DNA of 46,309 nt from the NCBI GenBank assembly GCA_017381865.1, contig JAFOBJ010000035.1:1-46309 (forward strand). The letters run 5' to 3'. This stretch comes from Bacteroidales bacterium. GTDB taxonomy: Bacteria; Bacteroidota; Bacteroidia; Bacteroidales; F082. Every line of letters begins with the position of its first letter. The stretch's first letter is position 1. A model generated the notes under the pieces. The model ran no database searches, was not told the DNA's origin, and was given only the letters and a program-made list of their open reading frames with translations. The translations under genes were made by a program, and so were the position numbers. Shown one piece after another: positions 1 through 46,309 of this stretch.

Positions 1-19
1 AGAGTCAGAGTCAGAGTCA
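1..19. repeat. AGAGTC hexamer repeat
   Basis: Three tandem AGAGTC units and a partial fourth lie at the left edge of the window, downstream of the exbD terminator. The array may continue outside the window. It resembles the other short-period intergenic repeats here but has period 6. Confidence 0.7.
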
Positions 20-24
20 AAAAA

Positions 25-48
25 AAAGACAGCCATAAAGCTGTCTTT
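25..48 (-). terminator. Intrinsic terminator of the exbB-exbD operon
   Basis: The inverted repeat AAAGACAGC / GCTGTCTTT encloses a 6-nt loop. On the minus strand it is followed by a run of T. It sits 25 bases beyond the stop of the last exbD gene. Confidence 0.85.
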
Positions 49-72
49 CTTTTATCGTACCAAGAACTTGGA

Positions 73-537
73 TTATTTTTCTCCTTTACGAGTTGAGTAA
101 GTGAGACGGAATGCACCGCATTTACGGAGTTCTTGTTTAACATCGGTGATGAGACCCATTCTTACTTCTTCATGACATTTCAATGAAGTTGTGAGGAGAG
201 GGCGGTCAGATTCGCTACGAGCTAAACGTTCACTTTCAATAAAAGGAATAACGTCTGTTATTTTTGCGAACTGGTCATTGAGCTGAATACGAGACTCTGT
301 ACCATAAACTTTAGCATTTGTAGGAGGTCCGATGTAGATATAGCTAACTAAAGATTTCTTTTCTAATTTTTGAATTTCAGTTGCTTCAGGTAATTTCATT
401 TTAACCTTCAAAGACACTTCACGCATTGATGTTGTAACCATGAAGAAGAATATCAACATGAAGATAATGTCAGGCATAGAACCGGTACTCATTGCCGGAA
501 CTTCCTTAGCTTCGTCTGATCTATATTTTGATGCCAT
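73..537 (-). CDS. exbD: ExbD/TolR-family biopolymer transport protein (second copy)
   Basis: This 154-residue protein has the ExbD/TolR layout: a short basic cytoplasmic N-terminus, one transmembrane helix at about residues 22-36, and a periplasmic domain. Asp23 lies at the start of the helix, where ExbD proteins carry the aspartate that couples proton flow. With ExbB it should form the inner-membrane motor that energises TonB-dependent outer-membrane transport. It is the last gene of a four-gene minus-strand operon, 22 bases after another exbD, and is followed by a terminator. Two dissimilar ExbD copies beside one ExbB are common in Bacteroidota. No TonB is seen, but the operon lies at the window edge. 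Confidence 0.93.
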   Translation of the reverse strand: MASKYRSDEAKEVPAMSTGSMPDIIFMLIFFFMVTTSMREVSLKVKMKLPEATEIQKLEKKSLVSYIYIGPPTNAKVYGTESRIQLNDQFAKITDVIPFIESERLARSESDRPLLTTSLKCHEEVRMGLITDVKQELRKCGAFRLTYSTRKGEK

Positions 538-559
538 AATAATAATCTCCTATGTTTTA

Positions 560-1132
560 TTAATATTCTTTAGGTTCAGCCTCTGAGATACGGACAGGAA
601 CAATCTTGTTGATAGCGTTGATCTTGTCTTCATCTTTTAAGTCTGCATAATTTTGATTGAAGTACTTCAAAGACATTTCGTCTTTCATTTCGTTGAAAGC
701 TCTAGCCAATTCATTTTGAACGCTTATATACATCACATAAGATGTACCACGGTCGTTTTGGAGTGACACAACACCTTTGCTTAACATCACGTCGCCGACG
801 AGTTCGATGTTTTTAACTTCTACCTCTGGAGCTGTTTCGTCGCTTGGACGAGGTGTGATGAATTCTTTTGTTAAATCTTTAAGTGTAGCTACATCACCTG
901 GTTTTCCGTTGACTAACAATTTATCATATTTGTTAATCATAACGTTCATAATGTTTCTTTCTTTAACTTTGACATCCATTTCTGGATTTTCAATTGGTGG
1001 AGGAAGACGACGGGTAATACCAGTGTCTGTATCCATAGTTGTAGTAACTAGGAAGAATACCAACAGCAAAAAAGAGATATCGGCCATTGAACCTGCATTG
1101 AGATCCGGTACTTTCTTTTTTTGTCTAGCCAT
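560..1132 (-). CDS. exbD: ExbD/TolR-family biopolymer transport protein (first copy)
   Basis: This is a 190-residue ExbD-type protein. A basic N-terminus (MARQKKK) precedes one membrane helix at about residues 16-32. Asp18 is at the expected proton-pathway position, in the typical motif GSMADISFLLL. The remaining ~150 residues form a periplasmic domain that is longer than in the neighbouring exbD. It starts 14 bases after the stop of the 140-residue membrane protein upstream and so is very probably co-transcribed with exbB. The expected role is that of an ExbB partner in the TonB-energising proton channel. The division of labour between the two ExbD copies cannot be read from the sequence. 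Confidence 0.93.
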   Translation of the reverse strand: MARQKKKVPDLNAGSMADISFLLLVFFLVTTTMDTDTGITRRLPPPIENPEMDVKVKERNIMNVMINKYDKLLVNGKPGDVATLKDLTKEFITPRPSDETAPEVEVKNIELVGDVMLSKGVVSLQNDRGTSYVMYISVQNELARAFNEMKDEMSLKYFNQNYADLKDEDKINAINKIVPVRISEAEPKEY

Positions 1133-1146
1133 ATTGATTTTCTTAA

Positions 1147-1569
1147 TTAGTTAAAGAGTTTATAAACAGCTGAGCCTATTGCTACTACGAATGTTCCACC
1201 AAGAACGATGTATAAGAACATCATTAAGAAGTCGCAAATAGCTTCTGCGCTTGCTGTAACATTCATTGATTCTAAATATTCTTGACTTAATGTTGCACCT
1301 GGAGATGCGATGTAAGCTATCAAAGCTACTACTGCGAATGCGCCTAAAGCAATAACGATTTTTTTGACGCTACCAGGATTAACAATAACTCCATAGATAG
1401 GAGAGAAGAGAAAAGCTCCGCCGAGTAATATAACGAGAGCGTATGTCATATACATTTGGAGGTCGGCACTTGTTTCACCTTTGAATACGCAGATTGCAAG
1501 GATTACAACAATAATGCCCATGAGACCCCAAAGCCCGTATTTACATATCTTTAATAATTTATCGTCCAT
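1147..1569 (-). CDS. Four-helix membrane protein of the exbB-exbD operon
   Basis: This 140-residue hydrophobic protein has four predicted transmembrane segments at about residues 11-28, 41-58, 70-89 and 113-135. No catalytic or binding motif is visible and I assign no function. It lies between exbB (28 bases upstream) and the first exbD (14 bases downstream) on the same strand, so it is probably made together with the motor and may be an accessory subunit. Small membrane proteins at this operon position are familiar in Bacteroidales, but their role is not established to my knowledge. Confidence 0.85.
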   Translation of the reverse strand: MDDKLLKICKYGLWGLMGIIVVILAICVFKGETSADLQMYMTYALVILLGGAFLFSPIYGVIVNPGSVKKIVIALGAFAVVALIAYIASPGATLSQEYLESMNVTASAEAICDFLMMFLYIVLGGTFVVAIGSAVYKLFN

Positions 1570-1597
1570 TGTTAACTGTTTTTGATGTTAACGAAAA

Positions 1598-2452
1598 TTA
1601 GTTTTTCTTTGAATAATCGTTTAAGATGTCCATGAAAGTGATTGTGCTGTCTTCCATGTCGTTTAAGATACCTTCAATCTTGTTGAGGATGAAGTTGTAA
1701 GCAACTTGGAGGATCATAGCTGTGATCAAACCGAAAACAGTTGTTAACAAAGCAACTTTCATACCGCCAGCAACGATTGTAGGGCTGATGTCACCAGCTG
1801 CTGCGATTGAGTCGAAAGCTTGAACCATACCGATAACTGTACCGAAGAAACCTAAGTTAGGTCCTAAAGCGATACATAATGTAATCCAGCTTGTGCCGCT
1901 TGAAAGGTTACCATTCATAACTGAACCGTAAGAAATCATAGCTTTTTCTACTTCGTCGAGACCGTCGTTGTAACGCATTAAACCTTGGTAGAAGATACTT
2001 GCGACAGGACCGCGTGTGTTACGGCAGAGTTCTTTTGCTTTTTCTACGCCACCTTTGTTCAAAGCTGCTTCTAAGTCAACGAGCAATTTCTTTGTGTTTG
2101 ATGTGCTTAATGTTAAATAAATAATTCTTTCAATACAGAGAGCTAAACCGAGGATTAAACAGACGAGAACGAGTGTCATGAAACCCCAACCACCGTCGAT
2201 GTATTGTTTCTTAAGAACTTCGTGGAATGTTGGTTCTTCTTCAGCTTCTTCGATAGTTGCTGTTTCAACAACTTCTTCAACTGGAGCAGCTTCTTCTGCT
2301 GGAGCAGCAGCTTCTTCTGCAACTTGTTCTGTAGCTTCAGCAGCTACTTGCTCTGTTTGTGGTGTGTTTTCTTCTTGTTGTGCAAGAACTGAATTGCTGA
2401 TACCGAATGTCATAAAACCAGCAATTGTAAGTAAAGCAATTAATTTTTTCAT
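1598..2452 (-). CDS. exbB: MotA/TolQ/ExbB proton channel family protein
   Basis: This 284-residue ExbB homologue is the first gene of the operon. It has an N-terminal signal-like hydrophobic segment (residues 1-24), then an Ala/Glu-rich, low-complexity periplasmic stretch (about 26-75). The MotA/ExbB core follows, with helices near 90-112, 187-212 and 232-255. The family signature GPNLGFFGTVIGMVQAF lies at about 197-213. Together with the ExbD proteins it should form the proton-conducting motor that drives TonB-dependent receptors. The acidic extension is longer than in E. coli ExbB but is seen in Bacteroidota relatives. The start is set by the only ATG that gives a complete signal sequence. 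Confidence 0.95.
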   Translation of the reverse strand: MKKLIALLTIAGFMTFGISNSVLAQQEENTPQTEQVAAEATEQVAEEAAAPAEEAAPVEEVVETATIEEAEEEPTFHEVLKKQYIDGGWGFMTLVLVCLILGLALCIERIIYLTLSTSNTKKLLVDLEAALNKGGVEKAKELCRNTRGPVASIFYQGLMRYNDGLDEVEKAMISYGSVMNGNLSSGTSWITLCIALGPNLGFFGTVIGMVQAFDSIAAAGDISPTIVAGGMKVALLTTVFGLITAMILQVAYNFILNKIEGILNDMEDSTITFMDILNDYSKKN

Positions 2453-2534
2453 GATTAAAAATGTTGATTACTACTTTTTGATTTTGTTTGTTTACTATTT
2501 AAATTTAACTTAATTTAATTCAATTTTAGCCTTG

Positions 2535-2622
2535 CGGAGAGAGCGGGATTCGAACCCGCGATACCCTTTTGGAGTATACACACTTTCCAGGCGTGCTCCT
2601 TAAACCACTCGGACATCTCTCC
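2535..2622 (-). tRNA. tRNA-Ser (anticodon GGA)
   Basis: The reverse complement folds as a class II tRNA of 88 nt: acceptor arms GGAGAGA/TCTCTCC with discriminator G, a D-loop containing the AGTGGTTTAAGG stretch, the anticodon loop CTGGAAA giving anticodon GGA, a long variable arm, and a T-arm with GGTTCGAATCC. The long variable arm and the anticodon identify serine (UCC/UCU). The terminal CCA is not encoded. Confidence 0.97.
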
Positions 2623-2648
2623 TTTCTCAAAGTCCATAAAAGACTCGC

Positions 2649-2656
2649 CAAAGTTA
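2649..2656 (-). promoter_or_regulatory. -7 promoter box of tRNA-Ser
   Basis: On the minus strand this reads TAACTTTG, a match to the Bacteroidota -7 consensus TAnnTTTG, placed about 27 bases before the mature tRNA 5' end. Confidence 0.6.
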
Positions 2657-2710
2657 CACATTTTTTCTTTAAAAAATGAAAATATTTTAAATATATATCT
2701 ACTTTTTTTT

Positions 2711-2787
2711 GAACCTTGAACTCTGAACTCTGAACTCTGAACCCTGACACTGACTATTGACTTAGTAACTCAGTAACTCAGCAACTC
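2711..2787. repeat. Heptamer/octamer short tandem repeats
   Basis: GAACTCT-type units with a 7-base period run to about 2742. They are followed by AGTAACTC-type units with an 8-base period up to the ansA stop codon. The array fills the ansA/tRNA-Ser gap together with a T-run. Confidence 0.85.
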
Positions 2788-3818
2788 TACAGAGTAATCT
2801 CTCCTCTAATAGGGATTTGCAGCAGTTCCTTAATCTTTTCGATTGGATAATCTTCGCCTAACAAATACATTAATTTAGCTATTGCCGATTCTGTGGTGAT
2901 GTCGTGTCCGCTGATGACGCCAATTCTGTTCAAGTCTAAACTTGTTTCGTAGCGACCCATTTCAACAGATCCTGATTTACATTGTGTTACGTTGTAGATT
3001 ATAAGGCCTCTGTCGATAGCGTTTTTTAATTCATCGATGAACCATGATGCTGTTGGGGCATTTCCTGAGCCATATGTTTCAATGATTACGCCTCTTAAAT
3101 TAGGTGTGTTTAATGTATGATGAACTAAATCCTTTGTTATACCTGGAAATAATTTCAAGATAGCGACGTTGTTGTCTAATTTGGTGTGGAGTTTTAATTT
3201 TTTGAAGTTAGGTTTTGTTATATACTCCTTATTATATTTTATGCGAACGCCTACATCGGCTAATGAAGGATAGTTGCCAGAAACGAAAGCATTGAAATGT
3301 TCGGCATTGTGTTTTGTGGTTCTATTGCCTCTTAATAATTGATTTTCAAAGAATATAGTTACTTCTGGTACTTTAGCAGTATCTTCGTCTTTAGCAGCAG
3401 CAATCTCTATGGCAGCGATGATGTTTTCTCTGCCGTCGCTTCTGACCATGCCCATTGGCAATTGTGAACCTGTGAATACTACTGGTTTGTTAAGATTTTC
3501 TAACATAAAACTTAACGCAGATGCTGTATAGGCCATAGTGTCGGAACCATGTAATACGACAAATCCGTCGTATTTTTCATAGCAGCTCTCGATTTTCTTT
3601 GCCAATGTTACCCAAAAATCAGGTGTCATGTTTGAAGAATCTATCAGATTGTCAAAGGCATAGAAGTCTAATTGATAATCCAAGTTTCTCAATACAGGCA
3701 AATGATCGTATAGATTGTCAAAGTCGAATGGAACCAAACTGCCAGTCTGTGGGTCTTGCATCATACCGATGGTGCCTCCAGTATAAAGTATTAATATTGA
3801 TGTTTTTTCTCCTGACAT
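2787..3818 (-). CDS. ansA: Type I (cytoplasmic) L-asparaginase
   Basis: This 343-residue protein hydrolyses L-asparagine to aspartate and ammonia. The two active-site blocks of the family are present: TGGTIG at residues 13-18 with the nucleophilic Thr, and HGSDTM at 90-95 with the Thr-Asp pair. TGSQLP follows at 116-121. There is no signal peptide, so it is cytoplasmic type I rather than periplasmic type II. Length is normal for the family. It lies 16 bases downstream of tatD on the same strand and may be co-transcribed with hflX-tatD. Heptamer repeats begin directly at its stop codon. Confidence 0.95.
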   Translation of the reverse strand: MSGEKTSILILYTGGTIGMMQDPQTGSLVPFDFDNLYDHLPVLRNLDYQLDFYAFDNLIDSSNMTPDFWVTLAKKIESCYEKYDGFVVLHGSDTMAYTASALSFMLENLNKPVVFTGSQLPMGMVRSDGRENIIAAIEIAAAKDEDTAKVPEVTIFFENQLLRGNRTTKHNAEHFNAFVSGNYPSLADVGVRIKYNKEYITKPNFKKLKLHTKLDNNVAILKLFPGITKDLVHHTLNTPNLRGVIIETYGSGNAPTASWFIDELKNAIDRGLIIYNVTQCKSGSVEMGRYETSLDLNRIGVISGHDITTESAIAKLMYLLGEDYPIEKIKELLQIPIRGEITL

Positions 3819-3834
3819 AACCTGATGTTTTATG

Positions 3835-4599
3835 TTATAAATTAAATAATTTTATTGCGTTATTTGTCGTTGCTTCAGCAACTTTATTGATGTCAATGTT
3901 TTGAATTTCAGCTATTTTCTTCGCTACTTCTATCATATAAGAAGGTTCGTTTCTTTTTCCTCTGTAAGGAACGGGTGGAAGATATGGGTCGTCGGTTTCT
4001 AATATTATTTTATCTAAAGAAATATTTGCCAAATAATTTTTAACATCACAGTTTTTATATGTGATGACGCCTCCAAGTCCGAGGTGAAATCCTAATGAAA
4101 TGGCGATGTTGGCTTGTTCTTCGGTTCCGTTGAAACAATGGAATACTCCTTTTAGGCTACCGTCTTGTTCTTTTTCTAAAATATTGAACATAAGGTCGAA
4201 GGCTTCGCGAGTATGTAATGCAACAGGAAGATGTAGTTGCTTCGCCCAATGTAATTGTTCTGTTAAGACTTCAACTTGTTGTTTTTCAAATGTTTTATCC
4301 CAATATAAATCCAATCCTATTTCACCGACGCCAACCCAGCAGTTTCTTTCCATTTCTTTTTCAATGACAGAAAGATGTCGCTTGTAATCTTCTTTGACGC
4401 CTTCTGGATGAAGTCCCATCATTACTTTGCAGTTATCTATGTGATTTTCATAGAAATCCATCATAGGTTTGATGGTGGTTTCGTCCGTGTTTGGAAGGAG
4501 TATCGTTTCGACACCGACTTCAAGAGCTCTCTGAAACACCAATTCTCTGTCGGTGTCGAAAGCAGCGTCGTAAATATGTGAATGTGTGTCGATGTACAT
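3835..4599 (-). CDS. tatD: TatD-family metal-dependent hydrolase (DNase)
   Basis: This TIM-barrel metal-dependent hydrolase has the complete TatD motif set: DTHSHIYD at the N-terminus (HxH metal ligands), GEIGLD, HTREA, HCFNG and ETDDPYL. Family members are 3'-5' exodeoxyribonucleases or related phosphoesterases. I chose the ATG at 4599, giving a protein that begins MYIDTHSHIYD. A longer TTG start at 4608 would overlap the hflX stop and adds only three residues. It lies 5 bases downstream of hflX and is very likely in the same transcript. Confidence 0.93.
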   Translation of the reverse strand: MYIDTHSHIYDAAFDTDRELVFQRALEVGVETILLPNTDETTIKPMMDFYENHIDNCKVMMGLHPEGVKEDYKRHLSVIEKEMERNCWVGVGEIGLDLYWDKTFEKQQVEVLTEQLHWAKQLHLPVALHTREAFDLMFNILEKEQDGSLKGVFHCFNGTEEQANIAISLGFHLGLGGVITYKNCDVKNYLANISLDKIILETDDPYLPPVPYRGKRNEPSYMIEVAKKIAEIQNIDINKVAEATTNNAIKLFNL

Positions 4600-4604
4600 G
4601 ATAA

Positions 4605-5798
4605 TCAATATAAAAAGTTATCGTATGGGTATCTGATTGCGTGCATGTCGCGAATCTCTTGATACAAAAGGTCTCTAAAGTCTTGATAGTTGTCTTTTTC
4701 AACTGCAGAGATGAAAATGCAAGTGTTGCCTTTTGCCATCCAAGTTTTCTTCCAATCTTCTAAAGAATAATTTGATTTTGTGACAGGAGTGAGGTCGTCT
4801 TCTTCTTTTTCAATAAAGCTATAAGCGTCAATCTTATTGAAAACCATAATGATTTTCTTATCGCCAGCTCCAATTTCGGTTAGAGTTTTGTTAACGACTT
4901 CAATCTGTGACTCGAAATCTGGATGTGAGATGTCGACAACATGAAGAAGGATGTCCGATTCTCTTACTTCGTCTAATGTCGATTTGAATGATTCGACGAG
5001 TTGATGTGGAAGTTTTCTGATGAAACCTACGGTGTCGGATAAAAGGAATGGCAGATTTTCTACCACGACTTTACGGACTGTTGTTTCAAGTGTAGCGAAT
5101 AATTTATTTTCTGCGAAGACGTCAGATTTGCTTAATAAGTTCATTATCGTTGACTTGCCGACATTGGTGTAACCAACGAGAGCGACTCTGACGAGTTGTC
5201 CGCGGTTTTTACGTTGGACTGTCTTCTGCATATCTATTTCTTTAAGTCTTTCTTTGAGACTTGTGATTTTGTCGCGAATGATACGACGGTCGGTCTCGAT
5301 TTCCTTTTCACCAGGGCCTCTGAGTCCGATACCACCTTTTTGTCTTTCAAGGTGAGTCCACAAGTGAGTGAGTCGAGGCAACATATATTGATATTGAGCG
5401 AGTTCCACCTGTGTCTTGGCGTGTGATGTTCTAGCGTTTTTTGCAAAAATATCCAAGATAAGGTTTGTTCTGTCCAATATCTTACATTCTAATTCTTTTT
5501 CAATATTACGAAGTTGTGTTGGAGTAAGCTCATCGTCAAAGACAGCCATTGTGATGTTTTCGGCTTTGATATATTGTCTGACTTCTTCTAACTTTCCTGT
5601 GCCTAAATATGTTACACTGTTAGGATGGTCGAGAGGTTGGATGAAACGAGCCACTGGCACGCCACCAGCAGTCTCGACTAAGAAAGCGAGTTCATCAAGA
5701 TATTCTTCCGTCTTCTCTCTGTTCTGTGTTTGAGTGCTTACTGCAATCAATACAGCAGTTTCTTCTTTTTTTTCGTAAACTACAAACTTCTCCGACAT
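4605..5798 (-). CDS. hflX: Ribosome-associated GTPase HflX
   Basis: This 397-residue HflX GTPase binds the 50S subunit and rescues stalled ribosomes. The N-terminal HflX domain (about 20-130) is followed by a coiled linker containing the glycine-rich QKGGIGLRGPGEKEIETDRR segment (about 153-172). The G domain has G1 GYTNVGKST (209-217), G3 DTVG (255-258) and G4 NKID near 325. The sequence is complete, of normal length and starts with ATG. It is followed directly by tatD. Upstream lies a short array of TGACTCTGACTTT-type repeats. Confidence 0.96.
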   Translation of the reverse strand: MSEKFVVYEKKEETAVLIAVSTQTQNREKTEEYLDELAFLVETAGGVPVARFIQPLDHPNSVTYLGTGKLEEVRQYIKAENITMAVFDDELTPTQLRNIEKELECKILDRTNLILDIFAKNARTSHAKTQVELAQYQYMLPRLTHLWTHLERQKGGIGLRGPGEKEIETDRRIIRDKITSLKERLKEIDMQKTVQRKNRGQLVRVALVGYTNVGKSTIMNLLSKSDVFAENKLFATLETTVRKVVVENLPFLLSDTVGFIRKLPHQLVESFKSTLDEVRESDILLHVVDISHPDFESQIEVVNKTLTEIGAGDKKIIMVFNKIDAYSFIEKEEDDLTPVTKSNYSLEDWKKTWMAKGNTCIFISAVEKDNYQDFRDLLYQEIRDMHAIRYPYDNFLY

Positions 5799-5810
5799 AT
5801 TTTTTTGACT

Positions 5811-5840
5811 CTGACTTTTGACTCTGACTTTTGACTTTTT
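5811..5840. repeat. Short-period repeats between trpS and hflX
   Basis: Alternating 6- and 7-base units (GACTCT, GACTTTT) lie immediately upstream of the hflX start codon on the minus strand. Confidence 0.75.
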
Positions 5841-5874
5841 AATGTTTGTGTCAATAGTCTTGGTCTGTGTTAAT

Positions 5875-6873
5875 TTAAAAACTTCTAAAACCGATGATTT
5901 CTCTGACTTCTTTTATAGTCTTGCTTGCGCTTGCATGAGCTTTTTCGGCTCCCATACGAGCTACTTTCTTGATATATTCGTCGTCGCTTGAGAGTTCGTT
6001 GATACGTTCGCGGAATGGTGTCACCATTTGAATGATGTCTTCTGCGAGTTGTTTTTTCATATCGCCGTAGCGGATGCTCATATTGTTATAAGCCTCATCG
6101 AAGAATTGAACTGTCTCAGGTTTTGAGACTATCTTCATAAGGTTGAAGAGATTTTGAATAGGTTCAGGTTTAACTTGATTTGGTTCTGTTGGGCCGCTGT
6201 CAGTTACGGCGCGCATCACTTTTTTGCGTATTGACTTGTCGTCTTCATACAAGAAGATTGCGTTGCCTTCGCCTTCTGATTTTCCCATTTTTCCGCTGCC
6301 ATCGAGTCCAGGGACTTTTATGAGTTCTTTTCCATAGTTAAATGCTTGTGGCACTGGGAAATAATCTATGCCATAAATACGATTGAAGCGTTCTGCGAAG
6401 TCGCGTGCTTTTTCAAGATTTTGTTCTTGATCTTTTCCGACAGGGATATAATTTGATTTATGAATTAAGATGTCGGCTGCCATCAAAGTAGGGTAGGTGA
6501 GGAGACCGGCATTTACGTTATCTGGTTGTTTACGAACCTTTTCCTTGAAAGTAGTGACACGTTCCAACTCGCCGATGTAGGCGTTCATGTTTAAGAAAAG
6601 GTAAAGTTCAACTACTTCAGGAACATCGCTTTGGACATATAATGTAGCTTTTTCTGGGTCGAGACCTGCAGCGAGATATTCCACCAAAATCTGTTTTACT
6701 CTTCCGTGTAAGTCGTCTGGATGAGGATGTGTCGTAAGTGAATGATAGTCAGCAATGAAAAAATAACAATTGTAGCTATCTTGCAATTTGATGAAATTTT
6801 GAACTGCTCCGTAATAATTGCCGAGGTGTAAATTACCTGTTGGTCTGATACCGCTTAAAACTATTTCTTTCAT
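5875..6873 (-). CDS. trpS: Tryptophanyl-tRNA synthetase
   Basis: This 332-residue class I aminoacyl-tRNA synthetase charges tRNA-Trp. The HIGH-type motif is HLGN (16-19) and the KMSKS-type motif is KMGKS (195-199). The tryptophan-pocket segment GVDQ-equivalent reads VGKDQEQNLE (about 145-154). Length is normal for bacterial TrpS. It has its own TATCTTTG promoter box, about 18 bases before the start codon. A two-armed terminator separates it from rng upstream. Confidence 0.97.
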   Translation of the reverse strand: MKEIVLSGIRPTGNLHLGNYYGAVQNFIKLQDSYNCYFFIADYHSLTTHPHPDDLHGRVKQILVEYLAAGLDPEKATLYVQSDVPEVVELYLFLNMNAYIGELERVTTFKEKVRKQPDNVNAGLLTYPTLMAADILIHKSNYIPVGKDQEQNLEKARDFAERFNRIYGIDYFPVPQAFNYGKELIKVPGLDGSGKMGKSEGEGNAIFLYEDDKSIRKKVMRAVTDSGPTEPNQVKPEPIQNLFNLMKIVSKPETVQFFDEAYNNMSIRYGDMKKQLAEDIIQMVTPFRERINELSSDDEYIKKVARMGAEKAHASASKTIKEVREIIGFRSF

Positions 6874-6890
6874 ATTTATAAATTAATACG

Positions 6891-6898
6891 CAAAGATA
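6891..6898 (-). promoter_or_regulatory. -7 promoter box of trpS
   Basis: The minus strand reads TATCTTTG, an exact match to the Bacteroidota -7 element, followed by a short AT-rich leader to the trpS ATG. Confidence 0.7.
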
Positions 6899-6903
6899 AT
6901 AAA

Positions 6904-6940
6904 ATAACTCTGACTTTTGACTATGACGTTGACTTTTTTT
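6904..6940. repeat. Heptamer-type repeats upstream of trpS
   Basis: Units such as ACTCTG, ACTTTTG, ACTATG and ACGTTG succeed one another with a 6-7 base period, close in sequence to the array upstream of hflX. Confidence 0.6.
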
Positions 6941-6995
6941 AAGCGATGAGTAATGAGCGGAGTGCTATGATTAAGTAAAAGTGATTTATAAAAAT

Positions 6996-7034
6996 AAAGA
7001 AACAGAGCTTCATGAGGTGAAACTCTGTTTCTTT
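6996..7034 (-). terminator. Intrinsic terminator downstream of rng
   Basis: A 12-bp inverted repeat (AAAGAAACAGAG / CTCTGTTTCTTT) encloses a 15-nt loop, with an A/T-rich flank on either side. It lies 60 bases beyond the rng stop codon and separates rng from trpS. Confidence 0.8.
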
Positions 7035-7050
7035 TCTAGTTTTTTTGTCT

Positions 7051-7079
7051 GATGCTCGTGGCTCATAGCTCACGGCTTT
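7051..7079. repeat. Heptamer repeat (GCTCNNR type)
   Basis: Four consecutive 7-base units (GCTCGTG, GCTCATA, GCTCACG, GCTTTAG) lie between the rng stop and its terminator. Confidence 0.65.
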
Positions 7080-7093
7080 AGTGCCTTGATTTG

Positions 7094-8662
7094 TTACAGA
7101 AGTATTTCTTCTCCGTTCTTATTCAGGAAGTTATATTGCATAATATGGAAATTCTTTGATTCTTTCACACTTATTTTTTTATGATATTTCCATTGCCATT
7201 TTTTTCTGATTGAGAAAAATCCTTTTGTGAGATAAGCGTATATAAATGGATGAACTTGTATTGTGATAGATTTTTCGTTTTGGTCTAACAATAAGTATCT
7301 CAGGTTATTCTCAATTTCATCTATTAACAATGATGAAGATTTAATTTTTCCTGTGCCTCTGCATGTTGGGCATTCTTCTTGTACGGTTACTTCTGTCTCT
7401 GGTCTGACTCTTTGACGAGTTATTTGGATGAGACCGAATTTTGAAGCAGGTAATATCGAGTGTCTTGCACGGTCTTTCGACATTTCTTCTTTAAGTTTAT
7501 TGAAGAGTTGCTTTCTGTTTGCAGAGTCTTGCATGTCGATGAAGTCGACGATAATTATACCGCCCATGTCGCGGAGTCGTAATTGTCGTGCTATTTCTAC
7601 TGCTGCTTCTAAGTTTACACTCAAGGCGTTCTCTTCTTGAGATTGTTCTTTGTTTACACGATGGCCACTGTTGACGTCGATGACGTGCATGGCTTCTGTG
7701 TGCTCAATAACGAGGTAAACACCATTTCTAATTGTGACTACTCTACCAAAAAGGCTCGCTATTTGTTTGTCGACACCGAATTCAGCGAAGATATGTTCTT
7801 TGCTTTTGTGGAATTTCAAGATGTCTTTCTTTTGTGGAGCAATGGTAGTGATAAAGCTTTTTACTTCTTCATAAAGATTAGCGTCGTCGACATAGATGCC
7901 ATTGAACGATTCGTTGAGTAAATCTCTCAGCATCACTGATGTACGGTCTAATTCGCTGATGAGTTTACATGGATTTTTGCTTCCGTTCATGACTTCTGTC
8001 ATGGTTTCCCATTTCTTGAGGAGGGTTTTGAGGTCGGCATCTAATTCAGCTACTTTTTTGCCTTCGGCTACTGTTCTTATGATAACGCCGAAATTGTTAG
8101 GCTTGATGCTTTGGATGAGTAGTTTCAAGCGTCTACGTTCTTCGCTGCTTCTGATTTTCTGTGATACCGAAATGCGGTTTGAAAATGGTACTAAAACGAT
8201 GTAACGTCCTGCAAATGAAATGTCTGACGAAATTCTTGGGCCTTTTGTGTTGATTGGTTCTTTTGCTATTTGGACAGGAATTCTGTCGCCTACAGTCAAC
8301 ACATCTGATATTTTTCCTGACTTGCAGGTGTCTTTTTCCATTTCGAAATTGTCCATATTAAGCTGATTGATGTCTCCTGATTCAGCTAATTTGGTGAATT
8401 TGCGCAATGAAAGTATTTGTGGACCAAGGTCGAGGTAATGTAAGAAGGCGTCTTTTCTGCTTCCTATGTCAACGAAAGCTGCGTTTAATCCTGGGAGGAT
8501 TTTCTTGATGCGTCCTAAATAAACATCACCTACGGAAATGCTGTTGTTTTTCTGTTCTCTATGAAGTTCAACAAGCTGTTTGTCTTCCAACAAAACAATA
8601 TTAACCTCTGAAACATCAGAACTGATGATGAGCTCTTTGTTAGTGTTTATAATTTCGTCCAT
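7094..8662 (-). CDS. rng: Ribonuclease E/G family endoribonuclease
   Basis: This 522-residue RNase G-type enzyme processes rRNA and degrades mRNA. The S1 domain spans about 38-130 (VGDVYLGRIKKILPGLNAAFVDIG). The DNase I-like catalytic domain contains the two Mg-binding aspartates in VIDVNSG (D329) and IVDFIDM (D373). The zinc-link CPTCRGTGK is at 431-439, supplying the cysteines for the inter-subunit zinc. There is no long C-terminal degradosome scaffold as in E. coli RNase E. It lies beside HU, as in many Bacteroidota, but a strong terminator upstream shows it is not simply co-transcribed with HU. Confidence 0.95.
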   Translation of the reverse strand: MDEIINTNKELIISSDVSEVNIVLLEDKQLVELHREQKNNSISVGDVYLGRIKKILPGLNAAFVDIGSRKDAFLHYLDLGPQILSLRKFTKLAESGDINQLNMDNFEMEKDTCKSGKISDVLTVGDRIPVQIAKEPINTKGPRISSDISFAGRYIVLVPFSNRISVSQKIRSSEERRRLKLLIQSIKPNNFGVIIRTVAEGKKVAELDADLKTLLKKWETMTEVMNGSKNPCKLISELDRTSVMLRDLLNESFNGIYVDDANLYEEVKSFITTIAPQKKDILKFHKSKEHIFAEFGVDKQIASLFGRVVTIRNGVYLVIEHTEAMHVIDVNSGHRVNKEQSQEENALSVNLEAAVEIARQLRLRDMGGIIIVDFIDMQDSANRKQLFNKLKEEMSKDRARHSILPASKFGLIQITRQRVRPETEVTVQEECPTCRGTGKIKSSSLLIDEIENNLRYLLLDQNEKSITIQVHPFIYAYLTKGFFSIRKKWQWKYHKKISVKESKNFHIMQYNFLNKNGEEILL

Positions 8663-8701
8663 TCAGTTAAATATTTACAAAGGTTTAAAAATTAAAAAAA
8701 A

Positions 8702-8753
8702 CATAACACAACATTAACAATTTAATAAATAAGCGTTGTAATGTTGTGTTATG
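8702..8753 (-). terminator. Strong intrinsic terminator after the HU / mini-protein operon
   Basis: A nearly perfect long inverted repeat (left arm 8702-8720, right arm 8736-8753, one extra A in the left arm) has a 15-nt loop. On the minus strand it is followed by a run of eight T. It lies 21 bases past the 30-codon ORF, so it should end the HU transcript before rng. Confidence 0.88.
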
Positions 8754-8773
8754 CAAATGAAGATAATCAATGA

Positions 8774-8866
8774 TTATTTTTTCTTCTTATGTCTATCCTT
8801 TCTTAAACGTTTTTTACGTTTGTGTGTAGACATTTTGTGTCTTTTATGTTTTTTACCGTTTGGCAT
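8774..8866 (-). CDS. 30-residue basic ribosomal mini-protein (bS22 / mS38 C-terminus-like)
   Basis: A complete ATG-to-TAA ORF encodes 30 residues, more than half of them Lys, Arg or His: MPNGKKHKRHKMSTHK then RKKRLRKDRHKKKK. The pattern KRHKMxxHKRKKRLRKxRHKKK matches the short AURKAIP1/COX24 domain proteins of Bacteroidota. That domain is also the C-terminal part of mitochondrial ribosomal protein mS38 and resembles mycobacterial bS22, which binds 16S rRNA in the small subunit. It lies 23 bases downstream of the HU gene and directly ahead of a strong terminator, so it is probably expressed with HU. The family match is from pattern memory. A ribosomal location is inferred. Confidence 0.85.
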   Translation of the reverse strand: MPNGKKHKRHKMSTHKRKKRLRKDRHKKKK

Positions 8867-8889
8867 AACTGTATATGTTTAATTATTTA

Positions 8890-9162
8890 TTATTTAACTT
8901 CGTTAGCAAAAGTTTTTGAAGGTTTGAATGCTGGAATGTTGTGTTCTGGGATGATGATAGATTTATCTTCTTTAATATTTCTTCCAACTTTTTCTGCTCT
9001 AGTTTTTCTGATGAAGCTACCAAAACCTCTTAAATAAACTGGTTCGCCTTCAGCAACAGATTTCTTAACGATATCCATGAAAGCTTCAACGACTACTTGT
9101 GTGCTTGATTTCTCAACGCCAGTTTTTTCAGCAATTTGAGCTACGATTTCTGCTTTTGTCAT
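8890..9162 (-). CDS. hup: HU/IHF-family nucleoid protein
   Basis: This 90-residue histone-like DNA-binding protein bends and compacts DNA. It has the HU fold: N-terminal helices (MTKAEIVAQIAEKTGV), the RGFGSFIRKTRAEKVGRN signature at about 45-62, and a C-terminal basic and aromatic segment (PAFKPSKTFANEVK). Length is typical. It has a clear promoter box upstream and is followed by the 30-residue basic protein and a terminator. The neighbours rng and ssb match a conserved Bacteroidota cluster, from which mutY would be expected between HU and ssb but is missing here. Confidence 0.96.
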   Translation of the reverse strand: MTKAEIVAQIAEKTGVEKSSTQVVVEAFMDIVKKSVAEGEPVYLRGFGSFIRKTRAEKVGRNIKEDKSIIIPEHNIPAFKPSKTFANEVK

Positions 9163-9204
9163 TTCTATTATTTTTTAAATGTTAATAATTAAAATTTTAG
9201 AGTG

Positions 9205-9212
9205 CAAAGTTA
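9205..9212 (-). promoter_or_regulatory. -7 promoter box of HU
   Basis: The minus strand reads TAACTTTG (TAnnTTTG consensus) about 43 bases before the HU start codon. A TTTTGCC element lies further upstream on the same strand. Confidence 0.6.
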
Positions 9213-9372
9213 AGAACTTTTTTTGATTGTGACGGCAAAAAAAACTAATTTTTTTTACTAAAAGCATTAAAAATGTGATAAGTAGCTTTTTTTTATCAAT
9301 TTTCACCTTCTTAATAATGTATATGGGTCAAAATTATTTTTGATTTTATGATTTATTCTTGAAAAATTAATG

Positions 9373-9380
9373 TAATTTTG
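9373..9380 (+). promoter_or_regulatory. -7 promoter box of ssb
   Basis: TAATTTTG matches TAnnTTTG and lies 26 bases before the ssb ATG. No clear -33 element is seen. Confidence 0.5.
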
Positions 9381-9406
9381 GTAAAAGTTTTTTAACATTT
9401 ATATTT

Positions 9407-9985
9407 ATGGCGAGTTTGAATAAAGTTATGCTTATTGGTCATCTCGGAAAAGATCCTGAGATTATATCATTTGAAAATGGAACAAAGAAAATGTCTGTTA
9501 CATTGGCGACAACAGAGCGTTATCGTGACCGTAACGGAGAATGGGCTGAACAAACTGATTGGCACAATTTGGTTGCATGGGGTAATCTTGCTCTCGATAT
9601 TGCAGAAAAAAGACGCAATTACATCAAAGGCGATTTTATGTATGTAGAAGGTCGTCTTAAAACTCGTCAATATGTTGATAGCCAAAATGTAACTCGTTAT
9701 GTGACAGAAGTTATGGTGGATAAGATGATGAGTATGGGGACAAAACGTCAAAGCAATCCTGAACAAGCTAATGCTTCTTATAATAGCTATCAGCAATCGG
9801 CTCCAAGTTATCAGCCTGCAACGCCAGCTTATCAAGCAGCTCCAGTTTATCAGCAGCCTATTGCACCTGCTCCAGTTGAATATCAATCACAACCAGTGAT
9901 GAGCGCTCCTCAGCCATCATTCAACAATCCTCCTTTGCCACAAATGCCAGACCCAGGATACGACGGTGATGATCTTCCGTTTTAA
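9407..9985 (+). CDS. ssb: Single-stranded DNA-binding protein
   Basis: This 192-residue SSB protects single-stranded DNA in replication and repair. An N-terminal OB fold (about 1-108, MASLNKVMLIGHLGKDPE) is followed by a flexible Gln/Pro/Tyr-rich linker made of repeated YQ, PAY and APVYQ units. The acidic C-terminal tip DDLPF recruits partner proteins. The start is the ATG after a promoter box. Downstream, a long octamer-repeat hairpin with a T-tract separates it from gldE. The ssb-gldE-gldD order is a conserved Bacteroidota arrangement. Confidence 0.97.
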   Translation: MASLNKVMLIGHLGKDPEIISFENGTKKMSVTLATTERYRDRNGEWAEQTDWHNLVAWGNLALDIAEKRRNYIKGDFMYVEGRLKTRQYVDSQNVTRYVTEVMVDKMMSMGTKRQSNPEQANASYNSYQQSAPSYQPATPAYQAAPVYQQPIAPAPVEYQSQPVMSAPQPSFNNPPLPQMPDPGYDGDDLPF

Positions 9986-9987
9986 AA

Positions 9988-10100
9988 GTTGCTGAGCTAC
10001 TAAGTTGCTGAGCTACTAAGTTGCTGAGTTACTAAGTTGCAGAGATTATAAAAAAACTTAGTATCTTAGCAACTTAGCAACTTAGTATCTTTATTTTTTC
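9988..10100 (+). terminator. Octamer-repeat hairpin forming a terminator after ssb
   Basis: Tandem 8-base units of the types GTTGCTGA and GCTACTAA fill 9988-10044. After an A-rich 12-base spacer, the same units recur inverted at 10057-10089. Left arm 10012-10044 pairs with right arm 10057-10089 over 33 positions, about 25 of them matched. A T-rich tract follows at 10089-10100. The structure looks like an intrinsic terminator built from repeats. Confidence 0.7.
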
Positions 10101-10101
10101 G

Positions 10102-10109
10102 TATCTTTG
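10102..10109 (+). promoter_or_regulatory. -7 promoter box of gldE
   Basis: TATCTTTG matches the Bacteroidota -7 element exactly and follows the repeat-built terminator directly. It overlaps the first possible TTG start of gldE (10107), which rules that start out. Confidence 0.7.
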
Positions 10110-10133
10110 CACTCGAATTTAAATATCTTTATT

Positions 10134-11483
10134 TTGGAAATAGCTTCAATAGACCCTCTTATATGTATGCTGACATTGTCGGCAACGGAACCTTTTTTTA
10201 TTGGCGTATCAGCTAAAGTCGTTTTTTGTTTAATATTAATGTGTGCCTTGTTGCTTTGCTCGGCAATGGCTTCTTCAAGCGAAACAGCTTATTTTTCATT
10301 GCAACCAAACGACATCAACGAACTGGAATCTTCACAAAACCATAACGAACAACTGGTTCTCGAAATACGCCAAAAACCAAAAACTCTTCTTGTTACAATA
10401 CTTATTTTCAATAATTTAGTAAATATATCAATCACGATATTTTCTACTTACATCATGAGTATGATGTTTAATTTGGCGGTCAATCCTGTTGCGGCATTCA
10501 TCTTAAACGTTATCGTGGTGACATCATTGATATTGCTTGTAGGTGAAATGATTCCTAAAGTTTATGCTTCTAAAAAAGCAAAATCAATCGCAGTGTTAAT
10601 GGCTCCAATATTGAAAGTGCTTATCTTGATTTTCAAACCGTTAAGTAATGTTTTTGTCTCGTCAACATCTTTCATTGATAAGAAATTAGTGAAAAAAACA
10701 GGCTCTATCTCATTGAGCGACCTTTCAACTGCGGTAGATATAGCAACGGAAGAAGGAAGTTCTCCAGAAGAAAAAAATATGCTTAAAGGCATCGCTACAT
10801 TTGGAGAGAAAGAAGTCAGCGACATTATGCGTCCTCGCGTAAATATGTTTTCTGTTTCTTTAGAGACTGATTTTGAAGAACTTATGAAACAAGTCGTCGA
10901 TAAAGGATTTTCTAGGATTCCTGTGTATGATAAAGACCTTGACGATGTTAAAGGCATACTTTACGTTAAAGATTTGCTTCCTTATATTGATGAAAAGGAT
11001 TTCGCATGGCAGAAATTGTTGCGCCCTGCGTTCTTCGTACCAGAAAACAAAAAAATCAATGATTTGTTCCAAGATTTTAGAGCAAAGAAAATACATATCG
11101 CTATCGTTGTTGATGAATATGGCGGAACATCGGGATTGGTGACATTGGAAGATATCGTGGAAGAAATCGTCGGCGACATCAGCGATGAATTTGATAAAGA
11201 ACCTGAAAACGATAATTATAAGAAAATCGATAATGAGACGTATATATTTAAAGCTCAGATAAGTATCGTCGATTTCTGTAAAGTTTTCGGTATCAATGAC
11301 GATTATTTTGAAGAAATAGAAGGCGAATCTGATACACTCGCCGGAATTATTCTGGAAATGGAAGGCCGAATTCCTGAAATGGGATTCAAATGTTCATACA
11401 AAGAATTCACTTTCGAGATAGTCGAGTCTGATAACAAACACATTATTAAAATAAAAGTGATACGAAAAGATGAAAATATTTAA
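10134..11483 (+). CDS. gldE: GldE-like CBS-domain membrane protein (CorC/HlyC family)
   Basis: This integral membrane protein has a DUF21/CNNM-type N-terminal domain with 3-4 helices (signature SAMASSSETAYFSL). A pair of CBS domains follows (DIMRPRVNMFSV... and VDEYGGTSGLVTLEDIVEEIVGDI), then a C-terminal CorC_HlyC domain. In Bacteroidota the gene downstream of ssb and upstream of gldD is gldE, linked to gliding motility and to proteins of the CNNM/CorC cation-transport family. The start is uncertain. A TTG at 10107 falls inside the promoter. I chose the TTG at 10134; the ATG at 10167 is the alternative. The stop is followed at once by the heptamer array of gldD. Confidence 0.88.
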   Translation: MEIASIDPLICMLTLSATEPFFIGVSAKVVFCLILMCALLLCSAMASSSETAYFSLQPNDINELESSQNHNEQLVLEIRQKPKTLLVTILIFNNLVNISITIFSTYIMSMMFNLAVNPVAAFILNVIVVTSLILLVGEMIPKVYASKKAKSIAVLMAPILKVLILIFKPLSNVFVSSTSFIDKKLVKKTGSISLSDLSTAVDIATEEGSSPEEKNMLKGIATFGEKEVSDIMRPRVNMFSVSLETDFEELMKQVVDKGFSRIPVYDKDLDDVKGILYVKDLLPYIDEKDFAWQKLLRPAFFVPENKKINDLFQDFRAKKIHIAIVVDEYGGTSGLVTLEDIVEEIVGDISDEFDKEPENDNYKKIDNETYIFKAQISIVDFCKVFGINDDYFEEIEGESDTLAGIILEMEGRIPEMGFKCSYKEFTFEIVESDNKHIIKIKVIRKDENI

Positions 11484-11484
11484 T

Positions 11485-11589
11485 AGACAACGGACAATGG
11501 ACAACGGACAACAGTCAAAAGGTAAAATGCTCAAAGCTCAAAGCTCTGGGTTCAAAGTTCTTAGTTCTTAGTTCATTGTTAATTGCTCT
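11485..11589 (+). repeat. 15-unit heptamer array overlapping the 5' end of gldD
   Basis: Fifteen 7-base units run in unbroken register from just after the gldE stop into the gldD signal-peptide coding region. They drift in sequence from GGACAAC to AAGCTCA to TAGTTCT to TTGTTAA. Several adjacent units are identical or nearly so (two TTCTTAG in another rotation). Because 7 is not a multiple of 3, gain or loss of one unit changes the frame between any upstream start codon and gldD. Confidence 0.9.
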
Positions 11590-12136
11590 GTTTTCTTCCT
11601 GCGATAATAAGCAATATCAACCAAAACCAAGAGGCTACTTTAGAATAGATTTTCCTGAAAAACAATATGTTAAGCTTGATAGTATGAGCTATTACAGCTT
11701 CGAATATCCAACATATTCTATTATAACTCCTGATTATCTTTCTCTTCAAGAAAAAGAATGGGTCAATGTGGAATATCCAGCTTACAAAGGTACGATTCAT
11801 ATCAGCTATAAGACTGTAAATGATAATCTTAACGTATATCTTGAGGATTCATATTCAATGATGACTAAGCATATTTCTCGTGCTATGGGAATTAGAGATA
11901 GTGTTATCGTGAATCCTGATAGAAAAGTTTATGGATTGGTTTATTTTCTTGAAGGAGAAGGAGTTGCGTCACCAATGCAGTTCTATCTTACAGATAGTGT
12001 AAACCATTTCATGAGAGGCTCCCTTTATTTTAATGTTAAAACAAACAACGACTCTCTCGCTCCTGTTATCGATTTTATCCTCGACGACGTTCGTCATCTC
12101 ATTGAAACTATAGAGTGGAAGACGGTTGAAAATTGA
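11576..12136 (+). CDS. gldD: Gliding-motility lipoprotein GldD (start disrupted or phase-variable)
   Basis: The mature part begins at a lipobox cysteine (ALFSSC) and has the GldD signature KPRGYFRIDFPEKQY. GldD is a lipoprotein needed for gliding motility in Flavobacterium; in Bacteroidales its role is less clear. The first usual start codon in frame is this TTG, which leaves only eight residues before the Cys. The open frame continues upstream without ATG and encodes a plausible signal peptide, so a CTG at 11546 is possible. The nearest ATG (11527) is out of frame by one heptamer and meets TAG at 11569-11571. The stop TGA lies in a second heptamer array. The product call is firm, the start is not. 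Confidence 0.82.
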   Translation: MLIALFSSCDNKQYQPKPRGYFRIDFPEKQYVKLDSMSYYSFEYPTYSIITPDYLSLQEKEWVNVEYPAYKGTIHISYKTVNDNLNVYLEDSYSMMTKHISRAMGIRDSVIVNPDRKVYGLVYFLEGEGVASPMQFYLTDSVNHFMRGSLYFNVKTNNDSLAPVIDFILDDVRHLIETIEWKTVEN

Positions 12137-12216
12137 AAACTGAAAATTGAAAGTCAATAGTCAGAGTCAAAAGTTAAAAAAATCTTTCGTCTTTTGTCTT
12201 TTGTTTTTTGACTTTT
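12125..12216. repeat. Heptamer repeats at the 3' end of gldD
   Basis: TTGAAAA, CTGAAAA and TTGAAAG units with a 7-base period supply the last codons and the TGA stop of gldD. They continue into TCAATAG/TCAGAG units and, after an A-run, TGTCTTT-type units up to the corA promoter. Confidence 0.8.
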
Positions 12217-12218
12217 TT

Positions 12219-12226
12219 TATCTTTG
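12219..12226 (+). promoter_or_regulatory. -7 promoter box of corA
   Basis: TATCTTTG matches the Bacteroidota -7 consensus. A TTTG lies 22 bases upstream (12193-12196). The leader to the corA ATG is about 70 bases. Confidence 0.65.
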
Positions 12227-12301
12227 CACGAATTTTTTACCAATACATCTTATGTAGGATTCACATTATAGTTATTCATTTATCAAAGAAAGGGGGAAAC
12301 C

Positions 12302-13222
12302 ATGATAGAAACATTAACAGTAGGCAAACTGAAATGGCATCATATTACAGACCCGACGGAAGAAGATTTCGTTGAATTAAGAGACAAATTTCATTTTCAC
12401 CCTCTTGATATTGAAGACTGTAAGTCTGTGAACCAACGTCCAAAGATTGACATTTATGACGATTATTATTTCGTCATCCTGCAATATCCAGATTTCGATA
12501 GACAAGACAAATTCATTTTTCCAAAAGAAGTGAAGCTCTTCTGGGGCAAGGATTATATCATCACTTTGGAAAGAAAACGCTGGCATGTAAGCCAACTGTT
12601 TAATGAATACAACGAACGTGATGATAATTCATTGGTAAAAGAACTCGCAACATCCGATATTCTCCTTTATCGTATCATAGAAAAATTGATGAAAGAATCT
12701 CTCTATCTTTTGAAGAAGATAGGCTTTGAACTTGAAATGCTTAATAAAGAACTCTTTGGAAGCAAGCAAGTTAGAATCATCGAGAGAATATCTGTTACAA
12801 GAAAAAATATCATAACAATCAATACAATCTTCAAGCCACAACTTAGAATGTTCCACAGTTTTGAAACTGGTCAGATTAAAGGTTACGGCGACGTGGAATT
12901 CATGGAAGACTACTGGGGTAATATCCTCGACTACTACCAAAAGGTATGGGATATGACGGAAGACCACGAAGATTTGATTGAAGGTCTGTCGAAGACATTT
13001 GATTCTATGCAGACTAATAAGACGAATGAAATTATGAAGATGCTCACTCTTCTTTCGTCAATCATACTTCCTCTTACTTTTATCACAGGTCTTTTCGGAA
13101 TGAATGTGATGTTCCCGTTTATCACTTCAACCAAGGTCGCATTTTGGATTATCATCGGAGTGATGCTGGTAGTAAGTGTAGCTTTGATATATTTCTTCAA
13201 ACATAGAAAATGGTGGCAATGA
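12302..13222 (+). CDS. corA: CorA-family magnesium/cobalt transporter
   Basis: This 306-residue CorA protein should form a pentameric divalent-cation channel in the inner membrane. A large cytoplasmic N-terminal domain with long helices precedes two C-terminal transmembrane segments. The selectivity motif GMN is at 266-268 (as FGMNV). A basic, aromatic C-terminus (KHRKWWQ) follows the second helix. An unusually strong ribosome-binding site (GGGGGA) lies a few bases before the ATG. It is transcribed alone between the gldD repeats and a terminator shared with the convergent SulP gene. Confidence 0.95.
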   Translation: MIETLTVGKLKWHHITDPTEEDFVELRDKFHFHPLDIEDCKSVNQRPKIDIYDDYYFVILQYPDFDRQDKFIFPKEVKLFWGKDYIITLERKRWHVSQLFNEYNERDDNSLVKELATSDILLYRIIEKLMKESLYLLKKIGFELEMLNKELFGSKQVRIIERISVTRKNIITINTIFKPQLRMFHSFETGQIKGYGDVEFMEDYWGNILDYYQKVWDMTEDHEDLIEGLSKTFDSMQTNKTNEIMKMLTLLSSIILPLTFITGLFGMNVMFPFITSTKVAFWIIIGVMLVVSVALIYFFKHRKWWQ

Positions 13223-13225
13223 GCA

Positions 13226-13256
13226 ATTGACAAAAGTCTAAAGACTAATGACTAAA
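13226..13256. repeat. Heptamer repeats downstream of corA
   Basis: Units AGTCTAA, AGACTAA, TGACTAA and AGATTTT follow each other with a 7-base period between corA and the terminator. Confidence 0.6.
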
Positions 13257-13284
13257 GATTTTTGGCAACATTGCAAGATAAAAA

Positions 13285-13307
13285 AAGGATGGTAATTTAC
13301 CATCCTT
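13285..13307 (-). terminator. Intrinsic terminator of the SulP gene
   Basis: A perfect 11-bp inverted repeat (AAGGATGGTAA / TTACCATCCTT) with a one-base loop lies between the convergent corA and sulP genes. A run of T follows on the minus strand. Confidence 0.88.
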
Positions 13308-13341
13308 AATTGTTTATTGTCAATTTTCAGCTTTCAATTTT

Positions 13342-15072
13342 TTATTTTATTGTCGCTGCTACTTGTTCTGCTCTAGCAAGAGCCTTGTGGATGTGGTCAA
13401 GAACATTTTCTTCGCCAACCATATCAACGATGCCAGCTTTCTTGATTGCTGCGTGAACGTTTTGGTTAACGCCAGATAAGATTATGATATGACCTTCGTC
13501 TTGTGCTGATTTGATGAAAATCTCAAGGTTGTGAACACCTGTTGCATCGATGAAACTTACCTTACGCATTCTGATGATACGAATTGTGTTGTCGGTGCGA
13601 CGATGTGATAATTCTTCAAATTTATTAGCGATACCGAAGAAGAATGGACCTTCGATTTCATATACTTCAGTGTGGTTTGGAACCATAAGTCTTTCGTCTT
13701 GTTCGCCGTCGCTGTGAACGTCTAACTCATCTTGAATGACAGAGATGTTTGTGCTTTCCATGATACGTTTGATGAATAAGATGACAGCCAAAACCAAACC
13801 GATTTCGATAGCGATGGTGAGGTCGAAGATGACGGTGAGCAATAATGTTGTGAAGAGAACAGCGATGTCGCTTCTTGATTGTTTGCACATTGAAACGATA
13901 GTCTTCCAGCCGCTCATGTTATAAGACACAACGATAAGAACACCAGCGAGGCATGACATTGGGATGAGACCGACAAGGCTGCCTAAGAATAACAACACTA
14001 ATAACAATACTAAAGTATGGACGATGCCAGCTACTGGAGTGCGGCCGCCGTTGTTGATGTTTGCCATGGTACGAGCGATAGCGCCTGTTGCAGGGATGCC
14101 GCCGAAGAATGGAACCACTACGTTAGCAATACCATTACCGATGAGTTCTGTGTTTGAGTTATGTCTGTCGCTGATGACACCGTCGGCAACCATAGCTGAG
14201 AGTAATGACTCGATGGCGCCTAACATAGCGATAGTAAATGCTGCTGGAAGCACCTTTTGTGCTGTTGAGAATATTGTTTCGCCTTCTGCTATTGCAGGCA
14301 TTCTGAATGATGGAAGACCTGAAGGCAATTCGTATAAGTCGCCGATAGTCTTGATAGAATCGACGCCTGCATATTTTTTCAAAACCCAAGTGATGACTGT
14401 CATGACTATGATTGCCAATAATGAGCCAGGGATTTTCTTTGAAATCTTTGGAGTGAGTACGATAATCAAGATGCTGAGCACACCTATTAATAATGCCCAC
14501 CAGTTGATGTTGGAGATGTTTTGGAAGTAACATGCCCATTTGTCGATGAAGTTGGCTGGCACGTTGCTGATGCCGAGACCGAAGAGGTCGTTCATCTGTG
14601 TTGAGAAGATGGTGATGGCGATACCGCCTGTGAAACCAACGATGATAGGATAAGGCATGAACTTGATGATGCTGCCGAGTTTGAAAGTACCCATGAGAAT
14701 CTGCATGATACCAGCGAGGATTGTAGCGATGGCAAGGCCTGCAAGACCGAATTGCTGGATGATGCCGTAGATGATTACGATGAATGCACCTGTTGGACCG
14801 CCAATCTGTACTTTAGAGCCGCCGAGAGCTGAGATGATGAAACCAGCCATGATAGCTGTTACGAGACCTTCTGTTGGACCAACGCCAGATGCGATACCGA
14901 AAGCGATGGCCAAAGGAATTGCGACAATACCGACGATGATACCTGCCATCGCGTCTTTAGCGAACATCTGTTTGTTGTAATTCTTTAATGTTGAAAATAA
15001 GCGAGGCTTAAAATCAATAGAAAATTTACGGCTTTTCTTAGCCTTTGTGTTAACAGTATTTGTTTCTGTCAT
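13342..15072 (-). CDS. SulP-family inorganic anion transporter with STAS domain
   Basis: This 576-residue SLC26/SulP permease has a cytoplasmic N-terminus, a multi-helix transport domain (about 35-430), and a C-terminal STAS domain (about 445-565, with the IRMRKVSFIDATGVHNLE segment). The SulP motif region is GGSKVQIGGPTGAF near residues 84-97. Family members move sulfate, bicarbonate, dicarboxylates or other anions, and the substrate cannot be decided from sequence. It is a single-gene unit with a promoter box at 15145-15152 and a terminator at 13285-13307. The start is an ATG followed by a basic N-terminus. Confidence 0.93.
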   Translation of the reverse strand: MTETNTVNTKAKKSRKFSIDFKPRLFSTLKNYNKQMFAKDAMAGIIVGIVAIPLAIAFGIASGVGPTEGLVTAIMAGFIISALGGSKVQIGGPTGAFIVIIYGIIQQFGLAGLAIATILAGIMQILMGTFKLGSIIKFMPYPIIVGFTGGIAITIFSTQMNDLFGLGISNVPANFIDKWACYFQNISNINWWALLIGVLSILIIVLTPKISKKIPGSLLAIIVMTVITWVLKKYAGVDSIKTIGDLYELPSGLPSFRMPAIAEGETIFSTAQKVLPAAFTIAMLGAIESLLSAMVADGVISDRHNSNTELIGNGIANVVVPFFGGIPATGAIARTMANINNGGRTPVAGIVHTLVLLLVLLFLGSLVGLIPMSCLAGVLIVVSYNMSGWKTIVSMCKQSRSDIAVLFTTLLLTVIFDLTIAIEIGLVLAVILFIKRIMESTNISVIQDELDVHSDGEQDERLMVPNHTEVYEIEGPFFFGIANKFEELSHRRTDNTIRIIRMRKVSFIDATGVHNLEIFIKSAQDEGHIIILSGVNQNVHAAIKKAGIVDMVGEENVLDHIHKALARAEQVAATIK

Positions 15073-15144
15073 GACAAAAAAAACTTTGAATTATAATACT
15101 TTATAAAATTTTTTAAGAAATTTTCACTGATTTTTTTGAAGTTG

Positions 15145-15152
15145 CAAAGATA
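15145..15152 (-). promoter_or_regulatory. -7 promoter box of the SulP gene
   Basis: The minus strand reads TATCTTTG. It lies about 73 bases upstream of the ATG. Confidence 0.6.
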
Positions 15153-15159
15153 AGAAAAA

Positions 15160-15257
15160 TTAGGAGTTAGGAATTAGGAGTTAGGAATTATTTTTTTGAA
15201 CTCTGAACTCTGACTTATAGACTCAGCAACTCAGCAACTCAGTAACTCAGCAACTTA
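15160..15257. repeat. Heptamer and octamer repeat cluster between SulP and glyA genes
   Basis: Alternating TTAGGAG and TTAGGAA units (period 7) are followed by GAACTCT units and then by AACTCAGC/AACTCAGT units (period 8). Confidence 0.88.
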
Positions 15258-15266
15258 AAAAAAAGA

Positions 15267-15289
15267 AGCGCCACTGTAACAGTAGCGCT
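15267..15289 (-). terminator. Intrinsic terminator of glyA
   Basis: The inverted repeat AGCGCCACTG / CAGTAGCGCT has one mismatch and a TAA loop. On the minus strand it is followed by CTTC and eight T. Confidence 0.85.
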
Positions 15290-15296
15290 CCATATA

Positions 15297-15332
15297 CTTA
15301 GTGTCTCAGTGTCTCAGAGACTTAGTGTCTTA
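15297..15332. repeat. Octamer repeats at the glyA 3' end
   Basis: Units CTTAGTGT, CTCAGTGT, CTCAGAGA, CTTAGTGT and CTTAAAAT repeat with an 8-base period and stop three bases from the glyA stop codon. Confidence 0.8.
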
Positions 15333-15335
15333 AAA

Positions 15336-16616
15336 TTACCAAGCGAACAATGGGAATTCTGACATCATTTCGTTGACTTTTTCTCTTACAGCTGTCAATT
15401 TAGCTGTGTTGTCGATGTTGCTGATAACGTCGTCGATGAGTTCAACGATTGGTTCCATATGTTCTTCTTTAAGACCGCGTGTTGTGATAGCAGGAGTACC
15501 GATGCGGAGACCTGATGTTTGGAATGGTGAGCGGCTGTCGAATGGAACCATGTTTTTATTAACTGTGATGTCGGCTTGAACGAGTGTGTTTTCAACCATT
15601 CTACCTGTTACTTCAGGGAATTTAGAACGGAGGTCGATGAGCATGAGGTGGTTGTCTGTACCGCCTGAGATGATGTTGTAACCTCTGTCTGTGAAAGCTT
15701 TAGCCATCACTGTAGCGTTTTTCTTAACTTGGAGGATATATTCGAAGTATTCATCTGAAAGAGCTTCGCCGAAAGCAACAGCTTTACTTGCGATGACGTG
15801 TTCGAGTGGACCACCTTGTACGCCTGGGAATACTGCGCTGTTGAGGAGAGCTGACATCATTTTAACTTCGCCCTTAGGAGTTGTGAGACCCCATGGGTTT
15901 TCGAAGTCTTCACGCATCAAAATCATACCGCCGCGTGGACCACGGAGTGTCTTGTGTGTTGTTGTTGTGATGATGTGACAGTAATCCAATGGGTCGTTGA
16001 GGATACCGCGAGCGATGAGACCTGAAGGGTGTGAAACGTCAGCCATCAAGATAGCACCGACTTTGTCAGCGATTTCGCGCATGCGTTTGTAGTCCCAGTC
16101 GCGTGAATATGCTGAAGCACCAGCGATGATGAGTTTAGGTTTTTTCTCGAGAGCTACTTTTTCCATGTTGTCGTAGTCAACGCGGCCTGTTTCAGGGCTT
16201 ACTTGGTATGCTACTGGATTGTAGAGGATACCTGATGAGTTGACAGGAGAACCGTGTGAGAGGTGACCGCCGTGTGCGAGGTCGAGGCCCATGAATGTGT
16301 CGCCTGGTTGCAAACATGTGAGCATAACAGCCATGTTAGCTTGTGCGCCAGAGTGTGGCTGTACGTTTGCGTATGTAGCGTTGAATAATTCGCATGCTCT
16401 TGCTATTGCGATTTCTTCTGTTTGGTCAACTATTTGACAACCACCATAATAACGTTTGCCAGGATAACCTTCAGCATATTTGTTTGTTAATACTGAACCC
16501 ATAGCTTTCAAAACTTGATCGCTGACGAAGTTTTCTGAAGCGATAAGTTCGATGCCGTGCATTTGGCGTTGTTTTTCTTTACGAATCAAGTTAAAAACTT
16601 TAGTGTCTTTTTTCAT
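15336..16616 (-). CDS. glyA: Serine hydroxymethyltransferase
   Basis: This 426-residue PLP enzyme interconverts serine and glycine with tetrahydrofolate, feeding one-carbon metabolism. The PLP-binding lysine is K222 in the motif [14 protein letters not shown]. The N-terminal IELIASENF block, the [14 protein letters not shown] block and [11 protein letters not shown] (about 192-202, the variant common in Bacteroidota) are intact. Length is normal. It has its own promoter box upstream and terminator downstream. Confidence 0.97.
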
Positions 16617-16692
16617 GATTTATCTATTTAATTGATATTTAATAAATTACATTATTTAAGCGCAGTACTAAACATCTTGCGCTTTGAACTCT

Positions 16693-16700
16693 CAAAGGTA
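16693..16700 (-). promoter_or_regulatory. -7 promoter box of glyA
   Basis: The minus strand reads TACCTTTG (TAnnTTTG), about 77 bases upstream of the start codon. I saw no riboswitch fold in the leader. Confidence 0.55.
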
Positions 16701-16743
16701 TGATTTTTTTTTGAATAAAAAAGAATTTTGTAAAAAAATGCTG

Positions 16744-16820
16744 TTGACTATTGACCATTGACTATTGGCTATTGACCATTGAACTTTAATTATGCATTAT
16801 GCATTATGCATTATGAATTG
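16744..16820. repeat. Heptamer arrays (TTGACTA type, then ATTATGC type)
   Basis: TTGACTA/TTGACCA/TTGGCTA units with a 7-base period run to about 16785. Three ATTATGC units and one ATTATGA follow. This is the left flank of the REP-like block in the glyA/polyprenyl-synthase gap. Confidence 0.88.
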
Positions 16821-16823
16821 AAT

Positions 16824-17029
16824 TTTGGGCGTTTCGGCAAAGCCGTCGGGCTTTCCGCTATATCTTTGCTCGCTACGCTCGCAAAGGATGCCGCTCCAAT
16901 CCCTAACGCATTGGTGGCGATTAAAACCAGAAATATCCCCAAAATCCAGGAATCCGTTAAAATCCAGAAACCCGTTGAGACGCCACAGGGGTGACGTCTC
17001 TACAATCCCTCAATTCCTAACATCCAATT
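16824..17029. repeat. REP-like intergenic element block
   Basis: This GC-richer block stands out from its surroundings. The part at 16826-16910 resembles intergenic elements with hairpins recalled from other Bacteroidota genomes (CCGTCGGGCTTTCCGC, then CTTTGC/GCAAAG arms at 16864-16869 and 16881-16886, ending CCAATCCCTAACGC). Next come two copies of an AAAATCCAG-type direct repeat, then a hairpin at 16977-17000 with arms GAGACG/CGTCTC. No gene is supported. Identical ATTATGC heptamers bound the block on both sides. Confidence 0.65.
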
Positions 17030-17062
17030 CAATTATGCATTATGCATTATGAATTATGAATT
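17030..17062. repeat. ATTATGC/ATTATGA heptamers, right flank
   Basis: ATTATGC, ATTATGC, ATTATGA, ATTATGA units in the same orientation as those at 16789-16820 close the REP-like block just before the promoter of the next gene. Confidence 0.85.
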
Positions 17063-17071
17063 AAAAAAAGC

Positions 17072-17079
17072 TATCTTTG
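17072..17079 (+). promoter_or_regulatory. -7 promoter box of the polyprenyl synthase gene
   Basis: TATCTTTG lies 18 bases before the ATG at 17098, leaving a very short leader. Confidence 0.65.
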
Positions 17080-17097
17080 TAAAAAATAAAATCTCCA

Positions 17098-18072
17098 ATG
17101 AACACTCTCGACTCGATAAAGAAAACAATAGAAACTGAACTGAAGCAATTCAATGTCTTTCTGGAAGATAGCCTGAAGTCTTCGACACCATTGTTGAATA
17201 AGATTCTGAAATATGTCTTGAAACAGAAAGGTAAGCAGATACGTCCTTTGTTTGTTTTGCTGTCGGCGAAATGTCATGGCGAGATTAACGAGAACACTTA
17301 CAGAGCAGCTGCATTTATAGAACTGCTACACACTGCCACTTTGATTCACGATGACGTGGTGGACAACTCAGACAAACGTCGTGGCATGTTTTCTCTCAAT
17401 GCTTTATGGAAAAATAAGATTGCGGTACTCATCGGGGATTATCTTCTTTCAAAAGGAATGTTATTGGCATTACAGAATAAAGACTATCAGATGCTGGACA
17501 CTATCTCAGAGACCGTCAAGGCGATGAGCGAGGGCGAGATTTACCAGATGGAAAAGGCGAGACGAATGGATATCACGGAAGAAGATTATTATGATATAAT
17601 AAGGAGGAAGACAGCCTCTTTGATTTCGTCGTGTTGTGTGGTCGGTGCGTTGTCGGTCAATGCCACGGAAAGTCAGGTTGAGAAGATGAGAAATTTCGGT
17701 ATTTCTGCAGGAATCGCATTTCAGATTAAAGACGATATTTTTGATTATCAAGTTAATAACAAGACTGGAAAACCAGCAGGTAACGACATTCAAGAACATA
17801 AGATGACGCTTCCTTTGATACATTTGTTAAAGATTGTTGACAATTCAGAGAGAAGAAACATTATCAGGAAGATAAAATATCACAGCGATGATGTTGAAAC
17901 TCGTATGGGAATAATTAATAAGGTGCAGCAAAATCATTGTCTAGATTATGCTGAAGAAAAGATGAATTCTTTTGTTGAAGAAGCTTTGAATCAATTAGAT
18001 GAGATTAAGAACGAAGAAGCATTAGCGAGTTTGAAGTCTTTGGTAAATTATTGTATAAATAGAGAGAAGTGA
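17098..18072 (+). CDS. Polyprenyl diphosphate synthase
   Basis: This 324-residue all-helical trans-prenyltransferase extends isoprenoid diphosphates with IPP, probably to make the menaquinone side chain. The two aspartate-rich Mg-binding motifs are present: DDVVD at 85-89 and DDIFD at 212-216. The substrate-binding GKQIRP segment is at 45-50, and GDYLLSK near 113-119. Chain length cannot be fixed from sequence. The stop is followed one base later by the ATG of a small outer-membrane barrel, so the two genes are likely co-transcribed. Confidence 0.93.
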   Translation: MNTLDSIKKTIETELKQFNVFLEDSLKSSTPLLNKILKYVLKQKGKQIRPLFVLLSAKCHGEINENTYRAAAFIELLHTATLIHDDVVDNSDKRRGMFSLNALWKNKIAVLIGDYLLSKGMLLALQNKDYQMLDTISETVKAMSEGEIYQMEKARRMDITEEDYYDIIRRKTASLISSCCVVGALSVNATESQVEKMRNFGISAGIAFQIKDDIFDYQVNNKTGKPAGNDIQEHKMTLPLIHLLKIVDNSERRNIIRKIKYHSDDVETRMGIINKVQQNHCLDYAEEKMNSFVEEALNQLDEIKNEEALASLKSLVNYCINREK

Positions 18073-18074
18073 TT

Positions 18075-18740
18075 ATGAAGGGTTTAAAGGAACTTTTTTG
18101 TTTATTGTTGGTGTTGTTTTTGGGAGTTAATTTGTCGGCGCAGGAGTTTTTTGGCGGATTTATTTTAGGTGGCGATATGTCGCAGGTTGGAGGCGACACA
18201 CGCGGGGGCTATAATAAACTCGGGGTCGTGGGTGGAGCCTTCGCGGGCTTGAATCTTTCATCGGATTTTGATGTTCAGATGGAGTTGAAATACATTCAAA
18301 AAGGCTCATATTCGACTGATGTGGAGACTTGGCCAGTCTTTGACCCATTCCTTATTAAATTAGATTATGTCGATTTGCCTATAGTCATTGGATATAATCT
18401 TAATAAAATAAATATCAATGACATAAATATGAAATGGCTTAAACTCGAGTTTGGGTTGAGCCTAGATTTTTTGGTCAATTACAAGCAAGAAATACGCGGT
18501 GAAGTCGTAGTAAACAGCGATCCTTGGAGGAAAGTGGCTCTTAATACGGTCGTCGGTGCTAGAGTCAGTGTTAAAGAAAATATAGAAATAGGATTACGCT
18601 TCATCGACTCGATGACATCGATTTGTAGAAGCTCGAAATATCCATACGGCAATGGCAATGTGCTTTATATCAGAAGACTTTTTGGCCGATATGGAATGTT
18701 CAACGACGTCTTGCAGCTGGCGGTGTTTTGGAGGATATAG
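18075..18740 (+). CDS. PorT-like outer-membrane beta-barrel protein
   Basis: This protein of about 221 residues has a Sec signal peptide (cleavage after the LSAQ segment, about residue 22). A series of alternating hydrophobic and polar strands follows, typical of small Bacteroidota outer-membrane barrels (GGFILGGDMSQVGGD, FAGLNLSSDFDVQMELKYIQKGSY, LDYVDLPIVIGYN). The LKYIQKGS and DYVDLPI patterns are common in PorT-family proteins. I used the ATG at 18075; a GTG two codons earlier overlaps the upstream stop. The ligand and role are unknown. Confidence 0.8.
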   Translation: MKGLKELFCLLLVLFLGVNLSAQEFFGGFILGGDMSQVGGDTRGGYNKLGVVGGAFAGLNLSSDFDVQMELKYIQKGSYSTDVETWPVFDPFLIKLDYVDLPIVIGYNLNKININDINMKWLKLEFGLSLDFLVNYKQEIRGEVVVNSDPWRKVALNTVVGARVSVKENIEIGLRFIDSMTSICRSSKYPYGNGNVLYIRRLFGRYGMFNDVLQLAVFWRI

Positions 18741-18780
18741 GAATTAAGGAACTGAGGTATCACACGACGCAATACATAAT

Positions 18781-18924
18781 CTACAACTTCAACTGTTGTT
18801 TGTCAATTGCCTCATATCCTCCGTTTTTAGCAACTCCTTTGAAGATAATTTGCTTTTTGTCGTTCAACTTTTTTAAATAACGTTGCGTGGTCCTTAGACC
18901 ATAACTCCTGCTGGTACTTTTCAC
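18781..18924 (-). pseudogene. Remnant of a winged-helix (Fic/AlbA_2-type regulator) C-terminus
   Basis: A 47-codon open stretch reads ...SRSYGLRTTQRYLKKLN... and ends ...GGYEAIDKQQLKL before TAG. The RTTQRYLKKL helix and the following IIFKGVAKNGGYE hairpin look like the C-terminal winged helix of Fic-type or AlbA_2/RecG-like proteins. The frame is closed by a TGA just upstream and no full gene exists. It is probably a decayed fragment. Nearby, TTTACACCGCCA occurs twice (about 19020-19050). The rest of this 367-base gap holds no other gene that I can support. Confidence 0.5.
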
Positions 18925-19107
18925 ATTGAATCAATTTATCCTGTAAATCGCCTGAAATCATTTTTTTCTGTATATGTTTATATGCGTACAAAGATAAACA
19001 AAACTATCACCTTTACCAACTTTACACCGCCACTTTTTTATTTTACACCGCCATTTATGTTATCGACGTATGCAATATTTTTTGGGGGATATATGCGATA
19101 GTCCTCA

Positions 19108-20136
19108 CTAAAACAACTCCAATTCTCCATTCGTTGCGCCTCGTGTTCGTCCTAAGTGTCTGTAGGCGAATTCTGTCGCTTCGCGTCCGCGTGGCGTTCT
19201 CATGAGATAGCCTTCTTGTATCAAGAAAGGTTCGTACACTTCTTCAATAGTTCCAGCTTCTTCACCGACGGCAGTCGCGATGGTGTTAAGGCCGACAGGA
19301 CCGCCTTTGAATTTGTCGATGATTGTCGACAGGATACGATTGTCCATATCGTCGAGGCCGTGTTGGTCGACGTTAAGAGCTTTGAGGCCGATGCGAGCGA
19401 TGTCGAGTGTTATCGTTCCATTGCCTTGTATTTGAGCGAAGTCTCTGACGCGCCGCAGCAAGAGATTCGCAATACGAGGGGTTCCGCGGCTGCGGCGCGC
19501 GATTTCGAATGCTGCTTCATGTTCGATAGGAACGCGTAATATCGAAGCTGAGCGTTTTATGATGTTTGATAATGTAGTCGCATTATAGTATTCGAGTCTC
19601 ATATTGATGCCGAAGCGTGCGCGCAGTGGGGCAGTGAGCAATCCAGAACGCGTGGTGGCACCTATGAGCGTGAACGGGTTAAGAGCAATCTGCACGGAAC
19701 GAGCATTCGGACCGCTTTCAATCATAATGTCGATGCGGTAGTCTTCCATGGCGGAATACAGATATTCTTCCACGATAGGACTCAGACGATGTATCTCGTC
19801 GATAAAGAGAACGTCATTCTTTTCTAGGCTTGTTAAGAGTCCGGCTAAGTTGCCTGGCTTGTCCAAAACCGGTCCTGAAGTCATCTTCATTCCGACACCT
19901 AGTTCGTTGGCTATGATATGTGATAATGTAGTCTTTCCCAATCCTGGAGGCCCGTGAAGAAGGACATGGTCTAACGACTCGCCTCTTTGTACAGCAGCAC
20001 GCGTGAAAATGAGAAGGTTTTCAACGACTTGCTCCTGGCCTGCAAAGTTCTCAAAAGCCTCAGGTCGCAAAGCACGCTCAATCTCTAACTCTTGCTTGCT
20101 GAATGACTTACCGTATGCATCTAAATTCTCGTTCAT
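19108..20136 (-). CDS. ruvB: Holliday junction branch-migration helicase RuvB
   Basis: This 342-residue AAA+ motor drives branch migration together with RuvA and feeds RuvC. Walker A is GPPGLGKTT (62-70) and Walker B is DEIH (113-116). [18 protein letters not shown] contains sensor 1 and the arginine finger. The C-terminal winged helix carries [17 protein letters not shown]. Length is normal. It stands alone; ruvA and ruvC are not in the window. Confidence 0.97.
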
Positions 20137-20223
20137 AAAAAATACTTATGTCACAAAATTACATAAAAATTGTGCTACTTGTATCAAATTTTTGTTTATC
20201 TTAGCAGAAAATTATACAAAAAA

Positions 20224-20697
20224 ATGAAATTAATTTTAACAATATTATTCTCGTTTGTTTCAATATGTTGCTTCTCGCAAGATGATGGCTATGTTATCCT
20301 TAATCAAGATCAGCGTATTGAGCAATTGATTCAAAGACAAAAAGAGATACATGATGCGGATAATACCATCGATGGATATAGAATCCAAATCTTTATGGAG
20401 TCTGGCAATGATGCCGTTGAACATGCAAATGAGGTTATGGCAGAATTTAATGAAAAATATCCAGAAATGCCTGTTTATCTTGTCTTTGGACAGCCTTATT
20501 ACAGATTGAGAGTCGGTGACTTCAGAACTAGATTGGAAGCGGAAAAGGTTTTCCAGACCTTGAGCCAGGATTATAAAAAGGCGTTTATTACATCTGATAG
20601 GATACGATTGCCAAATAATATTTTTTGTAATCCTTTGTTGGATGAAGAATTGGAAGTTATTGAAGATTATACAGATACTATTGAAATAATACGATAA
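20224..20697 (+). CDS. Secreted SPOR-domain protein
   Basis: A signal peptide (MKLILTILFSFVSICCFSQ) precedes a linker and a C-terminal SPOR domain. The domain spans about residues 50-130, with GYRIQIFMESGN and YYRLRVGDFRTRLEAE as the typical first strand and repeat motif. SPOR domains bind denuded glycan strands of peptidoglycan, often at division sites. I started at the ATG at 20224 because it begins the signal peptide; an upstream in-frame TTG-type extension has no signal character. Function beyond peptidoglycan binding is unknown. Confidence 0.85.
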   Translation: MKLILTILFSFVSICCFSQDDGYVILNQDQRIEQLIQRQKEIHDADNTIDGYRIQIFMESGNDAVEHANEVMAEFNEKYPEMPVYLVFGQPYYRLRVGDFRTRLEAEKVFQTLSQDYKKAFITSDRIRLPNNIFCNPLLDEELEVIEDYTDTIEIIR

Positions 20698-20750
20698 ATA
20701 TAAATTCTATTATAGATAACTAAATTTACTAACCTTAAAAAATTAGAATT

Positions 20751-21596
20751 ATGAACGGTAAAATTGTAGTCGGTATTGATTTTTCAGAATGTTCTCTCAA
20801 TGCGTTAGCACATGCTGTTAACTTAGCAGAAAAATCAAATTTGGAAATAGTAATGGTATGGGTGAATAAATTTTCTGAAGAATGTGTGCTTAATCACAAC
20901 TGTGAATTGCTTGTTAGCGGAGCAAAAACATTGTTTTCAGAACTTATCGAAAAATATAAACCTGTACTCGGCGACAGAATTTCTTACGTTATCAGAGATG
21001 GTCGCGTTTATGAATCTATCAATGAACTCTGCGAAGAAATAAAACCATTGTTGGTTATCATTGGAACTCACGGAATATCAGGATTCTCAGAAAAATGGCT
21101 TGGTAGCAACGCTTATCGTATGTCATTGATGCTTGAAACTCCAGTCATTATAATAAGAAACGTGATAGATGTCCAAAAACCATTGACAAAGATATTGTTG
21201 CCTATAGATAGTACTGTTGAAACACGACAAAAGCTTCCTATGACAGCAAAATTAGCACAGTATTTTGATGCGACAATACATGTCTTGGCAGTTCATACAT
21301 CAACGCTTGATGATATTGTTAATAAAGTTAAAAGCTATGTTAATCAAGTTGTTGAATATCTCGAAGATAAGAATGTTAAGTATGTAACAGATGAAATCTA
21401 TCCAAGAGACTTAGTTAAGGAAATTGTTGATTATGCAGAAAAAATAGATGCTAACTTGTTGAGTATTATGGATGAACAGGAAATGTCTTTGAAGAATGCA
21501 TTTGAAGGTTCATATACTTTGCAACTTGTTACCAAGTCGGAATGCCCTGTTATGATTTCTCATATGAAACAAATGTTTTCTCTTTCGATAAAATAA
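20751..21596 (+). CDS. Universal stress protein with two Usp domains
   Basis: This cytoplasmic protein of 281 residues is a tandem UspA: domain 1 about 1-145, domain 2 about 150-275. Domain 1 carries the ATP-binding pattern G-2x-G-9x-GS (GTHG...GSNA, near residues 103-118) and begins IVVGIDFSECS. Domain 2 starts ILLPIDST and lacks an obvious full nucleotide motif. Such two-domain forms respond to nutrient or redox stress in other bacteria. The role here is not shown. It is in line with the genes before and after, with modest gaps. Confidence 0.93.
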   Translation: MNGKIVVGIDFSECSLNALAHAVNLAEKSNLEIVMVWVNKFSEECVLNHNCELLVSGAKTLFSELIEKYKPVLGDRISYVIRDGRVYESINELCEEIKPLLVIIGTHGISGFSEKWLGSNAYRMSLMLETPVIIIRNVIDVQKPLTKILLPIDSTVETRQKLPMTAKLAQYFDATIHVLAVHTSTLDDIVNKVKSYVNQVVEYLEDKNVKYVTDEIYPRDLVKEIVDYAEKIDANLLSIMDEQEMSLKNAFEGSYTLQLVTKSECPVMISHMKQMFSLSIK

Positions 21597-21677
21597 TTTT
21601 TACATAATTTTATCTGACATACAGCGTTTGATGGAAATTAGGAATGGTTTTTGATTCGGAGCCATAAAATTTTGACT

Positions 21678-22142
21678 ATGGAAAATGAAGAAATAAATAA
21701 ACAAATGGAGGAGCTTTTCCGTCTCTTTAAAAAGATGATGGAAAAGTATCCGCCAGATTCAATGCCAGGTATTGATAAGGCTCAAGCTGAACAACTTAAA
21801 ATGATGTTGTCGAATTATGATAGCATGAAAGTGACTTTCTCTTCTGATATGTTCGGTATCTTTGATGAGGAAACGACAAAGAAAATACTCGCTAAGTTGA
21901 TTTCTCAATTGCGTGAACAATTGGGTGAGGACGCACTCGATGATGTGGAGGAGAAGGTGTCTGTCGTTGAACAAAAAGAAAAAGAATTCGAACAACTTCC
22001 AACTCAAGACAGATATGTAGCTCTTCTCGATGCAATTGATTCTGAACTTAAAAAACCAAATCTTTCAATGGATGAAATCGATATGTTGTTAGATAAAAGA
22101 AAAAAAATCCAAGATGCTATCTCGAAGCAATTACATAGTTAA
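21678..22142 (+). CDS. Conserved-type hypothetical protein, acidic and helical
   Basis: I do not recognise this 154-residue protein. It is highly charged, lacks a signal or membrane segment and looks mostly alpha-helical, with a possible coiled coil near residues 80-115. The ATG at 21678 was chosen over a TTG at 21651, which would add nine residues. It ends 10 bases before the ATG of the next gene, an outer-membrane barrel, so the two are probably co-transcribed. Confidence 0.75.
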   Translation: MENEEINKQMEELFRLFKKMMEKYPPDSMPGIDKAQAEQLKMMLSNYDSMKVTFSSDMFGIFDEETTKKILAKLISQLREQLGEDALDDVEEKVSVVEQKEKEFEQLPTQDRYVALLDAIDSELKKPNLSMDEIDMLLDKRKKIQDAISKQLHS

Positions 22143-22152
22143 ATATCAATAT

Positions 22153-22821
22153 ATGAAAAAAACTTCTTTATTATTTATCTTGTTGTTCTTGTTCACTTCA
22201 TTGTCTCAAGCTCAGCTTATCTCAGAAAGAACACAAGGAAAAGTGATTATCGGTGCGGATATTTTTACCGATTTTAGTACAGGAAAGAAATATGATAATT
22301 TTGATTTGCGTGCTATAAATCAGGGTGTTAGTGTGTATTCGATGTTTAATTTTAAGTTCGATAATACTCCTCACTCAGCATCAGTTGGTGTTGGATACAC
22401 TGGCCATAATTATTATATGAAAGGCGCTTATGTTAAACAGCCATATAACGAAGTTACAGAGTTCGTTAACGTTCCTTATGACTATAAATTAAGTAAAATA
22501 AATGTTAATTATATTGATATCCCAGTTGAAGTTAGCTTCAGATTTGTAGATAAATTTAAACTTACAGCAGGATTTAAGTTCGGTATCTTGGCAACAGGAA
22601 AAACTAAATTTGTTGGAGAATTGCTGGATAATGATCAGACATACAGATTGAAAGCAAATAGAATCAGTAATTTAGAAAAATATGTATACTCATTGACTTT
22701 GCGTGCAGCATACAGAAGCGTTCATGTATTCATGTCGTATCAATTTTCAGATACTTTCAAAAATGGAACAGGACCAGCTGTTAAGCCATTTTCAATTGGT
22801 ATCGGCGTAAGACCATTCTGA
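22153..22821 (+). CDS. Outer-membrane beta-barrel protein (PorT/OMP_b-brl type)
   Basis: This protein of about 222 residues has a clear signal peptide (MKKTSLLFILLFLFTSLSQAQ). Alternating amphipathic strands follow, with the segment INVNYIDIPVEVSFRF typical of small PorT-like Bacteroidota barrels, and a terminal strand ending in Phe (SIGIGVRPF), as expected for BAM-assembled proteins. The ATG at 22153 begins the signal peptide. No ligand or function can be inferred. Confidence 0.82.
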   Translation: MKKTSLLFILLFLFTSLSQAQLISERTQGKVIIGADIFTDFSTGKKYDNFDLRAINQGVSVYSMFNFKFDNTPHSASVGVGYTGHNYYMKGAYVKQPYNEVTEFVNVPYDYKLSKINVNYIDIPVEVSFRFVDKFKLTAGFKFGILATGKTKFVGELLDNDQTYRLKANRISNLEKYVYSLTLRAAYRSVHVFMSYQFSDTFKNGTGPAVKPFSIGIGVRPF

Positions 22822-22864
22822 TAGAACTAAGGCTTTTGAACTTAGAACTAAGAACTTTGAGCTG
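22822..22864. repeat. Heptamer repeats between convergent genes
   Basis: AGAACTA, AGAACTT, TTGAACTT-type units with a period near 7 fill the gap between the barrel gene and the convergent PAP2-like gene. They match the units upstream of the GH89 gene. Confidence 0.7.
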
Positions 22865-22865
22865 A

Positions 22866-23465
22866 TTATAACAAATTATATATTAATAAAGGTATAATAA
22901 ATCCTACAGCGAATCCAGTGTAAATCTGTGAGTTGCTGTGGGATTTTAAGTATAATCGCGCCGAACCGACAAGGCCAGATAATATGAAACTAGCTATTAA
23001 ATAAGGTAAAAATAACGTAGAAGATATTGTTGCCATAATAAAAAGTATCGCAGTAAAGGCTCCCCAACCTATTTCGTGCATACTTATTTTCCACCAGAAA
23101 TTGATCCAAAATACAATAACGCATAGGACTAAATTGCAAATCAAATAGAAATTGTATAAGGCTAATGGTTTGATTCCGTTAAAGAAACGGATTGTGGCGA
23201 AAAGAAATATCACAACGACAAAAAGTGGTATAAATCTATCTTCTCTTTTTTCCATTGTCAACGATTCGATTATCTTGAATTTCTTTAAGATAAGAATAAA
23301 TATTATCGGTAATACGAATGTTGTGCCGAATATTACAGATAGACATATTTCAGATCTGATTAATGATAATTTGCAAATTCCCGATGCAATGAATATCAGG
23401 AACATCCATGTGGGTAATAAAATAGGATGAAAAATTATTGATATAAATTGAGCTAACTTATTCAT
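22866..23465 (-). CDS. PAP2-like integral membrane protein
   Basis: This 199-residue protein has about six transmembrane helices. The segment WKISMHEIGWG and, further on, GSARLYLKSHSNSQIYTG resemble the second and third motifs of PAP2-type lipid phosphatases (a SR-x5-H-x3-D-like pattern), but the final acidic residue is replaced by Gln. It may be a diverged lipid phosphate phosphatase or phosphotransferase; activity is uncertain. It lies 6 bases downstream of rpoN on the same strand and may be co-transcribed with it. Confidence 0.7.
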   Translation of the reverse strand: MNKLAQFISIIFHPILLPTWMFLIFIASGICKLSLIRSEICLSVIFGTTFVLPIIFILILKKFKIIESLTMEKREDRFIPLFVVVIFLFATIRFFNGIKPLALYNFYLICNLVLCVIVFWINFWWKISMHEIGWGAFTAILFIMATISSTLFLPYLIASFILSGLVGSARLYLKSHSNSQIYTGFAVGFIIPLLIYNLL

Positions 23466-23471
23466 AAGTTA

Positions 23472-24965
23472 TTACAGTTCTTTGCGTAATCGAGCGACGG
23501 GAATGTCGAGCTGTTCGCGATATTTTGCGATGGTTCGTCTCGCAATATTGTAGCCTTTTTCTTTTAAAATTTGAGTTAAGACATCGTCTGTCAATGGTTT
23601 GGATTTGTCTTCCTGTTCGATACAATCCATAAGAATCTTCTTGATTTCTCTTGTAGATACTTCTTCGCCGTCATCGTTTGTCAATGATTCGCTGAAGAAA
23701 CTCTTCAATGGAAATGTTCCGTAAGCAGTCTGGACATATTTGCTGTTTGCGACGCGCGATATTGTTGATATGTCGAGTCCTACTTTTTCAGAAATATCTT
23801 TGAGAATCATAGGCTTGAGTTTGGTTTCATCGCCAGTGAGGAAATATTCTTTTTGATATTCCATAATGGCTTCCATTGTGACATACAGAGTGTTATGTCT
23901 TTGTTTGATGGCTTCGATGAACCACTTGGCCGATTCTATTTTATTTTTTACGAAGCTGATAGCTTCTTTGTTGCTTTGGCTGTTTTTCTGTTTGGAGAAG
24001 TCTGACAGCATGTCGATATAATCTTTATTGACATGAAGCTCAGGAGTGTTGCGACTATTGAGTGTCAGTTCGAGTTTGCCACAATTATTGTAGATTGCAA
24101 AATCAGGAATCACATAGTTTGAACGTTGTGAACCGCCGACAGAACCTCCAGGTTTAGGATTGAGTTTAAGTATTTCCTTGAGTGCGGAGCGAAATTGTCT
24201 CTCGCTAATGCCGCTTTTTTTGATGATTTTATCGTAATGTTTTTTTGTAAACTCGTTGAAATACTGTTTGATAATTATAATAGGAAGAGTGTAATCGATG
24301 TCTTCTTCATTTTCTTCTTGAAGACGAAGAAGTTGGATGAGCAGACACTCTTGCAAGTTTGTTGCACCCACTCCAGCAGGGTCGAATTCTTGTATTATGT
24401 GAAGTACTTCCATCACTTCCTCTTCTGTCACGTCAATGTTTTGTGAGAAGAGCAGGTCATCCATGATGCCAGTGATAGGACGGCTGAGATAGCCAGAATC
24501 GTCGAGGTTGCCGATGATGTATGTACCTATCTTATATTTCTTGTCATCGAGTTTACGATAGCCAAGCTGTTGTATGAGAATGTCTTGAAAACTCTCTTCG
24601 TCGGAAAGAGGGGCTTCATAATGTTCGTCGTCGCGACTATGGTTATTGGCTTTTAGTTTATAAGCAGCGGCGTCGTCATCGTCGTCCTGCATATAATCGT
24701 CGAAATCTGAGAATGGATCATAATCATCCACATCAGATTCAAGGTCGGCATCAGCATCAGTGTCAGTGTCTGAGTCTGAGTTGGTGTCAGAGTCGATGTC
24801 ATCAAAAGACTCGCTCTCTTCAAGAGCAGGATTTTCTTCTATCTCCTCTTTGATGCGAGAACTGAGTTCCATAGTAGGAATCTGCAACAGCTTCATCAGT
24901 AGAATCTGCTGTGGCGACAGCTTCTGCAGCATCTTTTGCGTTTGTGTCAGTCGTTGTGAGGACAT
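23472..24965 (-). CDS. rpoN: RNA polymerase sigma-54 factor
   Basis: This 497-residue sigma-54 directs RNA polymerase to -24/-12 promoters and needs an AAA+ activator. Region I is the Gln/Leu-rich N-terminus (LTQTQKMLQKLSPQQILLMKLLQIP). A long acidic spacer of Asp/Ser/Thr follows (about 50-100), then the core-binding and DNA-binding domains. The RpoN box ARRTIAKYREQL lies near 477-488. The acidic spacer is encoded partly by hexamer-like repeats (24755-24800), which stay in frame. No activator is seen in the window. Confidence 0.96.
   Translation of the reverse strand: MSSQRLTQTQKMLQKLSPQQILLMKLLQIPTMELSSRIKEEIEENPALEESESFDDIDSDTNSDSDTDTDADADLESDVDDYDPFSDFDDYMQDDDDDAAAYKLKANNHSRDDEHYEAPLSDEESFQDILIQQLGYRKLDDKKYKIGTYIIGNLDDSGYLSRPITGIMDDLLFSQNIDVTEEEVMEVLHIIQEFDPAGVGATNLQECLLIQLLRLQEENEEDIDYTLPIIIIKQYFNEFTKKHYDKIIKKSGISERQFRSALKEILKLNPKPGGSVGGSQRSNYVIPDFAIYNNCGKLELTLNSRNTPELHVNKDYIDMLSDFSKQKNSQSNKEAISFVKNKIESAKWFIEAIKQRHNTLYVTMEAIMEYQKEYFLTGDETKLKPMILKDISEKVGLDISTISRVANSKYVQTAYGTFPLKSFFSESLTNDDGEEVSTREIKKILMDCIEQEDKSKPLTDDVLTQILKEKGYNIARRTIAKYREQLDIPVARLRKEL
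24755..24800. repeat. In-frame hexamer-like repeat in rpoN
   Basis: CATCAG/TGTCAG/TGAGTC-type units with a 6-base period encode the Asp-Ser-Asp-Thr-rich spacer. They differ from the intergenic heptamers by having a period that preserves the frame. Confidence 0.7.
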
Positions 24966-24999
24966 GGAAGAAAATCCTAATTTTTATTTAGATTATAAA

Positions 25000-26439
25000 T
25001 TAATATTCACAATTCTTTGGTGTACGTGGGAATGCGATAACGTCGCGGATGTTGCCCATACCTGTGATGAATAACATAAGACGTTCGAATCCAAGACCGT
25101 AACCTGAGTGAGGAACAGAACCGAAGCGGCGTGTGTCTAAGTACCATTCCATTGATTCTTTTGGAATGCCTACTTCATCCATGCGTTTTAATAATTTTTC
25201 GAGGTCTGTCTCACGTTCTGAACCGCCGATGATTTCGCCGATGCCTGGGAATAAAACGTCCATAGCTCTAACGGTCTTTCCGTCTTCGTTTTGTTTCATA
25301 TAGAACGCTTTGATTTCCATTGGGTAGTCAGTTAAGATAACTGGTCTCTTGAAGTGTTTTTCAACGAGATAACGTTCATGTTCTGATTGTAAGTCAACGC
25401 CCCAGCCTGTGACAGGGTATTGGAACTTGCCTTTCTTGTTGTAGTTGCTATTTTTGAGAATATCGATAGCTTCTGTGTAAGTCAATCTTTGGAATGGGTT
25501 TTCTAAGATGAAGTGTAACTTCTCGATTAATTCCATTGATTTTTCTTCAGCCTTCTTGTTCTTTTCTTCTTCTTGGAGACGTTTGCTTAAGAATTGGAGG
25601 TCATCCATGCAGTTATCCAATGCATATTGAATCAAGAATTTAAGCATATCTTCAGCCAAGTCCATATTGTCGTTGATGTCGTAGAATGCCATTTCAGGTT
25701 CAATCATCCAGAACTCAGCGAGGTGGCGTGAAGTATTTGAGTTTTCAGCGCGGAAAGTAGGACCGAATGTGTAAATCTTACCTAATGCTGTTGCTGCGAG
25801 TTCGCCTTCGAGCTGACCTGATACTGTGAGGTTTGTTGCTTTGCCGAAGAAGTCTTGTGAGAAGTCGATTTTACCTTCTTCAGTCTTTGGCAAGTTGTTG
25901 AGGTCTAATGTTGTTACTTGGAACATTTCGCCTGCGCCTTCGCAGTCAGATGCTGTGATGAGAGGAGTGTGGATGTTGTAGAAACCTCTTTCGTTGAAGA
26001 ACTTATGGATTCCGAATACCATGCAGTGACGTAAACGCATGATTGCGCTGAAGGTGTTTGTACGGAAACGGAGGTGAGCTATTTCGCGTAAGAACTCGAG
26101 TGAGTGTTTCTTAGGTTGTAATGGATATTTGTCAGGATCAGCAGCGCCGATGAGTTCGATGCTTGTGACATTCATCTCAACGCTTTGTCCGCTACCTGCT
26201 GATTTTACTAAGTTACCTGTTGCTGAAACAGATGCGCCAGTGTGCATCAAAGCGAGGTTTTCTTCTGGAATGACGTTGAGGTCGATTACCAACTGGAGGT
26301 TATTGATAGTAGAACCATCGTTCAAAGCGATGAAAGCTACGTTTTTGCTGCCGCGTTTGTTACGCACCCAACCCTTGACATTTATCTCTTTGTCAAGCTC
26401 TTGCATTTGTAATGCATCTTTAATTTCTGTACGTTTCAC
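25000..26439 (-). CDS. asnS: Asparaginyl-tRNA synthetase
   Basis: This 479-residue class IIb synthetase charges tRNA-Asn. The N-terminal OB-fold anticodon domain (about 15-110, [23 protein letters not shown]) is followed by the catalytic core. Motif 2 reads [21 protein letters not shown] (about 231-251), and motif 3, [10 protein letters not shown], is near the C-terminus. Presence of AsnS suggests direct charging rather than a transamidation route for Asn. A promoter box lies about 41 bases upstream. Confidence 0.97.
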
Positions 26440-26479
26440 GATTATATTTCTTTAAAATTATTTCTAATTAATTAGCTTA

Positions 26480-26487
26480 CAAAAATA
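26480..26487 (-). promoter_or_regulatory. -7 promoter box of asnS
   Basis: The minus strand reads TATTTTTG (TAnnTTTG), about 41 bases ahead of the asnS start. The gap to 26650 otherwise holds low-complexity sequence and a weak inverted repeat around GTGTATAGTT. Confidence 0.5.
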
Positions 26488-26654
26488 AGAAAAAGTCTGA
26501 AGACGAACGACAAAATACAAAAGATTTTTTTGTTGAGAGTGTATAGTTTAGAGTAGTGGAAGGGGGTAAGTGGTAAGATATATAAACCAACTTTTTACTA
26601 TACCATCACAACAACTATACACTTTACACTAAACCAAAAGCATGTTGACAAAAA

Positions 26655-26687
26655 AAAGACGTCACTTGTTTCCCAATGACGTCTTTT
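26655..26687 (-). terminator. Intrinsic terminator of the lipoprotein gene
   Basis: Arms AAAAGACGTCA / TGACGTCTTTT form an 11-bp perfect stem, followed on the minus strand by a T-run. It lies about 33 bases beyond the lipoprotein stop. Confidence 0.88.
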
Positions 26688-26719
26688 AAATTTTGTCTTA
26701 CCTTAATCCCTAATCATGA

Positions 26720-27229
26720 TTAGTTTTGTCTTATAAATATCGAACGTTGAAGTTCAATGTCGTGTTCTACACGACGGATAGTAAGTTTATTGGCGTTATA
26801 ATATTCATCAAAACAAATACTTACATATCCATCAGCAACCATGTAAATAGTGTCGTTAGTAAGGAAATATTCATCGAGATATTTGGTTTTTTTCGGCAGT
26901 TCTATCAAATATTCATTCGCTGGGATATTGCCACTATTAGGCCCTTGAGGAATATTTGTTGTTTTTGTCACTTTTAATTCTTCTTGATAGATGACAAATT
27001 CGTCACCATTTTTAATGCTCAAAAGATTTCCTTCTTCAAATATCAAGGTGTAATCCGCACCAGATTCTTCTTGTGTACACATCCACCAAAAACAACCATT
27101 TGATGACGATAACTCCCACTTCCATGATCCTTCGATGCCAGGAACACTTTCTGTCAAATCAAGATTGTCTTTGTCGCAAGAGCAAAGAAATAGCGACATT
27201 AATGCAATGGTCAAGATACTTCTTTTCAT
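26720..27229 (-). CDS. Lipocalin-like secreted lipoprotein, unknown function
   Basis: This protein of about 169 residues has a lipoprotein signal peptide (MKRSILTIALMSLFLCSC, lipobox Cys at 18). A GIEGSWKWE motif follows, resembling the first strand of lipocalin-like domains in Bacteroidota lipoproteins, then a C-terminal strand-rich region. The ATG at 27229 was chosen; the longer frame upstream adds a second hydrophobic stretch that would be abnormal before the signal peptide. It is a single gene with its own terminator, probably attached to the outer membrane. The ligand is unknown. Confidence 0.72.
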   Translation of the reverse strand: MKRSILTIALMSLFLCSCDKDNLDLTESVPGIEGSWKWELSSSNGCFWWMCTQEESGADYTLIFEEGNLLSIKNGDEFVIYQEELKVTKTTNIPQGPNSGNIPANEYLIELPKKTKYLDEYFLTNDTIYMVADGYVSICFDEYYNANKLTIRRVEHDIELQRSIFIRQN

Positions 27230-27297
27230 AATTGTAAGTTTTAAGTTTGTAAATATAAAAATATTTATTATAAAAATCATCAGAGGTATTTATTTTT

Positions 27298-27305
27298 TAT
27301 TTTTG
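27298..27305 (+). promoter_or_regulatory. -7 promoter box of the DAHPS-CM gene
   Basis: TATTTTTG lies eight bases before the first ATG of the DAHP synthase gene, so the message would be nearly leaderless. Confidence 0.5.
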
Positions 27306-27312
27306 CAAAAAA

Positions 27313-28374
27313 ATGATGAGAGATAGTTTTGACATAAAGAAATGGATTGAAAATCCCGATGAGCTTTTGCTTATTGCGGGTCCTTGCAGTGTGGAAAGTA
27401 AGGAGCAATTTTTTGATGTGGCGACAAAACTATCAGAATTACAAGAGGTTAAGATTTTGCGTGGTGGCATCTGGAAACCTCGAACTCGTCCTAACGGCTT
27501 TGAAGGAATAGGAGAGGAGGGATTGAAATGGATGCGTGAGATTTCGGATGAAACTAATCTTCCATTTATGACGGAAGTCGCGACGCCTGAACATGCAGAG
27601 CTCGCCTTAAAATATGGCGTCGATGCTTTGTGGATTGGCGCGAGGACGACGGCGAATCCTTTTTCTATGCAGCAGCTCGCTGATGCTCTTCAAGGTGTCG
27701 ATATTCCTGTCTTCGTGAAAAATCCTATCGCCCCCGACCTTAAACTTTGGATTGGAGCCTTTGAGCGTCTCGCTTCTTCAGGTCTCACTCATCTTGTTGC
27801 GATACATCGCGGCTTCCAAGATACCAACGCTGCTCCTTATCGCAACAACCCTCGTTGGGAAATTCCTATTGAATTACATCGCAAAAATCCTAATATACCG
27901 ATAATCACGGATATAAGTCATATCTGCGGTTGTCGCGAGATATTGAAATCTACTGCGCAGAAAGCTCTCGATCTCGCGACAAACGGTCTCATGATTGAGT
28001 CGCATTGCGAACCGGAAATGGCTCTCACCGACGCCGATCAACAAATCACTCCAGATGATTTGAAGTCGATGATAGATAATCTGGTGATACATAAAACGAA
28101 ATCAAATAATGCGGATTTTCTTCTTCAAGAACTTAGAAGCCAGATAGACAATATCGATGAGGAATTGTTGCAGCTTCTAGCTAGAAGAAGCGACATTTCT
28201 TCAAAAATTGGCGTGATAAAAAAAGAGAATAACCTCGCTGTTCTTCAATTAGATAGATGGAATTCTATACTTTCAAATCATATCGAAAAAGGTAAACTTC
28301 TCGGATTGAATGAAGCTCTCGTTAAAGAAATTTTCGAAGCTATTCATAAGGATTCGATAGATAGGCAGTTGTAG
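27313..28374 (+). CDS. Bifunctional DAHP synthase / chorismate mutase (type II)
   Basis: This 353-residue protein fuses two shikimate-pathway enzymes. The N-terminal KDO8PS/DAHPS-type TIM barrel (about 15-255, with IAGPCSVES, LRGGIWKPRTRP and WIGARTTANPF) condenses PEP with erythrose 4-phosphate. The C-terminal chorismate mutase domain (about 264-345, RSQIDNIDEELLQLLARR) converts chorismate to prephenate. The DAHPS-CM order is typical of Bacteroidota and allows feedback control through the CM domain. The first of two adjacent ATG codons was used. Heptamer repeats follow the stop and lead into the GH89 gene. Confidence 0.95.
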   Translation: MMRDSFDIKKWIENPDELLLIAGPCSVESKEQFFDVATKLSELQEVKILRGGIWKPRTRPNGFEGIGEEGLKWMREISDETNLPFMTEVATPEHAELALKYGVDALWIGARTTANPFSMQQLADALQGVDIPVFVKNPIAPDLKLWIGAFERLASSGLTHLVAIHRGFQDTNAAPYRNNPRWEIPIELHRKNPNIPIITDISHICGCREILKSTAQKALDLATNGLMIESHCEPEMALTDADQQITPDDLKSMIDNLVIHKTKSNNADFLLQELRSQIDNIDEELLQLLARRSDISSKIGVIKKENNLAVLQLDRWNSILSNHIEKGKLLGLNEALVKEIFEAIHKDSIDRQL

Positions 28375-28376
28375 AC

Positions 28377-28410
28377 TTTGAACTAAGAACTAAGAACCTT
28401 GAACTGAATT
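28377..28410. repeat. Heptamer repeats before the GH89 start
   Basis: TTGAACT, AAGAACT, AAGAACC, TTGAACT units with a 7-base period occupy the whole gap between the DAHPS-CM stop and the GH89 ATG. Confidence 0.85.
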
Positions 28411-30621
28411 ATGAAAAAAATACTCTTTTCTATACTATGTTTATTTTTATTAACATTTGATGTTAAAGCAGAAGTCATAAATCCTGAAGCGGTTACAGAT
28501 TTTCTTAATAGAATTTTTGGTCAACAAACAACTATCAACGGTCAACAGCCAATCCTCACTATTTTAGACGAAAATTTAGACCAACAGTCAATGGTCAATA
28601 GTCAATGGTCAACAGTCAATGGTCAAAATCCAGATGTTTTTATTATCACATCAAAAGACGGCAAACCCTGTGTGAAAGGGAATTCTATTTTGGCAATAAC
28701 GACAGGTATCAATTGGTATCTTAATCATTATGCCAATATAAATATTTCTTGGAATCAGCTCACTATCAATGATATTGATAATTATAAATTCCCACTTCCT
28801 GAAAATGAAGAACGTCATATTTGTTCTGCCGATTATCGTTATTATCTTAATTACTGCACTTTTTCTTATTCGATGTCAACTTGGACTTGGGAGCGTTGGG
28901 AAAAAGAAATCGATTGGATGGCGCTGCATGGAATCAATATGCCTTTGCAGATTGTCGGTCTTGATGTGGTTTGGAAAAGATTGTTAACAGAATTTTACAA
29001 TTACACCTCAGAGGAAGCGAACGATTTCGTTGCGGGCCCTTGTTTTCAGGCTTGGTGGGGAATGAATAACCTTGAATCTTGGGGCGGTCCGAATCCAGAT
29101 TGGTGGTATGAGCGTCAGTCCGTTTTGGCGAGAAAGATATGCAACAGAATGCGAGAACTCGGCATGCAGCCCGTGCTTCCTGGGTTCAGCGGTATGGTGC
29201 CGAGTAATTTTACAGAAAAGACAGGAATATCGGCGAATGGACAAGGCGACTGGTGTGGATTTACGCGACCTCATATCTTGAATCCGAATAATGATGACTT
29301 TAAGACGATGGCTGCCAACTATTATAAAGTGCTTCAGGAGGTTATGGGATCATCGCAATATTACAGCATGGACCCGTTTCACGAGGGCGCAAATACGAAC
29401 GACATCGACGTGGCTTCTGCATATAAAGCCATCGCCGATGCTATGTTTGCGGCAAATGACAAAATTGATGAGAAATGGGTGATTCAATATTGGCAGTGGA
29501 ATGCTGAACAATATTATGTACTTGATCAAGTGGAGAAAGGCGATTTGGTAATACTTGATTTGTTTTCGACGGCGCACACGCATTTTCTGGAATACAAAGG
29601 CCATGACGCCGTCTATTGTATGTTGCCTAACTTCGGAGGTCGCTCTGGCTTCATGGGGCGTTTCAATGGTGTGATTGATGGTTATTTTGAAAATAAAAAT
29701 TTGCATTCTAACATAAAAGGAATAGGCGCAACTCCTGAAGCTATTGGCTCAGTGCCAGTTTTATACGACATTTTGTTTGAATTGCCTTGGCATGATGAAA
29801 AACCAGACGCTAAAGAATGGATGCGCAATTATACCATAAGTCGTTATGGCGTTGAAAACGAGTACGCACTGCAGGCTTGGGAATTATTAAGAAACTCTGC
29901 TTTGGATTGCAAGACCTCGCTTCAAGGTCCGCACGAAGCTGTGATATGCGCACGTCCTTCGCTTACAGTTGATAAAGTATCGTCATGGGGAGGAACGGAA
30001 ATTTTTTACAATCATAATGATGTCATAGAAGCTTCTCATCTGTTGCTAAAAGCTGATTTGTCGGGAAAGAATTATAATTTCGATTTGATTGAAATATCGC
30101 GTCAGGCTTTGATGGATTATGCTTATTTTTTGTTAAAAGATATTAAGAAATCGCATGAGAACTCTGATGCTGACTTTGACTCTAAATGTAAGATGTTCTT
30201 GAATTTGATAAAAGATATTGATAAATTGCTCAATACAAACGAGAATTTTATGTTAGGTCAATGGACGCAGATGGTGCGCGCTATCGCTGATGAAGTGGAA
30301 GGTACGACGGAAGCTGACAAGGATTGGCTGGAACTGAATAACGCTCGCACTCTAATAACGACTTGGGGCGATGAAATCAATGCCAACAAAGGCGGTCTGC
30401 GTGATTATTCATACAGAGCATGGAGCGGAATGTTAAAGGATTTTTACTATCCACGATGGGAATATTTCTTTGAAAATGATTTGCAATCGCCCAAAGAAAG
30501 CTGGTTTAAAATGGAGAGAAGTTGGGCTCTTGATAAGAATTTGAGTTATTCTAATGAACCACAAGGTGATACCAAGAAAGTCCTGAAGAAAGTCTGGAAA
30601 AAATATCTATCTACAAAATGA
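28411..30621 (+). CDS. Alpha-N-acetylglucosaminidase (GH89)
   Basis: This 736-residue secreted enzyme is of the NAGLU family, removing alpha-linked GlcNAc from glycosaminoglycans or mucin glycans. A signal peptide (about 1-20) is followed by the N-terminal domain, the TIM barrel (YRYYLNYCTFSYSMSTWTWERWEKEIDWMALHGIN near 137-171) and a helical C-terminal domain. Two acidic active-site motifs are visible, DPFHEG and GATPEAI. Residues about 38-73, in the linker after the signal peptide, are encoded by heptamer repeats and read as Gln/Asn/Ser-rich low complexity. The rest is intact. Confidence 0.93.
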   Translation: MKKILFSILCLFLLTFDVKAEVINPEAVTDFLNRIFGQQTTINGQQPILTILDENLDQQSMVNSQWSTVNGQNPDVFIITSKDGKPCVKGNSILAITTGINWYLNHYANINISWNQLTINDIDNYKFPLPENEERHICSADYRYYLNYCTFSYSMSTWTWERWEKEIDWMALHGINMPLQIVGLDVVWKRLLTEFYNYTSEEANDFVAGPCFQAWWGMNNLESWGGPNPDWWYERQSVLARKICNRMRELGMQPVLPGFSGMVPSNFTEKTGISANGQGDWCGFTRPHILNPNNDDFKTMAANYYKVLQEVMGSSQYYSMDPFHEGANTNDIDVASAYKAIADAMFAANDKIDEKWVIQYWQWNAEQYYVLDQVEKGDLVILDLFSTAHTHFLEYKGHDAVYCMLPNFGGRSGFMGRFNGVIDGYFENKNLHSNIKGIGATPEAIGSVPVLYDILFELPWHDEKPDAKEWMRNYTISRYGVENEYALQAWELLRNSALDCKTSLQGPHEAVICARPSLTVDKVSSWGGTEIFYNHNDVIEASHLLLKADLSGKNYNFDLIEISRQALMDYAYFLLKDIKKSHENSDADFDSKCKMFLNLIKDIDKLLNTNENFMLGQWTQMVRAIADEVEGTTEADKDWLELNNARTLITTWGDEINANKGGLRDYSYRAWSGMLKDFYYPRWEYFFENDLQSPKESWFKMERSWALDKNLSYSNEPQGDTKKVLKKVWKKYLSTK
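28582..28630 (+). repeat. In-gene heptamer array in the GH89 coding sequence
   Basis: Six perfect-register units of CAACAGT, CAATGGT or CAATAGT and one CAAAATC form the core. A more degenerate stretch of the same type begins near 28525. Three units equal seven codons; any other change in copy number would break the frame. Confidence 0.9.
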
Positions 30622-31089
30622 AAAACTATCCACGAATCCACACGAAATCACACGAAAGTTTTTAGTGTCGATTAGTGCAGTTTAGTTGAAAACCATCCAC
30701 GAATCCTCACGAAATCACACGAAAGTTTTAGTGTCGATTAGTGTAGTTTAGTGGAAAACTATCCACGAATCCTCACGAAATCACACGAAAGTTTTAGTGT
30801 CTATTAGTGTAGTTTAGTGGAAAACTATCCACGAATCCACACGAAATCACACGAAAGTTTTAGTGTCTATTAGTGCAGTTTAGTGGAAAAACTATCCACG
30901 AATCCACACGAAATCACACGAAAGTTTTAGTGTCGATTAGTGCAGTTTAGTGGAAAACAATCCACGAATCCTCACGAAAACACACGAAAGTTTTTAGTGT
31001 CGATAGTGTAGTTTAGTGGAAAACTATCCACGAATCCTCACGAAATCACACGAAAGTTTTAGTGTCGATTAGTGCAGTTTAGTGGAAAA
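30621..31089. repeat. Seven tandem copies of a 66-bp repeat
   Basis: Seven head-to-tail copies of a 66-68 bp unit fill the gap between the GH89 and YitT genes. Each begins AAAACTATCCACGAATCC and ends GTGCAGTTTAGTGG, with a few point differences. Within a unit, CACGAA recurs three times at an 8-10 base period and TAGTG three times in the second half. No spacers are present and no gene is open across it. The array ends directly at a terminator. Confidence 0.95.
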
Positions 31090-31095
31090 TAAAAA

Positions 31096-31115
31096 AAGCC
31101 GCTCTTTAGCGGCTT
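31096..31115 (-). terminator. Intrinsic terminator of the YitT gene
   Basis: Perfect 8-bp arms AAGCCGCT / AGCGGCTT with a CTTT loop lie 7 bases past the YitT stop. On both strands a T-run follows, so it may act for both flanking genes. Confidence 0.9.
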
Positions 31116-31121
31116 GATTTT

Positions 31122-32075
31122 TTATTTGCTGATACTTTTGCGTCTGTTTTTATCACCCCAGAGACCGTAAACTTCGCTTACATTACCCGCTGTGATGAAC
31201 GCATTTATTTCGTTTTCGTTGATGAACTTCATCAAATCAGAGAACTCATCTGTTGATAAAAGAACTTCGAGTTTCACTTTGTCTTCACCGCTGTAACCAC
31301 CTTTTACATTATAGATAGTGACACCGCGTGAGATATCGTTGACGATGAATTGTCTGATTTCTTCGTGTTGGTTTGAAATGATGCTGACTTTCTTTCTTCT
31401 ATTGAAACTAGCTGTGAAGTAGTCAACAACCAAACCGTTGATCCAAGTACCGATTAAACCGATGATAACCAAACGTGCGTCGTTAATCATGAAAGCTGTA
31501 CAGCAGATGATCCAACCAGCGACTGATACAGATGTACCGATATCGAAGTGTAAGTATTTATTAACGATTTTTGCTAAGATGTCGAGACCGCCAGTAGAAG
31601 CGTTAATCTTGAACAAGACTGCTTGAGCCAAGCTTAATAATAATACGAAGCAACAGAGGTCAAGCCAGAGGTCACCCATGATTGAAGGGATTTCTGATGT
31701 TGTTGAAATGAAGTTTTCGTATGGTAAATATTTTTCCAAAACTCCGATTAGTGGTCCCAAGATGAGAGCTGTATAAACAGTCTTGATGCCGAATTCTTTG
31801 TCAATAAGAATGTAGGCTAAAATCAACAGGATGGCATTGATTACTAAAATCACTGTTGATACATTGAGAGGGAAACCGAAAAACTTCTCGCAGATTCCGC
31901 TGATAACGATTGAAAGACCTGAAATTGTACCGATGATAAGCTTGCTAGGTACGAGGAAATAATAAACTGCACATGCTGTTACTATCATACCTACAGTCAT
32001 GATAATCAATTCAACCCAAAACTTTTTGGTTGCTACATAATTGAGGATTTCTCTAAAATCAATTTCGAATTTCAT
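31122..32075 (-). CDS. YitT-family membrane protein (DUF161 / DUF2179)
   Basis: This 317-residue protein has about five to six transmembrane helices (roughly 20-215), followed by a soluble C-terminal DUF2179 domain (about 225-300, with IVNDISRGVTIYNVKGGYSG). The architecture is that of the YitT/YpjP group, whose substrate is not established. It has its own promoter and terminator. It is divergent from the GH20 gene. Confidence 0.92.
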   Translation of the reverse strand: MKFEIDFREILNYVATKKFWVELIIMTVGMIVTACAVYYFLVPSKLIIGTISGLSIVISGICEKFFGFPLNVSTVILVINAILLILAYILIDKEFGIKTVYTALILGPLIGVLEKYLPYENFISTTSEIPSIMGDLWLDLCCFVLLLSLAQAVLFKINASTGGLDILAKIVNKYLHFDIGTSVSVAGWIICCTAFMINDARLVIIGLIGTWINGLVVDYFTASFNRRKKVSIISNQHEEIRQFIVNDISRGVTIYNVKGGYSGEDKVKLEVLLSTDEFSDLMKFINENEINAFITAGNVSEVYGLWGDKNRRKSISK

Positions 32076-32095
32076 AGTGTGTTTTTTTAATCGTG

Positions 32096-32103
32096 CAAAA
32101 GTA
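32096..32103 (-). promoter_or_regulatory. -7 promoter box of the YitT gene
   Basis: The minus strand reads TACTTTTG about 20 bases before the start codon. It is divergent from the GH20 promoter 43 bases away. Confidence 0.55.
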
Positions 32104-32145
32104 CAATAAATTATGATTGAATTTTAAGTTCATTGATAATTTTAT

Positions 32146-32153
32146 TAGTTTTG
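32146..32153 (+). promoter_or_regulatory. -7 promoter box of the GH20 gene
   Basis: TAGTTTTG lies 15 bases before the ATG of the hexosaminidase. Confidence 0.5.
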
Positions 32154-32168
32154 TGCAAAAGTTTTTTT

Positions 32169-33977
32169 ATGAAGAAAATATTGCCTTTAATTTTGGTTTT
32201 AACATCACTTTTTTCATGTGCTAAAAATGAAGTTTTTGTAAAGGAAAATATAATTCCAACGCCTAAAGAATTCGTTTTAAAAAACAACAAATTACACAAA
32301 ATCAATAAAATATCTATTTTTAAAACATCAGATAATTTGTCATATCCTCAAAATAAAGACGAGTATTATCTGAAAATAGAAAAAGGCAATGTTATAATAG
32401 AAGGTAATGAGGTCTGGGCGAGACAGACTTTATCGCAACTCCAAGATAAAGAAGGTCGCGTGCCTGATGTCGAGATTCACGACTGGTCGACGTATCCTTT
32501 CAGAGGTTTCATGCACGACACTGGCCGTAATTTCCAGACTTTGGAGATGCTGAAAGAAACCATTGATTTGATGTCATTTTACAAAATAAATTACTTTCAT
32601 TGGCATCTTACCGACAATCCAGCGTGGAGAATAGAATGTAAGGTTTATCCGCAACTCAATGACCCACAATATCAACGTCCAGGTCGTGACTGCGGAAAGT
32701 TTTATACTTATGATGAAATCCGTGAGTTGATAACTTATGCTAAAGAACGTGGTATCACTGTGATGCCAGAGATTGATATGCCAGGACATTCGGCTTATTT
32801 CAGAAATGCATTTGGCTTCAGCATGGATTCGGAAGAAGGAATGAAGGTTCTTGAAAAATGTATAAAAGAATTTTGTGACGAAATTCCAGTTTCGATGTGT
32901 CCTTATCTTCACATCGGTTCTGATGAGGTTTATATCGCCGACCCGAAGGGTTTTATGCAGTTTACAGAAAATCTTTGCAAAAAACATAGTCGCATTGCGA
33001 TGGCTTGGGACCCAGGACTTCCTTCTGATTCCACGACAGTGCGTCAAATTTGGAACACCGCCGCTGGCTCAAATGCAGCCCAGACTAAAAAAGGCGGCAA
33101 ATATGTGGATTCTTTCATGGGTTATCTCAATTATTACGACCCTATCTATTTCACAAACAAAGTGTTTCTACATAAAGCCTGCGCACAAGATTTTCCTGAT
33201 ACCACCAACGCTCTAGGCGGAATTTTATGTCTCTGGAATGACGTGCGCGTCGATGACAAGACACGCATTGCTCTTCATAACGGAATGATTAACGGTATGA
33301 TGACTTTCAGCGAACGTTTCTGGAACGGTGGCGAAGGCTCGTGGGAAGAACTCGTAGCTTTTGAAGAAAAGATGTCATATCATAAAGACAATCTGCTTCA
33401 AAATCATGATGTGAGATGGAATCCTAATGCCGCGACATTGTGGAAGATAACGATAGCGGATAGCATTGAGTTAGATGCAAGAGGCGGCGCTGTCGATGTC
33501 AATGACCTTTGTACAGAAAATTCTATTGTAGTGGGCGACACTGTCTCGGCTTGGGCTGTGACTAACATTTATTCTGAAGAATACACAACGATTGATGTAT
33601 GGGTTGGTTTTGAAGCAGCTGCTCGTTCTAACAGAATTTCGGGCGGCATCGGTCAGCAAGACAAATGGGAAAACCGCGGCCGCCTGCTCGTCAATGACGT
33701 GGAATATTTTCCTTCGCAGAAATGGAACGAACCTGAAAAATATAAATTCCATTACAACACATGGCATCGCCCTGAAGAAGAGATGCCATTCACCGACGAG
33801 CAATTTTATTGGATGCGCAAGCCTGTGACAATAAACCTAAAAAAAGGCAATAACGAAATAAAGCTCTATATACCAAAGACTTTCAAAGGTCAAAGATGGA
33901 GCTTTGGGTTTGTCAAGACAACAAGACAACAAGACAACAAGGCTACAAGTTGTCTATGGTCGCGAAAATACTTGTAG
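32169..33977 (+). CDS. Beta-N-acetylhexosaminidase lipoprotein (GH20)
   Basis: This protein of about 602 residues releases terminal beta-GlcNAc or GalNAc. A lipoprotein signal peptide (lipobox LTSLFSC) is followed by the GH20b N-terminal domain and the catalytic barrel. Key motifs are DTGRNFQT, NYFHWHLTDNPAWRIE and the catalytic Asp-Glu in HIGSDEVY. The ATG at 32169 begins the signal peptide. The last ~20 residues (from KTTRQQDNK) are encoded by octamer repeats, and the stop codon lies in the arm of a hairpin, so the natural C-terminus has probably been replaced. It acts with the GH89 enzyme on GlcNAc-capped host glycans. Confidence 0.93.
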   Translation: MKKILPLILVLTSLFSCAKNEVFVKENIIPTPKEFVLKNNKLHKINKISIFKTSDNLSYPQNKDEYYLKIEKGNVIIEGNEVWARQTLSQLQDKEGRVPDVEIHDWSTYPFRGFMHDTGRNFQTLEMLKETIDLMSFYKINYFHWHLTDNPAWRIECKVYPQLNDPQYQRPGRDCGKFYTYDEIRELITYAKERGITVMPEIDMPGHSAYFRNAFGFSMDSEEGMKVLEKCIKEFCDEIPVSMCPYLHIGSDEVYIADPKGFMQFTENLCKKHSRIAMAWDPGLPSDSTTVRQIWNTAAGSNAAQTKKGGKYVDSFMGYLNYYDPIYFTNKVFLHKACAQDFPDTTNALGGILCLWNDVRVDDKTRIALHNGMINGMMTFSERFWNGGEGSWEELVAFEEKMSYHKDNLLQNHDVRWNPNAATLWKITIADSIELDARGGAVDVNDLCTENSIVVGDTVSAWAVTNIYSEEYTTIDVWVGFEAAARSNRISGGIGQQDKWENRGRLLVNDVEYFPSQKWNEPEKYKFHYNTWHRPEEEMPFTDEQFYWMRKPVTINLKKGNNEIKLYIPKTFKGQRWSFGFVKTTRQQDNKATSCLWSRKYL

Positions 33978-33994
33978 TCTTGTAGACTTTTTAT
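33909..33994 (+). terminator. Octamer-repeat hairpin at the GH20 3' end
   Basis: Forward units GACAACAA (three identical) and GGCTACAA are followed after a short loop by inverted units CTTGTAGT and CTTGTAGA, then CTTTTTAT. Arms 33933-33950 and 33970-33987 pair at 15 of 18 positions. The GH20 stop codon lies within the right arm. Confidence 0.65.
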
Positions 33995-34025
33995 CCGTTT
34001 CGCAACAATTTCGCGAAAAAAGTGT

Positions 34026-34033
34026 TATCTTTG
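34026..34033 (+). promoter_or_regulatory. -7 promoter box of the small secreted protein gene
   Basis: TATCTTTG lies 18 bases before the ATG at 34052. Confidence 0.65.
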
Positions 34034-34051
34034 TAACATCATTTTAACAAT

Positions 34052-34432
34052 ATGAAGAGACAAATTTTAACGATAATATCACTGATACTTATTGTGTTAG
34101 CTTTCTCAACAAAAGCTGATGTTTCTTCGATTGCTAAAGTTTCCGAAACGGAAAACACTTGTATTTTTGATAGTCAACAATCTGATATTGAATCTATTTT
34201 CGATTCGGCATCTAACAAAACTATCGTTCCAGAATTGCAAAACTCACTTCCGTTGCCGTCGTTCCGACTTTTATCATCACAAAAGAAGACACAACAAAAT
34301 TTCATAAATAATATCCTTTTAAAACGCTTCTCCTCAGAAGTTCAACCAACCAAAAACTATAATGTGAAACACTCATTTCCTTTGTCATCGAAGGATGATT
34401 TAATTGTTATCGTAAGACACCTTATTATTTAA
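34052..34432 (+). CDS. Small secreted hypothetical protein
   Basis: I do not recognise this 126-residue protein. It has a Sec signal peptide (MKRQILTIISLILIVLAFSTKA, cleavage near 22) and a polar mature part with no Cys-based lipobox and no known motif. It has its own promoter box and is followed by a large octamer hairpin with T-tract, so it is a single-gene unit. Confidence 0.65.
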   Translation: MKRQILTIISLILIVLAFSTKADVSSIAKVSETENTCIFDSQQSDIESIFDSASNKTIVPELQNSLPLPSFRLLSSQKKTQQNFINNILLKRFSSEVQPTKNYNVKHSFPLSSKDDLIVIVRHLII

Positions 34433-34556
34433 GACTACAAGACCACATGACTATAAGACCACAAGTGGTTTGTGGTTGCGAGAGTCCAAGGTATGACTCA
34501 TGCCTTCAAAATTAAGCTTGTTGTCTTGTTGTCTTGTAGACTTGTAGACTTTTATT
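34433..34556 (+). terminator. Octamer-repeat hairpin forming a terminator
   Basis: Left arm 34433-34465 is made of GACTACAA/GACCACAT/GACTATAA/GACCACAA units. Right arm 34517-34549 is made of TTGTTGTC and TTGTAGAC units. They pair at about 26 of 33 positions, and TTTTATTC follows. The loop holds a second small hairpin (ACCACAA / TTGTGGT). Confidence 0.7.
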
Positions 34557-34581
34557 CATTAACAATTAAATTTAAAAAATC

Positions 34582-35055
34582 ATGACAAACAATATTCAAA
34601 ACACACAATTAGAATTAATCGAAAAGAAATTTAGCGTAACATCATTATTATTAAGTCTTGTTTTAATCGGCTTAAGTTGCTTCTTATTTATTTATTCTGG
34701 CAATTTTGAAGGCAGTAATATGCTTTCATCAACAATGATTTTCGTCGGCATCGCAATAATTGCTTATTCTTTATTCTTATTATTTGCCAGATTAAACAAT
34801 GAAGTTTATGTTAAGACAAATTCTCCAATAGTCAGACGTCAACTTTATTATGATACCGCTGATTTTCTTGAAATCAAAAAAGCAATCGATGGCGCTGATT
34901 ATAAATCTATTGAAAAATTTAAAAGAGTTGACGAAGGCAATGTCCAGCTTTATGTGGTTCATTCAAAAGACAAGAAATTTGCCGCTTTGCAACTTCTTAA
35001 ATACGAACCATTCGATTTCGTTCCGCAAACTGATGTCAAAACTTTAGAATTCTAA
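34582..35055 (+). CDS. Two-helix membrane protein, unknown function
   Basis: I do not recognise this 157-residue protein. Two transmembrane helices at about residues 18-38 and 48-68 precede a soluble C-terminal part of about 85 residues that is probably cytoplasmic. No signal peptide or catalytic motif is visible. It is bounded upstream by the octamer hairpin and downstream by a hairpin that overlaps the next promoter. Confidence 0.7.
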   Translation: MTNNIQNTQLELIEKKFSVTSLLLSLVLIGLSCFLFIYSGNFEGSNMLSSTMIFVGIAIIAYSLFLLFARLNNEVYVKTNSPIVRRQLYYDTADFLEIKKAIDGADYKSIEKFKRVDEGNVQLYVVHSKDKKFAALQLLKYEPFDFVPQTDVKTLEF

Positions 35056-35081
35056 TTTTTTTAAAGTATTAAAATTTGAAA

Positions 35082-35115
35082 AAAACTATCTTTGCACAAA
35101 AGATAGTTTTTTTTT
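35082..35115 (+). terminator. Terminator hairpin with an embedded promoter
   Basis: Perfect 12-bp arms AAAACTATCTTT / AAAGATAGTTTT with a 5-base loop are followed by T-run up to 35115, directly before the DUF2461 ATG. The left arm and loop contain the -7 box TATCTTTG (35087-35094). A transcript started there would lack the left arm and so not form the terminator, while readthrough from the upstream gene would. Confidence 0.75.
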
Positions 35116-35787
35116 ATGAAAGATGTAATGACATTTCTCAATGGCGTATTAGTGAACAACAATCGCCCTTGGTTTCAAGAACATAAAGACCTGTATCTCA
35201 AAGCACAAGAACGTATAAACAATATGGCTATCGAACTTATTGATGGCATATCTAAGTTTGATTCTTCAATAAAAAACCTCAGCGTGAGCGACTGCACTTA
35301 TCGAATTTATCGCGACATACGCTTCTCGCCCGACAAACGTCCTTACAAAACACACATGGGAATTTATGTCTGCACTAATGGAAAAAAATCCGGACTTGCT
35401 GGGTATTATCTTCATTTTGAAGCAGAAGGCTCAGAATATCTTGGACTTAACGGACTTTACGCTGGGTTGTACAATCCAGATAAAAATGTGCTTAAAAATA
35501 TAAGAGAAGACATCTGTTATGACGGAGCTGCATTTGAAAATGCAATTAAAAAGGCGAAAAACTTTACCTTAGATACGTCATGCAGTCTCAGCAAGACACC
35601 AAAAGATTTTCCAAAAGACAGTCCTTACGATTATCTTTTAAGATTGAAGCAATATAATCTCATTCAAGCTTTGCCAGAAGGAATGCTTTATGATAACAAG
35701 TTGATAGAATGGGCGTTGGAAGAATTTAAGACAACACTTGAATTTAATCAGTTGCTGAATAGAGCGGTGATGTTCAGCGAGGAGTAA
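35116..35787 (+). CDS. DUF2461 (TIGR02453) family protein
   Basis: This 223-residue cytoplasmic protein matches the DUF2461 pattern: an N-terminal LxxNNxRxWFxxHK-type motif (NGVLVNNNRPWFQEHKDLY, 9-27), then CTYRIYRDIRFSPDKRPYKTHMG and GYYLHFE. The family is widespread and uncharacterised. No activity can be assigned. The ATG follows a promoter embedded in a terminator hairpin. Confidence 0.9.
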   Translation: MKDVMTFLNGVLVNNNRPWFQEHKDLYLKAQERINNMAIELIDGISKFDSSIKNLSVSDCTYRIYRDIRFSPDKRPYKTHMGIYVCTNGKKSGLAGYYLHFEAEGSEYLGLNGLYAGLYNPDKNVLKNIREDICYDGAAFENAIKKAKNFTLDTSCSLSKTPKDFPKDSPYDYLLRLKQYNLIQALPEGMLYDNKLIEWALEEFKTTLEFNQLLNRAVMFSEE

Positions 35788-35865
35788 GAAAAACTTTAGA
35801 ATATTGTAGATTTCATGCAGCAAATTTTCAAAGTCTACGTTAAATGAGTGTCAAATGCAAGAAAT

Positions 35866-36393
35866 ATGTCGAGATTTGAAGATTTGTTGAAAGAGTGCAA
35901 GCGTAGTAACTCCAAAGCGATGATGGAGTTATACAACATCTGTGCGATGCCGGTTTATAATGCAAGTCTCCATATTGTGAAGAATGAATTCGATGCTGAA
36001 GAGATAATGCAAGATTCTATCTTAAAAGCATTTGACAATATAGACAGATTTCTTGGAACGGAAAAAGATTTTATCTCTCTAGTAAAGAAGATAGCTGTCA
36101 ACAAAAGCATCGATTGGTATCGCAAACATAGCAAAATACCTTTCTTTACCGAAATAGAAAATGAAGTTATCGGTCAGTACGATGATGATAATGATGAGCC
36201 TTCGTTTTCTATAGATTTAATAAAAGAAAAAATCGATCTGCTTCCCGATGGATACAGAATGGTTTTATATCTTCATCTCATTGATGAACTTGATTTCGTT
36301 GACATAGCTGAAATATTAGATATCAAGCCGTCGTCGGTTAGGTCGCAATACGTAAGGGCGAAAGAAAAACTTAAGAGAGAATTAGGTGCTTAA
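35866..36393 (+). CDS. ECF-type RNA polymerase sigma factor
   Basis: This sigma-70 family factor of about 175 residues has only regions 2 and 4. Region 2 contains DAEEIMQDSILKAFDNIDRF, and region 4 reads LPDGYRMVLYLHLIDELDFVDIAEILDIKPSSVRSQYVRAKEKLKREL as a helix-turn-helix. ECF factors switch on target genes when a membrane anti-sigma releases them. I chose the ATG at 35866; a GTG at 35848 in the same frame is possible. The next three genes (anti-sigma-like, DUF4097-like, barrel) follow closely on the same strand and probably form its operon. Confidence 0.9.
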   Translation: MSRFEDLLKECKRSNSKAMMELYNICAMPVYNASLHIVKNEFDAEEIMQDSILKAFDNIDRFLGTEKDFISLVKKIAVNKSIDWYRKHSKIPFFTEIENEVIGQYDDDNDEPSFSIDLIKEKIDLLPDGYRMVLYLHLIDELDFVDIAEILDIKPSSVRSQYVRAKEKLKRELGA

Positions 36394-36413
36394 GAAATAG
36401 AATACTTTATAAT

Positions 36414-36902
36414 ATGGAAAACTATATAAAAGATAACAAGAACAAGTTTATGGTTGAGTTACCTGCTGGTCATCAGGAACGTTTTGCTATGAAACTGCAA
36501 AAACGCAACGAAACTGAGCCAATAATTCGACGTGTTTGGTTCGGCATTTCTTCTGCGGCAGCAGCTGTAATACTTGCCTTATTGATTCTTGGCGAACAAG
36601 ATAATATTAAACCTAATCTTTATAATGAAAATGAGAAGGTCGTTGAAATGAGAAGGTTGTATGAGCAACAGCTTGACAAGACGATTATGTTGCTTGAAGA
36701 TATCTTGGATAATGTAGATGATTCGACAAGAAACGAAATCAATATGTTGATAGAAAGCATGAATCATACCACAGAGGTGTTTGCTGAAATTGCTCCTTTG
36801 CCCGAAGAGAAACAACTCGCAATAACGTCGCAAATTTATAATAATAAACTGCAGACATTAAATTCGATATATATAAAACTCAATAAAAATAAGGAGGAAT
36901 AA
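36414..36902 (+). CDS. Putative anti-sigma factor, single-pass membrane protein
   Basis: This 162-residue protein has a cytoplasmic N-terminal ~40 residues, one transmembrane helix at about 43-60, and a helical outer domain with a possible coiled coil (about 70-120). The place directly after an ECF sigma gene (20 bases) and the topology suggest an anti-sigma that holds the factor at the membrane. There is no ZAS zinc motif (HxxxCxxC), so it is not a classical ZAS protein. The role is inferred from position only. Confidence 0.7.
   Translation: MENYIKDNKNKFMVELPAGHQERFAMKLQKRNETEPIIRRVWFGISSAAAAVILALLILGEQDNIKPNLYNENEKVVEMRRLYEQQLDKTIMLLEDILDNVDDSTRNEINMLIESMNHTTEVFAEIAPLPEEKQLAITSQIYNNKLQTLNSIYIKLNKNKEE
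36891..36897 (+). promoter_or_regulatory. Strong Shine-Dalgarno site of the DUF4097-like gene
   Basis: AAGGAGG lies 7 bases before the ATG at 36905, inside the last codons of the anti-sigma-like gene. Such full sites are rare in Bacteroidota and suggest efficient, coupled translation. Confidence 0.7.
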
Positions 36903-36904
36903 TT

Positions 36905-38068
36905 ATGAAAACTAAGATGATGACGATTGACCGTTGGTCATTGGCAAAGCTGGTTTTTACATTGCTGCTGTGTTTTGTTGTTTCGTTTAGCTTTGCAGAA
37001 GGTTCGCCAGATAAGGAGTTTAACAATAATTATAAATACACTAAGAAGAGAATCATCGACGCTAACTTTGATGCTGGTGAAAATTATACACTTAATCTTT
37101 TGGGTAAGTATAGCGACTATGAGATTTCCACATGGAATGAAAATCATATCAGTTTTCATGTCGAGATAATAGTTAAGTCAAATAAGGAGCAAAAAGCTGA
37201 AGAACAGCTGTATCAGATTGATATAGACTTTGAAAATTCTCAAGCCAACAAAGAGATAATGGCGAAGACTGTTATACCTAGTAGGATGAATAATGTTGAG
37301 TTTCAGATTGATTATTATATCATGATTCCTAGAAATATATTCCTTGTAATTCATAATGCTTATGGCAATGTCAATGTTGATAAACTCAACAGATATCTTG
37401 ACTTGGATTTGGATTACGGTAATTTTTCAATCGACAGTCTGTTCGGCGACAATAAGATGAATCTTGCTTATAGCAATGCTAAAATAAAATATGCGGATAA
37501 AGTTGATGCTAAAATACGTTACGGCAATATTCGTGTCAACACAGGAAATGATGTTAATGTCAATATTCAATACGGTAACGGTAAGTTTGGTGACATACAA
37601 TCGTTGAAGGCATTTTGTCAATACTCAGATATTTCATGTTCTGATATTAAAGCCGCCTATCTTAAACTGCAATATAGCGACACATACTTAAAAAACGTCA
37701 AGGATTTGACAATGGATAATTCTTATAGCGATGTTGAAATAGATCATCTTTTAAAGAAAATCAATTTCACTTCAAGATATGGTGATATCGAAATAAACAA
37801 AGTGCATCATGATTTTGAACTTATTGACATAAAAACCGAATACTCTGATGTTAGTGTCATATTCAAAGAATCTCATAAATTTTCATATAATATTGCAGCT
37901 CTACATGCCGATGTGGAAAGTGTTTTTCTTGAAGATACAGCAATGAGATATATCAAGAAAGATGATGAGACAACGATAATTGGAGATTATAACGGAAGCA
38001 ACGATATTCGTCATGTAAAGATAGACATACGATATGGAGATCTTGAGTTTGAATTAAGGAATGAATAA
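36905..38068 (+). CDS. DUF4097-like secreted repeat protein of the sigma operon
   Basis: This 387-residue protein has a signal peptide (cleavage after about residue 32). It is then rich in short repeated motifs of the types YGN/YSD/YGD (AYGNVNV, DYGNFSI, RYGNIRV, QYGNGKF, QYSDISC, EYSDVSV, RYGDLEF). They suggest a right-handed beta-helix or beta-roll like that of DUF4097 proteins, which lie downstream of ECF sigma/anti-sigma pairs in Bacteroidota. It is probably periplasmic or surface-exposed and could be the sensed or regulated envelope component. The coding region near 36926-36950 reads as TTGACCG/TTGGTCA/TTGGCAA heptamers. The role is unknown. Confidence 0.78.
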   Translation: MKTKMMTIDRWSLAKLVFTLLLCFVVSFSFAEGSPDKEFNNNYKYTKKRIIDANFDAGENYTLNLLGKYSDYEISTWNENHISFHVEIIVKSNKEQKAEEQLYQIDIDFENSQANKEIMAKTVIPSRMNNVEFQIDYYIMIPRNIFLVIHNAYGNVNVDKLNRYLDLDLDYGNFSIDSLFGDNKMNLAYSNAKIKYADKVDAKIRYGNIRVNTGNDVNVNIQYGNGKFGDIQSLKAFCQYSDISCSDIKAAYLKLQYSDTYLKNVKDLTMDNSYSDVEIDHLLKKINFTSRYGDIEINKVHHDFELIDIKTEYSDVSVIFKESHKFSYNIAALHADVESVFLEDTAMRYIKKDDETTIIGDYNGSNDIRHVKIDIRYGDLEFELRNE

Positions 38069-38089
38069 AATAATTTAAAATTTAATGAT

Positions 38090-39090
38090 ATGAAAAGAAT
38101 AGTATTAGTTTCGATTTTAATTACTTTGGTTGTAAATGTTTTTTCACAAGAAACAAAAAACGACACCATAGTGATTGCCAATGGTAATAATGTTGAGGTT
38201 CTTATAAACAACAATAAGGTAAAGATAGTTGATAGTTTTAACGGATTGAAAATTAACGTGTATTCTGTCAGTGAGGATGGTGAATTTGAGAAAAATCCTT
38301 ATTATGAAAGCCGTTATGAAAACAATATCGTTAGTAAGACCGAGAGAAGGAACGTTACCATCAATGTCCCATCAATCCTACATTTATCAAAGATGACAGT
38401 GATTCGGAAGATGACAAGACTCCCAAATTAAAATTCCGTTACTTTGAACCAATTTATCCTACAATATATTACGCATATTCAACTTTGGCTCAAACAAACA
38501 GACTTGTTATAATACCTTTGATGTCAAACTCATTTGAATGGGGCTCATATTTCTCTCAATTTAAATTATATCATAATAAGAAAAATACATTTGGTCTGAC
38601 ATCAGCATTGGGAATATCAAACACTTATAATTATTTGAATTGCGTTTTGGGTACTCATAACCATCCTGGCACTAACTCCAATAATTGTACATATTTCTAT
38701 TATGGCAGTGACATGAAAGAAGCACCTGACGGTTGGGGCAATGTTATGGATGGACGTGTCAAGAAAAGTTATTTACGTTATTGGAGTCTTCGTATGCCAA
38801 TCAGTGTTCAGTTGAAGTGGAGGGTTGGAAATAATGCAATGGCATTCTCCTTCGGTCCCGAATTTGAATGGCGTTTCGCGATGAAGTCTAAGGTTAAATT
38901 CGAAAAAGGTGGCAAATATACTGTTTCAGATAACATTGCATACAACCCTTTTGGTGTCAATGCTTTGGCTGTCTTTAGTTTCAGAGATTTCGTAATCTTT
39001 GGTAGAGCAGGATTGATAGATTTATTCAATCGGAACAATAGCCATGAACACTTCGTTCCTGTTAACTTAGGAATAGGATTTAGCTTCTGA
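38090..39090 (+). pseudogene. Outer-membrane beta-barrel gene with a one-base frameshift
   Basis: Two frames together make one protein. Frame 1 (38090-38431) gives a signal peptide (MKRIVLVSILITLVVNVFSQ) and a globular part that ends in an unrelated tail. Frame 2, open through 38371 and continuing to 39090, gives IKDDSDSEDDKTPKLKF and a barrel with a terminal Phe. Adding one C to the CCC at 38368-38370 joins them as ...INVPINPTF... without a gap. So the last gene of the ECF sigma operon is either a recent pseudogene or carries a sequencing error. Related barrels are expected targets of the operon. Confidence 0.8.
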
Positions 39091-39615
39091 TTACAAAGAA
39101 ACCACCTCATCCATTCTGATGTCGTTGTCTTCTGTTGGGACTTCGTCGACGAGCTGGAAGTCGAAGCAGATACCGATACGTTTGACATCAAGGTGCTTGC
39201 AGAGAAATCTGTCGTAGTAGCCTTTGCCGCGTCCTATTCGGTTGCCGTTTTTGTCGAAAGCCACTCCAGGAACGACAATTAAATCATAGTTGCCAGTATA
39301 TTCTTCATTCTGAGGCTCTAAAATGTTGAAGTCGCCGACAGCAAAGCTGGTGTCTTTTTTTAATTCTACAGGAATTATATCGTCACCGACAACGGTAGGA
39401 AGTATGATTCTCTTTTCATTACGCCATTTTTCCAAGAAATCGTGAGTGTTGACTTCATCTGGAAGCGAGCTGTAAAGCATCACGGTTTTAGCATCAATAA
39501 AAGATTTGTTGTTTTCTAACTTGTTAAGTATCAATTTAGATTGTTCAAGAAGTTCTTCCTTTGAATGTTGTTTCTTTAATGCCTTTATTTGAGCCCTTAA
39601 TTCTTTTTTATCCAT
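39091..39615 (-). CDS. 5-formyltetrahydrofolate cyclo-ligase
   Basis: This protein of about 174 residues converts 5-formyl-THF to 5,10-methenyl-THF with ATP, recycling a folate store. The family motif is GRGKGYYDRFL; the Lys/Arg-rich N-terminus and VVPGVAFDKNGNRIGRG region agree. I chose the ATG at 39615: it has a GGAGA site upstream, and the promoter box at 39634-39641 puts transcription too close for the ATG at 39630 to be used well. The stop overlaps nothing; the convergent barrel gene ends one base away. Confidence 0.93.
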   Translation of the reverse strand: MDKKELRAQIKALKKQHSKEELLEQSKLILNKLENNKSFIDAKTVMLYSSLPDEVNTHDFLEKWRNEKRIILPTVVGDDIIPVELKKDTSFAVGDFNILEPQNEEYTGNYDLIVVPGVAFDKNGNRIGRGKGYYDRFLCKHLDVKRIGICFDFQLVDEVPTEDNDIRMDEVVSL

Positions 39616-39633
39616 TAATTTTATCTCCATTCC

Positions 39634-39641
39634 CAAAGTTA
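39634..39641 (-). promoter_or_regulatory. -7 promoter box of the cyclo-ligase gene
   Basis: The minus strand reads TAACTTTG, 18 bases before the ATG at 39615. This supports the shorter start. Confidence 0.55.
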
Positions 39642-39675
39642 ATTATGAATTATGCATTATGAATTATGAATTAAT
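39641..39675. repeat. ATTATGA-type heptamers at the pyk 3' end
   Basis: ATTATGA, ATTATGC, ATTATGA, ATTATGA units (period 7) cover the gap and include the stop codon and last residues of pyk. Confidence 0.85.
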
Positions 39676-41076
39676 TAAATCTTTCACATTGTTGATTTCA
39701 AGGAAAGTTGTTCCTCCTTTTTCGCCGAAGCTACCGCCGAGATGAGCTATTTTGTCATCGATGTTTACGAAACCTTCGTTGAGAAGCATTTGCAAGGCTG
39801 TAACGTATTGTTCGTGTAATTCTTTTTTATCATGTTGATATATTGGCGTGATGCCGTAGCTGAGCGAAAGTTGGCGTACCAATTTTTCTTTGTAACACAA
39901 GGCGATAACAGGATTTGGGCCGCGATAAGATGATAAGATTCGAGCAGTCTTTCCTGTGTTGGCGTCTGTTATGATGCCTTTTACACCGAGTTGTTCCGTA
40001 GCTCTGATGGCGTTTTTTGCGAGAAATTCCGTCACGTTGCAGTCGTCGCACAAAGGAATCTCGATGTCGTTTTCGCGAAGCTTGTCTTTTTCAGCTTGTT
40101 CTGCTATAGAAGCCATGATTTTCACTGCTTCCAGAGGATATTTGCCTGATGCTGTCTCGCCGCTGAGCATAAGTGCGTCGGTGCGATAATATATTGCGTT
40201 GGCGATGTCGGTCACTTCGGCGCGAGTAGGGCGAGGGTTTTTTATCATAGTGTGAAGCATCTGCGTCGCAACGATGACGGGCTTATTTGCGATGACACAT
40301 TTGCGGATAATCCTGCGTTGGATACCAGGGATATTCTCGATTGGGACTTCAATGCCGAGGTCGCCGCGAGCAATCATGATGCCGTATGAAGCTTCAATGA
40401 TTTCGTCTATATTGTCTACACCTTCTTGATTTTCAATCTTGGAAATTATTTTTATGTCGCTGCCGTATTCATCAAGAATGTCTTGTACGGCTTTGACGTC
40501 GTCTTTACTTCTTACGAAAGAATGCGCTATGAAGTCGATGTCTTCTTCGATTGCCAATTTGATGTTTGCCATGTCTTTCTCTGTCAATGCAGGAAGATGT
40601 ATGTGGACTCCAGGAACATTGACGCTCTTTCTTGAACCGAGGCGTCCGTCATTTTGAACAATGGCGATGAGAGCGTCGTTTGTCTTATCGACAATTTTCA
40701 TTGCAAGTTCGCCATCGTCGAAAAGGACATCATTGCCGATGTTTAAGTCGTGAACGAAATTTGGATATGATACGTTAACACATTTGCGTGTTGTTGTTTC
40801 AGAAGGATTGCCGCAAATCTTGACTTTGTCGCCAGTATTAAAATAGATGTGATCTTCAACGGATGTCGTCCTTATTTCAGGACCTTTGGTGTCAATCAGA
40901 ATGGCTAGTTTGTTGGAAACAGTTCTTATATTATTTATAACTTTTTTTATTCCTTCAGGAGTTGCATGGGCAGTGTTGATTCTCATGACGTTGACGCCAG
41001 AGTTGTATAATTCTCGTAAAAAGTCGACCTCGCAGCGGAGGTCGCTAATGGAAGCTACTATCTTAGTTTGTTTCAT
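39664..41076 (-). CDS. pyk: Pyruvate kinase
   Basis: This 470-residue glycolytic enzyme makes pyruvate and ATP from PEP and ADP. Motifs are intact: KIVASISD at the N-terminus, IDTKGPEIRTT, the active-site IISKIENQEGVDNIDEI, and MLSGETASGKYP. The C-terminal domain runs from about 350. The RINTAHA variant in place of RMNFSHG is common in Bacteroidota. It is flanked at both ends by AT-rich heptamers in opposite orientation and has its own promoter. Its product pyruvate is the substrate of the PFOR further on. Confidence 0.97.
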   Translation of the reverse strand: MKQTKIVASISDLRCEVDFLRELYNSGVNVMRINTAHATPEGIKKVINNIRTVSNKLAILIDTKGPEIRTTSVEDHIYFNTGDKVKICGNPSETTTRKCVNVSYPNFVHDLNIGNDVLFDDGELAMKIVDKTNDALIAIVQNDGRLGSRKSVNVPGVHIHLPALTEKDMANIKLAIEEDIDFIAHSFVRSKDDVKAVQDILDEYGSDIKIISKIENQEGVDNIDEIIEASYGIMIARGDLGIEVPIENIPGIQRRIIRKCVIANKPVIVATQMLHTMIKNPRPTRAEVTDIANAIYYRTDALMLSGETASGKYPLEAVKIMASIAEQAEKDKLRENDIEIPLCDDCNVTEFLAKNAIRATEQLGVKGIITDANTGKTARILSSYRGPNPVIALCYKEKLVRQLSLSYGITPIYQHDKKELHEQYVTALQMLLNEGFVNIDDKIAHLGGSFGEKGGTTFLEINNVKDLINS

Positions 41077-41083
41077 AGTCTTT

Positions 41084-41121
41084 ATTCAATTCATAATGCA
41101 TAATTCACAATGCATAATTTG
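41084..41121. repeat. ATTATGA-type heptamers upstream of pyk (inverted orientation)
   Basis: CATAATG/CATAATT-type units (period 7) between the pyk start and its promoter are the reverse complement of those at 39641-39675. Confidence 0.8.
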
Positions 41122-41127
41122 TTTTTA

Positions 41128-41135
41128 CAAAGATA
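41128..41135 (-). promoter_or_regulatory. -7 promoter box of pyk
   Basis: The minus strand reads TATCTTTG, about 52 bases before the pyk ATG. The heptamer array lies in the 5' leader. Confidence 0.65.
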
Positions 41136-41181
41136 CGAAAAAGTCATCAAGACATCAAGTCAAAGTATAACAAGTGTAATA

Positions 41182-41754
41182 TTATTTTTCTAAAAATTCT
41201 GCAAATTTTTCTGCTTGTATTTTCAGTTCATTAATCTGTTCTTCTGTGAGATTAAATTCACCTTTAACCCAGGCTTCCATGCCGAGAGCGATGCCAGTCT
41301 GTGGTTCTTTCATCACGTTCATTTTTATATATTCTAAAAGTTCGTTGAGTTTTTCTCGACACGATTTCGTCTTATTTCTGCCGCCAGCGCCGCTCACTGT
41401 GACTTTCTTTCCTTGAACGGCGGTAGGATTGGCGAAGTTGGAAATATCCATAGGACGTGATAACCAATCTAATAAGTTTTTCAATAAACCTGGATAACTT
41501 TGATTATATTCTGGAGTGAAAATCCAGATTCCGTCGGCTTTAAGAACTTCCTGCCGGACTCTGAAAACAGCTTGTTGACTTGTAGTCATGTGGTCTTGTC
41601 GACTTTCCAAATCCTGATTCATATAAGGAATGTCTTTAAAATCAAGATAAGATATTTCAAATCTGTCTTTGAGCAAGTCTTCTGCAATCTTTGCGAGTTG
41701 TCTGTTGAAGGAGTTTTTACGAAGCGAGCCGACGATAAAAAGAATATGTTTCAT
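41182..41754 (-). CDS. NADPH-dependent FMN reductase family protein
   Basis: This 190-residue flavodoxin-like reductase has the FMN phosphate loop GSLRKNSFNRQLA (9-21) and the family motif PEYNQSYPGLLKNLLDW, as in SsuE/ArsH/azoreductase-like enzymes. It probably reduces quinones, FMN or small acceptors with NAD(P)H. The electron acceptor cannot be named. It is a single gene upstream of pyk on the same strand. Confidence 0.93.
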   Translation of the reverse strand: MKHILFIVGSLRKNSFNRQLAKIAEDLLKDRFEISYLDFKDIPYMNQDLESRQDHMTTSQQAVFRVRQEVLKADGIWIFTPEYNQSYPGLLKNLLDWLSRPMDISNFANPTAVQGKKVTVSGAGGRNKTKSCREKLNELLEYIKMNVMKEPQTGIALGMEAWVKGEFNLTEEQINELKIQAEKFAEFLEK

Positions 41755-41802
41755 AGTAGTAAGTTTATTTAGTAAGACAAAGAAGTCGGAGGAATGTTTT
41801 AG

Positions 41803-41848
41803 TGGAATTGAGAAACTGAGAAACTGAGGAATTGAGGGTATGAGGGAA
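41803..41848. repeat. Octamer repeats (GAAACTGA type)
   Basis: Units GGAATTGA, GAAACTGA, GAAACTGA, GGAATTGA, GGGTATGA repeat with an 8-base period upstream of the reductase gene. Confidence 0.75.
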
Positions 41849-41865
41849 GTTTTTGTTGTTTATAC

Positions 41866-41967
41866 ATAAAAAAAACTCTGAAATTCCATTCCAGAATTCC
41901 AGAGTTTTTAGTTCAAAGGCTTTAGTTCAAGAACCTTAGTTTAATATTATTTCTCTTCGCTTAATTT
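41866..41967. repeat. 102-bp direct repeat, copy A
   Basis: This copy matches 42928-43029 at 99 of 102 positions, same orientation, offset 1062. It contains the last codons (LSEEK and stop) of the small gene at 41947-42165, TTCAAAG-type repeats and a terminator hairpin. Confidence 0.95.
41873..41907 (-). terminator. Terminator of the DUF3791-DUF3990 cassette
   Basis: Arms AAACTCTGAAATTC / GAATTCCAGAGTTT pair with one mismatch; on the minus strand eight T follow. Confidence 0.85.
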
Positions 41968-42165
41968 TTCATATAGAGCTACAGGACCGAGATGCCATAT
42001 TTTAGATGATTCAGTTTCTAGTTTTTTATAAGTGGCAGAGGAGTAAATTTCTCTTATAGCATCGATAATGCTAACATCATTGTCTTCCATAAGCATTTCT
42101 GTCATCCAGGCTATTTTGCCAGGCAATAATAAATACAGATTATCTTGGTTTATTTCTAAGTTCAT
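41947..42165 (-). CDS. Small protein of the DUF3791-DUF3990 cassette
   Basis: This 72-residue acidic protein is of unknown function. It has a predicted helical fold (MTEMLMEDNDVSIIDAIREIYSS) followed by TYKKLETESSKIWHLGP, a pattern that I recall beside DUF3990 genes in gut bacteria. It starts 2 bases after the DUF3990 stop, so it is in the same operon. Its last five residues, LSEEK, are identical to the end of the neighbouring PFOR and lie in the duplicated 102-bp repeat, so the natural C-terminus may have been replaced on insertion. Confidence 0.78.
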   Translation of the reverse strand: MNLEINQDNLYLLLPGKIAWMTEMLMEDNDVSIIDAIREIYSSATYKKLETESSKIWHLGPVALYEKLSEEK

Positions 42166-42167
42166 AA

Positions 42168-42647
42168 TTATATTATTTTTGATTCTATGAATTTAAGTGC
42201 TAGCAGTGATTTTTCTGTATGAAACAGATATTGGTCAACCAATTTGTATGTTTTTAATTCACTGATAAGATTTTCTTTGTTTAACAATCCGCTTTCATAT
42301 AATGTAAATGCAGCATAAACTCTATCGTTAGCCACAGGTCCATAAACGATGTCGTAATTATGGTGGAAGCTTTTATTTGTGCGGTTGCTCATTACGAAAT
42401 CAAGCCATTCTTCAGTGGGTGAATTGAAAATGAGACAATTTAATTGCCGCAGTGCCGATTCGTCAAATTCGAAGATGTTGACAAATCCGTGATTTGTGTT
42501 ATTTTCTGTTATTTTTCGTTGAACCCATTCTTTTGCTTGATTATATGATGTGGTTGTGTAAAAACCATTCCCGTAATCAAGAGTTCTGTTTGGTATCAGT
42601 ATTTCTGGGATTCTTACTTCTTCAATACTTCCATGATAAAGTTTCAT
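42168..42647 (-). CDS. DUF3990 protein (putative ADP-ribosyltransferase fold)
   Basis: This 159-residue protein has the DUF3990 layout: LYHGS at the N-terminus and [18 protein letters not shown] (24-41). These resemble the His and Tyr motifs of H-Y-E-type ADP-ribosyltransferases; a third acidic motif is not certain. I recall the family as assigned to the ADP-ribosyl clan, but no activity is known to me. Its start overlaps the DUF3791 stop as ATGA (42644-42647), suggesting translational coupling. A toxin or effector role with DUF3791 or the third gene as partner is a guess from size and arrangement. Confidence 0.82.
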
Positions 42648-42868
42648 ATTTTTTTTGTTTTTCTTAGTTCTATAAATTCCTCAATGTCTTCTAAAATCCA
42701 TTGTCGGCTTTGCGTGTGCAGGACTTCATAATGTTCGTAAAGGTAGTTCAGCACACCGTATTCATATAGTATCTGAGATGCTGTTTCACCTGTTATTTTT
42801 TTTTCATTCTTATATTGTTCAATGCAGAATGATATAAAGTATGCGATATCCTGCTTCTTGCTATTCAT
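42644..42868 (-). CDS. DUF3791 protein
   Basis: This 74-residue protein reads as DUF3791: an N-terminal helix ([60 protein letters not shown]). The pattern LYEHYxxLHTQS is characteristic. I used the ATG at 42868; the upstream extension reads through the promoter region. It is the first gene of the three-gene cassette and overlaps DUF3990 by 4 bases. Function is unknown; a small partner coupled to a possible enzyme fits an antitoxin or chaperone role. Confidence 0.85.
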
Positions 42869-42887
42869 TTTATACGAAATATATCTG

Positions 42888-42895
42888 CAAATATA
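42888..42895 (-). promoter_or_regulatory. -7 promoter box of the DUF3791-DUF3990 cassette
   Basis: The minus strand reads TATATTTG, 19 bases before the DUF3791 ATG and inside the unique segment between the two 102-bp repeats. The cassette thus carries its own promoter. Confidence 0.6.
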
Positions 42896-42927
42896 ACAAA
42901 ATCCACATAAAAATGACATGTAACTTT

Positions 42928-43029
42928 ATAAAAAAAACTCTGAAATTCCATTCCGGAATTCCAGAGTTTTTAGTTCAAAGGCTTTAGTACAAGAGCCTTA
43001 GTTTAATATTATTTCTCTTCGCTTAATTT
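42928..43029. repeat. 102-bp direct repeat, copy B
   Basis: This copy contains the last codons, stop and terminator of the PFOR gene. It differs from 41866-41967 at three positions only. Confidence 0.95.
42935..42969 (-). terminator. Terminator of the PFOR gene
   Basis: Arms AAACTCTGAAATTC / GAATTCCAGAGTTT with a CATTCCG loop; a T-run follows on the minus strand. It is the counterpart of the terminator at 41873-41907. Confidence 0.85.
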
Positions 43030-46000
43030 CTTGTAACCTTCGTAGCGAAGTTTTGCATATTGTTCAGTCTTAGCGAACAATTCTTTTGCTTCTTCTGGGA
43101 ATGTCTTTAACAATGAGTTGTAACGGACTTCACCCATGATGAAGTTTTGGAACTTGCTCCAGTCTGGTTCTTTGCTATCCAAGTGGAAACCGTTTTGACC
43201 TGCTTCTTCTTCAGCTGGGTTGTAACGGTAGAGTTGCCAGTAACCGCATTCGACTGCCAATTTTTCTTCGTTTTGTGTGCGGCCCATGCCAGCTTTGATG
43301 CCGTGGTTGATACATGGAGCGTAGCAGATGACGAGTGATGGACCTGGATAAGCTTCAGCTTCTTTGATAGCTTTGAAATATTGAGCTTGGTTTGCGCCCA
43401 TCGCTACTTGTGCGACATAGACGTAGCCGTAGCTCTTAGCGATCATGCCGAGGTCTTTCTTGCGTAATTTCTTACCTGAAGCGGCGAATTTAGCGACAGC
43501 ACCTGTTGGAGTAGCTTTTGATGACTGACCGCCAGTATTTGAATAAACTTCGGTATCGAGGACGAGAACGTTGACGTCTTCACCAGATGCCAAAACGTGG
43601 TCTAAGCCGCCGAAACCGATGTCGTATGCCCAGCCGTCACCGCCGATAATCCATTGTGACTTCTTGACCAAGTGGTCTTTCAACTCAACAATATCTTTGC
43701 AGTATGAGCAGTTGCATTTACCTGCCAACTCAAGGATTTGAGGAGCGAGTTTTTCTGTGACTTGGCCATTTTCGCGGTTGTCAATCCATTGTTGGAAGAG
43801 AGCTTTCAATTCTGCTGTGCAGCATTTACATTCTTCGATAGCTTCTTTCATGATGCGTTCAACGCGGTCGCGGAGTTTGTTTGTAGCAGTCTGCATACCA
43901 AGACCGAATTCAGCATTGTCTTCGAACAAGCTGTTAGCCCAAGCCACGCCCTTGCCGCTTCTGTAGTTTTTACAATATGGAGTTGCAGGAGCTGAACCGC
44001 CGTAGATTGAAGAACAACCTGTTGCGTTAGCTACTATCATTCTTTCGCCGAAGAGTTGTGTGATAGTCTTGATATAAGGTGTCTCACCGCAGCCAGCACA
44101 AGCGCCAGAGAACTCGAACAATGGTTGAGCGAATTGGCTGTTCTTGATGTTAGCGTATTTGTCGATGAGTTCGTCTTTATATGTCACTTTGTGTTGACCA
44201 TATTCCCAGTTTTCAGCTTGGTTGAGTTGGCTTTCGAATGGTTGCATTACCAATGCTTTTTCTTTAGCAGGACATACGTCGGCGCAGTTGCCGCAACCTG
44301 TACAGTCCATTACTGACACTTGCATACGGAAGTGCATGCCAGCCAATTCTTTTGGCATTTTAACGTCGATGGCTTTCATTGACTCAGGAGCGTTAGCCAA
44401 TTCTTCGTCTGTCATTACGACTGGACGGATAGCTGCGTGAGGACATACCAAAGAACATTGGTTACATTGGATACAGTTTTCTGATTTCCATTCTGGAACT
44501 ACTGTAGCAACGCCGCGTTTTTCGTATGCTGTTGTACCTGCAGGGAATGTGCCGTCGATGATTTCTTCGAATGTGCTTACAGGAAGGTCGTTGCCTAACT
44601 GAGCTGTCATTGGACGCATAATCTTGTTGATGAATTCAGGTGCGCCTTTCAATGGTTCCAATACGAAGTCTGTCTTGCAGCTTAATTTTGCCCATTCTGC
44701 TGGGATTTCCAATTTTGTTATTTCACCGCCGCGGTCAACAGCTGCGAAGTTCATCTTAACGACGTCTTCACCTTTCTTGCCGTATGATTTCACGATGAAT
44801 TTCTTCATTTGTTCAACAGCGAGGTCGTAAGGGATAACGCCTGAAATCTTGAAGAATGCTGATTGGAGAATTGTATTTGTACGATTACCTAAACCGATTT
44901 CGTCAGCGATCTTAGTAGCGTCGATGATGTACATATTAATGTTATGTACAGCCAAATATTTTTTAACGAAGTTTGGAAGGTGGTTCTTTGTTTCTTCAAC
45001 ATCCCATGGTGAGTTGTAGAGGAATGTACCATTGTCTTTCAAACCGCGCAAGCAGTCATATTTGCTTAAGTATGAAGGTACGTGAACAGCGACGAAGTCT
45101 GGAGTACCAACGAGATAAGGAGCCAAGATAGGTTTGTCGCCGAAACGGAGGTGTGAACATGTGTAACCGCCTGATTTCTTTGAGTCGTAATCGAAGTAAG
45201 CTTGGCTATATTTGTTTGTGTTGTCACCGATAATCTTGATAGAGTTCTTGTTAGCACCAACAGTACCGTCAGCGCCGAGGCCGTAGAACTTAGCTTCGAA
45301 TGTTCCTTCTGGGAGGATTGAGAATTCTGGAAGCATTGGGAGAGAACCAAATGTAACGTCGTCGTTGATACCGATAGTGAATCTGTTACGAGGTTCTGGA
45401 CGTTCTAAGTTTTTGAATACTGACAATATGTGAGCTGGTGTTGTATCTTTTGATGACAAACCATAACGACCGCCGATGATGTGTGGCAAGTGTGTGCTAT
45501 GATGTCTGAACAAGTCGTTGTAAGCTTCAACAACGTCTAAGTAGAGAGGTTCGCCGTTAGCGCCGGTGTCTTTTGTTCTGTCTAATACGCAGATACGTTT
45601 TACTGTATCAGGAACGACATTCAAGAGATATTTCACGCTGAAAGGACGATAGAGGTGTACGCTTACCAAACCGACTTTCTTGCCTTCTGCGTTAAGTTTG
45701 TCGACGACAGTCTTGATGACGTCGGTGATAGAACCCATAGCGATGATGATGTTTGTAGCATCTGGTGCGCCATAGTATGTGAAAGGAGCGTATTCACGGC
45801 CAGTGATTTTGCTCATTTCTTTCATATATTTTGCTACTATGTCAGGAAGAGCATAGTAGTATTTGTTTTGCAATTCGCGTGTTTGGAAATAGATGTCTGG
45901 GTTTTGAGCTGTACCGCGTGTTACAGGATGTTCTGGGTTCAGAGCGCGTTCGCGGTATTCTTTGAGAGCTTTCCAGTTGACAAGTTTCTTGATTTCTTCT

Positions 46001-46309
46001 TGGTCGGCTGCTTCAACTTTTTGGATTTCGTGTGATGTACGGAAACCATCGAAGAAGTGCATGAAAGGAACGCGACCTTCGATAGCTGCGAGGTGAGCTA
46101 CTGGTGCGAGGTCCATGATTTCTTGTACTGAACCTGTTGCTAAAAGAGCGAAACCTGTTTGACGTGCGCTCATAACGTCGGCGTGGTCACCGAAGATTGA
46201 CAATGCTTGAGCTGCCAAAGCACGAGCTGAAACATGGAAAACGCCAGGAAGCAATTCACCTGCTATTTTATACATATTAGGAATCATCAACAAGAGACCT
46301 TGTGATGCT
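43009..46309 (-). CDS. Pyruvate:ferredoxin (flavodoxin) oxidoreductase, 5' end cut by window edge
   Basis: This large anaerobic enzyme oxidises pyruvate to acetyl-CoA and CO2, passing electrons to ferredoxin. About 1100 codons are visible. The frame stays open to the right edge (preceding residues ASQGLLLMIPNMYKIAGEL), so roughly 80 N-terminal residues are missing. Visible parts are the domain I/II pyruvate-binding segments, the EKR-type domain, a pair of [4Fe-4S] sites (CIQCNQCSLVCPH and CTGCGNCADVCP) and the TPP domain with ACAGCGETPY and GGDGWAYDIGFGG. The 3' end lies in the duplicated 102-bp repeat. No frameshift is seen. Confidence 0.96.
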   Translation of the reverse strand, partial: ASQGLLLMIPNMYKIAGELLPGVFHVSARALAAQALSIFGDHADVMSARQTGFALLATGSVQEIMDLAPVAHLAAIEGRVPFMHFFDGFRTSHEIQKVEAADQEEIKKLVNWKALKEYRERALNPEHPVTRGTAQNPDIYFQTRELQNKYYYALPDIVAKYMKEMSKITGREYAPFTYYGAPDATNIIIAMGSITDVIKTVVDKLNAEGKKVGLVSVHLYRPFSVKYLLNVVPDTVKRICVLDRTKDTGANGEPLYLDVVEAYNDLFRHHSTHLPHIIGGRYGLSSKDTTPAHILSVFKNLERPEPRNRFTIGINDDVTFGSLPMLPEFSILPEGTFEAKFYGLGADGTVGANKNSIKIIGDNTNKYSQAYFDYDSKKSGGYTCSHLRFGDKPILAPYLVGTPDFVAVHVPSYLSKYDCLRGLKDNGTFLYNSPWDVEETKNHLPNFVKKYLAVHNINMYIIDATKIADEIGLGNRTNTILQSAFFKISGVIPYDLAVEQMKKFIVKSYGKKGEDVVKMNFAAVDRGGEITKLEIPAEWAKLSCKTDFVLEPLKGAPEFINKIMRPMTAQLGNDLPVSTFEEIIDGTFPAGTTAYEKRGVATVVPEWKSENCIQCNQCSLVCPHAAIRPVVMTDEELANAPESMKAIDVKMPKELAGMHFRMQVSVMDCTGCGNCADVCPAKEKALVMQPFESQLNQAENWEYGQHKVTYKDELIDKYANIKNSQFAQPLFEFSGACAGCGETPYIKTITQLFGERMIVANATGCSSIYGGSAPATPYCKNYRSGKGVAWANSLFEDNAEFGLGMQTATNKLRDRVERIMKEAIEECKCCTAELKALFQQWIDNRENGQVTEKLAPQILELAGKCNCSYCKDIVELKDHLVKKSQWIIGGDGWAYDIGFGGLDHVLASGEDVNVLVLDTEVYSNTGGQSSKATPTGAVAKFAASGKKLRKKDLGMIAKSYGYVYVAQVAMGANQAQYFKAIKEAEAYPGPSLVICYAPCINHGIKAGMGRTQNEEKLAVECGYWQLYRYNPAEEEAGQNGFHLDSKEPDWSKFQNFIMGEVRYNSLLKTFPEEAKELFAKTEQYAKLRYEGYKKLSEEK

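Follow-up and report, generated by a model that had tools for sequence, protein, structure and literature searches.

The junction of gldE and gldD in the window (the whole stretch of 46,309 nucleotides analyzed here, contig JAFOBJ010000035.1 of the Bacteroidales assembly GCA_017381865.1) raises the question of how gldD can be expressed when its signal-peptide region is encoded by a heptamer array and both upstream ATGs lie outside the gldD frame. The preliminary description of this DNA had proposed a contingency switch, with slippage of whole repeat units turning gldD on or off. The features of the junction, together with two further arrays of the window, are as follows:

10107..11483, + strand: gldE, the upstream gene, encoding a CBS-domain gliding-associated protein (TIGR03520; ORF); its last codons overlap ATG 11470, and its listed TTG start (10107) is a mechanical ORF call.
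11470..11472, + strand: ATG overlapping the end of gldE, at the position of the gldD start in six array-bearing relatives, here out of the gldD frame.
11485..11589, + strand: degenerate heptamer array covering the gldD signal-peptide region, with GACAACG-type, GCTCAAA-type and TTCTTAG-type blocks (lag-7 test, unit list, phase break).
11527..11571, + strand: short out-of-frame ORF, from ATG 11527 to TAG 11569-11571 (translation).
11546..11602, + strand: candidate non-ATG start, CTG 11546, with 18 signal-peptide residues before the Cys at 11600-11602 (gldD-frame translation).
11576..12136, + strand: gldD from its first usual start, a TTG, with the mature lipoprotein beginning at Cys 11600 (TIGR03512; dN/dS 0.059 vs. 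its nearest relative).
12117..12164, + strand: another period-7 array, overlapping the 3' end of gldD.
28581..28628, + strand: heptamer array translated as part of a NAGLU-family gene (28411-30621).

The gene assignments made earlier held, with GldE matching TIGR03520 at E 7e-151 and GldD matching TIGR03512 over its full length at 219 bits (vs. a cut-off of 120), and the frame arithmetic of the preliminary description proved correct by translation. The gldD frame is open after TGA 11471-11473, leaving 42 codons up to the Cys, and the first ATG, GTG or TTG within it is TTG 11576, only 8 residues before the Cys; window gldD has no other usual start codon and hence no lipoprotein signal peptide that begins from one. 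ATG 11470 and ATG 11527 share one frame, which is not that of gldD and runs into the stop at TAG 11569-11571, and ATG 11470 lies 130 nt from the Cys, one more than a multiple of three. Because both ATGs are one base off, ordinary initiation should yield no lipoprotein from the window allele, and we infer from its frames that this allele is off.

The array itself is real but less regular than first described. Period 7 over 11485-11589 was supported by 70 of 98 lag-7 matches, vs. a mean of 25.1 (sd 4.4, maximum 42) in 5000 dinucleotide shuffles. The fifteen units in exact register of the preliminary description did not survive scrutiny: neighboring units agree at only 3 to 7 of 7 places, the CAA spacings run 7, 7, 7, 7, 16, 7, 14 and thus reveal a phase break, and both our own array detector and Tandem Repeats Finder divided the stretch into separate arrays. 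We accordingly rejected a uniform 15-unit array for about three sub-blocks with a phase break, the purest run of which is 19 bp, or about 2.7 units.

Despite its lack of a usual start, window gldD has an intact mature part that is under purifying selection, as evidenced by: 1) a mature protein of 178 residues, vs. 174 in three relatives; 2) 150 identical residues among 170 compared with the nearest relative (G076, locus L031); and 3) a dN/dS of 0.059 in the same comparison, with dS at about 1.1. The surrounding genome also encodes GldL and gives 101 matches to the type IX secretion system (T9SS) sorting domain TIGR04183. In a gldD transposon mutant of Flavobacterium psychrophilum, many T9SS cargo proteins were reported to be reduced outside the cell (PMC5682007), which suggests that loss of gldD should matter. 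The absence of a usual start could in principle mark a fixed loss, with gldD turning into a pseudogene in this lineage; given the 178 intact mature codons, the low dN/dS, and the GldL and sorting-domain matches, we consider this highly improbable.

To place the junction in context, we compared it with those of relatives, with 106 distinct gldE-gldD junctions being readable among 151 loci with a GldD match. The window was the sole junction among the 106 to lack an ATG, GTG or TTG 14 or more codons upstream of the Cys, and four of the other 105 had only GTG or TTG at that distance. This bears on the reading that gldD is ON by way of a non-ATG start, most simply CTG 11546, the old ATG having been lost to frame drift and replaced. 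The 42 open codons up to the Cys, the purifying selection on gldD, and the CTG-initiated peptide, which by eye resembles a normal lipoprotein signal and has 18 residues, are all consistent with such a start. On the other hand, CTG starts are rare, the other 105 junctions all have a usual start, and the leader RNA of window gldD did not fold better than its composition predicts (z -1.27). We regard initiation at CTG as possible but unlikely.

The window belongs to a clade of 11 sampled species (100/100 tree support), in seven of which the gldD signal-peptide region contains a period-7 or period-8 array. Nine junctions in all passed the array threshold, but two outside this clade (L139 and L011) were not counted as array-coded signal peptides because each has its array on the 5' side, with an in-frame ATG coming after it. 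In all seven array-bearing species, an ATG overlaps the final codons of gldE, and the distance from this ATG to the Cys in the six relatives of the window was 99, 129, 111, 102, 141 and 111 nt, all divisible by three (a result with a chance of (1/3)^6, or about 0.0014, if frames were random). Stops were also counted from a point 16 nt ahead of where the gldE stop codon ends up to the Cys. In the six relatives, the gldD frame contains none across the array, vs. 1-4 in each of the other two frames; the three frames of the window have 1 (TGA 11471, in the gldD frame), 1 and 5. The earlier proposal that the array serves as coding sequence for the signal peptide was thus borne out by the relatives, in which such an array runs in frame and free of stops as the signal peptide of GldD, and the proposal that a change in unit number would shift the gldD frame also stood.

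The array units at gldD differ from species to species within the clade, and when the presence of an array is mapped on the tree, four gains or losses are needed, two of which are forced by starred branches, with the sister species G080 and G009 differing in this trait. Arrays at gldD thus come and go, and the arrays themselves may not be homologous among species, although a single gain with later losses is conceivable.

Two further array-coded signal peptides were found in this genome, belonging to a Plug protein of type IX secretion (PF17116) and to an efflux protein of the outer membrane (OEP, PF02321), both picked because arrays had been noticed here and therefore not a blind choice. Defining an array-coded signal peptide as one with at least 18 of 28 matches at lag 7 or 8, we found 23 of 32 GldD, Plug and OEP orthologues in the 11 species to be array-coded, whereas none of the 32 loci passed the same threshold at the control lags 4, 5, 10 and 11. 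(Eleven OEP loci were examined; the set of 32 omits a second OEP copy in G063, which is also an array and in frame, and G062 has no close OEP orthologue.) Of the 23 array-coded loci, 22 had an ATG in frame and 14 or more codons ahead of the point where the signal region ends, the exception being window gldD. Because 22 of 23 are in frame, we surmise that the arrays of the relatives are translated in the cell and that selection seems to keep their reading frame. The Plug gene itself (L181 16518-17837, - strand) has an array-coded signal peptide in 8 of the 11 species, making the trait common to two T9SS-linked proteins.

Array coding as a general rule for signal peptides was rejected. Among 184 signal-peptide-like ORFs of the genome, the threshold of 18 of 28 matches was reached by 3 at lag 7, by none at lag 8, and by 1, 1, 2 and 0 at lags 4, 5, 10 and 11, respectively. 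Of the three found at lag 7, one (L175) is unclear as a signal peptide and another (L187) has an ATG further on. These counts come from a classifier that requires an ATG and consequently misses window gldD; the OEP gene was missed as well.

A comparison with the nearest relative, whose GldD is 87% identical and whose gldD reads MNRQQTTVQSSKFKVQSAKFLVLSSLFFILFSSC continuously across its heptamers, speaks to how the frame of the window may have been lost. Relative to this locus, the window is longer by 9 nt before the array and by 22 nt within it, the part after the array being of equal length. Although approximate for species this far apart (dS about 1.1), a difference of 22 nt equals 3 x 7 + 1, so that a one-base change accounts for the frame equally well as a change of a unit. 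This is pertinent to the contingency reading, in which unit slippage toggles gldD, and hence gliding or type IX secretion, with the assembly having caught an OFF majority. In favor of it, a repeat unit not divisible by three does lie between the conserved ATG and the lipobox with its coding body, and a conserved, intact gene fits a reversible OFF state; however, the long pure tract prone to slippage is lacking at gldD (19 bp at best), 22 of the 23 comparable arrays are in frame, and the array does not differ from that of the nearest relative by whole units. We consequently hold the switch put forward in the preliminary description to be distinctly unlikely, while recognizing that rate is the sole difference between a slow slip and a true switch.

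An error of sequencing or assembly, or a collapse of mixed strains, affecting a single base or a single unit of this repetitive stretch, would give the same picture. The window alone deviates among 23 array-coded loci and 106 junctions, and the genome bin is 79% complete in 99 contigs, as such an error would have it. In contrast, the array is short vs. usual read lengths and its units differ, and misassembly is not expected of such a stretch. Moreover, when 42 ORF rows (mechanical ORFs, inspected by eye rather than by a frameshift search) were examined, there was no second clear signal peptide stranded upstream of a first start; one of them, L189, has a hydrophobic array stretch at this place, its protein seeming complete without it. 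An error therefore appears doubtful to us.

The preliminary description had also remarked that two frames of the array each give a credible signal peptide, and had taken this to suggest that the array itself evolved as signal sequence. We rejected the notion that this calls for a special history, as any sequence of period 7 behaves in this manner: a pure heptamer array encodes an identical seven-residue peptide, rotated, in all three frames because 7 = 1 mod 3. Ohno is said to have pointed out that a repeat whose unit is not a multiple of three is read as the same peptide whatever the frame, an idea that accounts for the similar peptide in each frame of these arrays, with bacterial signal peptides here providing a natural case. 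A peptide that does not depend on frame leads one to predict steps of 21 nt in the length of coding arrays. The array stretch of the NAGLU-family gene is 7 residues (21 nt, three units) longer than that of G080; against G076 there is the same 7-residue gap, but with two residues the opposite way, a net of 5 that is not a multiple of 7. This insert is absent from 4 of the 8 relatives aligned.

Beyond these genes, such arrays are common in the genome, a point that the preliminary description did not contain. In 796,981 bp (58 records comprising 57 stretches and the window, two all-N records having been removed), we found 177 period-7 and 110 period-8 arrays, vs. 0 and 0 in a second-order Markov control, and 0-13 arrays at each of the other periods from 4 to 12 at the same threshold. 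Placed against mechanical ORFs of at least 100 codons, which cover 88% of bases, 105 of 179 period-7 arrays (a count that includes the two all-N records) lay between ORFs, 25 overlapped a 5' end, 36 overlapped a 3' end and 13 were internal to an ORF. These are the traits of a genome-wide heptamer family, with many arrays mostly outside genes, except that there is no one conserved unit, the units varying within and between loci. The five close loci (L031-L035) carried 5 arrays, or 1.61 per 10 kb, whereas 12 arrays were found in 41 loci that are more distant (0.48 per 10 kb) and 4 in 34 outside loci (0.19 per 10 kb), so that array density seems to fall with distance. Among skewed array pairs within 120 nt in the 58 records, counted at a looser threshold (476 arrays vs. 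22 in the control), an A-rich array preceded a T-rich one in 17, the reverse order occurred in 1, and the two were alike in 16. Within coding sequence, the order of A then T results in a polar stretch followed by a hydrophobic one, which is the layout of a signal peptide.

On balance, we think it probable that the gldD array belongs, as one of the coding members, to a large population of degenerate 7- and 8-bp arrays in this genome, and that the frame in the window was lost by an ordinary indel and not by a programmed switch. We postulate that, in this clade of gut Bacteroidales, arrays came to encode the gldD signal peptide, often with an A-rich block coding for the polar N-terminal part and a T-rich one for the hydrophobic core. 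Since roughly the same peptide results from each frame, arrays would readily be taken up as signal peptides or loops, and a change in length by 21 nt would do no harm. The sequence of the array would then turn over between species, with selection holding the frame from the ATG that overlaps the end of gldE. Window gldD would be the exception, its array putting both ATGs one base out of frame, and the most likely cause would be an ordinary, recent indel in the array, either in the organism or in the assembly. We judge an occasional indel to be most likely, a CTG start to be second and a standing contingency switch to be lower; in other words, an occasional slip, or else an atypical start, seems a better account of the out-of-frame gldD array than a dedicated on/off switch does.

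Several known systems resemble these arrays in part. TAACTGA heptamer repeats were reported from Beggiatoaceae, Cyanobacteria and five Bacteroidetes (MacGregor 2015, PMC4679880), where a single genome has more than 100 sets of 7-bp direct repeats; most of these are intergenic and close to start codons, and some overlap the end of an ORF. Like those repeats, the present arrays form many 7-bp sets per genome; however, TAACTGA is, as reported there, one fixed unit with stops in all three forward frames, whereas the arrays here have many degenerate 7- or 8-bp units and are open in frame as signal peptides and loops. In Haemophilus influenzae, heptanucleotide repeats lie upstream of hmw1A, between promoters, and constructs with 13-24 repeats have been described (PMC8262952). 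Both loci thus have 7-bp tandem units 5' of a surface or secretion gene, but the hmw1A repeats as described number 13-24 and lie between promoters, in contrast to about 2.7 pure units at gldD that are coding and known from one assembly. The tandem repeats of Borgs, which are archaeal extrachromosomal elements, likewise change fast and enter ORFs, and the repeat proteins are reported to be enriched in signal peptides (PMC9879509); their in-ORF units are described as divisible by three, unlike the units of 7 or 8 here, which are coding yet open. Our literature search found no paper joining gldD, phase variation and a tandem repeat, and, within titles and the openings of abstracts, no heptamer arrays serving as signal peptides, the latter reflecting the limit of the search rather than proof.

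Non-triplet repeats are usually thought to be excluded from coding sequence unless they act as switches. Several genes in this group of gut Bacteroidales have heptamer or octamer arrays as signal peptides and keep the frame even as the repeats diverge from one species to the next, so that one can observe directly how signal peptides arise and are replaced. A further consequence is that gene callers may misplace starts at array-coded loci, and that one slip could silence a T9SS-linked lipoprotein. As a tentative and rather speculative extension, the degenerate 7- and 8-bp arrays of this clade might be a source, renewable and tolerant of frame, from which secretion signals and loops are drawn, colonizing gene ends and being recruited by T9SS-related and outer-membrane proteins, with slips occasionally silencing or reviving genes such as gldD; N-termini would then evolve by repeat turnover, and some loci might be phase-variable.

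Further arrays and repeats were seen at other places. The 3' end of gldD meets arrays as well (12117-12226), with an A-rich block followed by a T-rich block in a terminator-like stretch, the fold of which was no better than that of shuffles (z -0.29). Another in-frame heptamer insert lies at L172 12328-12409 (- strand ORF), within a 755-codon open frame that we take by eye to be ClpB/ClpC-like. Immediately 3' of the NAGLU-family gene, the window carries about seven copies of a 66-bp repeat (30622-31089).
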